This document shows positions 1 to 64,000 of a DNA stretch of 64,000 bases, in pieces. Under the pieces are notes generated by a model, which saw only the letters and a program-made list of their open reading frames with translations, was not told the DNA's origin and made no database searches. The stretch covers positions 795,676 through 859,675 of the forward strand of contig JAHRYN010000002.1 of the NCBI GenBank assembly GCA_020621405.1, read 5' to 3'. Within the stretch, counting starts at the first letter, position 1. Each line of letters starts with the position of its first letter. Source of the stretch: Betaproteobacteria bacterium (GTDB lineage Bacteria > Pseudomonadota > Gammaproteobacteria > Burkholderiales > Rhodocyclaceae). A program made the translations under genes and the position numbers.

Positions 1-1723
1 GCGGGCTCATCACCTCGGCATCGACGCGAATGCCGCGATGCTGCAAGCGGTAGCGCAAGCCGATGCGCTCGACCTGCAGGGTGAACGGACGGCCGTCCAT
101 TTCGCCTCGATAGACCGGATCGGACACGCGCCACTCGCTCACCATGCGATGGCGTGTGCCGTCGATGACCACCGCGTGATGGTCACCGTCGTTCTCGATC
201 GCGACGCGATGCGCAACACCGCGCAGGCGCACCACCGCATCCGGGCTGACCTTGTATTCATGGCCCGGCAGCTGGCCGATGATGCGCGACGCACGCTCGA
301 TGTAGCGCTGATGCACGGTGGCAGCGACCGCAACCAGCAGCGCTTCGTCCTCGTACGCTGCGGCAGCCGGATCGTAGCCCTGCGGATATTCCTCGGCGAT
401 GAAGGCTGTCGTGAAGTTGCCGGCGGCAAAGCGCGGGTGACCGAGCACCGACGACACGAAGGCGATGTTGTGGTTCGGACCGCGGATGCAGAATGCGTCG
501 AGCGCATCACGCAGTCGCGCGATCGCTTCGGCGCGGTTGGCGCCGTAGCAGATCAGCTTGGCGATCATCGAATCGTAGTGCATCGACACTTCGCCGCCTT
601 CGAACACGCCGGTATCGACGCGCACATTGTCGCCCAGCACCGGCGGACGGTAGCGCACCAGCCGACCGACCGACGGCAGGAAGCCGCGCGCCGGATCTTC
701 GGCGCAGATGCGCGCTTCCATCGCCCAGCCGTCCAGCTTCACCTCGGCCTGCGTGAAGGCGAGCTTCTCGCCGGCCGCGACGCGGATCATCTGCTCGACC
801 AGATCGAGACCGGTGATCATTTCCGTCACCGGGTGCTCGACCTGCAGCCGGGTGTTCATTTCAAGGAAGTAGAAGGACTTGTCGCGTCCGACCACGAATT
901 CGACCGTACCGGCCGACTGATACTGCACTGCCTTGGCCAGCCGCACCGCCTGCTCGCCCATCGCGCGCCGGGTGTCGGCGTCGATGAAGGGCGACGGCGC
1001 CTCCTCGATCACCTTCTGGTGACGGCGCTGGATCGAGCATTCACGCTCGTTCAGATACACCACGTTGCCATGACCGTCACCGAGCACCTGAATCTCGATG
1101 TGGCGCGGCTCCTCGACGAACTTCTCGATGAACACGCGATCGTCGTTGAAGGCGTTCTTCGCTTCGTTGACGCAGGACGCGAAGCCCTCGTGCGCCTCGG
1201 CATCGTTGAATGCCACGCGCAGACCCTTGCCACCGCCGCCGGCGCTGGCCTTGATCATCACCGGATAGCCGATGTCGCGCGCGATCTCGACAGCGCGTTC
1301 CGGACTTTCGATCGGATCGTTCCAGCCCGGAATCGTATTGACGCCGGCTTCCTTGGCCAGCTTCTTCGACGCGATCTTGTCGCCCATGGCACCGATGGCA
1401 TGCGGCTTCGGACCGATGAACACGATGCCCTCGCGCTCGAGCGCGGCACAGAATTCCTCGTTCTCGGACAGGAAGCCATAGCCCGGATGCACCGCCTGGG
1501 CGCCAGTTGCCTTGCACGCGGCAATGATCTTGTCGACCACCAGATAGGACTCGCGCGCCGGCGCCGGGCCGATGCACACGGCCTCGTCGGCCAGTTCCAC
1601 ATGCAGCGCGCTGCGGTCGGCTTCGGAATAGACGGCAACCGTCGCGATACCCATGCGACGTGCGGTACGGATGACGCGGCAAGCGATCTCGCCGCGGTTT
1701 GCGATCAGTATCTTTGTAAACAT
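1..1723 (-). CDS. pccA: Propionyl-/acetyl-CoA carboxylase biotin-carboxylase (alpha) subunit, 3' end outside window
   Basis: The protein begins MFTKILIANRGEIACRV, the standard biotin-carboxylase N-terminus. It runs about 574 residues to the window edge, so the C-terminal part with the biotin-carrying lysine domain of this roughly 660-residue family lies outside. Visible parts are the ATP-grasp region with a glycine-rich loop (KASAGGGGKG), the catalytic stretch EMNTRLQVEHPVTE, and a post-carboxylase linker. It carboxylates biotin using ATP and bicarbonate and hands CO2 to the beta subunit PccB encoded upstream. With mcm and meaB in the same operon, propionyl-CoA is the most likely substrate; other acyl-CoA carboxylases share this architecture. 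The start at 1723 is fixed by homology and directly abuts the stop of a 38-codon decoy frame. Confidence 0.93.
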   Translation of the reverse strand, partial: MFTKILIANRGEIACRVIRTARRMGIATVAVYSEADRSALHVELADEAVCIGPAPARESYLVVDKIIAACKATGAQAVHPGYGFLSENEEFCAALEREGIVFIGPKPHAIGAMGDKIASKKLAKEAGVNTIPGWNDPIESPERAVEIARDIGYPVMIKASAGGGGKGLRVAFNDAEAHEGFASCVNEAKNAFNDDRVFIEKFVEEPRHIEIQVLGDGHGNVVYLNERECSIQRRHQKVIEEAPSPFIDADTRRAMGEQAVRLAKAVQYQSAGTVEFVVGRDKSFYFLEMNTRLQVEHPVTEMITGLDLVEQMIRVAAGEKLAFTQAEVKLDGWAMEARICAEDPARGFLPSVGRLVRYRPPVLGDNVRVDTGVFEGGEVSMHYDSMIAKLICYGANRAEAIARLRDALDAFCIRGPNHNIAFVSSVLGHPRFAAGNFTTAFIAEEYPQGYDPAAAAYEDEALLVAVAATVHQRYIERASRIIGQLPGHEYKVSPDAVVRLRGVAHRVAIENDGDHHAVVIDGTRHRMVSEWRVSDPVYRGEMDGRPFTLQVERIGLRYRLQHRGIRVDAEVMSP

Positions 1724-1840
1724 TCAGTGCTCCGCGACGAGGTCGCCGTCACACGCTGCGCGTGCGACACGAGTTGAAAGGATCGCTGCGCGACCGCGCA
1801 TCGAGTCGCCGCGGTTTGCAATCAGCATCTTTGTAAACAT
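1724..1840 (-). CDS. 38-codon ORF duplicating the pccA start region
   Basis: A short frame begins MFTKMLIANRGD, almost the same as the pccA N-terminus, then diverges and stops with TGA immediately before the pccA ATG (TGAATG). It arises from a 35-bp direct repeat (1806-1840 versus 1689-1723, 33 of 35 bases equal). It could be a translated leader peptide coupled to pccA, or just the scar of a small tandem duplication. No known function can be given. Confidence 0.45.
   Translation of the reverse strand: MFTKMLIANRGDSMRGRAAILSTRVARAACDGDLVAEH
1806..1840 (-). repeat. Direct repeat of the pccA 5' coding end
   Basis: This 35-bp segment matches 1689-1723, which holds the first codons of pccA, with two differences, both silent or conservative in the reading frame. 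The copies are 117 bp apart, a multiple of three. Confidence 0.85.
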
Positions 1841-1861
1841 GTATGTGTGTCCTTCGCCCGA

Positions 1862-3394
<1,533 letters not shown>

Positions 3395-3413
3395 CGTGTA
3401 TGCCTCCGTGAAA

Positions 3414-4388
3414 TCAGTCCATGGCCTGCAGCAGGCGCAATGCGGCCGCCGATGCAGGCAGGGTACCCGCCGCCACCGCGGCGCGGATGTCAGGCAGTGC
3501 GGCGCGCACTGCCTTGTGGTGTTCGAAACGGCTGCGCAGCCCCTGATCGACCAGGGTCCACATCCAGTCCAGCGCCTGCCGGCTGCGCCGCGCCGCCCAC
3601 GCACCGCTCGCCTGCATGGTGTCGCGGTAGCGCAGGATATCCGCCCAGAAGGCCTCCAGGCCGGCATGCTGCAAAGCCGACACCTTGAGTACCGGCACCG
3701 CCCAGCCGCTGGACGCGGCGCGCAGCAGGTGCAGCGCACCGCGCATCTGCTGCATCGCGCGCTCCGCCGCCGCTTCGTCGATGTCGCACTTGTTGTAGAC
3801 GACGATGTCGGCCAGCTCGACGATGCCCTTCTTGATCGCCTGCAGGTCGTCGCCGGCGTTCGGCAGCTGCAGCAGCACGAACACGTCGGTCATACCGGCG
3901 ACCGCGGTTTCCGACTGCCCGACGCCGACCGTCTCGACGATGATCACGTCGAAGCCGGCCGCCTCGCACACCAGCATCGCCTCGCGCGTGCGCGCGGCCA
4001 CGCCGCCCAGACTGCCGGACGACGGCGATGGCCGTATGAAGGCATCCGTGCTCAGCGACAGCTGTTCCATGCGCGTCTTGTCGCCCAGTATCGAACCACC
4101 GGTCAGGCTGGACGACGGATCGATCGCCAGCACGGCAACCTTGTGTCCCCTGGCGATCAGCGCGACGCCGAGCGCCTCGATGAAGGTCGACTTGCCGACA
4201 CCCGGCACGCCGGAAATGCCGACCCGCACCGAACGACCGGTGTGCGGCAGCAGCGCGCGCAGCACCTCGCCGGCGCGCGCCTGATGGTCCTCGCGCGTCG
4301 ATTCGATCAGCGTGATGGTCTTGGCCAGCGCGCGGCGGTTGCCGGCGCGCACGCCATCGATCAGCGATTGATCGGGCAGGGACGTCAC
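3414..4388 (-). CDS. meaB: MeaB-type G-protein chaperone of methylmalonyl-CoA mutase
   Basis: This is a P-loop GTPase of the MeaB/ArgK family: Walker [10 protein letters not shown], then [20 protein letters not shown], and NKCDID as the guanine-specificity loop. The family protects and reloads adenosylcobalamin-dependent methylmalonyl-CoA mutase. Older annotations call it LAO/AO transport ATPase. I chose the GTG at 4388, giving 324 residues, the usual family length. An ATG at 4427 would add 13 Cys/Arg-rich residues and would lie at the edge of a strong hairpin. It follows mcm with a short gap and precedes pccB, the expected neighbourhood. Confidence 0.92.
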
Positions 4389-4406
4389 ACGCGATCCGCC
4401 GCAACA

Positions 4407-4425
4407 GCGGGAGCAACGCTCCCGC
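4407..4425. promoter_or_regulatory. Hairpin at the mcm-meaB junction
   Basis: Perfect 8-bp arms GCGGGAGC/GCTCCCGC flank a 3-base loop, 19 bases downstream of the mcm stop and just before the GTG chosen for meaB. There is no T-run, so it is more likely an mRNA-stability or translation-control hairpin than a terminator. Confidence 0.5.
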
Positions 4426-4443
4426 ATGATTCCCGCAGCAGGC

Positions 4444-6597
<2,154 letters not shown>

Positions 6598-6660
6598 CTT
6601 CGTTTCCTTCCGGATTGCTGGACGGCGCTCTGTTCAGCTTGACAGCAGCGCTCTGCCCGG

Positions 6661-6690
6661 AGAATACTTTATCCATAATTATGAATGCAA
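6661..6690 (-). promoter_or_regulatory. Candidate promoter and operator of the mcm operon
   Basis: On the minus strand TTGCAT (6685-6690) and TATTCT (6661-6666) are spaced 18 bp, a plausible sigma-70 promoter. The spacer holds the perfect palindrome CATAATTATG (6674-6683), placed where a repressor would block polymerase. The divergent GntR-family gene next door is the obvious candidate to bind it. Activity is inferred from sequence only. Confidence 0.5.
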
Positions 6691-6771
6691 GCGGATGTTG
6701 CGGTGCGTGATCGCACCCCGGCCGATTGCATTTCCCGCCGCGAACACGCGCGGACAAGTCTGATGAATACA

Positions 6772-6811
6772 GGGGAATGGTGGCTCCGGGCATGCCGGAT
6801 CACCATTCCCC
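6772..6811 (+). terminator. Long two-part hairpin upstream of the GntR gene
   Basis: Perfect 11-bp arms GGGGAATGGTG/CACCATTCCCC enclose a second stem TCCGG/CCGGA with loop GCATG, followed by CCGTCTTTT. The structure is terminator-like and lies 33 bases before the GntR start. It could stop transcription entering from the left, act as an attenuator of gntR, or serve as a dyad operator. Confidence 0.55.
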
Positions 6812-6844
6812 CGTCTTTTGCGCGTCGTACGCGGTCAAACATCG

Positions 6845-7510
6845 ATGAACAGCGAAACCCTCAACCGGACTGCCGAAAGCATCGCACCGCGCGCCTTGTA
6901 CATAGAGGTCGCCGACCGGTTGCGCCGGCTGATACAGAGCCACGCAATGGCGCCCGGCGAGTGGATAGACGAACAGGCACTCGCCACGCAGTACGGCATA
7001 TCGCGCACACCGCTGCGCGAAGCACTCAAGGTGCTGGCGACCGAGGGCATGGTGGTGCTCAAGCCGCGCCGCGGCTGCTATGTCGCGCAGATCAGCGGCG
7101 GCGACCTGGAAGAGATCTATCCCATCATGGCGTTGCTCGAGGGCGAATGCGCCGCGAACGCTGCACGGCGTGCCAGCGACGCCGATCTCGCGGATCTGGC
7201 CGCGCTGCACCAGCGGCTCGAGGACTCGGCGGCAGCGCGCGACGTCGAAGGTTTCTTCGACGCGAATCAGCGCTTCCATCTGCTGATCCATCACATCGCC
7301 GGCAACCGGCGCCTGGCTCAGATGATCGATGAACTGCGCGCAGTGCTGAAGCTGCAGCGCCACGACTCGCTCTATCTGGAAGGCCGTCTGGTGGCATCGC
7401 TGGAAGAACACCGCACGCTGCTCGCCGCACTGAGCGCACACGATGCGGAGACGGCCCGTTCGACCATGCAGCGGCATATCGAAAGCAGCCGGCGCGCATT
7501 CGGCGGCTGA
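6845..7510 (+). CDS. GntR-family (FCD-type) transcriptional regulator
   Basis: The 221-residue product has an N-terminal winged HTH (LYIEVADRLRRLIQ...GISRTPLREALKVLATEGMV) and a helical C-terminal FCD ligand domain from about residue 85, ending with the usual metal-ligand histidine region (NQRFHLLIHHIAGN and an H in ARSTMQRHIES). It is transcribed divergently from mcm, so local control of the propionyl-CoA/methylmalonyl-CoA operon by an organic acid or CoA ester is likely but inferred. I used the ATG at 6845; a TTG at 6818 would add nine residues and has no better ribosome site. Confidence 0.88.
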   Translation: MNSETLNRTAESIAPRALYIEVADRLRRLIQSHAMAPGEWIDEQALATQYGISRTPLREALKVLATEGMVVLKPRRGCYVAQISGGDLEEIYPIMALLEGECAANAARRASDADLADLAALHQRLEDSAAARDVEGFFDANQRFHLLIHHIAGNRRLAQMIDELRAVLKLQRHDSLYLEGRLVASLEEHRTLLAALSAHDAETARSTMQRHIESSRRAFGG

Positions 7511-7537
7511 GGACATGCCGCATCGGCATGTCCTCAG
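7507..7537 (+). terminator. Hairpin overlapping the stop of the GntR gene
   Basis: A perfect 14-bp stem CTGAGGACATGCCG with a 3-base CAT loop starts one base before the TGA stop codon. No T-run follows, so it may stop transcription weakly or protect the 3' end. Confidence 0.6.
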
Positions 7538-7568
7538 GGCAGGCGCAACGCCACCCTGAGCAGGCAGT

Positions 7569-7594
7569 TGCAGGAGCGAGCCATGCTCGCGAAT
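7569..7594 (+). repeat. REP element, forward copy
   Basis: The core GGAGCGAGCCATGCTCGCGA is a short imperfect palindrome that recurs at 7632, 15574, 36577, 36643 and 36689. It pairs with an inverted copy at 7632-7657, forming a BIME-like unit. No RAYT transposase is seen in the window. Confidence 0.85.
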
Positions 7595-7631
7595 GCACGC
7601 TTGCCGAGCGACGGTGCGTATTCAATAGACG

Positions 7632-7657
7632 ATTCGCGAGCATGGCTCGCTCCTGCA
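7632..7657 (-). repeat. REP element, inverted copy
   Basis: This is the exact reverse complement of the 7569-7594 core, 37 bp away. Together they can fold into a large cruciform in the gntR-sulP spacer. Confidence 0.85.
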
Positions 7658-7875
7658 GACGTGCATCGCACGGCCACCCGTCGCGGAACATGACGTGCGC
7701 CGGCACCGACCGGCTGGACAAGCGCCGGCTGCGCAGCCGACAATCGCCTCATGTCCACGCTCCGTCCGCTTCCGTGCCGCTGACCGCCACAAAACGCTGG
7801 GTCGCCGTACGCCACTCGGGCCGGGGACGGCACTCTCCGCATTGCGCATGACATTCCTTTCAATGCGGAGACACC
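7658..7875. other. Spacer before the SulP gene
   Basis: No convincing gene is present. A GGAG ribosome site lies just before the ATG at 7876. I could not identify a clear promoter; one must presumably lie here because a hairpin and REP pair separate this gene from gntR. Confidence 0.5.
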
Positions 7876-9567
7876 ATGAGCATTCCGTTCAGACCCAAGC
7901 TGCTTGACACCCTGCGCGACTACAGTCGCGGACAGTTGGCTGGCGACCTGTCCGCCGGCATCACGGTCGGCGTGCTGGCGCTGCCGCTGGCCATGGCTTT
8001 CGCGATCGCCAGCGGCATGTCGCCGACCGCTGGCATCTGGACCGCCATCGTCGCCGGTTTCCTGATTTCCGCGCTCGGAGGCTCGCGCGTGCAGATCGGC
8101 GGTCCGACCGGTGCCTTCATCCCCATCATCTACGCCATCGTCGTCGATTACGGCGTGCAGAACCTGCTGATCGCCACCATGATGGCCGGCGTCATGTTGC
8201 TGGCGATGGGCGCCTTCCGGCTCGGCAGCATGATCCGCTTCATCCCGCTGTCGGTGGTGATCGGCTTCACCAACGGCATAGCGGTCGTCATCTTCATTTC
8301 GCAGATCAAGGATTTCCTCGGTCTGCGCATCGAGCACATGCCCGGCGAATTCTTCGGCAAGATGCGCGCGCTGGCCGATGCGCTGCCGACGCTGGATCTG
8401 CCGACGCTGGCTGTCGCGGTGGCATCGCTCGCCGTGCTGCTGGGCTGGAACCGCATCGCCGCCAGCGTCGCGTGGATGCGCCGCCTGCCCGGGCCGCTCG
8501 CCGTTCTGCTGATCGGCACCGCCGCCAACTTCGTGCTGGAACTGCCGGTCGACACCATAGGCAGCCGCTTCGGCGGCATTCCGCGCGAGCTGCCGCACGT
8601 CGGCCTGCCGACGCTGTCCTTCAGCCTGCTCGGCAAGCTGATCGCACCGGCACTGACCATTGCGCTGCTCGGCGCGATCGAGTCACTGCTGTCGGCGCGC
8701 GTGGCCGACAGCCAGATCGACGACCGCCACGACCCGAACCAGGAACTGATTGCACAGGGCGTCGCCAACCTGGTCGCGCCGCTGTTCGGCGGCTTCGCGG
8801 CGACCGGCGCCATCGCGCGCACCGCCACCAACATCCGCACCGGCGGACGCACGCCGGTGGCCGGCATGCTGCACGCCTCGGTGCTGCTGCTCATCGTGCT
8901 GGCGGCGGCACCGCTGGCCAGCCACATTCCGCTGGCCACGCTGTCGGCCATCGTCGTCGTCGTGTCGATCAACATGGGCGAATGGCATGCCTTCACGCCC
9001 GGCGTGCTGATGCGCTATTCGCCGAACTATCGCACCATCCTGCTGGCCACCTTCTTCGTCACCGTCGTGTTCGACCTGACGCTGGCGGTCGAACTGGGCA
9101 TGGTGCTGGCCAGCCTGTTCTTCATCTACCGCATGTCCGACCTCACCCACATCGAACGCGTGCCGCTGGAGGACCACTACGGTGTCGAGGCGCTGAGCCG
9201 ACCCGACGGGACACCGCGGATACAGGCCTACCGCATCTTCGGCTCGCTGTTCTTCGGTGCCGCCAACAAGCTCGAGAACCTGCTGCTGACGCAGGACGGT
9301 CATCCGGACGTGGTCATCCTCGATCTGGAAAAGGTGATCAACATCGACACCACCGGGCTGGACATCCTGCAGACCCTGCACCGCAACCTCGCCCGGCGCG
9401 GCGCCACGCTGATCCTGTGCGACCTGAACGAACAGCCGGGTTCGCTGATCCGCCGCTCGGGCTTCGCCGAGCGCATGGGCGAACACAACATCGCCGCCAA
9501 CATCACCGACGCGTTGCTGCGCGCGCAGGGCGTACAGGCCGGCGCACCCTCCATCGCCTACGCCTAG
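7876..9567 (+). CDS. SulP-family inorganic anion transporter with STAS domain
   Basis: The 563-residue membrane protein has the SulP signature near the N-terminus (AGDLSAGITVGVLALPLAMAFAIASG), then GGSRVQIGGPTGAFI, and some ten or more hydrophobic segments to about residue 420. A cytoplasmic C-terminal STAS domain (about 440-550) contains VVILDLEKVINIDTTGLDIL. Family members move sulfate, bicarbonate, chloride or dicarboxylates, and the substrate cannot be read from sequence. There is no carbonic anhydrase or sulfur gene beside it to help. The gene stands alone between gntR and a convergent MFS gene. Confidence 0.93.
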   Translation: MSIPFRPKLLDTLRDYSRGQLAGDLSAGITVGVLALPLAMAFAIASGMSPTAGIWTAIVAGFLISALGGSRVQIGGPTGAFIPIIYAIVVDYGVQNLLIATMMAGVMLLAMGAFRLGSMIRFIPLSVVIGFTNGIAVVIFISQIKDFLGLRIEHMPGEFFGKMRALADALPTLDLPTLAVAVASLAVLLGWNRIAASVAWMRRLPGPLAVLLIGTAANFVLELPVDTIGSRFGGIPRELPHVGLPTLSFSLLGKLIAPALTIALLGAIESLLSARVADSQIDDRHDPNQELIAQGVANLVAPLFGGFAATGAIARTATNIRTGGRTPVAGMLHASVLLLIVLAAAPLASHIPLATLSAIVVVVSINMGEWHAFTPGVLMRYSPNYRTILLATFFVTVVFDLTLAVELGMVLASLFFIYRMSDLTHIERVPLEDHYGVEALSRPDGTPRIQAYRIFGSLFFGAANKLENLLLTQDGHPDVVILDLEKVINIDTTGLDILQTLHRNLARRGATLILCDLNEQPGSLIRRSGFAERMGEHNIAANITDALLRAQGVQAGAPSIAYA

Positions 9568-9621
9568 CGCGCGGTTCCCCGAGGCCGTCTGTCTATGGGT
9601 GAGCGGCCGGCGGCGCGAACT

Positions 9622-10824
9622 TCAGGTGGCCTGTCCCGGAGACTGATCGAGCCTGTCCTCCGGCCGGGCGAGCATCAACATGAAGAAGGCGCAGGCCAGG
9701 ATCACGCCACCAATGACCGCAGTGGTGCCCAGCACCATTGAAAAACCGCCCTGACCATGCAACAGCGCGATCAGCGGCAGCGCAAATCCGCTGACTGTGA
9801 AGCCCAGGAAGTAGCGGATGGCGAATGCCCGCGTGCGATAGACGGGCGGAACGTAGCGCGCCACCATGGCATCCGTGATGACCACCTGGCCGTAGATCGA
9901 CACCATGGCCAGCGTGAGCCCAAGCAACAGCACGGAGCCGGCACCGTTGCTGGCAATGCCAAGCCCCAGCGGCGCCAGCGCCACGATGCCGATGAAGATC
10001 ACGGGCAGGCTGATGCGGTCAACGAGGCGCCCGACCACCAGTTGCGTCAGGGCACCGAACACGAACACCACGGTCGCGAGCGATCCGGTCAGCAGTAGCG
10101 GTAATGCCAGACCAAGCCGCTCATCGATGATCTTGGGCAGCGCGATCGTCGTCACATTGAAAGTGATGCCACCGGCCAGGATGGCCAGCCCGAACATGAT
10201 CATCAACAGGCCGGGCTTGCTTACCGGCAGGACCGGCGCGTCGTTCCTGCTGCGGCTGCCCGGCACGCCGTCACCGCGCACCATCCACAGGAACGCCACG
10301 CCAACCATGGCGCACACCAGCGCGGGCAGCAGGAAGGCGAGGCGCCAGCCCAACGTGACCGCAATCAGCGCCGTCACGCCCGATGCGGCAGCGGCCCCCA
10401 GATTGCCCCACACCCCGTTCCAGCCCAGATCGCGTCCAAGACGGCTCGCGTGGGTAACGAGCATGGCCGATCCGATCGGATGGTAGATGGCGGAGAAGAT
10501 GCCCAGCAGAAGCAGCCAACCGGCCAGGGCAGCGGGCGACGCCGCGGTTGAAAGGCCTGCGCACGCAGCAGCGCAACCCAGGTAATAGACACCCAGCATG
10601 TTGCGGCGGCCAAGTCGCTCGGCCAGCCAGCCCGATGGCAGCGCAAACAGGCCGAAGGCGACGAACGCACCGGTGGCCAGCGATATGAGCGTGGCGTAGT
10701 CGAGGCCGAGTTCGGTCGCGATGGCCAGCACTGCGGTCGGATAGATCAGCAGCACGAAGTGGTCGAGTGCATGCGCGACATTGACGAAAATGACGGTACG
10801 GCGGGACAGCGCGGCAGGATTCAT
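9622..10824 (-). CDS. MFS transporter
   Basis: The 400-residue product begins MNPAALSRRTVIFVNVAHALDHFVLLIYPTAVLAIATEL and has about 12 hydrophobic segments. The loop between helices 2 and 3 has WLAERLGRRNMLG, the MFS motif A region. HPIGSAMLVTH resembles the fosmidomycin-resistance/FsrR-like branch. It is divergent from an AraC regulator and next to an amidase gene, so it could import amides or export an inhibitor; this is inference. I chose the ATG at 10824 because GGAG lies about 10 bases upstream and the protein then starts at the first helix; a longer frame extends upstream into the AraC promoter. Confidence 0.88.
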   Translation of the reverse strand: MNPAALSRRTVIFVNVAHALDHFVLLIYPTAVLAIATELGLDYATLISLATGAFVAFGLFALPSGWLAERLGRRNMLGVYYLGCAAACAGLSTAASPAALAGWLLLLGIFSAIYHPIGSAMLVTHASRLGRDLGWNGVWGNLGAAAASGVTALIAVTLGWRLAFLLPALVCAMVGVAFLWMVRGDGVPGSRSRNDAPVLPVSKPGLLMIMFGLAILAGGITFNVTTIALPKIIDERLGLALPLLLTGSLATVVFVFGALTQLVVGRLVDRISLPVIFIGIVALAPLGLGIASNGAGSVLLLGLTLAMVSIYGQVVITDAMVARYVPPVYRTRAFAIRYFLGFTVSGFALPLIALLHGQGGFSMVLGTTAVIGGVILACAFFMLMLARPEDRLDQSPGQAT

Positions 10825-10869
10825 GGTGTGCAGACTCCGTTCGACGAGGGCGAATTTCCAGCCTACATT

Positions 10870-10891
10870 GACCCGTACGATCTTCCGGGTC
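10870..10891. promoter_or_regulatory. Inverted repeat in the MFS-AraC divergent region
   Basis: Arms GACCCG/CGGGTC with a 10-bp spacer lie between the two divergent starts, followed by an AT-rich stretch GAAAATAAAC. It is a candidate operator for the AraC regulator. Confidence 0.4.
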
Positions 10892-10933
10892 GAAAATAAA
10901 CGCAATCGGGCCAACACCGGAGAGGTCACGCTC

Positions 10934-11704
10934 ATGCGTTCCATCGACCCCGCAGACTTCCAGCATGTGCCGCATGCCGTTGCCGTGATGGCACGCAGCT
11001 ATCCGTCGCTGTCGCACACCGGGCAGCACAGTCATGAGCGTGCACAACTGCTGTTCGCCATCAGCGGACTGATGATTGCAAGAACGTCCCGCGGCACCTG
11101 GGTGATTCCGCCGGGACATGCATTGATGATCGCCCAAGGTGTGATGCACGACATCGAGATGCACGGCGACGTGGAGATGCGTACCGCCTATCTGGTACCC
11201 GACGACAACGTGCGTGTCGTGGCCGAACAATGCCGCGTCATACTCGTGTCACCGCTGCTGGACGCGGCATTGCAGGCGCTGGCGGACGAACCGGTGCTGT
11301 ATGACCCCGACGGGCGGGGCCCGCATCTGGCCGCGCTGATCATGTCGGAAATCGCCCGCGCGCCCGCGACGCCATTCGCGCTGCCGCTGCCGGACGATGC
11401 GCGCTTGCGCAAGCTGTGCGAAGCACTTTTGAACAACCCGGCGATCGACTTCGACATCGATACCTGGGGGCTGCAGGTTGGCGTGAGCCGGCGCACGCTC
11501 ACGCGCCGGTTCCGGACGGAAACAGGTCTCAGCTTCGGTGAATGGCGTCGCCGTCTGCGGCTGCTGCATACGCTGATGAAGCAGGCAGAAGGCAGCACAC
11601 CCAAGGATGTCGCCCGCCGGGTCGGCTACCGCAGCACGCAGGCTCTGCAGGCGATGATGCGGCGCTTGCTCAAGAGCGGTTCCGAGGCACCGGACGCACG
11701 CTGA
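10934..11704 (+). CDS. AraC-family transcriptional regulator
   Basis: The 256-residue protein carries an N-terminal cupin-like sensing part ([20 protein letters not shown], then [10 protein letters not shown]) and a C-terminal pair of HTH motifs ([19 protein letters not shown] and the second around [20 protein letters not shown]). The second recognition helix departs from the usual FxxxFK pattern. It starts at an ATG preceded by GAGAGG. It sits between a divergent MFS carrier and the amiE amidase, so sensing an amide, nitrile or exported compound and controlling both flanks is plausible. It differs from the Pseudomonas ami operon, where control is by the AmiC/AmiR antiterminator pair. Confidence 0.88.
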
Positions 11705-11842
11705 TCGGATCACCGGACGGGTTGGCATCGCCCGGACTCAGGGAGACCGCACTGCGCCCTGAAACACCACAGCACAGGAGGCAATCCCGAGCCGCCCCAG
11801 GGCATCGACGCACCGATGACCGCCAGGGTATCCGACATGCCG

Positions 11843-11860
11843 ATACGTCAATCGACGTAT
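11843..11860. promoter_or_regulatory. Inverted repeat upstream of amiE
   Basis: Perfect arms ATACGT/ACGTAT with a 6-bp spacer lie about 60 bp before the amidase start, in a 218-bp spacer that otherwise shows no gene. It could be the AraC-regulator site. Confidence 0.35.
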
Positions 11861-11922
11861 TTTCCGCGCCCGCTGCATTCGCAGAATGGAAGGCCACTTT
11901 CCACTCGCAGCGGGGGCCACTC

Positions 11923-12963
11923 ATGCATCACGGGGACATTTCGAGCAGCAAGGACACGGTCGGCGTCGCCGTCGTCAATTACAAGATGCCGCGCCTGCAC
12001 ACGAAGGCCGAAGTGCTGGACAACGCACGCCGGATCGGCGACATGATCGTCGGCATGAAGGCCGGCCTGCCCGGCCTCGATCTGGTCATCTTCCCGGAAT
12101 ACAGCACGCACGGGATCATGTATGACGCGAAGGAAATGTACGACACCGCGTCTACCGTGCCCGGCGACGAAACCGCGATCTTCGCCGCCGCCTGCCGCAA
12201 GGCCAAGGTGTGGGGCGTGTTTTCGCTGACCGGCGAACAGCACGAGGAGCACCCGGACAAGGCGCCGTACAACACGCTGATCCTGATGAACGACCAGGGC
12301 GAGGTGGTGCAGAAGTACCGCAAGATCATGCCCTGGGTGCCGATCGAGGGCTGGTACCCGGGCGACTGCACCTATGTGTCGGACGGCCCGAAGGGCATGA
12401 AGGTCAGCCTGATCATCTGCGACGACGGCAACTACCCGGAAATCTGGCGCGACTGCGCGATGAAGGGTGCCGAACTGATCGTCCGCTGCCAGGGCTACAT
12501 GTACCCGGCGAAGGAACAGCAGATCACCATCTCGAAGGCCATGGCCTTCGCCAACAACGTCTACGTCGCGGTCGCCAACGCGGCCGGTTTCGACGGTGTC
12601 TATACCTACTTCGGCCATTCGGCCATCGTCGGCTTCGACGGCCGCACGCTGGGCGAATGCGGCGAGGAGGAAATGGGCATCCAGTATGCCGCGCTGTCGA
12701 AGAGCCTGATCCGCGACTTCCGCAAGAACGGCCAGTCGGAGAACCACCTGTTCAAGCTGCTGCACCGCGGCTATACCGGCCTGATCAACTCGCGCGAGGG
12801 CGACAAGGGCGTGGCCGCCTGCCCGTACGACTTCTACTCGAAGTGGATCAACGACCCGGAAGGCACGCGCAAGGCGGTCGAAGCGTTCACGCGCGACACC
12901 GTGGGCACCGAGGAATGCCCGATCGAAGGGCTGCCCAACCCGGCCACGATCGGACACAAGTGA
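11923..12963 (+). CDS. amiE: Aliphatic amidase
   Basis: The protein (346 residues, the same length as the Pseudomonas enzyme) starts [20 protein letters not shown] and is co-linear with AmiE. The nitrilase-superfamily catalytic residues fall at the classical positions: Glu59 in FPEY, Lys134 in KYRK and Cys166 in [11 protein letters not shown]. It hydrolyses short aliphatic amides such as acetamide or propionamide to acid plus ammonia in the cytoplasm. Propionate from propionamide could feed the pcc/mcm pathway in this same window. GGGGG lies 7 bases before the ATG. The stop overlaps the GTG of the next gene (GTGA), so the ATPase is translationally coupled. Confidence 0.96.
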
Positions 12964-13802
12964 CGGCCGACCTGCGGCTGGCGGAGGCCGCAGCGGAACG
13001 CGATCCGCTGGCCGGCTGGCGCGTCGCCGACGAGCCCTACTACGCCGCCAGCGGCGACGAGGTCGCGGCCTTCGAGGCAGCGCATGCGCGGCATCTTCCG
13101 GTCATGCTCAAGGGGCCGACCGGCTGCGGCAAGACGCGCTTCGTCGAATACATGGCGTGGAAGCTCGGCCTGCCGCTGATCACGGTCGCCTGCCACGAGG
13201 ACCTGACCGCCGGCGACCTGATCGGACGCTTCCTGCTCGATGCCGACGGCACTCGCTGGCAGGACGGGCCGCTGACGCGCGCGGTACGCTACGGCGCGAT
13301 CTGCTATCTGGACGAGGTGGTCGAGGCGCGCGCCGACACCACGGTGCTGATCCATCCGCTGACCGACGCCCGGCGGCAACTGCCACTGGCCGCCACCGGC
13401 GAGCTGTTGCACGCCCACCCGGACTTCCGTCTGGTCGTGTCCTGGAACCCGGGTTACCAGGGCCTGCACAAGACGCTCAAGCCGTCCACCCGGCAGCGCT
13501 TCACCGCGCTCGAATTCGGCTACCCCGACGTGGCGCACGAATGCGCCATCGTCATGCACGAAAGCGGCGTCGACGACGCCACGGCACGCCAGCTGGTCGC
13601 GCTGGCCGAACGCACGCGCCGGCTGGCCGGTGACGGTCTGGACGAGGGCGCCAGCACGCGCATGCTGATCCATGCCGGACTGCTGATCGCGCACGGGCTG
13701 TCACCACGTTCGGCCTGCCGGCAGGCGGTGGCCGGCCCGCTGACCGACGACGGCGAGGTCACGGCGGCGCTGATCGCCGCCATCGATGCCGGCTTCGCCT
13801 GA
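12960..13802 (+). CDS. MoxR/CbbQ-type AAA ATPase coupled to amidase
   Basis: The 280-residue ATPase has Walker [10 protein letters not shown] near residue 45, Walker B AICYLDEV and sensor-type sequence VSWNPGYQ. CbbQ/NorQ/MoxR proteins work with a vWA-domain partner to activate or remodel a client enzyme, often by metal insertion. The next gene supplies that partner. The start is GTG in a GTGA overlap with the amiE stop. The Pseudomonas ami operon also has an ATPase gene (amiB) after amiE, so this is a likely functional counterpart, but orthology is not shown here. The client could be the amidase itself or another enzyme. Confidence 0.88.
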
Positions 13803-15474
13803 ATCCGCCGGGCAGCGCACGCTGTCGCTCTACCTGCGCGCGCTGTGGGACCTCGCGCCCCGCCTGGCCACGCTGCCGGCCGGCACTCCGGCCCGCCCGA
13901 TACTCGGCATCGAAGGCGGCCGGCCGGTGCTGCATCTGCCCCCGACCGGCGACCACGCCCTGCGGCTGGCCCGCGCGGCGCACGCCGCCGCGCATCTGAG
14001 CTTCGGCGGCATGCCGTTCGAACGCGCCCGGCTCAAGCCGGTACAGCGCGCACTGCTCGAAATACTGGAGGACGCACGCGTCGAGTGGCTGGCCATGCAG
14101 GCCCTGCCCGGACTGCGCCGGCTGTGGGCGCCCCTGCACGTAGCCGATGCCGGCTGGGGCAACGGTGCCGAAGCGCTGCTGGCGCGGCTCACGCACTGCC
14201 TGTTCGATCCAGCGCATGCCGACGGCCACGCCTGGATGGCGCGGGTGCGCGGCCTGTTCTTCACGCCACGAGGCGGGCTGGCGCTGACAACGCCGGCGCA
14301 GTTGCGCGATGCCGCATCGCGGCTTGGCAACGATCTCGGCCAGATGCGCCTGAACCTCAACCCGGGCGGCTGGCAGATCGAACCGGCCTACCGCGACGAC
14401 AACAGCCATCTCTGGACACGCGACGAAAAGTTGCCACCCTCCACGCCGCTGGAACAGGAGCGACCGGACACCGGCGGCGCCGGCGACGACGAAACTGACA
14501 CGACGTACGAGCGACCGCCACCGCAGGCCACCCCCGGCGGCGACGCCGGCGAGGCGTCCGGCAGCGTGCTGCAGATCGAATCGGCACTGCGTACCGTCAC
14601 GTATCCGGAATGGGATCGCCTGATCGGCCGTGCCCGCCCCGACTGGTGCACCGTGATCGAAACACCGGCACCCCGGGCGGATCCCGCCCCGCTGCGCGCC
14701 GGACTGGGCCTTCATGTCGCCCGCACAGTGCACCGGCTGCAGGCCGCCGCAGTGTCGGACCGCCGTCCGACCCGGAGCCGCAGCAAGGATGGCGACCTGC
14801 TGCACACCGGCGCGCTGATCGACGCCGGCATCGCGCTGCGCGCCGGACGCGACCCGGAACGGCGTCTGTACCGCGACAGCGCCACCCGCATCGAGGCACT
14901 GGACGTGCTGCTGCTGATCGACAGTTCGGCCTCGGCCGCACTCGCGCTGCCGTCCGGCCGCAGCGTGCTCGACGCGCTGCGCGAGGCAGCGCTGATCGCC
15001 GCCGCCGCGCTGGAAGCGACCGGCCACCGCTGCACGATCCAGGGCTTCGCCTCCGATACCCGACAGCGTGTGCGCGTGCAGCGGGTCAAGGAGTTCCACG
15101 AGCCGGCACTCGACGACAGTGTGCTGGCACGCGCGTGCGGCCTGCGCAGTGCGGGCTCGACGCGCATGGGCGCGGCGATCCGCCATGCCACCGCACAGCT
15201 GACCATCCGGCGCAGCCTGATCATGCTGCTGACCGACGGCGAACCGCACGACGTCGACATCCACGATCCGCGCTACCTGCCGGACGATCTGGCGCACGCG
15301 CTGGCCGGAGCCGGGCGCGCCGGCGTTGCCACCGCCTGCCTGCACGCATCGCCGGACGGTACATCGCCGGCCTTGCGCCGCGTGTTTGCGGCCGGGCTCT
15401 ACCTGCCGCTGCGCCGGCCCGACCGGCTGGCCGAGGTGCTGTGCACCTGCATCGCAGCCATCGGCAGACGGTGA
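13786..15474 (+). CDS. NorD/CbbO-like vWA-domain protein
   Basis: The product has 562 residues. A divergent N-terminal part includes a short acidic/Pro linker (about residues 225-265: [20 protein letters not shown]). The C-terminal vWA domain starts near residue 375 and carries the metal-ion-dependent adhesion motif as DSSAS and then LLTDGEPHD. This is the usual partner of MoxR/CbbQ ATPases, and the gene overlaps that ATPase by 17 bases. The pair probably assembles into a complex acting on a client enzyme in the cytoplasm. No membrane segments are evident. The association with amiE suggests a role in amide metabolism, but the client is unknown. Confidence 0.85.
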
Positions 15475-15510
15475 CCGGGCGACACGACAACACCGCGGAA
15501 ATCGGCAATC

Positions 15511-15570
15511 TTGGCCTTGGCCTTGGCCTTGGCCTTGGCCTTGGCCTTGGCTTTGGCTTTGGCTTTGGCC
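15511..15570. repeat. Hexanucleotide microsatellite
   Basis: Ten tandem TTGGCC/TTGGCT units follow the vWA gene by about 36 bp: six TTGGCC, three TTGGCT and one TTGGCC. On the minus strand it would read as repeated Lys-Ala, but no gene there is credible. Such arrays vary by slippage. Confidence 0.9.
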
Positions 15571-15573
15571 TTT

Positions 15574-15597
15574 GTAGGAGCGAGCCATGCTCGCGAA
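15574..15597 (+). repeat. REP element next to the hexamer repeat
   Basis: The sequence GTAGGAGCGAGCCATGCTCG continuing to CGA is the full GTAG-type REP, directly abutting the hexamer array. It lies between two convergent genes. Confidence 0.85.
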
Positions 15598-15667
15598 CCG
15601 GACGTCAAACCGCGACTGCGCTGATCAAACGGCCAATCGGCCTCTGCGGAATCAGCCGGCGCCGGCG

Positions 15668-16588
15668 TCACACCCCTTCGTTGGCCGCCTGGAAGTGGTC
15701 GATGAACACGCGCAGCCGTGCCGGCATCTGCGCCCGGCTCGGGAAATACAGATGCATGGCCGACAGCGGCATCGCGCAGTCGGCCAGCACCTGCACCAGC
15801 CGCCCGGAGGCCAGATCGCCCTCGACCAGCGACTGCAGCGTCTGCACCAGTCCGAAGCCGCGCCGGGCGAGATCGATCTCGGCCTCGGCATCATTGACGA
15901 TGAAGCGGCCGCCGACATCGACCTCCAGCGTGCGGCCGTCGCGCCGGAACGTCCAGCGTGCGGTGCGGCCGCTCGACAGATAGCGATAGCGCACGCATTC
16001 ATGTGCCGCGAGGTCCTCCGGCACGGCCGGCGGCGGTCGGCGCACCAGATAGTCGGGTGCGCCGACCGTGATCATCCGCTGCTCGCCGCCGATGCGCACC
16101 GCCACCATGTCGGCCTCTATGCTTTCACCGAGGCGCATGCCGGCGTCGAAGCGGTCAGCCACGATGTCAGCCAGACCGTCGTCGAGCGCGAATTCGAGCC
16201 CGACATCGGGATGACGAACCGCGAAAGCAGCCAGATGCGGTGCAATCAGCAACTGGTAGGCGACGCGCGGCATGTTGATGCGCACCGTGCCGCTGACATG
16301 CTCGCGCGACTGCGCAAGCGATTCGAGCGCACGACCCAGTTCATCGAGCCCGACGCGCACACCGTCGTAGAAGCGTTCGCCCTCGTCGGTCATCGCCACG
16401 CGGCGCGTGGTACGCGTCAGCAGGCGCACGCCCAGGCGCTGTTCCAGTCCGCGCAACGACTGCGACAGCGCCGAGGCCGACACGCCCAGTTCGGCAGCGG
16501 CGCGCGAAAAGCTCGAATGCCGAGCGACACACTCGAAAGCAGTCAGCGCCGGCAGCATGGCAGAATCTATTTTGAAGTCTGTCTTCAT
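15668..16588 (-). CDS. LysR-family regulator (divergent from the molybdoenzyme genes)
   Basis: The 306-residue LysR protein has an N-terminal HTH (LPALTAFECVARHSSFSRAA, then SQSLRGLEQRLGVRLLTRTT) and a two-lobed effector domain. It belongs to the large branch acting on local oxidoreductase genes. It is divergent from the two-subunit molybdenum hydroxylase, which it probably controls. It starts at the ATG at 16588; no strong ribosome site is seen. Confidence 0.9.
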   Translation of the reverse strand: MKTDFKIDSAMLPALTAFECVARHSSFSRAAAELGVSASALSQSLRGLEQRLGVRLLTRTTRRVAMTDEGERFYDGVRVGLDELGRALESLAQSREHVSGTVRINMPRVAYQLLIAPHLAAFAVRHPDVGLEFALDDGLADIVADRFDAGMRLGESIEADMVAVRIGGEQRMITVGAPDYLVRRPPPAVPEDLAAHECVRYRYLSSGRTARWTFRRDGRTLEVDVGGRFIVNDAEAEIDLARRGFGLVQTLQSLVEGDLASGRLVQVLADCAMPLSAMHLYFPSRAQMPARLRVFIDHFQAANEGV

Positions 16589-16635
16589 AGGTCATACAAG
16601 ATTAACCAGTCGATCTAATAAAACAAAGCGTTTAC

Positions 16636-16653
16636 CGTGCAGCACCTTGCACG
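16636..16653. promoter_or_regulatory. Perfect inverted repeat before iorA
   Basis: Arms CGTGCA/TGCACG with a 6-bp spacer lie in the 110-bp LysR-iorA divergent region. Position and symmetry suit a LysR-type recognition site. Confidence 0.5.
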
Positions 16654-16698
16654 CAGGACTTTTGCCGCCCGCGCGAGCGACATTTCCGGAGAATTCCC

Positions 16699-17157
16699 AT
16701 GGCGAACATCAATCTGAACGGCCGCGACGTCGCGGTCGACGTACCCGACGACACACCGCTGCTGTGGGCGCTGCGCGACGGCCTCAACCTGACCGGCACC
16801 AAGTTCGGCTGCGGCATCGCGATGTGCGGCGCGTGCACCGTGCATGTCGACGGCCAGCCGACGCGTTCCTGCGTGACGCCGATCTCGGCGGTCGCAGGCA
16901 AGAAGGTCACCACCATCGAATCGGTCGGCAGCGCCAAGGTCGGCGCTGCGGTGCAGGCGGCATGGCAGAAGCTCGACGTCGTGCAGTGCGGCTACTGCCA
17001 GTCGGGCCAGATCATGTCGGCCACCGCGCTGCTGGCGACCAACCCGAAACCGAGCGACGCGGACATCGATGCCGCGATGAGCGGCAACGTGTGCCGCTGC
17101 GCCACCTACGTGCGCATCCGCGCGGCCATCCACGAAGCCGCGAAGTCGCTGGCCTGA
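16699..17157 (+). CDS. iorA: Molybdenum hydroxylase [2Fe-2S] subunit (isoquinoline 1-oxidoreductase alpha-like)
   Basis: The 152-residue small subunit shows both iron-sulfur motifs: a plant-ferredoxin-like cluster [21 protein letters not shown] and a second CGYCQSGQ...[10 protein letters not shown] cluster. This is the small-subunit form of two-component aldehyde/isoquinoline oxidoreductases, which pass electrons from the Mo centre to an acceptor, usually a cytochrome. It starts after GGAGAA and is 11 bases from the large subunit. The symbol follows the closest named family; the actual substrate is not known. Confidence 0.85.
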
Positions 17158-17168
17158 GGAGAATCGAC

Positions 17169-19388
17169 ATGAACTTCAGGATAGAAAACGCATTCCAGAC
17201 CACCCGCCGCGGCTTCCTCAAGGGCGGCGCCGGCCTGGCACTCGCCGTGGTCGCGCCCGGCATGGCTTCGGCCGCAACGGCCGCCGGCCCCGGCAGCACC
17301 CCGGCCGACGCTGCGATGGTCGACGGCGCATTCGCGCCGAACGCCTTCCTGCGCATCGGCACCGACGGCGCGGTCACCATCGTGTCCAAGCATCTCGAGA
17401 TGGGGCAGGGCGTCTATACCGGCCTGGCCACGCTGGTGGCGGAAGAACTCGACGCCGACTGGAAGACGGTCAAGGTCGAAGGCGCGCCGGCCGACGCCAA
17501 ACGCTACAACAACCTGCTGTGGGGTCCGGCCCAGGGTACCGGCGGCAGCACCGCGATCGCCAATTCCTTCGAACAGATGCGCCGCGCCGGCGCGACCGCG
17601 CGCGCCATGCTGGTTGCCGCCGCCGCCGAACAGTGGAAGGTGCCGGCCAGCCAGATCACAGTCAAACACGGCGTGGTGTCACACGCCGCCAGCGGCAGGA
17701 AGAGTGGCTTCGGCGAGCTGAGCGAAGCGGCGTCGAAGCTGCCGGTGCCGGCCGAGGTGAAGCTGAAGGATCCGAAGGACTTCACGCTGATCGGACGCAG
17801 CGCACCGCGCGTCGACAGCGTCGCCAAGACCACCGGCCGCGCCGTATTCACGCAGGACATCAAGCTGCCCGGCATGCTGACCGCCGTGGTCGCCCACGCG
17901 CCGCGTTTCGGCGGCCGCGTGAAGTCGGTCGAGGACAAGGCGGCGCGCGCGATACCCGGCGTGGCCGACGTGGTCGCCATCCCGAACGGCGTCGCCGTGC
18001 TGGCGAAGGATTTCTGGAGCGCCAAGAAGGGACGCGACGCGCTGAAGATCGAATGGGACGAGTCGCAGGCCTACCGTGGCAGCAGCGACGCCATCCTGTC
18101 CGACTACCGCGAACTGGCGAAGACGCCGGGTCTGGCGGCGCGCAAGGACGGCGATGCCGAAGCCGAGCTGGGCAAGGCGAACAAGGTGTTCGAAGCGGAA
18201 TTCGCCTTCCCCTTCCTCGCGCACGCGTCTATGGAGCCGCTGAACTGCGTGATGAAGTTCGATGACAAGGGCTGCGAGGTGTGGAACGGCGAGCAGCTGC
18301 ACACCGGTGACCAGTTCGCGCTGGCGAAGACCTTCGGCATCAAGCTCGAACAGGTGAAGCTGAACATGGTGTACGCCGGCGGCAGCTTCGGCCGGCGCGC
18401 CAACCCGCAGTCCGACTACCTGCTGGAGACGGCGCAGATCGTGAAGGCGATCAACGGCCGCGCGCCGGTCAAGCTGGTATGGACGCGCGAGGACGATATG
18501 CGCGGCGGCTTCTACCGCCCGCTCTACCTGCACCGCGTGCGTGCCGCACTCGACGCGAAGGGCATGCCGATCGCCTGGCAGCAGCGCATCGTCGGCCAGT
18601 CCATCATCGCCGGCTCGCCCTTTGAAGGCTTCCTGATCAAGGACGGCATCGACGTGACCTCGGTCGAAGGTGCGGCCACACTGCCCTACACGGTGCCCAA
18701 TCTGCATGTCGACCTGCACACCACCAACGCACAGGTGAAGGTGCCGGTGCAGTGGTGGCGCTCGGTCGGCTCGACGCACACCGCATTCTCGACCGAGGTG
18801 TTCCTCGACGAACTGGCCGGCGCGGCGGGCAAGGATCCGGTCGCCTACCGTCTGGCGCTGCTGGAAAAGCATCCGCGCCACGCCGGCGTGCTGAAGCTGG
18901 CCGCCGAAAAGGCCGGCTGGGACAAGCCGCTGGCCGCTTCGAAGAGCGGCAAGCGCGGTCGCGGCGTCGCGGTGCATGAGTCGTTCAACTCCTTCGTCGC
19001 CCAGGTGGTCGAAGTGACGGTGCAGAAGGACGGCACGTTCAAGGTCGACCGCGTGGTGTGCGCAGTCGATTGCGGCATCGCGGTCAATCCGGACGTGATC
19101 AAGGCGCAGATGGAAGGCGGCATCGGCTACGCGCTGTCCGCCGCACTGACCGGCGCCATCACGCTGAAGGACGGCGTGGTCGAACAGTCGAACTTCAACG
19201 ACTATCCGGTGCTGCGCATCAGCGACATGCCGAAGATCGAGGTGCACATCGTCAAGTCGGCGCAGAAGCCGACCGGCGTCGGCGAACCCGGCGTGCCGCC
19301 GCTGGCACCGGCGCTGGCGAACGCGCTGCACGCGGCGACCGGCAAGCGCATCCGCACGCTGCCGGTCGGCGATCAGCTGAAGGCCTGA
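17169..19388 (+). CDS. iorB: Molybdenum hydroxylase large subunit, Tat-exported (isoquinoline 1-oxidoreductase beta-like)
   Basis: The 739-residue protein begins with a twin-arginine signal (TTRRGFLKGGAGLALAVVAPG), so the holoenzyme is expected in the periplasm, the small subunit travelling with it. The body is a xanthine-oxidase-family molybdopterin domain: GGSFGRRANPQSDYLLE, VDCGIAVNPDVIKAQMEGG and the C-terminal VGEPGVPPLAPALANA, which contains the catalytic Glu. Single-chain length, no FAD domain and a Tat signal match the IorB/aldehyde-oxidoreductase branch. Likely substrates are an aldehyde or N-heterocycle. Downstream XdhC- and MocA-like genes supply the sulfurated, nucleotide-modified cofactor. 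Confidence 0.88.
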   Translation: MNFRIENAFQTTRRGFLKGGAGLALAVVAPGMASAATAAGPGSTPADAAMVDGAFAPNAFLRIGTDGAVTIVSKHLEMGQGVYTGLATLVAEELDADWKTVKVEGAPADAKRYNNLLWGPAQGTGGSTAIANSFEQMRRAGATARAMLVAAAAEQWKVPASQITVKHGVVSHAASGRKSGFGELSEAASKLPVPAEVKLKDPKDFTLIGRSAPRVDSVAKTTGRAVFTQDIKLPGMLTAVVAHAPRFGGRVKSVEDKAARAIPGVADVVAIPNGVAVLAKDFWSAKKGRDALKIEWDESQAYRGSSDAILSDYRELAKTPGLAARKDGDAEAELGKANKVFEAEFAFPFLAHASMEPLNCVMKFDDKGCEVWNGEQLHTGDQFALAKTFGIKLEQVKLNMVYAGGSFGRRANPQSDYLLETAQIVKAINGRAPVKLVWTREDDMRGGFYRPLYLHRVRAALDAKGMPIAWQQRIVGQSIIAGSPFEGFLIKDGIDVTSVEGAATLPYTVPNLHVDLHTTNAQVKVPVQWWRSVGSTHTAFSTEVFLDELAGAAGKDPVAYRLALLEKHPRHAGVLKLAAEKAGWDKPLAASKSGKRGRGVAVHESFNSFVAQVVEVTVQKDGTFKVDRVVCAVDCGIAVNPDVIKAQMEGGIGYALSAALTGAITLKDGVVEQSNFNDYPVLRISDMPKIEVHIVKSAQKPTGVGEPGVPPLAPALANALHAATGKRIRTLPVGDQLKA

Positions 19389-19463
19389 GCCTGTAATGAC
19401 AGGCGCGGCGGCAATGGCCTGCGTGCCAGCGCCGCCGCTGTTCGCATTTGACGGGAGTTCCGC

Positions 19464-20492
19464 ATGGACAGCCTCGACCTCGAAGTACTGACCCGCGCAC
19501 GCGACTGGCTGCACGCCGGACATCGCGTGCTGCTGGCCACGGTGGTGCGCACCTGGGGTTCGTCGCCACGCCCGCCCGGCGCACTGCTGGCGCTGCGCGA
19601 CGATGGCCGGGCGGTCGGTTCGGTATCGGGCGGTTGCATCGAGGATGACCTCATCCACCGGCTGCGGCGCGACGGTCTGCCGCCGCAGGCACAGTCGGTG
19701 AGCTACGGCGTCAGCGCAGAAGAGGCACGCCGCTTCGGCCTGCCCTGCGGCGGCACGCTGCAGCTGGTGCTCGAACCGCTGGCCGGTGCGGCGGCGCTCG
19801 ACCCGCTGCTGGAACGTCTGGCACGCAACGAACTGGTGACGCGCCGGCTCGACCTGGCCAGCGGCCACGCGACGCTGGGCGCCGGCAGCGCCGATCAGGC
19901 GCTGCATTTCGACGGCAGCACACTGATCAGCGTGTTCGGCCCGCGCTACCGTCTGCTGCTGATCGGCGCCGGCCAGCTGTCGGCCAGCCTGGCGCGCATC
20001 GCCGGCGCGCTCGATTTCGCGGTCACGGTGTGCGATCCGCGCGAGGAATACAGCGACGAATGGACCGTGCCCGGCACCACGCTGACGCGGGACATGCCGG
20101 ACGACGTGGTGATCGCGATGCGGCCGGATGCGCGCACCGCGGTGATCGCGCTGACGCACGACCCCAAGCTGGACGACCTGGCGCTGATGGAGGCGCTGAA
20201 GTCGCCGGCCTTCTATGTCGCCGCACTCGGTTCGCGCCGCAACAACGACGTGCGGCGCGAACGCTTGCGCGAATTCGATCTGAACGACGCACAGATCGCC
20301 CGACTGCACGGCCCGGCCGGGCTGTACATCGGCAGCCGCACGCCGGCGGAGATCGCGGTGTCGATCGCCGCCGAGCTGGTGGCGGTGAAGAACGGTGCCG
20401 CCGCCGACAGCCTGCTCAACGTCCGCGACGCCAAGCAGGCGCTGGATATCGCCGCCGACACGCTGTCGTCCTGCGCAGCGGGCCACGACTGA
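19464..20492 (+). CDS. XdhC/CoxI-family molybdoenzyme maturation protein
   Basis: The 342-residue protein carries the N-terminal XdhC motif (VLLATVVRTWGSSPRPPGALLAL and GSVSGGCIEDDLI) and a Rossmann-like C-terminal part (YRLLLIGAGQLSASLARIA...YVAALGSRRNN). XdhC proteins bind the molybdenum cofactor, help its sulfuration and deliver it to xanthine-dehydrogenase-family enzymes. It follows iorAB by 75 bases and is followed by a MocA-like gene, an arrangement typical of molybdenum hydroxylase clusters. The ATG has GGGAG 6 bases upstream. Confidence 0.87.
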   Translation: MDSLDLEVLTRARDWLHAGHRVLLATVVRTWGSSPRPPGALLALRDDGRAVGSVSGGCIEDDLIHRLRRDGLPPQAQSVSYGVSAEEARRFGLPCGGTLQLVLEPLAGAAALDPLLERLARNELVTRRLDLASGHATLGAGSADQALHFDGSTLISVFGPRYRLLLIGAGQLSASLARIAGALDFAVTVCDPREEYSDEWTVPGTTLTRDMPDDVVIAMRPDARTAVIALTHDPKLDDLALMEALKSPAFYVAALGSRRNNDVRRERLREFDLNDAQIARLHGPAGLYIGSRTPAEIAVSIAAELVAVKNGAAADSLLNVRDAKQALDIAADTLSSCAAGHD

Positions 20493-20508
20493 TCCGGTCG
20501 CCCGACCG

Positions 20509-21087
20509 ATGATCCAGGGCATCCTGCTGGCCGCCGGCTACGGCCGGCGCTTCGATCCGGACGGGCACCGCAGCAAACTGCTGGCCACACTCGACGACGG
20601 ACGCAGCGTCGCCTGGCACGCCGCACACGCCCTGTGCAGCGCGCTGCCGGGCAGCCTGGCAGTCATCCGCCCCGGCTGCGACGAACTTGCCACAGAGCTG
20701 CGCGACGCCGGCTGCCGCATCCTCGAAAGCCGCGACGCCGAAGCCGGCATGGGCAGCGCACTGGCACACGCGGTGCGCGAAACGGCATCGGCCTCGGGCT
20801 GGCTGATCGCACTGGCCGACATGCCGTGGCTGCCGGCCAGCGCCATCCGCGCCGTGGCGGACGCCATCGACACCCCGCAGCGCATCGCCGCCGCCGCCTT
20901 CGCCGGGCAGCGCGGCCACCCGGTCGGCTTCGGCGCGCACTGGGCGGCGCAGCTGTCGACCCTGCATGGCGACACCGGCGCCCGCGACCTGCTGCGCAAC
21001 GCGGAGCTGCGCCTGATCGACGCCGGCACGCCGGACGTGCTGCGCGACGTCGATCTTCCGGGCGACCTGCCTGCGCGGGTATCCTGA
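20509..21087 (+). CDS. MocA/MobA-like molybdenum cofactor nucleotidyltransferase
   Basis: The 192-residue protein begins ILLAAGYGRRFDPDGHRSKLL, the LAAGxxxR nucleotide-binding loop of MobA/MocA transferases, and has ALADMPWLP as the metal-binding DM motif. In this context it most likely transfers CMP to molybdopterin, forming the MCD cofactor of the hydroxylase encoded by iorAB. GMP transfer by MobA is less likely in this neighbourhood. The start lies 17 bases after xdhC. Confidence 0.82.
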   Translation: MIQGILLAAGYGRRFDPDGHRSKLLATLDDGRSVAWHAAHALCSALPGSLAVIRPGCDELATELRDAGCRILESRDAEAGMGSALAHAVRETASASGWLIALADMPWLPASAIRAVADAIDTPQRIAAAAFAGQRGHPVGFGAHWAAQLSTLHGDTGARDLLRNAELRLIDAGTPDVLRDVDLPGDLPARVS

Positions 21088-21190
21088 TGTCCTGACCGGG
21101 CCACACCCTCGCGGCCCCGGCTCAAGATAACGGTCCGGCGTACGTTAATGCGTGCACGCCGTTCAACGTCGTCCTCGCCCAGATCCCGCC

Positions 21191-22318
21191 ATGACGAAAC
21201 CCGTTTCATTCGAAGCACTCGACCCCGAGGCTGGCACATCGCTGACCGACCAGATGCGCTGGCTGCACGATCAGGTGCGCCAGCATTACCCCCTGGTCAA
21301 TCGGGTCGCCATCGCGCTGTACGACAGCCGGCTGGAGATGCTGAAGACCTATGTGAACAGCAGCGACGTGACCGATCCGCTGTCGCTGTACGAACGCCCG
21401 CTGTCCAGCGTGCCCTCGCTCGAGGAGCTGGCGCGCGATCACGCCGCACGGGTGATCAGCGACATGGCGCTGCTGCCGCTGCCGCATGCCGAACACACGC
21501 AATGGCTGCTGTCGCACGGCTACCGCAGCAGCTACACCGTGCCGCTGTTCCAGTCGGGCACGCTGCTCGGCTTCCTGTTCTTCGATTCCCGCCAGCCGGG
21601 CGCCTTCGACGGCGGGGTGGCGGACGCGCTGCAGATCTATGTACAGCTGTGCCGGCTGTCGGTGCTCAACGTGGTCAACCTGTCGCACGCGGTCGAAGGC
21701 ATGGTCAAGGTTGCCCGCGGGCTGGCCCACCTGCGCGACATCGAGACGGGGCATCACCTGGATCGCATGTCGAGCTACAGCCGGGTAGTCGCCAAGGGCA
21801 TCGCACGGCAGTTCGGCTGCAGCGACGAATTCATCGAACACGTCTATCTGTTCTCGCCGCTGCACGACATCGGCAAGATCGGCATCGCCGACAGCATTCT
21901 GCTCAAACCCGGCCGTCTGAGCGACGACGAGCGGCTGACCATGCAGAGCCACGTCGAACTCGGCTGCCGCCTGATCGACGAGGTGATGGAAGAATCCGGT
22001 CTGGTCAGCAGCCCCTATCTGTCGGTACTGCACAACCTGGTGCTGTGCCACCACGAATTCCTCGACGGCAGCGGCTACCCGCGCGGCCTGAGCGGCGACG
22101 CCGTGCCGCTGGAAGCGCGCATCGTCACCATCGCCGACATTTTCGACGCGCTCACGTCCGAACGCCCGTACAAGAAACCGTGGAGCAACCAGGACGCACT
22201 GACCGAGCTGCGGCGCATGGCCGACGCCGGCAAGCTGGACCGGCGCTGTGTCGAAGCACTCGCGGCCGCCGACGACGAGGTGCGGGCCATCCAGGGACGG
22301 TTCGGCCTGGCCGCGTGA
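21191..22318 (+). CDS. GAF/HD-GYP cyclic-di-GMP phosphodiesterase (copy 1)
   Basis: The 375-residue protein has an N-terminal GAF-like sensor (about 30-170; GYRSSYTVPLFQSGTLLGFLFFDS) and an HD-GYP domain. Conserved pieces are ETGHHLDRMSSYS, HDIGKIGI with Lys229, HHEFLDGSGYPRGLSGD and IADIFDALTSERPYK. HD-GYP domains hydrolyse cyclic-di-GMP at a bi- or tri-iron site, and all the signature residues I can see are present. No membrane segment is seen, so it is soluble. A second copy follows 156 bases downstream. Confidence 0.9.
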   Translation: MTKPVSFEALDPEAGTSLTDQMRWLHDQVRQHYPLVNRVAIALYDSRLEMLKTYVNSSDVTDPLSLYERPLSSVPSLEELARDHAARVISDMALLPLPHAEHTQWLLSHGYRSSYTVPLFQSGTLLGFLFFDSRQPGAFDGGVADALQIYVQLCRLSVLNVVNLSHAVEGMVKVARGLAHLRDIETGHHLDRMSSYSRVVAKGIARQFGCSDEFIEHVYLFSPLHDIGKIGIADSILLKPGRLSDDERLTMQSHVELGCRLIDEVMEESGLVSSPYLSVLHNLVLCHHEFLDGSGYPRGLSGDAVPLEARIVTIADIFDALTSERPYKKPWSNQDALTELRRMADAGKLDRRCVEALAAADDEVRAIQGRFGLAA

Positions 22319-22474
22319 CCGCCGATGCGCACCGTCCGCCTTCCCTGCCGGCCACCCCGGCGCGTATGCTGAAGTCCGGGCCAGCGGGCGCCTTCGATAC
22401 GCCGGCCCGGGATCACGCAACGGAACACGTGATGCGTGCATTGTTCCCGATGTCGTCCACGCCGAGCACCCGCC

Positions 22475-23614
22475 ATGACGGAAGCCGCTTCATCACCGGT
22501 ATCTGACCCCGCAGCGGATCACGACGCTGTCGCATCCCTGACCGACCGGATCTGCTGGGTGCATGCGCGGGTGCGGCACCAGCATCCGCAGGTGCACCGG
22601 ATCGCGATTGCGCTGTACGACGGCCGCAGCGACTTGCTGAGAACCTATGTCGACAGCAGTGACGTCAAGCAGCCGCTGGCTTTCTACGAATGCACGCTGG
22701 CCCGCGTTCCGTCGCTGCTTGAGCTGGCACACAACCATGCCTTCCGCATCGTTGACGATCTGACCGGGTTGCCGGCGCCGCATGGCGAACACACGCACTG
22801 GCTGATTGCGCAGGGTTACCGCAGCAGCTACACCGTGCCGCTGTACCGGCCGGGCGGCCTGCTCGGCTTCCTGTTCTTCAATTCGCGCGAACCGGGGCAG
22901 TTCCATGGCCGGCTGCTGCAGGATCTGCCCATCCACGTGCAGCTGTGCCGGCAGGCCGTACTCGACGTCGTCGATCTGTCGCAGGCAGTCGGCGACAGGG
23001 CCAGGACGGCGCGCGGGACGGCCCACCGGCGCCACACCGAAACCGTGCGTCACCTCGACCGCCTGTCGAGTTACAGCCGTGTCATCGCGAAGGGCGTTGC
23101 ACGACAGTACGGCCGCAGCGACGAATTCGTCGAGCAGGTGTACCAGTTCGCACCGCTGCACGACATCGGCGAGATCGGCGTCGCCGACACCATCCTGCTC
23201 AAGCCGGAGCGCCTGACCGACGAGGAGCGGCAGACCATGCAGCGCCACGTCGAGCTCGGCGCACAACTGGTCGAGGACGTGATGCACTCATCCAGTCAGG
23301 CCGGCAAGCCCGGCCTGAAGGTGCTGCACAACCTGGTGCTGTGCCATCACGAATTCCTCGACGGCAGCGGCTACCCGCGGGGTCTGAGCGGCGATGCGAT
23401 ATCGCTGGAAGCGCGCATCGTCACCATCGCCGACATTTTCGATGCACTCACATCCGAGCGTCCTTACAGGTGCGCCTGCAGCAACGACGAGGCGCTGGCC
23501 GAGCTGCAGCAGATGGCCGACGCCGGCAAGCTCGACCCGGTCTGCGTCACTGCGCTGGGCGACGCCGGCGACGAGGTGAGGGCGATCCAGCAGCGATTCG
23601 GGCTGTCCGCCTGA
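22475..23614 (+). CDS. GAF/HD-GYP protein, diverged tandem paralogue (copy 2)
   Basis: The 379-residue protein is co-linear with its upstream neighbour, including the GAF region GYRSSYTVPLYRPGGLLGFLFFNS and the GYP loop HHEFLDGSGYPRGLSGD. The HDIGK motif reads HDIGE (Glu233), a charge reversal at a conserved Lys known in this family to contact the nucleotide phosphate, and ETGHH reads ETVRH. It may be weakened as an enzyme, or act as a receptor. The roughly 50 bases before each ATG also match (GCGTGCA...CCGCCATGAC), so the duplication included the leader. Confidence 0.88.
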   Translation: MTEAASSPVSDPAADHDAVASLTDRICWVHARVRHQHPQVHRIAIALYDGRSDLLRTYVDSSDVKQPLAFYECTLARVPSLLELAHNHAFRIVDDLTGLPAPHGEHTHWLIAQGYRSSYTVPLYRPGGLLGFLFFNSREPGQFHGRLLQDLPIHVQLCRQAVLDVVDLSQAVGDRARTARGTAHRRHTETVRHLDRLSSYSRVIAKGVARQYGRSDEFVEQVYQFAPLHDIGEIGVADTILLKPERLTDEERQTMQRHVELGAQLVEDVMHSSSQAGKPGLKVLHNLVLCHHEFLDGSGYPRGLSGDAISLEARIVTIADIFDALTSERPYRCACSNDEALAELQQMADAGKLDPVCVTALGDAGDEVRAIQQRFGLSA

Positions 23615-23680
23615 GCCAGTCACCCCTCCGGAACGACAACCTTCACCCGTGCTGCCGCAGTGCCGGTTTACCATCGGCGC

Positions 23681-24526
23681 ATGAACATGAACGAACACCT
23701 TCCCGACCCGCATGTCTGGCAGGCTCGGATCGCGCTGGGCTACGGCGCGGCGTCCGGCCGCACGGTGCTGGTGCGGCGCGAGCACCACGGACCGCTGCGC
23801 GTGCAGAAGGCGCTCTATCCGGAAGGCGACGCGGTCTGCCACACCCTGCTGCTGCATCCGCCCGGCGGCATCGCCGGCGGCGACGCGCTGCATGTGGACA
23901 TCGCCGCCGACGCCGGCGCGCATGCGCTGATCACCACACCGGGCGCGACCAAGTGGTACCGCAGCGCCGGACCGCTCGCCCGCTCCGAACTCGCGCTGCA
24001 CATCGCCAGCGGTGCCACGGTCGAGTGGCTGCCGCAGGAAAGCATCGTGTTCGACGGCGCGCGTGCGCACGTCGCCAGCCACATCGCACTGCAGGCCGAC
24101 GCACGCTACATCGGCATGGACCTGTACTGCCTGGGCCGCACCGCCAGCGGCGAACGCCTCACGCACGGCGAACTGCAGCTGGACACGCGCATCACGCTGG
24201 ACGGACGCACGCTGTGGCTGGAACAGGCACGGCTCGACGGCGACTCGGCGCTGCTGCGGTCAGCGGCCGGGCTGGCCGGCGCGCCGGTGTTCGGCACCCT
24301 GGCCTGCGCCGGCTTCGATGCCGACGATGCGCTGCTCAAGGCCTGCCGCGCGCTGCCCTGCACCGCGGGCGAAACCGGCATCACCCGCCTGCCCGGCCTG
24401 CTGCTGGCGCGCTACCGCGGTGACTGCACGCAGTCGGCACGGGCATGGTTCGTGCATCTGTGGTCGCTGGTCCGCCCGACAATGCTCGGGCGGGTTGCGC
24501 AGCCACCCCGTATCTGGAACACCTGA
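23681..24526 (+). CDS. ureD: Urease accessory protein UreD
   Basis: This 281-residue protein starts MNMNEHLPDPHVWQARIALGYG. It contains the family pattern LHPPGGIAGGD then TTPGATKWYRS, and ends with PRIWNT. UreD binds apo-urease and, with UreF and UreG, delivers nickel and supports lysine carbamylation. It is the first urease gene here, 66 bases downstream of the second HD-GYP gene. Two in-frame ATGs (23681, 23687) are possible starts. Confidence 0.94.
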   Translation: MNMNEHLPDPHVWQARIALGYGAASGRTVLVRREHHGPLRVQKALYPEGDAVCHTLLLHPPGGIAGGDALHVDIAADAGAHALITTPGATKWYRSAGPLARSELALHIASGATVEWLPQESIVFDGARAHVASHIALQADARYIGMDLYCLGRTASGERLTHGELQLDTRITLDGRTLWLEQARLDGDSALLRSAAGLAGAPVFGTLACAGFDADDALLKACRALPCTAGETGITRLPGLLLARYRGDCTQSARAWFVHLWSLVRPTMLGRVAQPPRIWNT

Positions 24527-24547
24527 CAGCGAACGAAAAGAACAACG

Positions 24548-24850
24548 ATGGAACTGACACCTCGCGAGAAGGACAAGCTGCTCATCTTCACCGCCGCGCT
24601 GCTGGCGGAACGCCGGCGCGCCCGCGGCCTGAAGCTGAACTACCCGGAGGCGGTCGCCTTCATCACCGCCGCCATCATGGAAGGCGCACGCGACGGGCGC
24701 AGCGTGGCCGAGCTGATGAGCTACGGCACCACCCTGCTGGGCCGCGACGACGTCATGGAAGGCGTACCGGAAATGATTCCGGACATACAGGTGGAAGCGA
24801 CTTTCCCGGACGGCACCAAGCTGGTCACCGTCCATCACCCGATTCCGTAG
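24548..24850 (+). CDS. ureA: Urease gamma subunit
   Basis: The 100-residue protein [27 protein letters not shown] is a full-length urease gamma chain ([34 protein letters not shown]). It forms the urease core with UreB and UreC. It lies 21 bases after ureD. The next structural gene, ureB, is 215 bases away, unusually far. Confidence 0.96.
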
Positions 24851-25065
24851 GACCGCCGGTGAGCGATGAGCAGATGAACTGGCGCGCTGCAGGCTCGGCG
24901 TACGGGCACGTTGGCCGGAGACCGCACCAAGGCCGGGCGCAATGACCGTTTTGGTGCGCGTGCGGGACGAGATGAGTGGACCCATGGCATGTCGGGGTGA
25001 GCCACAGGCGATGCCCAACACCGATGGTCCGGCCGGAACCTGACGAAGCGATGTACGGAGAACCC
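24851..25065. other. Long ureA-ureB spacer with two tiny frames
   Basis: In most urease operons ureA and ureB are nearly touching. Here a GTG frame at 24859 (28 codons) overlaps by ATGA an ATG frame (33 codons, 24942 region), but neither resembles a known protein or has good coding character. I do not call them genes. The spacer could be remnant sequence or a regulatory RNA segment. Confidence 0.4.
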
Positions 25066-25392
25066 ATGATTCCCGGAGAAATGCAGGTCGCCGACGGCGA
25101 CATCGAACTGAACGCCGGCCGTGCCACGGTCACGCTCGACGTGCGCAACACCGGCGACCGGCCGGTGCAGGTCGGCTCGCACTACCACTTCGCCGAAACC
25201 AACGACGCGCTCGACTTCGACCGCGCGGCCGCGCGCGGCCACCGGCTGGACATCGCGGCCGGTACCGCGGTGCGCTTCGAACCGGGCCAGATGCGCACGG
25301 TCACGCTGGTCGCGCTGGCCGGCGACCGCAGGGTTTACGGATTCCAGGGCCGCGTGCAGGGCCCGCTCGACAAGAACGGAGATGCAAGATGA
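25066..25392 (+). CDS. ureB: Urease beta subunit
   Basis: The 108-residue chain begins [19 protein letters not shown] and contains [23 protein letters not shown] and [12 protein letters not shown], all standard for the urease beta subunit. GGAG lies 8 bases before the ATG at 25066; an in-frame ATG at 25051 is less well placed. The stop overlaps the next small gene by ATGA. Confidence 0.96.
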
Positions 25393-25607
25393 TCAAGATA
25401 CTGATGGCCTTCGTGCTGGCCTGCAGCGGCTACGCCTGGGCGCACCCGGGCGAACATCACGACACCTTTTTCGCCACGCTGGTCCATCTGCTGACCGAAC
25501 CCGACCATCTGGCGATGGCGGCGGGCGCAATCATCGTCGGCGCGCTCGGCGCCGGCGTGCTGCGCCGCCGGGCAGCGGCGAAGCGCCGCATGTTCGGCCG
25601 CCGCTGA
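25389..25607 (+). CDS. Small HPGEHH protein, HupE/UreJ-like fragment, in the urease operon
   Basis: The 72-residue product has a signal peptide ending WA, so the mature chain would begin with His19 (HPGEHH). It continues [13 protein letters not shown], then one hydrophobic helix (about 41-58) and a basic tail [14 protein letters not shown]. The HPG...H...DHLAM pattern resembles the first helices of HupE/UreJ metal permeases, which are three times longer, so this looks like a one-helix mini version. It overlaps ureB by ATGA and precedes ureC by 6 bases, so it is part of the operon. A role in nickel handling at the membrane is inference. Confidence 0.8.
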
Positions 25608-25613
25608 CCGGCC

Positions 25614-27326
<1,713 letters not shown>

Positions 27327-27353
27327 ATGCTGTCGGCAAGTCCTTCGGCTACC

Positions 27354-27367
27354 ATCCCGGCCGGGAT
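27354..27367. promoter_or_regulatory. Perfect palindrome at the ureC-hsdR junction
   Basis: ATCCCGGCCGGGAT is a 14-bp perfect palindrome 21 bases before hsdR. It could be an operator limiting restriction-gene expression. No promoter is certain. Confidence 0.4.
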
Positions 27368-27388
27368 TCAGGATAGCGCGGGGGCTTC

Positions 27389-30160
27389 ATGACGCCAGAG
27401 GGCAAGGCGCGGCAGCGGATAGATGACAAGCTGGAACAGGCGGGCTGGGTCGTTCAGGACTTCCGGCTGCTCGATCTGGGCGTTGCCCGTGGCGTCGCCA
27501 TACGCGAATACCCGACCGACACGGGCTCGGCCGATTACGTACTGTTCGTCGACCGCGAGCCGGTCGGCGTCATCGAAGCCAAGGCCGATGCATCGATCCT
27601 GACCTTCGTCGAGGAGCAGACCGCCCGCTATGCCGGCAGCGCATTGAAGTGGCGCGTGAAGGCCGAGCCACTCCCCTTCCTGTTCGAAAGCACCGGCCAG
27701 ATCACCCGCTTCACCGATGGCCGTGATCCGTCGCCCCGGTCACGCGAAATCTTCCATTTCTTCACGCCCGGCCAGCTGGCCGAATGGCTGCGTCAGCCCG
27801 ACTCCCTGCGCCACCGCCTGACGACCCGGATGCCCGCGCTGCCGACGCGCAATCTGCGCGACTGCCAGATCGCCGCCGTCACTGGACTCGAAAAGTCTCT
27901 GGCGCAGAACAAGCCGCGCGCCTTGATACACATGGCGACCGGCGCCGGCAAGACCTTCACCGCCATCACCGCCGTGTATCGCCTGCTCAAGTTCGGCGGC
28001 GCGAAACGCGTGCTCTTTCTGGTCGACACGCGCAACCTCGGCAAGCAGGCGCACCAGGAATTCATGGCCTACACGCCGCCGGACGACGGCCGCACCTTCA
28101 CCGAGCTGTACAACGTGCAGCGCCTGGCCGGCCCGCGCATCGACCCGCATGCGCAGGTGGTGATCTCGACCATACAGCGCATGTACTCGGTGCTGTCCGG
28201 CGAAGCCATCGACGACAGCGCCGACGACATTTCGCTGCATGAATTGCAGCCCGGCAGGCAGCCCCGGCTGGTGCGCTACAACGGCGCCATTCCGGTCGAA
28301 ACCTTCGATTTCGTCATCATCGACGAGTGCCACCGCTCGATCTACAACCTGTGGAAGCAGGTGCTCGACTACTTCGACGCTTTCCTGATCGGCCTGACCG
28401 CCACGCCGGACAAGCGCACCTTCGGCTTCTTCAACGAGAACATCGTCGCCGAATACACCTATGAACAGTCGGTGGCCGACGGCGTGAACGTCGGCTACGA
28501 CGTGTACGAGATCGAAACCGAAGTCACGAAGAAGGGTGCCGAGCTGAAGGCGCGCGAATTCATCGACCACCGCGACCGGCTCACGCGCCGGAAGCGCTGG
28601 GCGCAGACCGAAGAGGACGAGGCCTACACCGGCCGCGACCTCGACCGTTCGGTGGTGAACCCGAGCCAGATCCGCCGCGTGATCGAAACGATGAAGCACG
28701 CAGTCGAAACGCAGATTTTCCCGACCCGCCGCGAAACGCCGAAAACACTGATCTTCGCCAAGACCGACAGCCACGCCGACGACATCATCCAGATCGTGCG
28801 CGAGGTGTACGGGCAGGGCAACGCCTTCTGCAAGAAGGTCACCTACCGCACCGACGAAGACCCGGACAGCCTGCTCGCCAGCTTCCGCAACGACTACCAC
28901 CCGCGCATCGCGGTCACCGTCGACATGATCGCCACCGGTACCGACGTGAAGCCGCTCGAAGTGCTGCTGTTCATGCGCGACGTGCGTTCGCGCGGCTATT
29001 ACGAACAGATGAAGGGGCGCGGCGTGCGCAGCCTCGGTTTCGACGACCTCCGGCGGGTCAGCAACAGCGCCGACAGCGCCAAGACCCGCTTCGTGCTGAT
29101 CGACGCGGTCGGCGTCGAAAAGTCGCTGAAGACCGACAGCCGGCCGCTGGAAAAGAGGCCAGGCGTGGCGCTGAAGGACCTGCTGCAGGGCATCGCCATT
29201 GGCCAGCGCGACGACGACACCGTGCTGTCGCTCGCCAACCGTCTGGTGCGGCTGGCAAAGCAGCTCGACGACAAGGCGCAGGCGCGCATCGAAAAAGTGT
29301 CCGGCGGCGTGCCGGTCGGCGAACTGGGCCGCGCACTGATCAACGCATTGAACCCGGACGGCATCGTCGACACCGCGCTCGCCACCGCCTGCGCCCAGGA
29401 CATCGCACGCAACGAGGACTCGCTGACCGATGCCGAACTGGCCGCCGCCCGTGCACTGCGCCTGGCCGCCGCCTGCGCGCCCTTCGACAGACCCGAGCTG
29501 CGCGAACAGATAGAATCCGCCCGCCGCGAGCGCGAACAGCTGATCGACCATCTCAACCTCGACACCGTCACCTTCGCCGGTTACAGCGCGCAGGCCGAGA
29601 ACGAGGCGAACAAGGTCATCGCCACCTTCGCCGACTACATCGCCGCACACCGCGACGACATAGATGCGCTCAACTTCTTCTACCAGCAGCCCTACCAGCG
29701 CCGTGCGCTCACCTTCGACATGATCGAAGACCTGCATGAAACCCTAGCCCGCCCGCCGCTGCTGCTCACCAACGAACGGCTGTGGGCCGCCTACGCCCGC
29801 GTGCAGGGCACCCGGGTCAGCGGCGGCGACACCCGCCGCCAGCTCACCGACCTGATCGCACTGGTGCGCTTCGCCCTCGGGCTGGACAACGAACTGAAAC
29901 CTTTCGCCGAACAGGTTGACCGCCGCTTCCAGGAGTGGATCTTCCGCCACAACGCGCAGCGCGCCACCGCCTTCACGCCGGAACAGACCGAATGGCTGCG
30001 CCTGATCAAGGACCACATCGCCAGCAGCTGCCGCATCGAACGTGACGACTTCGACTACGCCGCCTTCGCGGCACGCGGCGGTCTGCAGAAGGCATGGTCG
30101 CTGTTCGGCGAACAACTGGATGAAGTGATGAAGGAAATGAATGAGGAGTTGGTGGCTTGA
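27389..30160 (+). CDS. hsdR: Type I restriction enzyme R subunit
   Basis: The 923-residue protein has an N-terminal PD-(D/E)xK nuclease (Asp49 in SADYVLF; Glu63 and Lys65 in VIEAKAD). A superfamily-2 translocase follows: Walker A ATGAGKTF near residue 185, DECH near 311, GLTATP, and later ATGTDVKPLEVLLFMRDV with QMKGRGVR. A C-terminal EcoEI-type region binds the modification complex. It is the motor and nuclease of the HsdR2M2S1 complex, cutting DNA that lacks host methylation. No frameshift is seen. Its stop overlaps the TTG of hsdS. Confidence 0.95.
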   Translation: MTPEGKARQRIDDKLEQAGWVVQDFRLLDLGVARGVAIREYPTDTGSADYVLFVDREPVGVIEAKADASILTFVEEQTARYAGSALKWRVKAEPLPFLFESTGQITRFTDGRDPSPRSREIFHFFTPGQLAEWLRQPDSLRHRLTTRMPALPTRNLRDCQIAAVTGLEKSLAQNKPRALIHMATGAGKTFTAITAVYRLLKFGGAKRVLFLVDTRNLGKQAHQEFMAYTPPDDGRTFTELYNVQRLAGPRIDPHAQVVISTIQRMYSVLSGEAIDDSADDISLHELQPGRQPRLVRYNGAIPVETFDFVIIDECHRSIYNLWKQVLDYFDAFLIGLTATPDKRTFGFFNENIVAEYTYEQSVADGVNVGYDVYEIETEVTKKGAELKAREFIDHRDRLTRRKRWAQTEEDEAYTGRDLDRSVVNPSQIRRVIETMKHAVETQIFPTRRETPKTLIFAKTDSHADDIIQIVREVYGQGNAFCKKVTYRTDEDPDSLLASFRNDYHPRIAVTVDMIATGTDVKPLEVLLFMRDVRSRGYYEQMKGRGVRSLGFDDLRRVSNSADSAKTRFVLIDAVGVEKSLKTDSRPLEKRPGVALKDLLQGIAIGQRDDDTVLSLANRLVRLAKQLDDKAQARIEKVSGGVPVGELGRALINALNPDGIVDTALATACAQDIARNEDSLTDAELAAARALRLAAACAPFDRPELREQIESARREREQLIDHLNLDTVTFAGYSAQAENEANKVIATFADYIAAHRDDIDALNFFYQQPYQRRALTFDMIEDLHETLARPPLLLTNERLWAAYARVQGTRVSGGDTRRQLTDLIALVRFALGLDNELKPFAEQVDRRFQEWIFRHNAQRATAFTPEQTEWLRLIKDHIASSCRIERDDFDYAAFAARGGLQKAWSLFGEQLDEVMKEMNEELVA

Positions 30161-31704
30161 GCGCAACTCCGCCGCTTCCGGCCTCTTGGAGCTATGCCCC
30201 GATCGAAGCTGTCGCCGATATCAATCCGCGTTCATTCAGCCCGGTGCCCGGAGCAGATCCGCTCACTGTTCATTTCGTGCCGATGACGGCGGTAACCGAA
30301 GAATTCGGCGGTATCGACGTCTCACGACAACGCCCTCTCGGCGAAGTCCGGAAGGGCTACACGTCGTTCACTGCGAATGATGTGCTCTTCGCGAAAATCA
30401 CCCCATGCATGGAGAACGGCAAGGTCGCGTTGGTACCGACACTTTCGAATCACATCGCTTACGGTTCAACCGAATTCCATGTCCTTCGAGCGGGCGATGC
30501 CGTTGAGCCAAAGTGGCTTGCGTACTTCCTATCGCGAACGACTTTCCGGGAGTTAGCCCGTCAGAACATGACCGGTAGCGCCGGACAGATGCGCGTGCCG
30601 ACCAATTGGCTCTGCGCCACCCAATTGCCGGTTGCACCGCGCGCGGAACAAACCCGCATCATCGAAAAACTCGAAGAACTGCTGTCCGACCTCGACGCCG
30701 GCGTGGCCGAACTGAAGGCGGCGCAGAAGAAGCTGACGCTGTACCGGCAGTCGCTGCTGAAAGCCGCTGTCGAAGGCGTCCTCACCGCCGGCTGGCGCGC
30801 CCGACGCGCCGCGCGCGGCACCCCCCAGGAGACCGGTGCTGACCTGCTGGCCCGCATCCTCTCCGAACGCCGCGCCCGCTGGGAAGCGCGACAACTGGCG
30901 AAGTTCAAGGAACAGGGCAAGACGCCGCAGAAGGGGTGGCAGGCGAAATATCCAGAACCGGTGCGACCCGACACTGAGAAATTGCCGATGTTGCCCGAGG
31001 GCTGGGCCTGGGCAAGCGTGGCGCAGTTGGGTGAAGTCACGACAGGTTCTACACCATCGACTAATGATGCGGAGAACTTTGGCGACGCTATTCCCTTCTT
31101 TAAGCCTGGCGACCTCGATGCGGGCTACTACGTTGAACAATCTCGCGAGAGGCTCTCAGAAGCCGGCGCAGCAATGGGGCGAGTGCTTCCCGAGAACTCG
31201 GTTCTGGTGACATGTATTGGCGCAACCATCGGCAAGACCGGATTCGCCCGTGTTTCCTGCGCGACGAATCAGCAGATCAATGCGCTGTCGGTTTCGGAAG
31301 GTGGAGTCATTCCTGAGTTTGTTTATTGGCTGATGGTCAGCGGCGCTGGACAGCGACAGATAATTGAGAATGCGTCTGCAACCACTCTCCCGATTTTGAA
31401 CAAATCGAAGTTCGAGAAGCTTGTACTGCCAATAGCGCCATTGCCCGAGCAGACAGAGATAGTTTCTGTGCTTGAGACAGAATCAGAGCGCATATCAACC
31501 CAAGAGACGGCGATCAAACAAGCTCTCCGACAAGCCACCGCCCAGCGCAAGAATCTCCTCAAAGCCGCCTTCGCCGGCCAGCTCGTTCCACAGAACCCGA
31601 ACGACGAACCGGCCAGCACACTGCTCGCGCGCATCCGCGCCGAGCGCGAGGTGCACAACCATGGCCGCCCGACCCGACGCACGAGGAAAACCTCTCATGC
31701 ATGA
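30157..31704 (+). CDS. hsdS: Type I restriction-modification specificity subunit
   Basis: The 515-residue product has the two-fold layout of HsdS: TRD1 (about 10-165), a conserved helical spacer (EQTRIIEKLEELLSDLDAG onward), TRD2 (about 275-420) and a second helical repeat (LPEQTEIVSVLETESERIST). Both TRDs are lower in GC than their flanks, as expected for exchanged recognition domains. It sets the bipartite DNA target for methylation and cutting. It starts at TTG overlapping the hsdR stop (TTGA), with GGAG upstream; full length, so recognition should be intact. Confidence 0.93.
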   Translation: MSATPPLPASWSYAPIEAVADINPRSFSPVPGADPLTVHFVPMTAVTEEFGGIDVSRQRPLGEVRKGYTSFTANDVLFAKITPCMENGKVALVPTLSNHIAYGSTEFHVLRAGDAVEPKWLAYFLSRTTFRELARQNMTGSAGQMRVPTNWLCATQLPVAPRAEQTRIIEKLEELLSDLDAGVAELKAAQKKLTLYRQSLLKAAVEGVLTAGWRARRAARGTPQETGADLLARILSERRARWEARQLAKFKEQGKTPQKGWQAKYPEPVRPDTEKLPMLPEGWAWASVAQLGEVTTGSTPSTNDAENFGDAIPFFKPGDLDAGYYVEQSRERLSEAGAAMGRVLPENSVLVTCIGATIGKTGFARVSCATNQQINALSVSEGGVIPEFVYWLMVSGAGQRQIIENASATTLPILNKSKFEKLVLPIAPLPEQTEIVSVLETESERISTQETAIKQALRQATAQRKNLLKAAFAGQLVPQNPNDEPASTLLARIRAEREVHNHGRPTRRTRKTSHA

Positions 31705-33199
31705 AACCCTCTCGCCGGAAGTGAGCCATGCAGTAATCAAGCTCATGCTGCAGGCGCCCGAAACCCAGCGATTCGAATGCAAGCGCGTGTCCGGCAAGAT
31801 GGTGGGCAAGGCGCTTGAAACGATCTGCGCGATGGCAAATACCGAGGGCGGCTCGCTCCTGCTGGGTATCGAAGATCCCGGCAAGGAACGAGGCATTGCT
31901 CGCCTGTATGGCATCGGCGAAAACCCGGAAGCCGTCGATGAGTTGCTGCGCAAGTTGGCAACGCATTTACAGCCTTCAGTGGGCGATCTCGAACTGCAGC
32001 GCCTGCCCTGCACTTTGCGCGACGGTTCGCAAGGCGCCTTGTTGCGTATCCGGGTGCCTCGCAGCGACAAGGTGCACTCGATCCTCGATGGCGGCACCTG
32101 GATGCGCGGCGAGGCAAGCAACCGGGTGATGAATGCAGCCGAGATCACCGAGCTGTCGTATCGGCGCGGCGTACGCAGTGCCGAATCCGAGCCCGTGGAG
32201 GTCGATTTCGACTTGCTCGATACCGATGCCTGGCGACTGTTCCGGCAGGCGCGCGGGCTGTCGGGCAGCGAACTGCCAGAGCAGTTGTCCCGCATCGGGC
32301 TGGCGCAGAAGGTCGGCACCGAACTGAAACCACTGCGCGCCGCCGTGCTGCTGTTCGCCGACGAGCCCGGCGCGCTGCTGGCGGCGTCAGGCACGCGGGC
32401 GGACATACGGGTGTTCCATTACCGCGGCAACAAGATCGAACAGGGCGAAGTTCCGAACCTGAAAAAGACGCCGAAAACGATATCCGGCCCGCTGTACCAG
32501 CAGATCACCCGCGCACACGCCTATCTGATGGATGAACTAGCCGAGGGGCTGACGCTGGCGGCATCCGGCTTCCGGACCGTGCACCGCTACCCGGAGCGGG
32601 TGATCAAGGAAGCCATCACCAACGCGGTGATCCACCGCGACTACCACCTGAACCGCGACATCCGGATCCGCATCTTCGACAACCGCATCGAGATTGAAAG
32701 CCCCGGCCTGTTCGCCGGCAAGATCAGCGCAGCCAATATCCAGCGCGCCGGCTCGTTCTCGCGCAACCTCTTGCTGGCGCGCAACCTGCGCGAGTTTCCC
32801 GACCCGCCCAATGTCGATGCCGGCGAAGGCGTTCGCATGATGTTCAGCGTGATGCAGGCCAGCAAGCTGTTCCCGCCGTTCTATTCGGAGCTGAAGGAAC
32901 AGGCGCAGGAAGCCATCATGGTCATGCTGCTGAACGAGGAGCGCCCGCCGGTCTGGGAGCAGGTGAGCGACTGGATGGATCGCAACGGCGCAATCGGCAA
33001 CGCCGATCTGTGCAGGATCGCCAGCCTCGACACGCTGAAGGCATCGAAGCTGCTGAAGCGCTGGGTCGATCAGGGTGTGCTGGTGGCCGACCCGACCCGG
33101 GCCAAGCGCAACATGGTCTATTACAAGCCACTGCAGAACGACATCGGGCAGGAGGAGTTGTTGCCCGGCAGGCTGGAGGATGGCAACGAACCCGGTTAA
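31697..33199 (+). CDS. AlbA_2 (Schlafen-type) plus GHKL-ATPase DNA-binding protein in the hsd cassette
   Basis: The 500-residue protein has an N-terminal AlbA_2/divergent AAA-4 domain (RFECKRVSGKMVGKALETICAMANTEGG; LLLGIED) and, near 300-380, a GHKL-type ATPase fold with N-box EAITNAVIHRDY. A C-terminal winged-helix-like part follows (DLCRIASLDTLKASKLLKRWVDQGVLV). Such proteins are often found in type I R-M cassettes; their job there is unclear and may be regulation or an added defence. It overlaps hsdS by 8 bases and has GAGG upstream. Its stop lies inside a 24-bp palindrome. Confidence 0.85.
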   Translation: MHETLSPEVSHAVIKLMLQAPETQRFECKRVSGKMVGKALETICAMANTEGGSLLLGIEDPGKERGIARLYGIGENPEAVDELLRKLATHLQPSVGDLELQRLPCTLRDGSQGALLRIRVPRSDKVHSILDGGTWMRGEASNRVMNAAEITELSYRRGVRSAESEPVEVDFDLLDTDAWRLFRQARGLSGSELPEQLSRIGLAQKVGTELKPLRAAVLLFADEPGALLAASGTRADIRVFHYRGNKIEQGEVPNLKKTPKTISGPLYQQITRAHAYLMDELAEGLTLAASGFRTVHRYPERVIKEAITNAVIHRDYHLNRDIRIRIFDNRIEIESPGLFAGKISAANIQRAGSFSRNLLLARNLREFPDPPNVDAGEGVRMMFSVMQASKLFPPFYSELKEQAQEAIMVMLLNEERPPVWEQVSDWMDRNGAIGNADLCRIASLDTLKASKLLKRWVDQGVLVADPTRAKRNMVYYKPLQNDIGQEELLPGRLEDGNEPG

Positions 33200-33214
33200 T
33201 CCGGATTAACCGGG
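33191..33214. promoter_or_regulatory. 24-bp perfect palindrome at the end of the AlbA/GHKL gene
   Basis: Half-site CCCGGTTAATCC is followed at once by its reverse complement, with the gene's TAA stop inside the left half. There is no loop and no T-run, so a protein-binding dyad is as likely as a terminator. Confidence 0.6.
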
Positions 33215-33224
33215 GATGAGCAGT

Positions 33225-33319
33225 TTGTTATCCAGTCCGTCGGATAACAACGGCGACCGCCTGATAATTTTGTTTAAAAACAACCGGCTGCAGATTGCTT
33301 GTTATCCTCGAATCTGCAG
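33225..33319. repeat. Nested inverted-repeat element, copy A
   Basis: TTGTTATCC at 33225 and GGATAACAA at 33242 form 9-bp arms around 8 bp. Then come the AT-rich inverted repeat TTGTTT-AA-AAACAA at 33270-33283 and another TTGTTATCC at 33299-33307. That last half-site lies in the loop of a third hairpin with arms CTGCAGATT/AATCTGCAG (33288-33319). The first-to-last half-site distance is 74 bp. Confidence 0.8.
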
Positions 33320-33364
33320 GCGCCAGATGGTGGATACGCACGCAATCCTGCGTCGGAGCAGGCC

Positions 33365-33448
33365 GGTTGTTATCCAGATGCCTGGATAACAACCAGAATG
33401 GAACAAAAAAAATATTAAAAACATGAGCTTGTTTTTTTCTCATTATCC
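33365..33448. repeat. Nested inverted-repeat element, copy B
   Basis: Arms GGTTGTTATCCA/TGGATAACAACC (12 bp, 6-bp loop) are followed by an AT-rich inverted repeat AAAAACA-N6-TGTTTTT (33417-33436) and a half-site ATTATCC at 33442. Half-site spacing is 73 bp, as in copies A and C. Confidence 0.78.
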
Positions 33449-33615
33449 CTGTTGCGGTAATCAGCTTTGCTGATCCCGTGCCGCACTGTGCATGCGTCGG
33501 ATCAACGACGCCCGCGCAGAATCGACGTTGCAGCAGGCTGATGATTCCGGGCAGGGGGTAAGCAGACAGGCAGCATGATCGCTGCGATGACGAGCGACAT
33601 CGGCAGGTGTCTTGC
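33449..33615. other. Spacer between repeat copies B and the 21-bp repeats
   Basis: No gene is evident. A short inverted repeat ATCAGCTTTGCTGAT lies at about 33460-33474. Otherwise I see nothing recognisable. Confidence 0.4.
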
Positions 33616-33668
33616 CACAGGAGCTCTGGCCTTTAGCACAGGAGCTCAGCCTGCTACCACAGGAGCTC
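33616..33668 (+). repeat. Three 21-bp-spaced CACAGGAGCTC repeats
   Basis: The 11-mer CACAGGAGCTC occurs at 33616, 33637 and 33658, exactly 21 bp apart, that is two helical turns, so bound proteins would face the same side. The intervening 10-mers differ. The array lies between copies B and C of the nested repeat and about 150 bp before hsdM. Confidence 0.85.
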
Positions 33669-33701
33669 GCAAACCCGGTCAGGCAAACACCGGGAAGAAC
33701 C

Positions 33702-33787
33702 GTTTGTTATCCATGCGGCCGGATAACAAACCCCGATCGACATGGTTTTGTTTATAAAACAATGGCTTGCGAAACCACTTATTATCC
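33702..33787. repeat. Nested inverted-repeat element, copy C
   Basis: Arms GTTTGTTATCC/GGATAACAAAC (11 bp, 8-bp loop) are followed by TTGTTT-ATA-AAACAA at 33748-33762 and a half-site TTATTATCC at 33779-33787. Half-site spacing is 75 bp. This copy ends 32 bases before the hsdM start, so it probably contains or controls the hsdM promoter (TATTAT at 33780-33785 could be a -10). Confidence 0.8.
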
Positions 33788-33818
33788 CGGACGCTCGCCA
33801 CAACCTCTTTACACCCCC

Positions 33819-35276
33819 ATGAATGCTTCAACCCTCGTCCAGAAGGTCTGGAATTTCTGCCACACGCTGCGCGACGATGGCGTGGGCTACGGTGACTACC
33901 TTGAACAGCTCACCTATCTGCTGTTCCTGAAGCTGGCGCACGAGTATTCCGAGCCGCCGTACGAGCGCAACACGCACATCCCGAAAAGCTGCGACTGGAC
34001 GACCCTGCGCAACCGCACCGGCGAGCCGCTGGAGGCACACTACTTGAGTGTGCTGCACAAGCTGGGGCAGGAGCCGGGCATGTTGGGCGCGATCTTTTTC
34101 AAGGCGCAGAACAAGATACAGGACCCGGCCAAGCTGGCGCGGCTGGTGCAGATGATCGACGCCGAGCGCTGGATCAGCCTCGATACCGACACCAAGGGCG
34201 ACCTGTACGAGGGCCTGCTGCAGAAGAATGCGGAAGACACGAAGAGCGGAGCCGGCCAGTACTTCACGCCGCGCGCGCTGATCGAGGCCATGGTGGCCTG
34301 CGTGCAGCCGGCGCCGATGAAAACCATCGCCGATCCGGCCTGCGGCACCGGCGGTTTCTTTCTCGGCGCCTACAACTGGCTGAACCGCCCGGACGCCAAC
34401 CTGAACAAGCGGCAGAAGGAATTCCTGCGCGACCGGACCTTCCACGGCAACGAAATCGTGCCCGGCACGCGCCGCATGTGCCTGATGAACCTGTTCCTTC
34501 ACAACATCGGTGAACTGGATGGCGAACCGCTGGTGGAACGCACCGATGCGCTGATTTCAGACCCCGGCAAACGCTTCGACTATGTGCTGGCCAATCCGCC
34601 CTTCGGCAAGAAGAGCAGCATGACCATCACCAATGAGGATGGGGAAGAGGACCGCGATGCGCTGACCTACCAGCGGCAGGACTTCTGGGAAACCACGTCG
34701 AACAAGCAGCTCAACTTCCTGCAGCACATCGTCACCATATTGAAGGACAACGGTCAGGCCGCCGTGGTGCTGCCCGACAACGTGCTGTTCGAGGGCGGTG
34801 CGGGCGAGAAGATACGTCGCAAGCTGCTGGAAACCTGCGACGTGCACACGCTGCTGCGCCTGCCGACCGGCATCTTCTACGCACAGGGCGTGAAGGCGAA
34901 CGTACTGTTCTTCGACGCACGCCCGAAGGACGGCAAGGTGCACACAAAAGGAGTGTGGATCTACGACCTGCGCACCAACATGCACTTCACGCTGAAGACC
35001 CGGCAGCTGAAGCTTGCAGACCTGCAGGACTTCATCGAGTGTTACCGACCCGACAACCGGCATGAACGAACGGAGAACGAACGCTTCCGTTACTTCACGC
35101 ACGAAGCGCTGGTGGCGCGCGACAAGGCCAGTCTGGACATCTTCTGGCTGAAGGACGACAGCCTGGGCAAGCTGGACGACCTGCCGCCGCCGGACGTGCT
35201 GCAGCAGGAAATCATCGAGCACCTTGAGGCCGCCCTTCAATCATTCCGCGACGTGGCGGCAGGACTGGCGCGATAA
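33819..35276 (+). CDS. hsdM: Type I restriction-modification methyltransferase subunit
   Basis: The 485-residue protein starts MNASTLVQKVWNFCHTLRDDGVGYGDYLEQLTYLLFLKLA, the usual HsdM helical N-terminus. It has the AdoMet motif DPACGTGGFFLGAYNW near residue 173 and the catalytic ANPPFGKKS near 257, typical of N6-adenine methylases. It methylates the HsdS-defined site and forms the core of the restriction complex. No Shine-Dalgarno is seen before the ATG, unlike the other hsd genes. In-frame sequence continues upstream through the repeats but is not conserved-looking. It is separated from hsdS by another gene and a 619-bp spacer, so it has its own control. Confidence 0.94.
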   Translation: MNASTLVQKVWNFCHTLRDDGVGYGDYLEQLTYLLFLKLAHEYSEPPYERNTHIPKSCDWTTLRNRTGEPLEAHYLSVLHKLGQEPGMLGAIFFKAQNKIQDPAKLARLVQMIDAERWISLDTDTKGDLYEGLLQKNAEDTKSGAGQYFTPRALIEAMVACVQPAPMKTIADPACGTGGFFLGAYNWLNRPDANLNKRQKEFLRDRTFHGNEIVPGTRRMCLMNLFLHNIGELDGEPLVERTDALISDPGKRFDYVLANPPFGKKSSMTITNEDGEEDRDALTYQRQDFWETTSNKQLNFLQHIVTILKDNGQAAVVLPDNVLFEGGAGEKIRRKLLETCDVHTLLRLPTGIFYAQGVKANVLFFDARPKDGKVHTKGVWIYDLRTNMHFTLKTRQLKLADLQDFIECYRPDNRHERTENERFRYFTHEALVARDKASLDIFWLKDDSLGKLDDLPPPDVLQQEIIEHLEAALQSFRDVAAGLAR

Positions 35277-35313
35277 CTGCTTTCCTACCGGTAACCCGTT
35301 GCCCCCTTCCACC

Positions 35314-35808
35314 ATGCTCCTGATAGAAACCTTCGCCCCGGCCGACGCCGTACCGACCGAAACGCTGACCATGAGCTTCGAACTGCGCGGCAAGTGCCGG
35401 CTGCGCACGCGGCTCGATTCGGGCGAGGAGGTCGGACTGTTCCTGGCGCGCGGCACGATACTGCGCGGCGGCGACCTGCTGGCCGGCAACGACGGCCGCG
35501 TGGTGCGCGTCGCATCGGCGCCCGAGCGCGTGATCGAGGCGCGCAGCGATGACCCGCTGCTGATCGCGCGCGCCGCCTACCACCTGGGCAACCGCCACGT
35601 CGCGGTCGAAGTGCAGCGCGACCTGCTGCGCCTGGCCGCCGACCACGTGCTGGCGCAGATGCTGGCCGGCCTGGGGCTGGCGGTCAGCGAGACCGACGCA
35701 CCCTTCGAGCCGGAAGCCGGCGCCTACGGCGGGCACGCGGCACACCACACGCATGCCCACGCCGAAGAAACCGGCGCGAAACTGCACCTGTTCTCGGGCG
35801 GAGCCTGA
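35314..35808 (+). CDS. ureE: Urease nickel metallochaperone UreE
   Basis: This 164-residue UreE has the N-terminal peptide-binding domain (LRGKCRLRTRLDSGEEVGLFLARGTILRGGDLL) and a C-terminal metal domain ending with a His-rich tail (YGGHAAHHTHAHAEE). It donates nickel to the UreDFG-urease complex. It starts 37 bases after hsdM, so it resumes the urease operon after the restriction cassette. It probably depends on a transcript from upstream or from hsdM. Confidence 0.94.
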   Translation: MLLIETFAPADAVPTETLTMSFELRGKCRLRTRLDSGEEVGLFLARGTILRGGDLLAGNDGRVVRVASAPERVIEARSDDPLLIARAAYHLGNRHVAVEVQRDLLRLAADHVLAQMLAGLGLAVSETDAPFEPEAGAYGGHAAHHTHAHAEETGAKLHLFSGGA

Positions 35809-35878
35809 GCGCGATGGGGCAGTCGCTTCCGGCACGGACCGGACCCGCAGCGGGATTGCCGTCGTCCGGCAAGCGCGC

Positions 35879-36562
35879 ATGTCGATGACCCCGCTCGCGC
35901 TGGTCCGCCTGCTGCATCTGGCCAGCCCGACGCTACCGGTCGGCGCGTTCAGCTATTCGCAGGGGCTGGAGTGGCAGGTCGATTGCGGTGCCATCCGCAA
36001 CGAGCAGGATGCCGGCGAGTGGATAGTCGCGGTGCTCGACGCCGGCATCGCGCAGTTCGAGCTGCCGTTGCTGGCCGCGCTGATGCACGCATGGTCCGAA
36101 ACGGACACAACGGCGCTGCATGCGCTCAACGACGACTATCTGGCCAGCCGCGAAGGCGCCGAACTGCGCGCCGAAACCGTGCAGATGGGCTACTCGTGCG
36201 TGCAGCTGCTGAAGGCGCTGGATGCCTGCAGCGCGGTGGCCGACGTGCTGGCCGGACTGACCGAACCCGCCTTCCCGACCGCGTGGTCCGGCGCGGCGGT
36301 CGCGCTGGACGTGCCGGTCGAGCCGGCACTGACCGCCTGGACCTGGGCCTGGGCGGAAAACCAGGTGATGGCGGCGCTCAAGGCGGTACCGCTGGGCCAG
36401 ACCGCCGGCCAGCGGCTGCTGATGACGCTGGGCGAGGCCATCCCGGCGCGCGTTGCAACGGCCATCACACTGCCGCGCGCGCGCTGGAGCAGTTTCTCGC
36501 TGGGTCTGGCGCTGGCCAGCTGCCGCCATGAAACCCAGTATTCGCGGCTGTTCCGTTCATGA
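35879..36562 (+). CDS. ureF: Urease accessory protein UreF
   Basis: The 227-residue all-helical protein contains ASPTLPVGAFSYSQGLEWQVDCG near the start and ends HETQYSRLFRS, both family signatures. UreF bridges UreD-urease and the GTPase UreG. It lies 70 bases after ureE; the ATG at 35879 gives the standard length. Confidence 0.94.
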   Translation: MSMTPLALVRLLHLASPTLPVGAFSYSQGLEWQVDCGAIRNEQDAGEWIVAVLDAGIAQFELPLLAALMHAWSETDTTALHALNDDYLASREGAELRAETVQMGYSCVQLLKALDACSAVADVLAGLTEPAFPTAWSGAAVALDVPVEPALTAWTWAWAENQVMAALKAVPLGQTAGQRLLMTLGEAIPARVATAITLPRARWSSFSLGLALASCRHETQYSRLFRS

Positions 36563-36576
36563 ACCCGGAACGCCAC

Positions 36577-36601
36577 TGTAGGAGCGAGCCATGCTCGCGA
36601 T
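36577..36601 (+). repeat. REP element, first of three before ureG
   Basis: GTAGGAGCGAGCCATGCTCG followed by CGA matches the copies at 7569 and 15574. It sits 15 bases after the ureF stop. Confidence 0.85.
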
Positions 36602-36642
36602 TCCCGACGCCAAATCCGCGCCTGCCGTTGATCAGCGCCCGC

Positions 36643-36668
36643 GTCGCGACTATGGGTCGCTCCTACAA
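36643..36668 (-). repeat. REP element, degenerate inverted copy
   Basis: The reverse complement reads TTTGTAGGAGCGACCCATAG followed by TCGCGA, a diverged REP paired head-to-head with the copy at 36577. Confidence 0.75.
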
Positions 36669-36688
36669 AAACACGCCGACCGTCCCTC

Positions 36689-36713
36689 GCAGGAGCGAAC
36701 CATGATCGCGAAC
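36689..36713 (+). repeat. REP element, third copy before ureG
   Basis: GCAGGAGCGAACCATGATCG followed by CGAAC is a third REP variant with compensating changes in its two arms (GAGCGA/ATCGCG region), which suggests the palindrome is maintained. Confidence 0.75.
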
Positions 36714-36753
36714 ACGCCGAACCATCACTTGAACCCTCCGTGAAAGGACCCCG

Positions 36754-37383
36754 ATGAACACCACCACCCAGCCCCGCCCGCCGCTGCGCGTGGGCATAGG
36801 CGGCCCGGTCGGCTCCGGCAAGACGGCGCTGACGCTGGCGCTGTGCCGCGCGCTGCGCACGCGCTACAACATTGCCGCCGTCACCAATGACATCTACACC
36901 GAGGAGGATGCGCAGTTTCTGGTGCGCAACGAGGCCTTGCCGCCGGAGCGCATCATCGGCGTGGAGACCGGCGGCTGCCCGCACACCGCGATCCGCGAGG
37001 ACGCCTCGATCAACCTCGAGGCGGTTGCCCGGCTGAACGCCCGCTTTTCCGGGCTGGAAGTGATCCTGATCGAATCCGGCGGCGACAACCTCGCCGCCAC
37101 CTTCAGCCCCGAGCTGTCCGACCTGACGCTGTACGTGATCGACGTGGCCGCCGGCGACAAGATTCCGCGCAAGGGCGGGCCGGGCATCTGCAAGTCCGAC
37201 CTTCTGATCATCAACAAGATCGATCTGGCACCGATGGTCGGCGCCTCGCTCGAAGTCATGGCGCGCGACGCGAAGAAGATGCGCGGCGAACGGCCCTTCG
37301 TGTTCTCGAACATGAAGACCGGCCAGAGCCTGGACGCCATCATCGACTTCATCGAACGCGAGGGGATGCTGGGCAAGGTCTGA
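36754..37383 (+). CDS. ureG: Urease accessory GTPase UreG
   Basis: The 209-residue SIMIBI-class GTPase has P-loop [14 protein letters not shown], the nickel-binding CPH in [28 protein letters not shown] and the guanine motif NKID. GTP hydrolysis drives nickel delivery to urease. A REP cluster of about 190 bases separates it from ureF, so its expression may be tuned separately. Confidence 0.96.
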
Positions 37384-37468
37384 CGCAGATCAACGCGGCG
37401 GAACCGCCTTCCCGGGGGCCAGGGTGCCGGCGATCGGCTATCCTTGCCGGCTCATCCGAGGAACCATC

Positions 37469-38545
37469 ATGTCCGCACCCCGCAACGACACCTTCCTGCG
37501 CGCACTGCTGCGCCAGCCCACCGATTACACGCCGATCTGGCTGATGCGCCAGGCCGGCCGCTACCTGCCGGAATACTGCGCCACGCGCCGGCGTGCCGGC
37601 AGTTTCCTGCAGCTGTGCAAGTCGCCGGCCATGGCCTGCGAAGTCACGCTGCAGCCGCTGGAGCGCTTTCCGCTGGACGCCGCCATCCTGTTCTCCGACA
37701 TCCTGACGGTGCCGGACGCGATGGGCCTGGGCCTGTATTTCGCCGAGGGCGAGGGGCCGAAGTTCGAGCGCCCGCTGCGCACGGAAGCCGCCATCCGAGC
37801 GCTGCAGGCACCGGACCCAATGGACGGACTGCGCTACGTGATCGACGCAGTCGGCGAAATCCGCCGCGCGCTCGACAACTCGGTGCCGCTGATCGGCTTT
37901 TCCGGCAGCCCGTGGACGCTGGCCTGCTACATGGTCGAGGGTGGCGCGTCGGACGACTACCGCCACCTGAAGACGCTGATGCTGGACCGCCCGGACCTGC
38001 TGCACCACATGCTGGGCATCACTGCCGACGCGGTCACCGCCTACCTGAACGCCCAGATCGAAGCCGGCGCGCAGGCGGTGATGATTTTCGACTCCTGGGG
38101 CGGCGCGCTGTCGGCACACGGCTACCGCGAGTTCTCGCTCGCCTATATGCAGCGCATCATCGCCGGCCTCAGGCGCGAGCACGACGGCGAGCGCGTGCCG
38201 GTCATCATGTTCACCAAGGGCGGCGGCCAGTGGCTGGAGGCGCAGGTCGAGGCCGGCGCCGACGCGCTCGGACTGGACTGGACCACCGACATCGGCGAAG
38301 CGCGCCGGCGCGTCGGGCACAAGGTCGCCCTGCAGGGCAACTTCGATCCGACCGCGCTGTTCGCGCACCCGGCAGCCATCGCCCGGGAAGCCGAACGCAT
38401 CCTGGACAACTTCGGTCCGCACCCGGGCCATGTGTTCAACCTCGGACACGGCATCTCCCAACACACGCCTCCGGAGCACGTTTCAGCTCTGGTCGAGGCC
38501 GTGCACCGCCACAGCCGGGCGATTCGTGCCGGCACCCGCGGCTGA
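37469..38545 (+). CDS. hemE: Uroporphyrinogen III decarboxylase
   Basis: The 358-residue enzyme shows both HemE signatures: [15 protein letters not shown] near the N-terminus and [26 protein letters not shown] and the C-terminal GNFDPTALF follow. It removes four carboxyl groups from uroporphyrinogen III to give coproporphyrinogen III in haem and sirohaem-related synthesis. It is followed by a terminator-like hairpin; priA is transcribed in the same direction afterwards. Confidence 0.97.
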
Positions 38546-38600
38546 TCGGCGCCCTGTGCAGCTTTGCGCAGGGCATGCAAAAAGTTGATCAGGGGTTGAC

Positions 38601-38609
38601 TTATGCACA
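38601..38609 (+). promoter_or_regulatory. DnaA-box-like sequence 1
   Basis: TTATGCACA fits the relaxed TTATNCACA DnaA box. It lies in the 310-bp hemE-priA spacer. Confidence 0.45.
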
Positions 38610-38658
38610 GTCGGCCGCTCAGGGCGCCGGTAAGCCATTGATGGCAGCGTGGTTTTAC

Positions 38659-38700
38659 CCTTCAAAGTCAAGATTATGATTTTGAAGGAAAATTTTTTTT
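38659..38700 (+). terminator. Rho-independent terminator after hemE
   Basis: Arms CCTTCAAA/TTTGAAGG with a 14-base loop are followed by a run of eight T (38693-38700). It lies about 110 bases after the hemE stop. Confidence 0.75.
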
Positions 38701-38775
38701 CTTGACGCCTGTTCAAAAATTTGATGGAACTTGCCTGCCGTCAAGTCACTGATCGGCACGAAGTTTCCCACAAAG

Positions 38776-38784
38776 TTATCCACA
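38776..38784 (+). promoter_or_regulatory. DnaA box (TTATCCACA)
   Basis: This is a perfect consensus DnaA box, 72 bases before the priA start and downstream of an AT-rich stretch (38650-38720). It may be a DnaA-controlled promoter for priA or a DnaA-titration site. The full cluster of boxes expected for an origin is not seen. Confidence 0.6.
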
Positions 38785-38855
38785 GCCTTTTCATGCTCCA
38801 AACCCCTGCCGGATGAGTGCGTTGCGGACAACAGCGACCAGTCTTCTCGAACGAT

Positions 38856-41081
<2,226 letters not shown>

Positions 41082-41237
41082 GCCCGGTCATCCGCCCCCG
41101 CTGACGGACGCGTGATTTTTTTGCGGTCGACACACTTTTTTGGATTCTGGAAAGCGGCTTGCCGCCCAGCGCGACCCAATGAGTCCGGCACGCTGCTACG
41201 CTCGCATGACCAAACAATAACGATCGAGGTTTTATCC

Positions 41238-41921
41238 ATGTCAGCCATCCTGCGCCTGCTGTCCACCGCAGCCCTCGCCGCCGCACCGGCGCTCTCCTTC
41301 GCCGCCCCGCTGGCCAACGGCAGTCTCGAATCCAGCGCCGCCGGTTACATAGAGACCGTATCCGCGAACACGACCGCCAACGGCTGGACCGTGTCCGGAG
41401 CCAACATCGAATACGTCAAGGCCGGCTACAGCGGTGCCGGCGACACGGTGGGCGCGGCCATGGAGGGGCTGTGGTTCGTCGACCTCAACGGCACCCAGGG
41501 ACCGGGCACGATCAGCCAGACCTTCGACACGATCGCCGGCCAGTGGTACCGCGTCGACTACTGGATGTCCGGCAACGCCGGCCCCAATGGCAGCACGTCA
41601 GCCGACGGCGCCAAGAGCCTCGTGGCGCTGTGGAATGGCGCGACCGCGGACGCGGCGACCTATCTGCACCAGAGCGGCGACCGTTGGAGCAATCTGCGCT
41701 GGGAAGGTCATTCCTTCCTCGTGCAGGCCTCGGCCACCAGCAGCACGCTGGGCTTCCGCAGCACATCGACCGTCTACGCCGCGGCCGGCCCCTTCATCGA
41801 CGCGATTTCCGTCACCGCCGTCCCGGAACCCGCGGAAGCCGCGATGTGGCTGGCCGGCATCGGCATGCTGGCGGCAGTCAGCCGCCGGCGCCGTGCGCCG
41901 GGTGACCGCCCCGCCGCCTGA
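41238..41921 (+). CDS. Secreted PEP-CTERM-sorted protein, DUF642-like
   Basis: The 227-residue protein has a signal peptide (LLSTAALAAAPALSFAA), a beta-rich body beginning LANGSLESSAAGY and containing WYRVDYWMSGNAG, similar to DUF642/galactose-binding-like domains. It ends with a PEP-CTERM tail: VPEPAEAAMWLAGIGMLAA then RRRR. PEP-CTERM proteins are processed by an exosortase and usually act in exopolysaccharide-rich surface layers; the exosortase gene itself is not in this window. GAGG lies 9 bases before the ATG. Confidence 0.88.
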   Translation: MSAILRLLSTAALAAAPALSFAAPLANGSLESSAAGYIETVSANTTANGWTVSGANIEYVKAGYSGAGDTVGAAMEGLWFVDLNGTQGPGTISQTFDTIAGQWYRVDYWMSGNAGPNGSTSADGAKSLVALWNGATADAATYLHQSGDRWSNLRWEGHSFLVQASATSSTLGFRSTSTVYAAAGPFIDAISVTAVPEPAEAAMWLAGIGMLAAVSRRRRAPGDRPAA

Positions 41922-42015
41922 TCCGGCGCGCCTGCCTCCGGGCAGGCACACAGGCAGCGCTTGCGGCGGCGGCCGTTCTCGGGTTTCATCGGCGGCCGTT
42001 CCGACCGCCACCGCC

Positions 42016-42819
42016 ATGAGAGCAGACCAGACCCTCGTTGCCCGCCAGCTTGCCCGCTCGCGCACCGTCGCGCAGGCGCTGATCGCCGCCGGTCGGGTGT
42101 CCGCCGCGAGCGGCGCCGGCTGGAGTACGGTGACCAAGCCGTCGCAGGACATCCCCGACGGCATCGAACTGAAGGTCGAGACCAGCGACGACGACCGCTA
42201 CGTATCGCGCGGCGGTCTGAAGCTGGCCGGCGCACTGGCGCACACCGGACTGGACGTCACCGGACTGGACTGCCTGGACGTCGGCCAGTCGACCGGCGGC
42301 TTTTCCGACTGCCTGCTGCAAGCCGGCGCCGCCCGCGTGGTCGGTGTCGATGTCGGCCATGGCCAGCTCGACGCACGGCTGCGCGGCGACGCCCGCATCG
42401 TCTGTATCGAACACCTGAACGCACGCACGCTGGACGCCGACGCGCTGGGCCGGCACATGCCGGCCGGCGGCTTCGACCTTGTGGTGTGCGACGCCAGCTT
42501 CATCTCGCTGACCCTGCTGCTGCCGCGCTGGCCGGCACTGCTGGCGCCGCACGGCAGCGTGCTGACGCTGGTCAAGCCGCAGTTCGAACTGGGCCCGGAA
42601 GCGCTGGGCAAGGGCGGCATCGTGCGCGATACGGCACAATACGCGGCCCTGGAGGTGCGCATGCGCACGTTCGCCGACGCGAACGGTCTCATCGCACTGG
42701 ACTATTTCGACAGCCCGATCACGGGCGGCGACGGCAACCGCGAATTTTTCCTGCATGCCGCGAAGCACCCCGGAACACATCACGATGAACGACTCGAACA
42801 AGCGCATCTGCAGCGTTGA
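42016..42819 (+). CDS. tlyA: TlyA/RrmJ-type rRNA methyltransferase
   Basis: The 267-residue protein has an N-terminal S4-like RNA-binding part (RADQTLVARQLARSRTVAQALIAAGRV) and an FtsJ-type SAM methyltransferase domain (YVSRGGLKLAGAL, LDVGQSTGGFSDCLLQAGA, DLVVCDASFISL). The family is labelled hemolysin A in older records but methylates rRNA ribose. It overlaps metF by 35 bases, so the two are probably cotranscribed. Confidence 0.9.
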   Translation: MRADQTLVARQLARSRTVAQALIAAGRVSAASGAGWSTVTKPSQDIPDGIELKVETSDDDRYVSRGGLKLAGALAHTGLDVTGLDCLDVGQSTGGFSDCLLQAGAARVVGVDVGHGQLDARLRGDARIVCIEHLNARTLDADALGRHMPAGGFDLVVCDASFISLTLLLPRWPALLAPHGSVLTLVKPQFELGPEALGKGGIVRDTAQYAALEVRMRTFADANGLIALDYFDSPITGGDGNREFFLHAAKHPGTHHDERLEQAHLQR

Positions 42820-43624
42820 ATTCTTCCCGCCCGCGACCGACGAAGGCGCGGAAAAGCTGCGCGCCACGCGCCGCCAGCTGCGCCAGCTCAATCCGGCCTT
42901 CTTTTCGGTGACCTACGGCGCCGGCGGCACCACGCGCGATCGCACGCTGGAAACCGTGCTGGAGATGAAGGCGGAAGGCCTGAACGCGGCGCCGCACCTG
43001 TCGTGCATCGGTTCGACCCGCGACAACCTGCGGCAGACGCTGGCGCGCTACAAGGCCGAAGGCATCCACCACATGGTGGCGCTGCGCGGCGACCTGCCGT
43101 CCGGCGTGGTCGATCCGGGCGACCTGCGCTACGCCAACGAGCTGGTCGAGTTCGTGCGCCAGGAAACCGGCGACTGGTTCCACATCGAGGTGGCCGCCTA
43201 TCCCGAGGTGCATCCGCAGGCGCAGAGCGCCGAGAAGGACCTGCAGGCCTTCGTGCGCAAGATGAAAGCGGGCGCCGATTCGGCGATCACGCAGTATTTC
43301 TACAATACCGACGCCTACTTCGCCTTCGTCGACGACGCGCGCGCGCTGGGCGTCGAGGCGCCGATCTTCCCCGGCATCATGCCGATCGCCAACTTCACCA
43401 AGATTTCGCGCTTCTCGGAAGCCTGCGGCGCGGAAATCCCGCGCTGGATGCGCCGCAAGTTCGAAGGTTTCGGCGACGACGCGGCATCGGTTAAGGCCTA
43501 TGGCCTGGACGTGGTGACCACGCTGTGCGAGCGCCTGCTGGCCGGCGGCGCACCCGGCCTGCACTTCTACACGCTGAACCAGGCCGGACTGACCTCCACC
43601 ATCTGGCAGCGGCTCGGCCTCTGA
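42785..43624 (+). CDS. metF: Methylenetetrahydrofolate reductase
   Basis: The 279-residue enzyme has the MetF barrel: SVEFFPPATDEG, FFSVTYGAGGTTRDRT, HLSCIGS, MVALRGDLP and ADSAITQYFYN. It reduces 5,10-methylene-THF to 5-methyl-THF, the methyl donor used by the MetH encoded 2.6 kb away. The start overlaps the end of tlyA, giving coupled translation. Confidence 0.96.
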   Translation: MNDSNKRICSVEFFPPATDEGAEKLRATRRQLRQLNPAFFSVTYGAGGTTRDRTLETVLEMKAEGLNAAPHLSCIGSTRDNLRQTLARYKAEGIHHMVALRGDLPSGVVDPGDLRYANELVEFVRQETGDWFHIEVAAYPEVHPQAQSAEKDLQAFVRKMKAGADSAITQYFYNTDAYFAFVDDARALGVEAPIFPGIMPIANFTKISRFSEACGAEIPRWMRRKFEGFGDDAASVKAYGLDVVTTLCERLLAGGAPGLHFYTLNQAGLTSTIWQRLGL

Positions 43625-43646
43625 TTCCGCACACCGGAGCTCCACC

Positions 43647-44057
43647 ATGCGCATCCTGTCCATCCTCGCCCTGATCCTCGCCCTGTTCGGCGGCTACACC
43701 TGGGTCGTGCTGAACTGGAGCTATTCCAGCGGCGAGCGTGCCGGCTACGTGCAGAAGTTTTCGCACAAGGGCTGGCTGTGCAAGACCTGGGAAGGCGAGC
43801 TGGCGATGGTGACCATGCCCGGCACGCTGACCGAGAAGTTCGAATTCAGCGTGCGCGATGCCGCCGTGGCGCAGAAGCTGAACGACAGCATGGGCCAGCG
43901 CGTGTCGCTGCACTACGAGCAGCACCTCGGCGTGCCGACCAGCTGCTTCGGCGAAACCCAGTATTTCGTCAGCGACATCCGCGTGGTCGACGTGCCGGAC
44001 GGGGAGAAGCGCGTCGTGCCCGCCATGCCAGCGCCCGCACCGGCACCGGCGAAGTGA
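43647..44057 (+). CDS. Small membrane-anchored protein, conserved hypothetical
   Basis: The 136-residue product has one N-terminal hydrophobic segment (about 3-23, ILSILALILALFGGYTWVVL) and a soluble part with two conserved-looking Cys (WLCKTWEGE and SCFGETQYFVSDI) and a Pro/Ala-rich end. Similar proteins are present in many proteobacteria under inconsistent names; I cannot assign a function. Its stop overlaps the GTG of the following efflux gene. Confidence 0.8.
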   Translation: MRILSILALILALFGGYTWVVLNWSYSSGERAGYVQKFSHKGWLCKTWEGELAMVTMPGTLTEKFEFSVRDAAVAQKLNDSMGQRVSLHYEQHLGVPTSCFGETQYFVSDIRVVDVPDGEKRVVPAMPAPAPAPAK

Positions 44058-45235
44058 ACACGGCACCGCGCGGCCTGGCCCTGATGCTGGCGGGGCTGTC
44101 CGCCATCGGCCCGTTCGCGATCGACACCTATCTGCCGGCCTTCCCGGCGATCGCCGCCGACCTCGGCGCGAGCAAGGTCGAGGTCCAGCAGTCGCTGACC
44201 ATCTATCTGGCCGCCTTCGCGCTGATGATCCTGTGGCACGGCGCGCTGGCCGACGCACTCGGCCGGCGCCGCGTGGTGCTGTTCTCGCTCGCGCTGTTCT
44301 GCGCCACCTCGATCGGCTGCGCGCTGGCCACCCGCATCGAACACCTGTGGCTGGCACGCGCGCTGGCCGGCATGTGCTCCGGCGCCGGCATGGTGGTCGG
44401 CCGCGCCATCGTGCGCGACCTGTTCGACGGTCCGCAGGCGCAGCGCCTGATGAGCACCATACAGATGCTGTTCGCGCTGGCGCCTGCCGCCGCGCCCATC
44501 ATCGGCGGCTGGGTGTTCGGCGCCTTCGGCTGGCGCGCCATATTCTGGTTCCTCGCCGGCTATTCGGCGCTGCTGTGGCTGGTCTGCCTGATGCGCCTGC
44601 CGGAAACACTGGATCCGGCACACCGGCGCAGCCTGCATCCAGTCAAACTGGCGCGCGACTACGCGCACATGTACGCCCATCCGGCACTACTGGCGCTGGT
44701 GATCGCAGTGTCGATGAATTTCGCCGGTTTCTTCCTGTACGTGCTGTCGGCGCCGGTGTTCCTGATGGAGCACCTCGGCGTGTCGCCGCAGGGCTTTGCC
44801 TGGCTGTTCGGCCCGACGGTAGCCGGCATGATGGCCGGCTCGTGGATTTCCCGCCGGCTGGCCGGGCGCATGGCGCCGATGCCGCAGCTGAAGCTGGCCT
44901 ACACCCTCATGCTGGTCGCCGCGGCCGGCAACGTCGTGCTCAATCTTCTGGTGCCGGCCAGCCTGCCCTGGGCGGTGCTGCCGGTCGCGCTGTACAACAT
45001 CGGCCAGGCCATCGCGATGCCCACGCTGTCGCTGCTGGCGCTCGACCTGTTTCCGCGCGCACGCGGCATGGTGTCGTCCTGCCAGGGCTTCGCGCAGTCG
45101 CTGACCAATGCGCTGGCGGCCGGACTGGTGGTGCCGCTGCTGTGGGGCGAGCCACTGCATCTGGCGGCCGGCATGGCCGGTTTCGTGCTGACCGGCTGGA
45201 TCGCCTGGCTGCGCTACCGGCGGCTGCAGCCATGA
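44054..45235 (+). CDS. Bcr/CflA-family MFS efflux transporter
   Basis: The 393-residue MFS protein begins (GTG) VNTAPRGLALMLAGLSAIGPFAIDTYLPAFPAIAADLGAS, the Bcr/CflA N-terminal signature, with the motif-A loop LADALGRRRVVL and about 12 helices. Members export bicyclomycin, chloramphenicol, sulfonamides or cysteine-like metabolites. The start is GTG in a GTGA overlap with the preceding gene, and the stop overlaps the next gene by ATGA, making a compact three-gene run. Confidence 0.88.
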   Translation: MNTAPRGLALMLAGLSAIGPFAIDTYLPAFPAIAADLGASKVEVQQSLTIYLAAFALMILWHGALADALGRRRVVLFSLALFCATSIGCALATRIEHLWLARALAGMCSGAGMVVGRAIVRDLFDGPQAQRLMSTIQMLFALAPAAAPIIGGWVFGAFGWRAIFWFLAGYSALLWLVCLMRLPETLDPAHRRSLHPVKLARDYAHMYAHPALLALVIAVSMNFAGFFLYVLSAPVFLMEHLGVSPQGFAWLFGPTVAGMMAGSWISRRLAGRMAPMPQLKLAYTLMLVAAAGNVVLNLLVPASLPWAVLPVALYNIGQAIAMPTLSLLALDLFPRARGMVSSCQGFAQSLTNALAAGLVVPLLWGEPLHLAAGMAGFVLTGWIAWLRYRRLQP

Positions 45236-45444
45236 ACCGGCGCTATCAGGTGCGCAGCCGCGTCGAAGCCGCCGGCTGGGTACACGAGGTGTTCGACAGC
45301 ACGACCGGTGCCGCCGTACTCGACGCCCACCCCGACCTGTCGTGGTGCTTCGACGGCGCTGCCATGCTCGAATCCGGCCTAGGCATCGATGAAACCCTCG
45401 AACTGCTGGCAGTACGCCCGATTGGCAGGAAATGTGGCTGCTGA
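45232..45444 (+). CDS. 70-residue uncharacterised protein
   Basis: The short protein MNRRYQVRSRVEAAGWVHEV continues without a membrane segment and ends IGRKCGC. It overlaps the efflux gene by ATGA, which supports translation. I recognise no family. A small soluble adaptor is possible. Confidence 0.6.
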   Translation: MNRRYQVRSRVEAAGWVHEVFDSTTGAAVLDAHPDLSWCFDGAAMLESGLGIDETLELLAVRPIGRKCGC

Positions 45445-45614
45445 CCGGCGCCAGGCCACGAAACCGCGTATTGTTATTGCGCCGCAACATCGGCTTGACG
45501 TGGGTCAATCCAGTCATCCGGGCGCTGGCTTAGCGTACTAACATTGCGACACGCAGGCGCCTGGGAACCACGGCGCGCGCTGTCCGGTCATTCATACATC
45601 AAGGAGCAACAACC

Positions 45615-46004
45615 ATGATTTCCCTCCGTTCCGCACTCACCGCCGGCCTGCTGATGCTGGGCGCCGGCAGCCAGCTGGCCATGGCCGATGCAGCGAAGGA
45701 CACCGAAATGCTCAAGCTCGCGAGCACCAGCGGCTGCCTGACCTGTCACCACATCGAACCGGGCAAGCTGCCGGACGGCCGTGCTCCGGTCGGCCCGGCC
45801 TGGCGCGACGTGGCGGCCAAGTACAAGGACAACAAGGATGCGCAGAACCAGCTCACGCAGATCGTGATGCAGGGCTCCAACCCCTACTCCAGCCACTGGA
45901 AGGGCAAGGTGACCGGTCTGGCGATGCCGCCCAACGCCGTCGCGATCACCGAAGCCGACGCTTCGAAGCTGGTCGGCTGGATCCTCTCGCTGAACACGAA
46001 GTAA
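45615..46004 (+). CDS. Periplasmic class I cytochrome c
   Basis: The 129-residue product has a signal peptide (to about residue 25), one haem site CLTCH (Cys41, Cys44, His45) and a likely axial Met104 in GLAMPPNAV. Size fits c551/c552-type electron carriers of the periplasm. AAGGAG lies shortly before the ATG. It is a single-gene unit ended by a hairpin terminator and could be an acceptor for periplasmic dehydrogenases such as the Tat-exported molybdoenzyme; that link is speculative. Confidence 0.92.
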   Translation: MISLRSALTAGLLMLGAGSQLAMADAAKDTEMLKLASTSGCLTCHHIEPGKLPDGRAPVGPAWRDVAAKYKDNKDAQNQLTQIVMQGSNPYSSHWKGKVTGLAMPPNAVAITEADASKLVGWILSLNTK

Positions 46005-46016
46005 GCCTGCCGGGGC

Positions 46017-46047
46017 GGGCGCGGACCGGCACTTCGCCGCCGCGCCC
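46017..46047 (+). terminator. Hairpin after the cytochrome c gene
   Basis: GGGCGCGG/CCGCGCCC arms with a 15-base loop begin 12 bases after the stop codon and are followed by GTCTTGACTT. Confidence 0.65.
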
Positions 46048-46061
46048 GTCTTGACTTGAAC

Positions 46062-46084
46062 CGCGCACACTCTTAATGTGCGCG
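46062..46084. promoter_or_regulatory. Inverted repeat upstream of metH
   Basis: CGCGCACA/TGTGCGCG with a 7-base spacer lies upstream of the likely metH promoter. It may be an operator or a second hairpin terminating the preceding gene. Confidence 0.5.
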
Positions 46085-46095
46085 TTCGCGCCGAT

Positions 46096-46126
46096 TTGAG
46101 CTTTCAGCTTGCGGGCGCGTTATAAA
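46096..46126 (+). promoter_or_regulatory. Candidate metH promoter
   Basis: TTGAGC at 46096 and TATAAA at 46121 are spaced 19 bp. Initiation near 46133 would give a leader of about 100 bases that contains the hairpin at 46147-46183. Confidence 0.4.
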
Positions 46127-46146
46127 TGCAGCTAAAGCGCGTTACG

Positions 46147-46183
46147 ACCCGTCGGTACGCTCCCTGCGTTCGGCGGGTTTTTT
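46147..46183 (+). terminator. Terminator-like hairpin in the metH leader
   Basis: ACCCGTCG pairs with CGGCGGGT (one G-U) with an inner ACGC/GCGT stem, followed by six T. It lies only 53 bases before metH, downstream of the candidate promoter, so it is either an attenuator or a marker of a roughly 50-base small RNA. Confidence 0.65.
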
Positions 46184-46235
46184 GCTTTTGCGGCCACCGC
46201 CGCATGCTGTCCTTCGCCGTACCACGGAGACTTCG

Positions 46236-49919
<3,684 letters not shown>

Positions 49920-49932
49920 GCGCCGGCGGCGC

Positions 49933-50547
49933 TCAGCCGCCGGCCGGCAGCTCGTCCGGCGGCGGGTCGAGTGTCTGGAACACCCTGAGCGCCGCCCAGG
50001 CGTCGTTCGCCGCATAGAGCAGCTGCGCGACGTTCAGCACCGGCTGCGACCAGTTCGAGGTGGTCACCGACTTCGACTTGCGGAAGTTCTGGCCCAGCAC
50101 CAGACCGACCGCCGCTCGCACGCCGATCGAATTGTTGTAACCGCGCTTGCGGAACACGCGGTCCAGATCGACCAACCCGCGCAGCGGCACGCCGAACCTC
50201 GCATGCACCTGTGTGCGATCCGAACTCAGCCCGAAACCGATCTTCAGCACGTCTTCGGCGTGCAGCAGATCGGCCAGCACCGGGCGGCAGTCGCGATGGT
50301 GAACCTGGAAGATGAAGGCCTTGTCCGGCAGCGCGAACTGCACCACGTGCGGTCCGCTGCTGATTTCGCCGGTCTTGAAGGTGGGCTTGGATTCGGTGTC
50401 GAAACCGACCTGCCGCGCCGCCCGGATTTCCTCGGCCGCGGCCGCGAAGTCGGCCGGCGTGCCGGGCACGAATATGCGCTCCGGTGTCAGGCCGGCGAAC
50501 GGTGGCAGCAGGTCTGTTTCCGCCTTTGACGGGCCGGTCTGTCTCAT
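49933..50547 (-). CDS. RNase D-like 3'-5' exonuclease (DEDDy)
   Basis: The 204-residue protein contains a DEDD exonuclease domain: FDTESKPTF (Asp/Glu, motif I), KIGFGLSSDRTQVHA (motif II) and LLYAANDAWAALRVF (Tyr and Asp, motif III). It lacks the HRDC domains of RNase D, so it belongs to the short YqgF-unrelated, ribonuclease D-like group. It is convergent with metH. The ATG at 50547 follows GAGG. Confidence 0.86.
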   Translation of the reverse strand: MRQTGPSKAETDLLPPFAGLTPERIFVPGTPADFAAAAEEIRAARQVGFDTESKPTFKTGEISSGPHVVQFALPDKAFIFQVHHRDCRPVLADLLHAEDVLKIGFGLSSDRTQVHARFGVPLRGLVDLDRVFRKRGYNNSIGVRAAVGLVLGQNFRKSKSVTTSNWSQPVLNVAQLLYAANDAWAALRVFQTLDPPPDELPAGG

Positions 50548-50667
50548 TTCGCTTGCATCCTCATGCCTTCCGGCATCGGGCCGGCAGATCGGAATTTCCG
50601 GCGCCACGATAGCAGACAGCAGTGTGCCGGTGCCGAGCAGTTCAGCGTCCGCCCGGCACCGCACCTG

Positions 50668-51288
50668 TCAGCCCTTCAGCGCCGCGTAGCTGGTCATCAG
50701 GTTGCGGTAGTCGGGGATGTGATTCGACAGCAGCGTCGCCAGACCCTCGACATCGTTGCGCCAGTCGCGGTGCAGTTCGCAGGCGACGCCGAACCAGTTG
50801 ATCAGCTGGGCACCGGCCTGCGACATGCGGTCCCAGGCGGAGTGGCGGGCGATGTCGTTGAAAGTGCCGGAAGCGTCAGTCACGACGAACACGTCGAAAC
50901 CTTCCTCGATCGCCGACAGCGCCGGGAAGGCCACGCACACTTCGGTCACCACGCCGGCGATGATGAGCTGCCTGCGGCCGGTGGCCTTGATCGCCTTCAC
51001 GAAGTCCTCGTTGTCCCACGCATTGATCTGGCCGGGACGGGCGATGTAGGGGGCATCCGGGAACAGGCTCTTCAGCTCCGGCATCAGCGGGCCGTTCGGG
51101 CCCTGCTCGAAGCTGGTGGTCAGGATGGTCGGCAGCTTGAAGTACTTCGCCAGATCGGCGGTGGCCAGCACGTTGTTGCGGAACCTGTCCGGATCGATGT
51201 CGCGCACCAGCGACAGCAGGCCGGCCTGGTGGTCCACCAGCAGCATCACGGCATCATCCTTGTTCAGCTTCCTGTAGGTCTTGGTCAT
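50668..51288 (-). CDS. Isochorismatase-family hydrolase, YcaC-like
   Basis: The 206-residue cysteine hydrolase has the catalytic Asp19 in LLVDHQAG, a cis-peptide loop and the nucleophile Cys118 in AGVVTEVCVAFPAL. Sequence such as RPGQINAWDNEDFVKAI is YcaC-like. YcaC proteins form octameric rings with unknown substrate. It follows a pirin gene by 94 bases on the same strand, an arrangement that may be one operon under the nearby LysR regulator. Confidence 0.9.
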   Translation of the reverse strand: MTKTYRKLNKDDAVMLLVDHQAGLLSLVRDIDPDRFRNNVLATADLAKYFKLPTILTTSFEQGPNGPLMPELKSLFPDAPYIARPGQINAWDNEDFVKAIKATGRRQLIIAGVVTEVCVAFPALSAIEEGFDVFVVTDASGTFNDIARHSAWDRMSQAGAQLINWFGVACELHRDWRNDVEGLATLLSNHIPDYRNLMTSYAALKG

Positions 51289-51382
51289 GGCAGTTCTCCT
51301 TGCAGTTTATGTGCCGTCTGCCTTTGTGGCGTCGGCCTGATGAACCCCGCACGCCCGGTGCGTGCAGGGCGGGTAAAACAGG

Positions 51383-52249
51383 TCAGGCGGTCGCGGATTC
51401 GAAACGCCCGCTGTTGAAATCATCAATGGCCTGGCGGATTTCGTCCTGCGTGTTCATCACGAAGGGGCCGTAGCCGACGACCGGTTCGTCTATCGGCTCG
51501 CCACCCAGCAGCAGCACGACCGCGTCGCCATCGGCCTCGATCCGGAGTTCACCGCCTTCGCGGTGGAACAGCGCCATCTGTGCCTCGCGCACCGTCTGGT
51601 CCTTGCCGGTGCGCACGCTGCCGTGCAGCACGACCAGCGCCAGCGTGTGTCCTTCCGGCACGGTCAGCGCGACGGGACGCTGCGCCCGCAGCCGCAGGTC
51701 CCACACATCGACCGGCGTGAAAGTGCGTGCCGGGCCGCGATGGCCGTTGTACTCGCCTGCGATGACGCGCAGATGTCCGGCGCCGTCCGGCAGGCCGACC
51801 ACCGGAATGTCATGCTTCGACAGGTGCTGATAACCGGGTGCGGCCATCTTGTCGCGCGCCGGCAGGTTCACCCACAGCTGCACCATTTCCAGCGGGCCAC
51901 CGCGGCGGGTGAAGTCGGGCGAGTGGAATTCCTCGTGGATGATGCCGGCGCCAGCGGTCATCCACTGCACATCGCCCGGACCGATCGTGCCGCCACCGCC
52001 GGCCGAATCCCGATGCGCCACTTCGCCGTCATAGACGATGGTGACCGTCTCGAAACCGCGATGCGGATGACGGCCGACGCCGCGCGGCGTGTCCGACGGC
52101 TCGAACTGCGCCGGACCGGCGTAATCGAGCAGCAGGAAGGGGCTGACATGACGCCCCAGCGAGTCGTACGAAAACAGCGAGCGCACCGGAAAGCCGTCGC
52201 CGACCCAGTGGCTGCGCGGTGCGCTGTAAATCCCGGAAACCTTCTTCAT
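51383..52249 (-). CDS. Pirin-family protein
   Basis: The 288-residue bicupin has the pirin metal site: His61 and His63 in GRHPHRGFETVT, His105 and Glu107 in GAGIIHEEFHS. Bacterial pirins can act as quercetinases or as redox regulators of metabolism. It is divergent from a LysR gene and probably cotranscribed with the YcaC-like gene downstream. The ATG at 52249 (MKKVSGIYSAP) is chosen over a longer frame. Confidence 0.9.
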   Translation of the reverse strand: MKKVSGIYSAPRSHWVGDGFPVRSLFSYDSLGRHVSPFLLLDYAGPAQFEPSDTPRGVGRHPHRGFETVTIVYDGEVAHRDSAGGGGTIGPGDVQWMTAGAGIIHEEFHSPDFTRRGGPLEMVQLWVNLPARDKMAAPGYQHLSKHDIPVVGLPDGAGHLRVIAGEYNGHRGPARTFTPVDVWDLRLRAQRPVALTVPEGHTLALVVLHGSVRTGKDQTVREAQMALFHREGGELRIEADGDAVVLLLGGEPIDEPVVGYGPFVMNTQDEIRQAIDDFNSGRFESATA

Positions 52250-52348
52250 GGCCGTTCTCCTGTTCGGGGCGCCAGCGGAACCCGACGTCATGGATCAATC
52301 ATATGAACAGGACGGGCAATGCGGTAGATGGCAATATTCGACATCAGA

Positions 52349-52364
52349 GTTCCATGAATGGAAC
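52349..52364. promoter_or_regulatory. 16-bp palindrome between pirin and LysR genes
   Basis: GTTCCAT-GA-ATGGAAC is perfectly symmetric, centred 22 bases before the LysR start in the 129-bp divergent region. It is a strong candidate LysR autoregulatory site. Confidence 0.55.
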
Positions 52365-52378
52365 GATGGGGGTCAGAC

Positions 52379-53326
52379 ATGCAGGACCTGAACGATCTTT
52401 TCTACTTCGCGCGGGTGGTCGAGCACGGCGGCTTCGCGCCGGCGGCGCGCGCGCTCGACATGCACAAGTCGAAGCTGAGCCGGCGCGTGGCGCTGCTCGA
52501 AGAGCGGCTGGGCGTGCGGCTGATCCAGCGCTCGACCCGGCGTTTCGCGGTGACCGACGTCGGGCAGGACTACTACGCGCACTGCGTGGCCATGCTGGTC
52601 GAAGCCGACGCGGCACAGGAGGCGGTCGAGCGCTCGCGCGCCGAACCGCAGGGCATCGTCCGGCTGGCCTGTCCGACCGCGCTGCTCGACTATCAGGTGG
52701 CGGACATGCTGGCCCGCTTCATGGTCGAGTGCCCGCGCGTGCAGATCCATCTCGAAAGTACCAATCGCCGGGTGGACGTGATCCGCGAAGGCTTCGACCT
52801 GGCAATCCGGGTGCGCTTTCCACCGCTCAAGGACACCGATCTGGTGATGAAGGTACTTGGCACCAGCCGCCAGTGCCTGGTCGCGCATCCGCAGCTGCTG
52901 GCGCGCGCCGGTGGCACGCCGGTGCCGGCCGATCTGGCGCTGCTGCCCAGCGTCGCCTGGGGACCGGCGCAGCGCGAACACGAATGGCAGCTCGAAGGGC
53001 CGGACGGTGCGACGGCGCGCGTGCTGCACACGCCCCGTCTGGTCACCGACGGGCTGGAAGCGCTGCGCAGCGCGGCCCTGCACGGTGTCGGCGTGGCCCA
53101 GCTGCCGGCCATGATGGTGCAGCAGGATCTGACGGACGGGCGGCTGGTCGAGATACTGCCGCGCTGGGCACCGCGCAGCGGCATCGCGCACCTGGTGTTC
53201 CCGTCGCGCCGCGGCCTGCTGCCGGCGGTGCGCGGGCTGGTGGATCACCTGGCACGCGAATTCGCACAGCTGCCGTCCGACCTGCCGGTGGCGGGCCGTC
53301 CGTCCGCCAGCCGCTTCAGCGTGTGA
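52379..53326 (+). CDS. LysR-family regulator (pirin-divergent)
   Basis: The 315-residue protein begins MQDLNDLFYFARVVEHGGFAPAARALDMHKSKLSRR, a typical LysR HTH, followed by the effector-binding lobes. Divergent arrangement with pirin and the YcaC-like hydrolase is the common LysR pattern in which regulator and target share a control region. A second in-frame ATG (52358) lies inside the palindrome, so the ATG at 52379 is preferred. Confidence 0.9.
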   Translation: MQDLNDLFYFARVVEHGGFAPAARALDMHKSKLSRRVALLEERLGVRLIQRSTRRFAVTDVGQDYYAHCVAMLVEADAAQEAVERSRAEPQGIVRLACPTALLDYQVADMLARFMVECPRVQIHLESTNRRVDVIREGFDLAIRVRFPPLKDTDLVMKVLGTSRQCLVAHPQLLARAGGTPVPADLALLPSVAWGPAQREHEWQLEGPDGATARVLHTPRLVTDGLEALRSAALHGVGVAQLPAMMVQQDLTDGRLVEILPRWAPRSGIAHLVFPSRRGLLPAVRGLVDHLAREFAQLPSDLPVAGRPSASRFSV

Positions 53327-53353
53327 CGTCGATCCGCGTCCTTCCGCACCGTG

Positions 53354-54307
53354 TCAGGCGGATGCCGGCCGGTTCCTGTCCCGCATGAAGTCGATGAAGG
53401 TGCGCAGCTTGCCTGGCATCTGCACCCGGTGCGGGTAGTACAGACAGAAGGCTTCTGCCGGCGCGCAGCAGGTTTCCAGCAGCGGCACGAGCTGGCCGCT
53501 GCGCAGGTATTCGTCGGCGAACTGGCGGTAGACGAAGGCCAGGCCGAGCCCCTGTCGCGCGGCGTCGAGCACGCAGCGCATTTCGGTATGCACCAGACGG
53601 GTCGGCGGCTCGATCACGACACGCTGGCCGTCCTGCTCGAAACGCCATTCGAAATAGCGCCCCTGCGCACCGAAACGCTGCCGTATGCAGTCGTGTTCGA
53701 GCACGTCCTCAGGCGCCGCGGGAGCGCCGTGCCCTGCTAGGTAGCCCGGCGCGGCCACCACCACCGTCCGTTGCGCCGCGCCCAGCGGCACCGCCACCAT
53801 GTCGCGCTGTACCGCGTGCCCGAGTCGTATGCCGGCGTCGAAACCGCCGGCCACGATGTCCACCATCTGGTTGTCGATGACCACTTCCAGCGCGATTTCC
53901 GGGAACTGCCGCAGGAAGTCGGCCTGGTGCGGCTGGATCAGCGACACGAAAGCCAGGTGCGAGGTGTTGATGCGCAGCAGCCCTCTCGGGCTGGCGGCAG
54001 TTTCGCCGACCTGCTGCACCGAGCGCCGGATCTGCTCCAGCGCGGGTGCCAGCGAGCCCAGCAGCTGCGCGCCGTGCTCGGTCAGCCCGACGCTGCGCGT
54101 GGTGCGGTTGAACAGCCGCACGCCCAGTTGCGCTTCCAGCGTCCTCACGATCTTGGACATCGCGGTCGGCGTGACATCGAGCTCCGCCGCGGCACGCGCG
54201 AAATTCAGGTGGCGCGCGACGCTGTCGAAAGCGAGCAGGGCGCTCAGGCTGGCGGGTGACTTGGTGCCTTTCGTGGCCGACAGATGCGAAGTGCGATCGT
54301 GGCTCAT
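53354..54307 (-). CDS. LysR-family regulator (SDR-divergent)
   Basis: The 317-residue protein has the LysR HTH (LSALLAFDSVARHLNFARAAAELDVTPTAMSK, then LEAQLGVRLFNRTTRS). Its C-terminal domain is a standard effector lobe. It is divergent from a short-chain dehydrogenase gene across about 156 bases, where GAATC/GATTC arms flank an AT-rich stretch at 54331-54352. It probably regulates that gene. Confidence 0.9.
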   Translation of the reverse strand: MSHDRTSHLSATKGTKSPASLSALLAFDSVARHLNFARAAAELDVTPTAMSKIVRTLEAQLGVRLFNRTTRSVGLTEHGAQLLGSLAPALEQIRRSVQQVGETAASPRGLLRINTSHLAFVSLIQPHQADFLRQFPEIALEVVIDNQMVDIVAGGFDAGIRLGHAVQRDMVAVPLGAAQRTVVVAAPGYLAGHGAPAAPEDVLEHDCIRQRFGAQGRYFEWRFEQDGQRVVIEPPTRLVHTEMRCVLDAARQGLGLAFVYRQFADEYLRSGQLVPLLETCCAPAEAFCLYYPHRVQMPGKLRTFIDFMRDRNRPASA

Positions 54308-54463
54308 ATTGAGAACCAGAAGTTCATTATGAATCCGATTTTATAGAGATTCTCGGACAGAGTCCGGCCGCCTATCGTTGCTGCAACTGTCCGGCCGCTG
54401 CTTCGGGAATGCCGGTGGTCGGGCAGGGTTGCGTACCCCTCGTCATTTCAAAGGATCTCTGCC

Positions 54464-55129
54464 ATGAAAACCTATCTCGCCATCGGTGCCGGCCCCGGCA
54501 TCGCCCTCGCGACCGCCGAGCGCTTCGCCCGTGACGGCTTCCGCATCGTGCTTGCCGCGCGCAGCGGCCGCAGCATTGCCTCGGGTGTCGAGGCCTTGCG
54601 TGCGGCCGGCGCCACCGTCGAGGTCGAAACGATCGACGCGGCCGATCCGCTGGCCGTGGCCGCGCTGGTACGCCGCCACGCACAGGATCTGGCGGTGCTG
54701 CACTACAACGCCGGCGTGCTGCATTACGACGCGGCCGGCGCGCTGCAGCCGCGCACGCTGGCGCAGGAAACCATAGGCAGCCTGGACAGCGACCTGCGCA
54801 CCAATCTGACCAGCGCGCTGGCTGCGGTGCAGGCCGCGCAGGCGGTGATGGACGGGCGCAGCGAGGGCAGCATCCTGCTGACCGGCGGCGGTTTCGGCGT
54901 CGAGCCAACGCCGGCCTTCATCAACATCAGCGTCGCCAAGGCCGGCCTGCGTGCCGCCGCCCGCGCGCTGTTCGAACCGGCGCGCAACCAGGGCATCCAT
55001 GTGGCAACGGTCACCGTCAGTACCCTGGTCGCTCCGGGCTCCGACAAGGCGAAGGAGGTGGCGGAAGCCTTCTGGGCATTGCACGCCCAGCCGCGCGGCG
55101 AATGGACCTGGGAGACGGTGGTCGCCTGA
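54464..55129 (+). CDS. Atypical short-chain dehydrogenase-like protein
   Basis: The 221-residue product has a Rossmann start GAGPGIALATAERFARDGF and an SDR-like core (LHYNAGVLHYD, then SILLTGGGFGVEPTPAF). The catalytic YxxxK is altered: the segment FINISVAKAGL keeps the Lys but has Ile where Tyr is expected. It may be a non-catalytic or divergent SDR. It is divergent from a LysR gene. Confidence 0.8.
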   Translation: MKTYLAIGAGPGIALATAERFARDGFRIVLAARSGRSIASGVEALRAAGATVEVETIDAADPLAVAALVRRHAQDLAVLHYNAGVLHYDAAGALQPRTLAQETIGSLDSDLRTNLTSALAAVQAAQAVMDGRSEGSILLTGGGFGVEPTPAFINISVAKAGLRAAARALFEPARNQGIHVATVTVSTLVAPGSDKAKEVAEAFWALHAQPRGEWTWETVVA

Positions 55130-55207
55130 ACCGACCGGTCGGGGAACATCCGCCGCCAGGCGCTACTCTTGAAGGCCGTGCGCCCCGCACTGCCTTCAAG
55201 GATTCCG

Positions 55208-55669
55208 ATGTTCCGCACCCTGAAAGAACTGTTCGACAGCTTCGCCGCACCGGCGACCGGTCGGGCCGCCACCGAACACCAGCTGCAGCTGGCCACTGCG
55301 GTACTGCTGGTCGAGGTGATGCGCGCCGACGCCGGTATCGACGACGCCGAACGGGTCACGGCGATGGCGGCGCTGCGCGAGCGATTTGCGCTGGCCGACG
55401 ACGAGATTGCGCGCCTGCTCGAGCTGGCGACGCATACGGCGCGCGAGTCCTACGACTACCAGCGCTTCACCGCGCAGCTGAACCGGACGCTGGATCTGCA
55501 CCAGAAGGTGCAGATCGTCGAATACCTGTGGCAGGTCGCCTACGCCGACGGTCGGCTGCAGGCACACGAAGAGCATGTCATGCGCAAGATCGCCGACCTG
55601 CTCTACCTGCCGCATGCCGACTACATCACCGCCAAGCTGCGTGCACGCGACGCCGCCGGCGTGCGCTGA
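55208..55669 (+). CDS. TerB-like protein
   Basis: The 153-residue all-helical protein (MFRTLKELFDSFAAP) contains acidic helix pairs DAGIDDAERVTAMAA and ADGRLQAHEEHVMRKIADLL typical of the TerB/DjlA tellurite-resistance fold. No other ter genes are nearby, so tellurite resistance should not be assumed. It ends 18 bases from the convergent phosphopantetheinyl transferase. Confidence 0.82.
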   Translation: MFRTLKELFDSFAAPATGRAATEHQLQLATAVLLVEVMRADAGIDDAERVTAMAALRERFALADDEIARLLELATHTARESYDYQRFTAQLNRTLDLHQKVQIVEYLWQVAYADGRLQAHEEHVMRKIADLLYLPHADYITAKLRARDAAGVR

Positions 55670-55687
55670 ACACGATCCGGAAAGCGT

Positions 55688-56419
55688 TCAGGCGGCCCGG
55701 CTCACGCCCGGCCAGCGCCGGCACGACAGCCGTGCACCCGCCCCCTCGACCACCACCGCCGCGGCATAGCCGTCCGGCACCGGCACGCTGCGCACATGCC
55801 AGACGGTTGATGCACCGGCATCGCGGACCGGCGACTCCTCGTTTCCGTCACCCACCACGCTGAAAGACTGCAGTGGCTGCACCAGCCCCGCACCCAGCGC
55901 CTTCACATAGGCTTCCTTGCGCGTCCAGATTTGATGGAAGCGCATGCTGTGCGCCTCTGCCGTGCAGCGGTCGAGTGCCGCGCACTCATCCGGCGCGAAG
56001 AAATGTGTGGCGACGCGCGGCAGGTCTTCACGCGCAATCGCGGCTTCGATGTCCACGCCGATTTCGCGCCCGGACGCGATACCGCACAGCACGGCATCGC
56101 CGGAATGCGATAGGTTGAAGCGCAGACCGGATCCGTGCTGCGTGGCCAGCCGCGGCTTGCCCCGCTCGTCCGCATCCAGCCCGACATCGGACGGTGCAAT
56201 CCCCAGATAGCGGCCGAGCACGTCGCGCAGCACGACATGCGCGAACACGAAGCGCGCGCGATCGGACTCATGCAGGAAGCGCTGCGCACGAGTCGCCTCG
56301 GCTGGCGACAGCAGGGCGCTGCCGTCATCCCCACCCGGCGTCCCGGATCGGACGGCCAGCCACAGATGAACCTCGTCATCCGCGATCGGCATGGCACATG
56401 GCGGCGCGTTGCCGCTCAT
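55688..56419 (-). CDS. Sfp-type 4'-phosphopantetheinyl transferase
   Basis: The 243-residue enzyme has the Sfp motifs: LRFNLSHSGD, the metal-binding Asp in IGVDIEA and IWTRKEAYVKALGAG. It attaches the CoA-derived phosphopantetheine arm to the carrier domains of the NRPS. It overlaps the NRPS stop by four bases (ATGA) and is the downstream gene of that operon, so the synthetase is activated by its own dedicated enzyme. Confidence 0.93.
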   Translation of the reverse strand: MSGNAPPCAMPIADDEVHLWLAVRSGTPGGDDGSALLSPAEATRAQRFLHESDRARFVFAHVVLRDVLGRYLGIAPSDVGLDADERGKPRLATQHGSGLRFNLSHSGDAVLCGIASGREIGVDIEAAIAREDLPRVATHFFAPDECAALDRCTAEAHSMRFHQIWTRKEAYVKALGAGLVQPLQSFSVVGDGNEESPVRDAGASTVWHVRSVPVPDGYAAAVVVEGAGARLSCRRWPGVSRAA

Positions 56420-59400
56420 CGCCCAGCCTTTGACCGGACCGGGTCGTCAGCTTCTTCATCAAGCTCTTCATCCAGCCGCCGCTGCAGCAGCCGGGCCAGT
56501 TCATCGACCACTGGCGGCTTGACCATCAGGCCGTGGGTACCGGGCACCGGATGCATCTCGAAACCGCCGGACACCCGGGCCGACCAGCCCAGACAGGACT
56601 TGCTCGCCTCGATGCGCGATTCCTCGGCGATGTACAGATCGACGCGCCCGGCATAGGTCTGCGGCCGGTAACCCCAGTGTGCCCACCAGTGAGCCGAAGC
56701 CGCATCCGGGAAACCCTGGCGCGGCGTGCGGCCGAACAGGTTCAGAACCGCGTGCTCCAGCCGTTCGCGCTTCAGATAGGGACGCACCGCGCCGGCCAGC
56801 CGGGCAATCAGGCCACCGCCGGCCGGACGCAGATACACCCCCGGTGCGTAGGTGTCGATCAGCGCGAGAACGGCGACCTCGTCACCGGCCGCGCGCAACT
56901 GCTGCGCCATTTCGAACGCCACCGTGCCGCCGCTGGAAAAGCCGGCCAGCCGGTAGGGGCCACGTGGCTGCGCCTCGCGCATCGCGACGATGCAGTCCGC
57001 GGCGATGTCCCGGACGCTGGAGCGCGGCGCCGCCTGGCCATCGACCCCGAGCGCGTTCAGGCCGAGCACCGGCTGTCGTGGCGACAATGCACGCGCCAGA
57101 TCGAAGTAGTGAAACAGATTGCCGCCTATCGTATGCACGCAGAACAGCGGCGGCAGGTCGCCCGCGGGTTTGATCGGCACCAGCAGCGGCCAGCGTCCGC
57201 GACCCGACTGCTCGCGCAGCAGTCCGGCGATGTCGCGGATCGTGTTGCCACGGAACCAGAAGGTGTCCAGCGGCAGCCGCGTGCCGAAGGTGCGGGCGAT
57301 CGCCTCGACCAGCCGGAGCGCCAGCAGGGAGTGACCGCCCATCGCGAAGAAGTCCTGATCGACGCCGATGCCGCCGCGTTCGAACAGCGACTCCCAAATG
57401 CCGAGCAGGTGCCGCTCGAAAATGTCCCGAGGCTGGCTGGCCGCGCCCCCCTGAGTGCCTGGCAGCGCTTCGGGCGCCGGCAGTGCGGCGCGGTCGAGCT
57501 TGCCGTTGGCCGTGATCGGCAGCGCCTCGAGCAGCACGAACGCCGACGGCAGCATGTGCGCCGGCAGGCTCTGCCCGAGCTGCGTGCGCAGCGCACCCGC
57601 CTCCAGACCCGCGCCCGCCACGTACGCCACCAGCCGGCGCTCGCCCGGCCTGTCCTCACGCACCACCACCGCCGCCTGCTTCACCCCGGCCTGCGCCATC
57701 AGCGCCGCTTCGATCTCGCCCGGCTCGATCCGGAAACCACGCAGCTTCACCTGATCGTCGAAGCGGCCCAGGAATTCGATCGTCCCGTCCGCCAGCCAGC
57801 GCACACGGTCCCCGGTCCGGTACAGCCGCGCGCCCGGCGCATCGCTGAACGGGTGCGCGACGAACTTCTCCGCCGTCAGTTCCGGGCGACCCAGATAGCC
57901 GCGCGCAAGCCCCGCCCCGCCGATGTACAGCTCGCCTTCGACGCCCACCGCCACCGGCTGGCACTGCGCATCCAGGATCAGCACTTCGGTGTTGCCGATC
58001 GGCCGGCCGATCGGAATCGACGTGCACGAGGCCGGCAGCTGCGACGGTATCCGGTGGCAGCAGGTGAAGGTCGTGCTCTCGGTCGGACCGTAGCCATTGA
58101 TCAGCTGCACCCCGGGCAGCGCCGCGAGCGCACGGCGAACGTGTGCCACCGACAGCGCTTCGCCTCCGGTCAGCAGCTGGCGCAGCCCGCGCAGCGCCTC
58201 CGGCCGTTCGTCGATCAGCACGTTGAACAGTGCTGCCGTCAGCCACAGCGTGCTCACTCCGTGGCGCTCTATCAGCGTCTGCAGCCCTGCAGCCGTCGGC
58301 ACATCGAGCGGATGGATCACGCAGCGCGAGCCGTGCAGCAGCGCGCCCCACAGTTCGAAGGTCGAGGCGTCGAACGCCATCGGGGCGAGCAGCAGGAAGG
58401 TTTCTTCCGGGCCGAAGCGGGCGTAGTCGGTACCGAACACCAGCCGCGCCACGCTGTGCTGTTCGACCATGACGCCCTTTGGCTGTCCGGTCGAGCCCGA
58501 GGTGTAGATCACGTACGCCAGGCTGGCCGCGCCACCCACCGCCTCCGGGTTGTCCCCGGACTGCGACCCGATCAGCGCCGCGTCATCCACGCACACCGTC
58601 CGCCCCGCGTGCGCCGGCAGCTTCCCCACCAACCCGCTGTGCGTGAGCACCACCGGCGCCGCCGTGTCCTCCACCATGTACGCGATCCGCGCCGCCGGGT
58701 ATGACGGGTCCAGCGGCACGTACGCACCCCCCACCTTCAGGATCCCCAGCACTCCGGCCACCAGATCCACCGAGCGCTCCAGGTACAGGCCCACCCTCAC
58801 CTCCGGACCCACTCCCAACCCTCGCAGCGCGTGCGCGATCCGGTTCGCTCGCGCGTTGAGCTCGCCGTAACTCAGCTTGTCGTCACCGCACTCCAGCGCG
58901 ACCGACCCCGGGCTGCGCTCGACCTGCGCCTCGAACAGCGACGCCAGCGTCCCGCCCTCCGGGTACGCGGCCGCCGTGTCGTTCCACTCCACCAGCAGCT
59001 GCTGACGCTCCTGGTCCGTCAGCAGCGGCAGCCGACACACTGCCATCCGCGGCTGACTCACTATCCCTTCGAGCAGCCTGCGGTAGTGGCCCACCAGCCG
59101 CTCCACCGTCCCCGCATCGAACAGGTCCGTCGCGTACTCGAACACCCCGCTCAGCCCCTGGCCTCCGTCTGTCTCCGTCTCCGTCAGCTCCAGCGTCAGG
59201 TCGAACTTCGCGATCTCTCGTTCCAGACCCTGCCGCTGCACCTCGGCCCCCGACAGCTCCAGTTCCTCGTGCGGTGCGTTCTGCAGCGCGAACATCACCT
59301 GGAACAGCGGGTTGCGGCTCGGGTCGCGCACCGGCCTCAACTCTTCGACCAGCTTCTCGAACGGCATCTGCGCGTGATCGAACGCGCCCAGCGCCGTCTC

Positions 59401-62400
59401 CTTCACCCGGCCCAGCACGCCCATGAAGTCTTCGTCCGCCTCCACCTGCGTGCGCAGCACCAGCGTATTGACGAAGAAACCGATCAGCCCTTCCAGCTCG
59501 ACCTGACCACGGCCCGCGACCGGCGTGCCCACCGCAATGTCCGACTGCCCGCTGTGCCGGCTCAGCAGCACCTTGAACGCCGCCAGCAGCACCATGTACA
59601 GCGTCCCGCCCGCTTCCCGCGCGAGCCCTCTGAGCCGGCCCGTCAATGCCGCATCGAGTCCGAACCTCACCACCGCTCCGCGGTAGCTCGGCTGCGCCGG
59701 CCGCGCACGGTCCGTCGGCAGCCCCAGCACCGCGAGCCCCGACAGCTTCTCCTTCCAGTAACCCAGCGCGCCTTGCAGCCCGGCGCCCGACAGCGTCTCC
59801 CTCTGCCACAGCGCGTAGTCCGCGTACTGCACCGGCAACGCATCCAGCTGCGCTTGCACACCCCGGCAACGCGCTGCGTACAGTGCGCCAAGCTCCCGGT
59901 TCAGCACCCCCTGCGACCAGCCGTCCGACGTGATGTGGTGGATCACCAGCTGCAGCACCCACTCCCCATCGCCCAGCCGCCACAGCCCCGCCCGCAGCAG
60001 CGGCGCTTCGCCAAGATCGAACGCCTCCACTGCGTGCGTCTGCAGCTGTGCACGCAGCGTCGCTTCCCGCTCACCAGGAGCGATGGCCCTCAGGTCCGCC
60101 TCCGTCAGCGCAACCCGTGCCGACGAAACAATCCTCTGCAGCGGCTCTCCGCCTTCCTCTACAAATCCCGTCCTCAGCGCTTCGTGCCTGGCCACCAGAT
60201 CGTCCAGCGCTCCTTGCAGCGCGCACGCATCCACCCCGCCAACGAGCCGGTACGCGCTCACAATGTGGTACAGCCCGCTTCCACCCTCCCACTGCTCCAG
60301 AAACCACAGCCTCGATTGCGCGTACGAGCACGGAAGATGTTCGGAGGTGTGGCGGACCTGTATCCCGGCGACGTCTTCGCCAACCACGGGAGCGGGCGAC
60401 TCCGCCTGCATCAGCACCGCCATGCCGGCTACGGACGGGGCTTCAAACACGTCGCGCAGCGACACTTCGCGTCCGGCCATGCCGCGCAGGCGGCTGACCA
60501 GCTGGACCGCCAGCAGCGAATGCCCACCCAGTTCGAAGAAGCTGTCGTGCACGCCCACCTGCGGCACGCCCAGCACCTCCGACCACAGCGCAGCCAGCGC
60601 GGCTTCCTGCTCCGTGCGCGGCGCGACGTAGTCATCGCGGACTGCATTGAATTCCGGTGCCGGCAGCGCAGCACGGTCGAGCTTGCCGTGTGCGGTGATC
60701 GGCAGCGCATCGAGCCGCACGATGGCCGACGGCACCATGTGCTCCGGCAGGCTCTTGCCGAGCACCGCACGCAGACGCGCAATGTCCGGGTCGCCGCCTT
60801 CGCGCCCGACCACGTAGGCCACCAGCCGCTGGTCGCCCGGCCTGTCCTCGCGCAGGACGACCACGGTCTGGCTCACCGCGGCATCGCCCAGCAGCGCCGC
60901 CTCGATCTCTCCCGGTTCGATCCGGAAGCCGCGCATCTTGATCTGGTGATCGATCCGGCCCAGGAACTCGATCGTCCCGTCCGCCCGCCAGCGTGCCCTG
61001 TCCCCGGTCCGGTACAGCCGCGCGCCCGGTTCGTCGCTGAACGGATGTGCGACAAACTTCTCCGCCGTCAGCTCCGGTCGGCCCAGATAGCCGCGCGCCA
61101 GCCCCACACCCCCGAGATAGAGTTCGCCGATCACGCCGACCGGAAGCGGTTGCCGTGCCTCGTCGAGCACCCAGGCCTGCATGTTCGTGATCGGACGGCC
61201 GATCGGAATCGACCCCGTCCAGCCTTTTTCACAGGTCCACCAGGTGGCATCGATCGCCGCTTCCGTCGGACCGTACAGGTTGTGCAGACGGGCCCCGCTG
61301 CGCGAGAAGAAGGTGGTGGCCAGCGGGGCATCCAGTGTCTCGCCGCCGCAGAACACCTGACGCAGGCTGCGACAGTCGGCAAAACCGGGCTCGGCGACCA
61401 GCGCCTTGAGCAAGGACGGCACGACCTGCAGCACGGTGATGCCGAAAGTCCGTATCTGTCGCAGCAAGGCCGCCGGATCGCGCTGGCTGCCCTCCGCCGC
61501 CAGAACCAGACGACCGCCGCCGAGCAGCGGCGCCATGAACTCCCAAACCGACGCGTCGGCGGAAATGCTGGTCTTCTGCAGAATGCGGTCCGCTTCGGTG
61601 AAGCCGAACGTACCGAGCATCCAGTGCATGTGGTTGCAGATGGCGGCGTGGCTGACCATGACGCCCTTGGGCCGTCCGGTCGAGCCCGAGGTGTAGATGA
61701 CGTAGGCAAGATCGGCCGGACGCGGCGCAGGCAGCAGTGCGTCGGCGGATGCAATGGCAGGCAGATCGTCGTCCAGGTCGAGGCACAGGACCCGTCCGGC
61801 ATAGTCCGGCAGACGGCCCCGCAATGCCGCCAGCGTCAGCACCACCGGTGCGCCCGAGTCCTCCGCCATGTAGGCGATCCGCGCCGGCGGCAACGACACA
61901 TCGATCGGTACATAGGCGCCGCCCGCCTTGATGACGCCCAGCAGCCCCACCACCAGCTCGACCGAACGCGGCATGAACAGCACCACCGGCACGTCGGGGC
62001 CAACCCCCAGCGCGCACAGTACGCGCGCGATCCGGTTCGCACGCGTGTTGAGCTCGCCGTAGCTCAGCCTGTCGTCACCGCACTCCAGCGCGACCGACCC
62101 CGGACTGCGCTCGACCTGCGCCTCGAACAGCGACGCCAGCGTCGAATCCTGCGGGAACGTTGCCTGCGCAAGGACATCCCGGACCGGGGCCGTGCGCGGC
62201 CGGAGTGCAGGCATGGTGAGCGCCGACGACACGTCCGGCGTGTCTGCATCGCTCTGCTGCAGCGCATGCGCCATGCGCCCGACCGTCGGTGCGTCGAATA
62301 CATCGCGCAACGACACCCTGCGCGCAACCCTGCCGTGCAGGCGACTGGCCAGCCGGGCCGCCAGCAGCGAATGTCCGCCCAGCTCGAAGAAGTTGTCGTG

Positions 62401-64000
62401 CACACCCACCCGCGACACGCCCAGCACCTCCGCCCACAACGCTGCCAGTGCCGCTTCCTGCTCCGTGCGCGGCGCGACGTAGTCGTCGCGGACCGCATTC
62501 AAGTCCGGCGCCGGCAACGCGGCACGGTCGAGCTTGCCGTTGGCCGTGATCGGCAGCGCCTCGAGCAGCACGAGCGCCGACGGCAGCATGTGCGCCGGCA
62601 GGCTCTGCCCGAGCTGCGTGCGCAGCGCACCCGCCTCCAGACCCGCGCCCGCCACGTACGCCACCAGCCGGCGCTCGCCCGGCCTGTCCTCACGCACCAC
62701 CACCGCCGCCTGCTTCACCCCGGCCTGCGCCATCAGCGCCGCTTCGATCTCGCCCGGCTCGATCCGGAAACCACGCAGCTTCACCTGATCGTCGAAGCGG
62801 CCCAGGAATTCGATCGTCCCGTCCGCCAGCCAGCGCACACGGTCCCCGGTCCGGTACAGCCGCGCGCCCGGCGCATCGCTGAACGGGTGCGCGACGAACT
62901 TCTCCGCCGTCAGTTCCGGCTGGCCCAGATAGCCCCGCGCCAGTCCGACACCACCCAGATACAGCTCGCCGGCCACGCCCACCGCCACCGGCTGGCGCGT
63001 ATCGTCGAGTACCCAGGCCTGCATGTTCGAGATCGGCCGGCCGATCGGAATGGCGCCCTGCCAGCCTTCCTCACAGGTCCACCAGGTGGCGTCGATGGCC
63101 GTTTCAGTCGGCCCGTAAACATTGTGCAATCCGGCCTGCATACGGCTGTGGAACACGCCCGCCAGCGCCGGATCAAGCGCCTCGCCGCCGCAGAAGACGT
63201 GGCGCAATGTCCGGCAGTCCGCAATGCCGGGCTCGTCCAGCATCGGCCGCAACATCGACGGCGTCAGATCCCAGATCGAAACGGCATGTGCCTGCGTCAG
63301 CGCCACCAGCGCCGCGCTGTCGGTGCGTTCGTCCTCCCGCGCAAGCACACAGCGCCCGCCGGTGAGCAGGCAGGCGAACAGTTGTCCGATCGACACATCG
63401 AAATTGATCGATGCCTGGACCAGCATCGCGTCGGCGGCGGTGATGCCGAAGGTGCCGATCAGCCAGTGCATGCGGTTGCACACCGCCGCATGGCTGACCA
63501 TGACACCCTTTGGCTGTCCGGTCGAGCCCGAGGTGTAGATCACGTACGCCAGGCTGGCCGCGCCACCCACCGCCTCCGGGTTGTCCCCGGACTGCGACCC
63601 GATCAGCGCCGCGTCATCCACGCACACCGTCCGCCCCGCGTGCGCCGGCAGCTTCCCCACCAACCCGCTGTGCGTGAGCACCACCGGCGCCGCCGTGTCC
63701 TCCACCATGTACGCGATCCGCGCCGCCGGGTATGACGGGTCCAGCGGCACGTACGCACCCCCCACCTTCAGGATCCCCAGCACTCCGGCCACCAGATCCA
63801 CCGAGCGCTCCAGGTACAGGCCCACCCTCACCTCCGGACCCACTCCCAACCCTCGCAGCGCGTGCGCGATCCGGTTCGCTCGCGCGTTGAGCTCGCCGTA
63901 ACTCAGCTTGTCGTCACCGCACTCCAGCGCGACCGACCCCGGGCTGCGCTCGACCTGCGCCTCGAACAGCGACGCCAGCGTCCCGCCCTCCGGGTACGCG
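56416..64000 (-). CDS. Nonribosomal peptide synthetase, 5' end outside window
   Basis: About 2530 residues are visible. From the right edge the domains are A1 (N-terminus cut), carrier T1 (DNFFELGGHSLL, about 62400), A2 (about 62140-60680), T2 (DSFFELGGHSLL, about 60530), C (HHITSDG, about 59930), A3 (about 58960-57470), T3 (about 57340) and TE (GFSSGG and VPGTHGL, about 57150-56450). There is no C domain between T1 and A2. Reading specificity residues by eye gives DAWQFGLI for A2 (a glutamine-type code) and DAFWLGGT for A3 (valine-type); A1 is unclear. TE releases the product by hydrolysis or cyclisation. The Sfp-like transferase is coupled downstream. Product unknown. Confidence 0.95.
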   Translation of the reverse strand, partial: AYPEGGTLASLFEAQVERSPGSVALECGDDKLSYGELNARANRIAHALRGLGVGPEVRVGLYLERSVDLVAGVLGILKVGGAYVPLDPSYPAARIAYMVEDTAAPVVLTHSGLVGKLPAHAGRTVCVDDAALIGSQSGDNPEAVGGAASLAYVIYTSGSTGQPKGVMVSHAAVCNRMHWLIGTFGITAADAMLVQASINFDVSIGQLFACLLTGGRCVLAREDERTDSAALVALTQAHAVSIWDLTPSMLRPMLDEPGIADCRTLRHVFCGGEALDPALAGVFHSRMQAGLHNVYGPTETAIDATWWTCEEGWQGAIPIGRPISNMQAWVLDDTRQPVAVGVAGELYLGGVGLARGYLGQPELTAEKFVAHPFSDAPGARLYRTGDRVRWLADGTIEFLGRFDDQVKLRGFRIEPGEIEAALMAQAGVKQAAVVVREDRPGERRLVAYVAGAGLEAGALRTQLGQSLPAHMLPSALVLLEALPITANGKLDRAALPAPDLNAVRDDYVAPRTEQEAALAALWAEVLGVSRVGVHDNFFELGGHSLLAARLASRLHGRVARRVSLRDVFDAPTVGRMAHALQQSDADTPDVSSALTMPALRPRTAPVRDVLAQATFPQDSTLASLFEAQVERSPGSVALECGDDRLSYGELNTRANRIARVLCALGVGPDVPVVLFMPRSVELVVGLLGVIKAGGAYVPIDVSLPPARIAYMAEDSGAPVVLTLAALRGRLPDYAGRVLCLDLDDDLPAIASADALLPAPRPADLAYVIYTSGSTGRPKGVMVSHAAICNHMHWMLGTFGFTEADRILQKTSISADASVWEFMAPLLGGGRLVLAAEGSQRDPAALLRQIRTFGITVLQVVPSLLKALVAEPGFADCRSLRQVFCGGETLDAPLATTFFSRSGARLHNLYGPTEAAIDATWWTCEKGWTGSIPIGRPITNMQAWVLDEARQPLPVGVIGELYLGGVGLARGYLGRPELTAEKFVAHPFSDEPGARLYRTGDRARWRADGTIEFLGRIDHQIKMRGFRIEPGEIEAALLGDAAVSQTVVVLREDRPGDQRLVAYVVGREGGDPDIARLRAVLGKSLPEHMVPSAIVRLDALPITAHGKLDRAALPAPEFNAVRDDYVAPRTEQEAALAALWSEVLGVPQVGVHDSFFELGGHSLLAVQLVSRLRGMAGREVSLRDVFEAPSVAGMAVLMQAESPAPVVGEDVAGIQVRHTSEHLPCSYAQSRLWFLEQWEGGSGLYHIVSAYRLVGGVDACALQGALDDLVARHEALRTGFVEEGGEPLQRIVSSARVALTEADLRAIAPGEREATLRAQLQTHAVEAFDLGEAPLLRAGLWRLGDGEWVLQLVIHHITSDGWSQGVLNRELGALYAARCRGVQAQLDALPVQYADYALWQRETLSGAGLQGALGYWKEKLSGLAVLGLPTDRARPAQPSYRGAVVRFGLDAALTGRLRGLAREAGGTLYMVLLAAFKVLLSRHSGQSDIAVGTPVAGRGQVELEGLIGFFVNTLVLRTQVEADEDFMGVLGRVKETALGAFDHAQMPFEKLVEELRPVRDPSRNPLFQVMFALQNAPHEELELSGAEVQRQGLEREIAKFDLTLELTETETDGGQGLSGVFEYATDLFDAGTVERLVGHYRRLLEGIVSQPRMAVCRLPLLTDQERQQLLVEWNDTAAAYPEGGTLASLFEAQVERSPGSVALECGDDKLSYGELNARANRIAHALRGLGVGPEVRVGLYLERSVDLVAGVLGILKVGGAYVPLDPSYPAARIAYMVEDTAAPVVLTHSGLVGKLPAHAGRTVCVDDAALIGSQSGDNPEAVGGAASLAYVIYTSGSTGQPKGVMVEQHSVARLVFGTDYARFGPEETFLLLAPMAFDASTFELWGALLHGSRCVIHPLDVPTAAGLQTLIERHGVSTLWLTAALFNVLIDERPEALRGLRQLLTGGEALSVAHVRRALAALPGVQLINGYGPTESTTFTCCHRIPSQLPASCTSIPIGRPIGNTEVLILDAQCQPVAVGVEGELYIGGAGLARGYLGRPELTAEKFVAHPFSDAPGARLYRTGDRVRWLADGTIEFLGRFDDQVKLRGFRIEPGEIEAALMAQAGVKQAAVVVREDRPGERRLVAYVAGAGLEAGALRTQLGQSLPAHMLPSAFVLLEALPITANGKLDRAALPAPEALPGTQGGAASQPRDIFERHLLGIWESLFERGGIGVDQDFFAMGGHSLLALRLVEAIARTFGTRLPLDTFWFRGNTIRDIAGLLREQSGRGRWPLLVPIKPAGDLPPLFCVHTIGGNLFHYFDLARALSPRQPVLGLNALGVDGQAAPRSSVRDIAADCIVAMREAQPRGPYRLAGFSSGGTVAFEMAQQLRAAGDEVAVLALIDTYAPGVYLRPAGGGLIARLAGAVRPYLKRERLEHAVLNLFGRTPRQGFPDAASAHWWAHWGYRPQTYAGRVDLYIAEESRIEASKSCLGWSARVSGGFEMHPVPGTHGLMVKPPVVDELARLLQRRLDEELDEEADDPVRSKAGR
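57491..57885 (-). repeat. Near-identical A-domain C-terminal segment (in A3)
   Basis: This segment matches 62525-62919 in A1 with one difference visible by eye. It covers the A domain from its C-terminal conserved motifs to near the carrier domain. Confidence 0.85.
58475..58969 (-). repeat. Identical A-domain N-terminal segment (in A3)
   Basis: This 495-bp segment appears identical to 63506-64000 in A1, which ends at the window edge. It covers the front of the A domain including the TSGSTGQPKG nucleotide loop. Confidence 0.9.
62525..62919 (-). repeat. Near-identical A-domain C-terminal segment (in A1)
   Basis: This is the partner of 57491-57885; the difference is Leu versus Phe in the SAxVLLEAL stretch. 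Confidence 0.85.
63506..64000 (-). repeat. Identical A-domain N-terminal segment (in A1)
   Basis: This is the partner of 58475-58969. The copy may continue beyond the window. Confidence 0.9.

What the first reader, a model, noticed from the sequence alone, without database searches (positions are those of the whole stretch)
31697..33199. AlbA_2/GHKL-ATPase protein embedded in the hsd cassette
The gene overlaps hsdS by 8 bases, so it is translated with the restriction genes, yet it has no role in classical type I complexes. Combining an AlbA_2/Schlafen-like domain, a GHKL ATPase fold and a winged-helix end suggests a regulator or an extra defence effector. The repeat array starts directly after its stop.
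Basis: partly seen in the sequence, partly recalled or inferred. Interest (0 to 1): 0.6.

Follow-up and report, generated by a model that had tools for sequence, protein, structure and literature searches.

The report
Schlafen-like regulator with three-part DNA switch
A gene inside a bacterial restriction (anti-phage) cassette encodes a Schlafen-like protein whose DNA-binding tail appears to read a three-part DNA element, built around a likely DNA-bending site, that sits at the end of its own gene and just before the methylase gene; this points to an unusual way of controlling restriction systems.

Summary
In detail: a 500-aa AlbA_2/GHKL/winged-helix gene (31697-33199) overlaps hsdS by 8 bases, and the repeats start at its stop. 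The protein architecture is already known. The new result is the DNA. The "repeat array" is three copies (33225-33307, 33367-33448, 33704-33787) of one element: a 9-8-9 palindrome (TTGTTATCC-N8-GGATAACAA), an IHF-type site, and a third half-site 73-76 nt from the palindrome start. A copy, sometimes degenerate, sits at the 3' end of the gene in 21 of 21 relatives of 52% identity or more; none was found on the 5' side; distant relatives lack it. Upstream genes vary (type I, McrBC-like, others, or ordinary host genes), so it belongs to this gene, not to hsdM. Residue 473, in the winged-helix wing, is the only one of 459 testable columns that perfectly tracks half-site base 2; both changed together in 4 of 4 switches on a tree built without that domain. 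Best reading: the protein binds its own element with IHF and controls the promoter downstream (here hsdM). Binding is well supported by sequence; IHF binding and the effect on hsdM are inferred; RNase function is untested. New variant of a known kind.

The parts
25614..27326 (+). ureC; left flank of the inserted cassette
   Evidence: ureC lies directly beside ureE in 7 of 10 same-genus loci fetched, hsdM between in 3, the window among these 3
27389..30160 (+). hsdR (EcoEI_R_C, ResIII)
30157..31704 (+). hsdS
31697..33199 (+). SLFN_AlbA_2 / GHKL (HATPase_c_4) / winged-helix gene, 500 aa (P0001)
32930..33145 (+). winged-helix domain, residues 412-483
   Evidence: fold matches CadC, AntR, MexR; very weak sequence match to the 3lmm C-terminus
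33113..33115 (+). codon of Met473, wing residue that tracks half-site base 2
33191..33214 (.). 24-nt palindrome over the stop codon; a similar one precedes two elements of L010; role unknown
33225..33307 (+). element 1: palindrome 33225-33250, IHF-like site 33278-33290 (7 of 9), third half-site 33299-33307
33367..33448 (+). element 2: palindrome 33367-33392, IHF-like sequence at the expected place 33419-33431 (7 of 9, read by eye; the scan's listed best, also 7 of 9, was elsewhere), third half-site 33440-33448
33704..33787 (+). element 3: palindrome 33704-33729, IHF-type site 33757-33769 (8 of 9), third half-site 33779-33787; 31 nt lie between it and the hsdM ATG
33615..33668 (.). 21-bp tandem repeats between elements 2 and 3
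33819..35276 (+). hsdM, 485 aa
35308..35808 (+). ureE; right flank of the inserted cassette

Best explanation
The protein is a sequence-specific DNA-binding regulator. A dimer binds the 9-8-9 palindrome through its C-terminal winged helix; IHF bends the DNA in between so that a further subunit binds the third half-site, making a closed nucleoprotein complex. In this cassette the last copy ends 31 nt before hsdM, so the complex most likely covers and represses the hsdM promoter; ATP binding by the GHKL domain, or a phage-linked signal read by the Schlafen domain, would open it. Supported by sequence evidence: the three-part element, its IHF-type motif at a set place, its link to this gene, and base/residue co-variation. 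Inferred: dimer and looped complex, IHF occupancy, repression rather than activation, hsdM as target, role of ATP and of the Schlafen domain.
For: Element at the 3' end of the gene in 21 of 21 near loci, 31 copies in all; spacer 8 nt in 29 of 31; third half-site at 73-76 nt in 31 of 31, at 75 in 18 (recounted; the search that found them allowed spacers of 7-9 and offsets of 45-99). A scan of whole loci found palindrome plus third site only 3' of this gene and on its strand (that scan is strict and re-finds 14 of the 21, the palindrome alone 16). IHF consensus at 8-9 of 9 positions in 14 of 31 mid-segments against a mean of 1.6 (maximum 5) in 500 dinucleotide shuffles; 21 of 31 best matches stand 21-22 nt before the third site. 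The genome has an IHF-alpha gene over the curated cut-off. Residue 473 is Met where the majority base 2 is T (11 of 11) and Thr or Ala where it is C (8 of 8); the only perfect separator among 459 columns. On a tree built without the winged helix both traits need 4 changes and go together in 4 of 4 independent pairs. Of 2000 random 4-change labelings, 296 had a perfect separator anywhere, 24 in the winged helix, 3 in the wing. hsdM follows the last element in 6 of 21 loci, after 10-31 nt in 5 of them (136 in L002). In 6 of 29 elements the IHF core and third half-site fall on a weak -35/-10-like pair with an 18-nt spacer.
Against: The scan found no sigma-70 promoter in 33100-33900, and promoter-like pairs over all elements (17 of 29) barely exceed shuffles (12.3); on the reverse strand 12 against 12.1. 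In L007, L008, L012 and L032 the next gene is convergent, and in L037 and L038 hsdM lies upstream, so hsdM cannot be the general target. No element was found 5' of the gene, where an autoregulator usually has its operator. The independent-pairs sign test alone is p = 0.125; 15% of random labelings have a perfect separator somewhere, and the wing was named as the region after seeing the hit. Half-sites are not uniform within loci (one of nine in the window and one of three in L006, L007 and L012 has the other base 2). Degenerate copies: L006, L007, L033, L035. In 10 of 31 copies the best IHF match is not at the set place (window element 2, L001 all three, L003 both, L007, L011, L033, L035; some are ties). 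The IHF score is also raised on the reverse strand (210 against 194, shuffle maximum 206). One genome (G529) has an element after an hsdR-like gene but no close relative of the protein.
Confidence: 0.6

Rival explanations
1. The element is bound by the protein, but its purpose is to hold a Schlafen-type RNase inactive on DNA (a DNA leash); release on infection lets the RNase cut tRNA. Transcription of hsdM is secondary.
For: Schlafen fold (SLFN13 Z 8.7, SAMD9 tRNase domain Z 9.6); E22, E27 and D60 kept in nearly all near rows; genes with an element but no defence gene recognised beside them, e.g. L008 with a convergent UDG-type gene downstream; strong purifying selection in the pair L008/L009 (dN/dS 0.028, dS near saturation); same architecture described as an accessory RNase in print.
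Against: No evidence here of RNase activity or of toxicity; E27 is Lys in 5 of 5 distant rows; the triad match is by motif and its spacing is 5 residues shorter than in Schlafens; several copies just before hsdM fit a promoter role better.
Confidence: 0.2
2. The element is the attachment or end site of a mobile defence cassette (tyrosine-recombinase or transposase type), not an operator.
For: Inverted arms round a fixed 8-nt variable spacer plus an IHF-type site resemble phage att sites (recalled); genes upstream vary (hsd, McrBC-like, others); the hsd cassette is an insertion in ure.
Against: No second element found at the other end (L009 shows almost no upstream DNA and L003 and L012 only a few kb); spacers differ between copies in one locus; half-sites co-vary with this protein's wing; no recombinase among the 20 proteins of relatives' loci scanned by Pfam, though not every neighbour was scanned.
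Confidence: 0.08
3. The element acts as RNA: hairpins in the 3' part of the mRNA (stability, attenuation or a small RNA).
For: The two palindrome arms pair in RNA in 5 of 5 copies folded; z-scores -1.3 to -4.5.
Against: No Rfam family; the third half-site is not paired in the same way from copy to copy; an IHF-type DNA motif at a set place and co-variation with a DNA-binding wing are not predicted by RNA; L002 and L032 break arm pairing while other half-sites keep the consensus.
Confidence: 0.07
4. Another DNA-binding protein of the host reads the element and the link to this gene is only position.
For: A solo element exists in G529 without a close relative of the gene.
Against: Element seen almost only with the near clade of this protein: 3 of 60 distant loci have any three-part repeat near the stop against 91 of 1741 background windows; wing residue co-variation.
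Confidence: 0.05

Closest known systems
Schlafen RNase - minimal histidine kinase - wHTH proteins linked to BREX and related systems (PMC12839542, passages seen)
   Same: Same three-domain order; linked to defence operons
   Different: There described as backup RNases; the passages seen mention no DNA element; here the winged helix is tied to a cis element
DIP2311 of Corynebacterium diphtheriae (PDB 3lmm)
   Same: Nearest solved full-length fold (Foldseek E 2.7e-20; VIA Z 22.2 over 339 residues)
   Different: 16-22% identity, rmsd 12.8 over the whole; deposited as an uncharacterized protein
RptR, repressor of a type I R-M defence island (PMC12255303: abstract, passages and one section seen)
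   Same: Dedicated repressor of a type I R-M island; several operator copies
   Different: 79-aa helical protein, first gene of the island, 6-bp TAGCTA sites over the -10 box; IHF not mentioned in what I saw
IHF-bent nucleoprotein sites: phage Mu operator/enhancer, lambda cosB, lambda att, P1 parS (recalled, not looked up)
   Same: Half-sites on both sides of an IHF bend
   Different: Other proteins and functions; no sequence relation tested
BrxR / WYL regulators and type II C proteins (PMC9122601: search listing only; rest recalled)
   Same: Regulators travelling with defence genes
   Different: Other folds, operators upstream of the target (recalled)

Membership tests
SLFN_AlbA_2 (PF04326) | Profile match over the curated cut-off | tested here: met
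   52.3 bits against 25.3
SLFN_AlbA_2 (PF04326) | Schlafen N-lobe fold | tested here: met
   SLFN13 Z 8.7, SLFN5 Z 8.7, SAMD9 Z 9.6-9.8; profile match to SLFN14 E 2e-8
Schlafen-type RNase | Three acidic catalytic residues | tested here: inconclusive
   E22 18 of 18 rows that reach it, E27 17 of 18 (Asp in L036), D60 17 of 18 by pairwise alignment; equivalence to the Schlafen triad rests on a recalled motif, and one HMMER alignment pairs E27 with Ser
Schlafen-type RNase | RNA cleavage | not testable with these tools
   -
GHKL ATPase | Profile and N-box/G-box residues | tested here: met
   PF13749 47.4 bits against 26; E305, N309, G337, G376, G378 invariant in 21 rows; ATP binding itself untested
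Winged-helix DNA-binding regulator | wHTH fold | tested here: met
   residues 412-483, CadC/AntR/MexR; no Pfam family there
Winged-helix DNA-binding regulator | Sequence-specific operator read by the domain | tested here: inconclusive
   co-variation only: 19 of 19 loci, 4 of 4 switches; binding itself not testable here
IHF-dependent operator | IHF consensus at a fixed place | tested here: met
   14 of 31 at 8-9 of 9 against 1.6 expected; 21 of 31 at the set place; consensus recalled
IHF-dependent operator | IHF binding and need for IHF | not testable with these tools
   IHF alpha present in the genome
RptR | 79-aa helical repressor, first gene of the island | tested here: not met
   500 aa, gene between hsdS and hsdM
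Mobile-element end or att pair | Matching site at both ends of the cassette | tested here: not met
   no element found 5' in the loci scanned (limits)
Rfam RNA families | Covariance-model match | tested here: not met
   no match over gathering score in 31600-33900

The most novel reading that the evidence does not exclude
The gene and its IHF-bent element form a self-contained defence unit: a Schlafen RNase parked on its own DNA site, where the IHF-DNA complex is the sensor. Phage interference with IHF, nucleoid DNA or the site releases the RNase and at the same time frees the promoter of the linked restriction genes, joining restriction and abortive infection in one switch that different defence cassettes have acquired.
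Probability: 0.13. Interest if true: 0.88.

Novelty: new variant of a known kind. Interest (0 to 1): 0.62.

Why it matters
How type I restriction genes are switched on safely is poorly known. This gives a specific, testable control element (three half-sites and a likely IHF bend) with a named reading residue, found beside unrelated defence cassettes. It also suggests a concrete job for the winged helix of the widespread Schlafen-GHKL-wHTH proteins.

Tried and rejected
Promoter and terminator scans: nothing in 33100-33900; over 29 elements promoter-like pairs are not clearly above shuffles. Sigma-54 consensus: none of the elements reached 9 of 12. Rfam: nothing over the gathering score. Operator at the gene's own 5' end: looked for in 7 loci and upstream of hsdR in 3, no TTATC/GATAA half-site. 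Same arrangement in distant relatives (about 21-38% identity): 3 of 60, background 91 of 1741 windows. Element without the gene: of 14 exact sites in 399 genomes of the order, 7 stand at the 3' end of this gene, 1 after an hsdR-like gene (G529), 6 elsewhere; the reversed control pattern gives 7. Two of the 6 (G716, G627) were fetched and show none of the six query proteins; the other 4 were not looked at. Recombinase att-site and RNA readings: see rivals. Literature: 'Schlafen' with 'integration host factor', 0 papers; a five-term search on IHF, R-M, winged helix and operator, 0 papers; the 12 listed of 79 papers hold 'integration host factor' 0 times; also (listings only). Only the held open-access library was searched; the preprint on bacterial Schlafens is not held.

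Rows dropped: of 37 candidate elements, 31 were kept and 6 dropped by eye (L002 +35, L007 +321, L010 +127, L012 +555, L035 +435, L039 +37). L010 +127 is a real-looking palindrome without a third site at the right distance. The keeping was motif-guided; a generic scan that knows no motif finds the arrangement near the stop in 15 of 21 near loci. L007 and L038 were left out of column and promoter counts as near-duplicates. L012, L033 and L039 cover only part of the protein.

My first gene calls in relatives were poor in GC-rich loci and were redone by codon usage; L010 was still called wrongly there, and its genes come from tblastn.

Full report
What was checked. The gene at 31697-33199 encodes 500 aa, overlaps hsdS by 8 bases and is followed by hsdM at 33819. 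The cassette is hsdR - hsdS - this gene - repeats - hsdM and sits between ureC and ureE. Relatives with the same order at the same place are Methyloversatilis (L001, 90% and L010, 88% identical). Of 10 same-genus loci fetched round ureE (one is the window itself), 7 have ureC directly beside ureE and 3 have hsdM between (13 genomes matched, 10 loci given), so the cassette is an insertion.

The protein. Pfam gives SLFN_AlbA_2 (22-146) and HATPase_c_4 (320-402). A predicted structure (21-row alignment, mean pLDDT 83.4) matches DIP2311 (3lmm) over much of its length (Z 22.2, 339 residues, but rmsd 12.8, so the domain arrangement differs), Schlafens and SAMD9 at the N-terminus, GHKL kinases in the middle, and ArsR/MarR winged helices at 412-483 (Z 8-10, middling by that tool's own note).

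The repeats. Each window palindrome TTGTTATCC-N8-GGATAACAA is followed by a third half-site: element 1 at +74, element 2 at +73, element 3 at +75. I then took the relatives found (12 loci) and in genomes of the family, class and order. The near set is 21 loci (window, L001-L012, L032-L039). All 21 have such an element at the 3' end of the gene: 31 copies, spacer 8 nt in 29 of 31, third site at 73, 74, 75 and 76 nt in 5, 5, 18 and 3 copies. Copies in L006, L007, L033 and L035 are degenerate. The copies were picked with the motif in mind; a motif-free scan finds the arrangement in 15 of 21. The first copy starts inside the coding sequence in 14 of 21 loci, always in the same frame (C-terminal LLSxxxDNN and variants), as common descent would give; in the window, L001, L010, L005, L008 and L009 it lies 19-27 nt after the stop and the C-terminal codons no longer hold the palindrome. 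In L033 the copy counted starts 119 nt after the stop. The arms change together (TTG...CAA against TCA...TGA), which the peptide does not explain, so the constraint is on DNA.

IHF. The 47-50 nt between palindrome and third half-site hold the IHF consensus WATCAANNNNTTR (recalled) at 8 or 9 of 9 positions in 14 of 31 copies; 500 sets of dinucleotide shuffles gave a mean of 1.6 and a maximum of 5. In 21 of 31 the best match stands 21-22 nt before the third site; in 10 it does not. An A-rich tract lies about 13 nt upstream of it (27 copies aligned), as in strong IHF sites (recalled). The reverse strand is also somewhat raised (210 against 194 +/- 4, shuffle maximum 206). The genome has IHF alpha over the curated cut-off.

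Link to this gene. A scan of the whole loci finds palindrome plus third site only 3' of this gene and on its strand. That scan is strict: it re-finds 14 of the 21 (palindrome alone 16), and some loci show little upstream DNA (L009 almost none). In 399 genomes of the order the exact pattern has 14 sites: 7 at this gene, 1 after an hsdR-like gene in a genome without a close relative of the protein (G529), 6 elsewhere; the reversed control pattern has 7. Distant relatives do not have it: 3 of 60 against a background of 91 of 1741 windows. The neighbours vary: hsdR-hsdS (window, L001, L010, L002, L005), hsdS with AAA_21 and DUF4276 (L003), hsdR-hsdM-hsdS upstream (L037, L038) and hsdS (L034), AAA with DUF2357/PDDEXK_7 (L006; L007 has the DUF2357/PDDEXK_7 gene), AAA_15 and RNA ligase (L032). 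L036 stands between a redoxin and a thioesterase-type gene, and L008 before a convergent UDG-type gene, so these two look stand-alone. L009 and L035 reach the contig end, so one side is unseen. hsdM follows the element in 6 of 21.

The protein reads the element. Across 19 non-duplicate loci, residue 473 is Met where the majority half-site base 2 is T (11 loci) and Thr or Ala where it is C (8 loci). It is the only perfect separator among 459 columns (335 variable). Single half-sites with the other base occur in the window (1 of 9) and in L006, L007 and L012 (1 of 3 each). On a tree of residues 1-405 the two traits each need 4 changes and move together in 4 of 4 independent pairs (sign test p 0.125, the least that 4 pairs allow). 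In 2000 random 4-change labelings a perfect separator occurs anywhere in 296, in the winged helix in 24, in the wing in 3. Residue 473 lies in the wing, next to strand 475-476. Its codon is about 110 nt before element 1 in the window; it is nearer where the element is coding, but still outside it, so the two are not the same letters.

Mechanism. I commit to an IHF-assisted operator: dimer on the palindrome, bend, third contact. In the hsd cassettes the last third half-site ends 31, 29, 29, 10 and 10 nt before hsdM (window, L001, L010, L003, L005) and 136 nt before it in L002, so repression of hsdM is the natural reading, and element 3 could also affect ureE and the genes after it. In 6 of 29 elements the IHF core and third half-site fall on a weak -35/-10 pair, but such pairs overall (17) are not clearly above shuffles (12.3), and the window shows no sigma-70 promoter. 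Loci with convergent neighbours or with hsdM upstream speak against hsdM, or any one downstream gene, as the general target. The gene is nevertheless kept there: dN/dS for L008/L009 is 0.028, with dS 1.9 near saturation. That leaves room for the bolder reading that the element restrains a Schlafen RNase.

Novelty. Protein: known kind. Element and its link to the wing: not found in the held library by the searches named in Tried and rejected; subscription papers and preprints were not searched.

Noticed in passing
27327-35307: The whole hsd cassette is inserted between ureC and ureE; 7 of 10 same-genus loci fetched show the empty arrangement. A promoter at element 3 might read on into ureE and later genes.
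   Followed up: partly
33191-33214: Perfect 12+12 palindrome CCCGGTTAATCC/GGATTAACCGGG over the stop codon; a similar GGTTA-N8-TAACC stands before two of the elements in L010. Not part of the three-part element.
   Followed up: partly
33612-33818: The hsdM frame is open upstream to a TTG at 33612 and would add a peptide with LPQEL-type 7-aa repeats from the 21-bp tandem repeats; in L001 the hsdM frame opens only at 12526, so this is probably chance.
   Followed up: partly
L062 (G529), near 8.7 kb, element on the - strand of the locus: Solo three-part element after an hsdR-like gene in a genome with no relative of the protein at E <= 1e-60.
   Followed up: partly
L004 9740-9950: What reads like a remnant of an hsdR start (MTPEAKARQ...) directly before the AlbA_2 gene: perhaps a deletion that removed hsdR and hsdS but kept this gene and two elements.
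   Followed up: no
L137 (DQ115807.1): A 2.8-kb GenBank contig labelled Cyanobacteria phage AS-1 encodes an hsdS end and the first 227 residues of a 66% identical relative; perhaps mislabelled bacterial DNA.
   Followed up: partly
L001 14097-15278: A 393-aa AAA_22 gene between hsdM and ureE in one relative, absent in the window.
   Followed up: no
L065-L123: 59 distant relatives of the protein on IMG/VR viral contigs, so the wider family may also be carried by prophages.
   Followed up: partly
L011, L035, L012, L033, L039: The gene is broken (two frames in L011, one stop in L035) or only partly present in five of the 21 near loci, yet an element is still recognisable beside it.
   Followed up: partly
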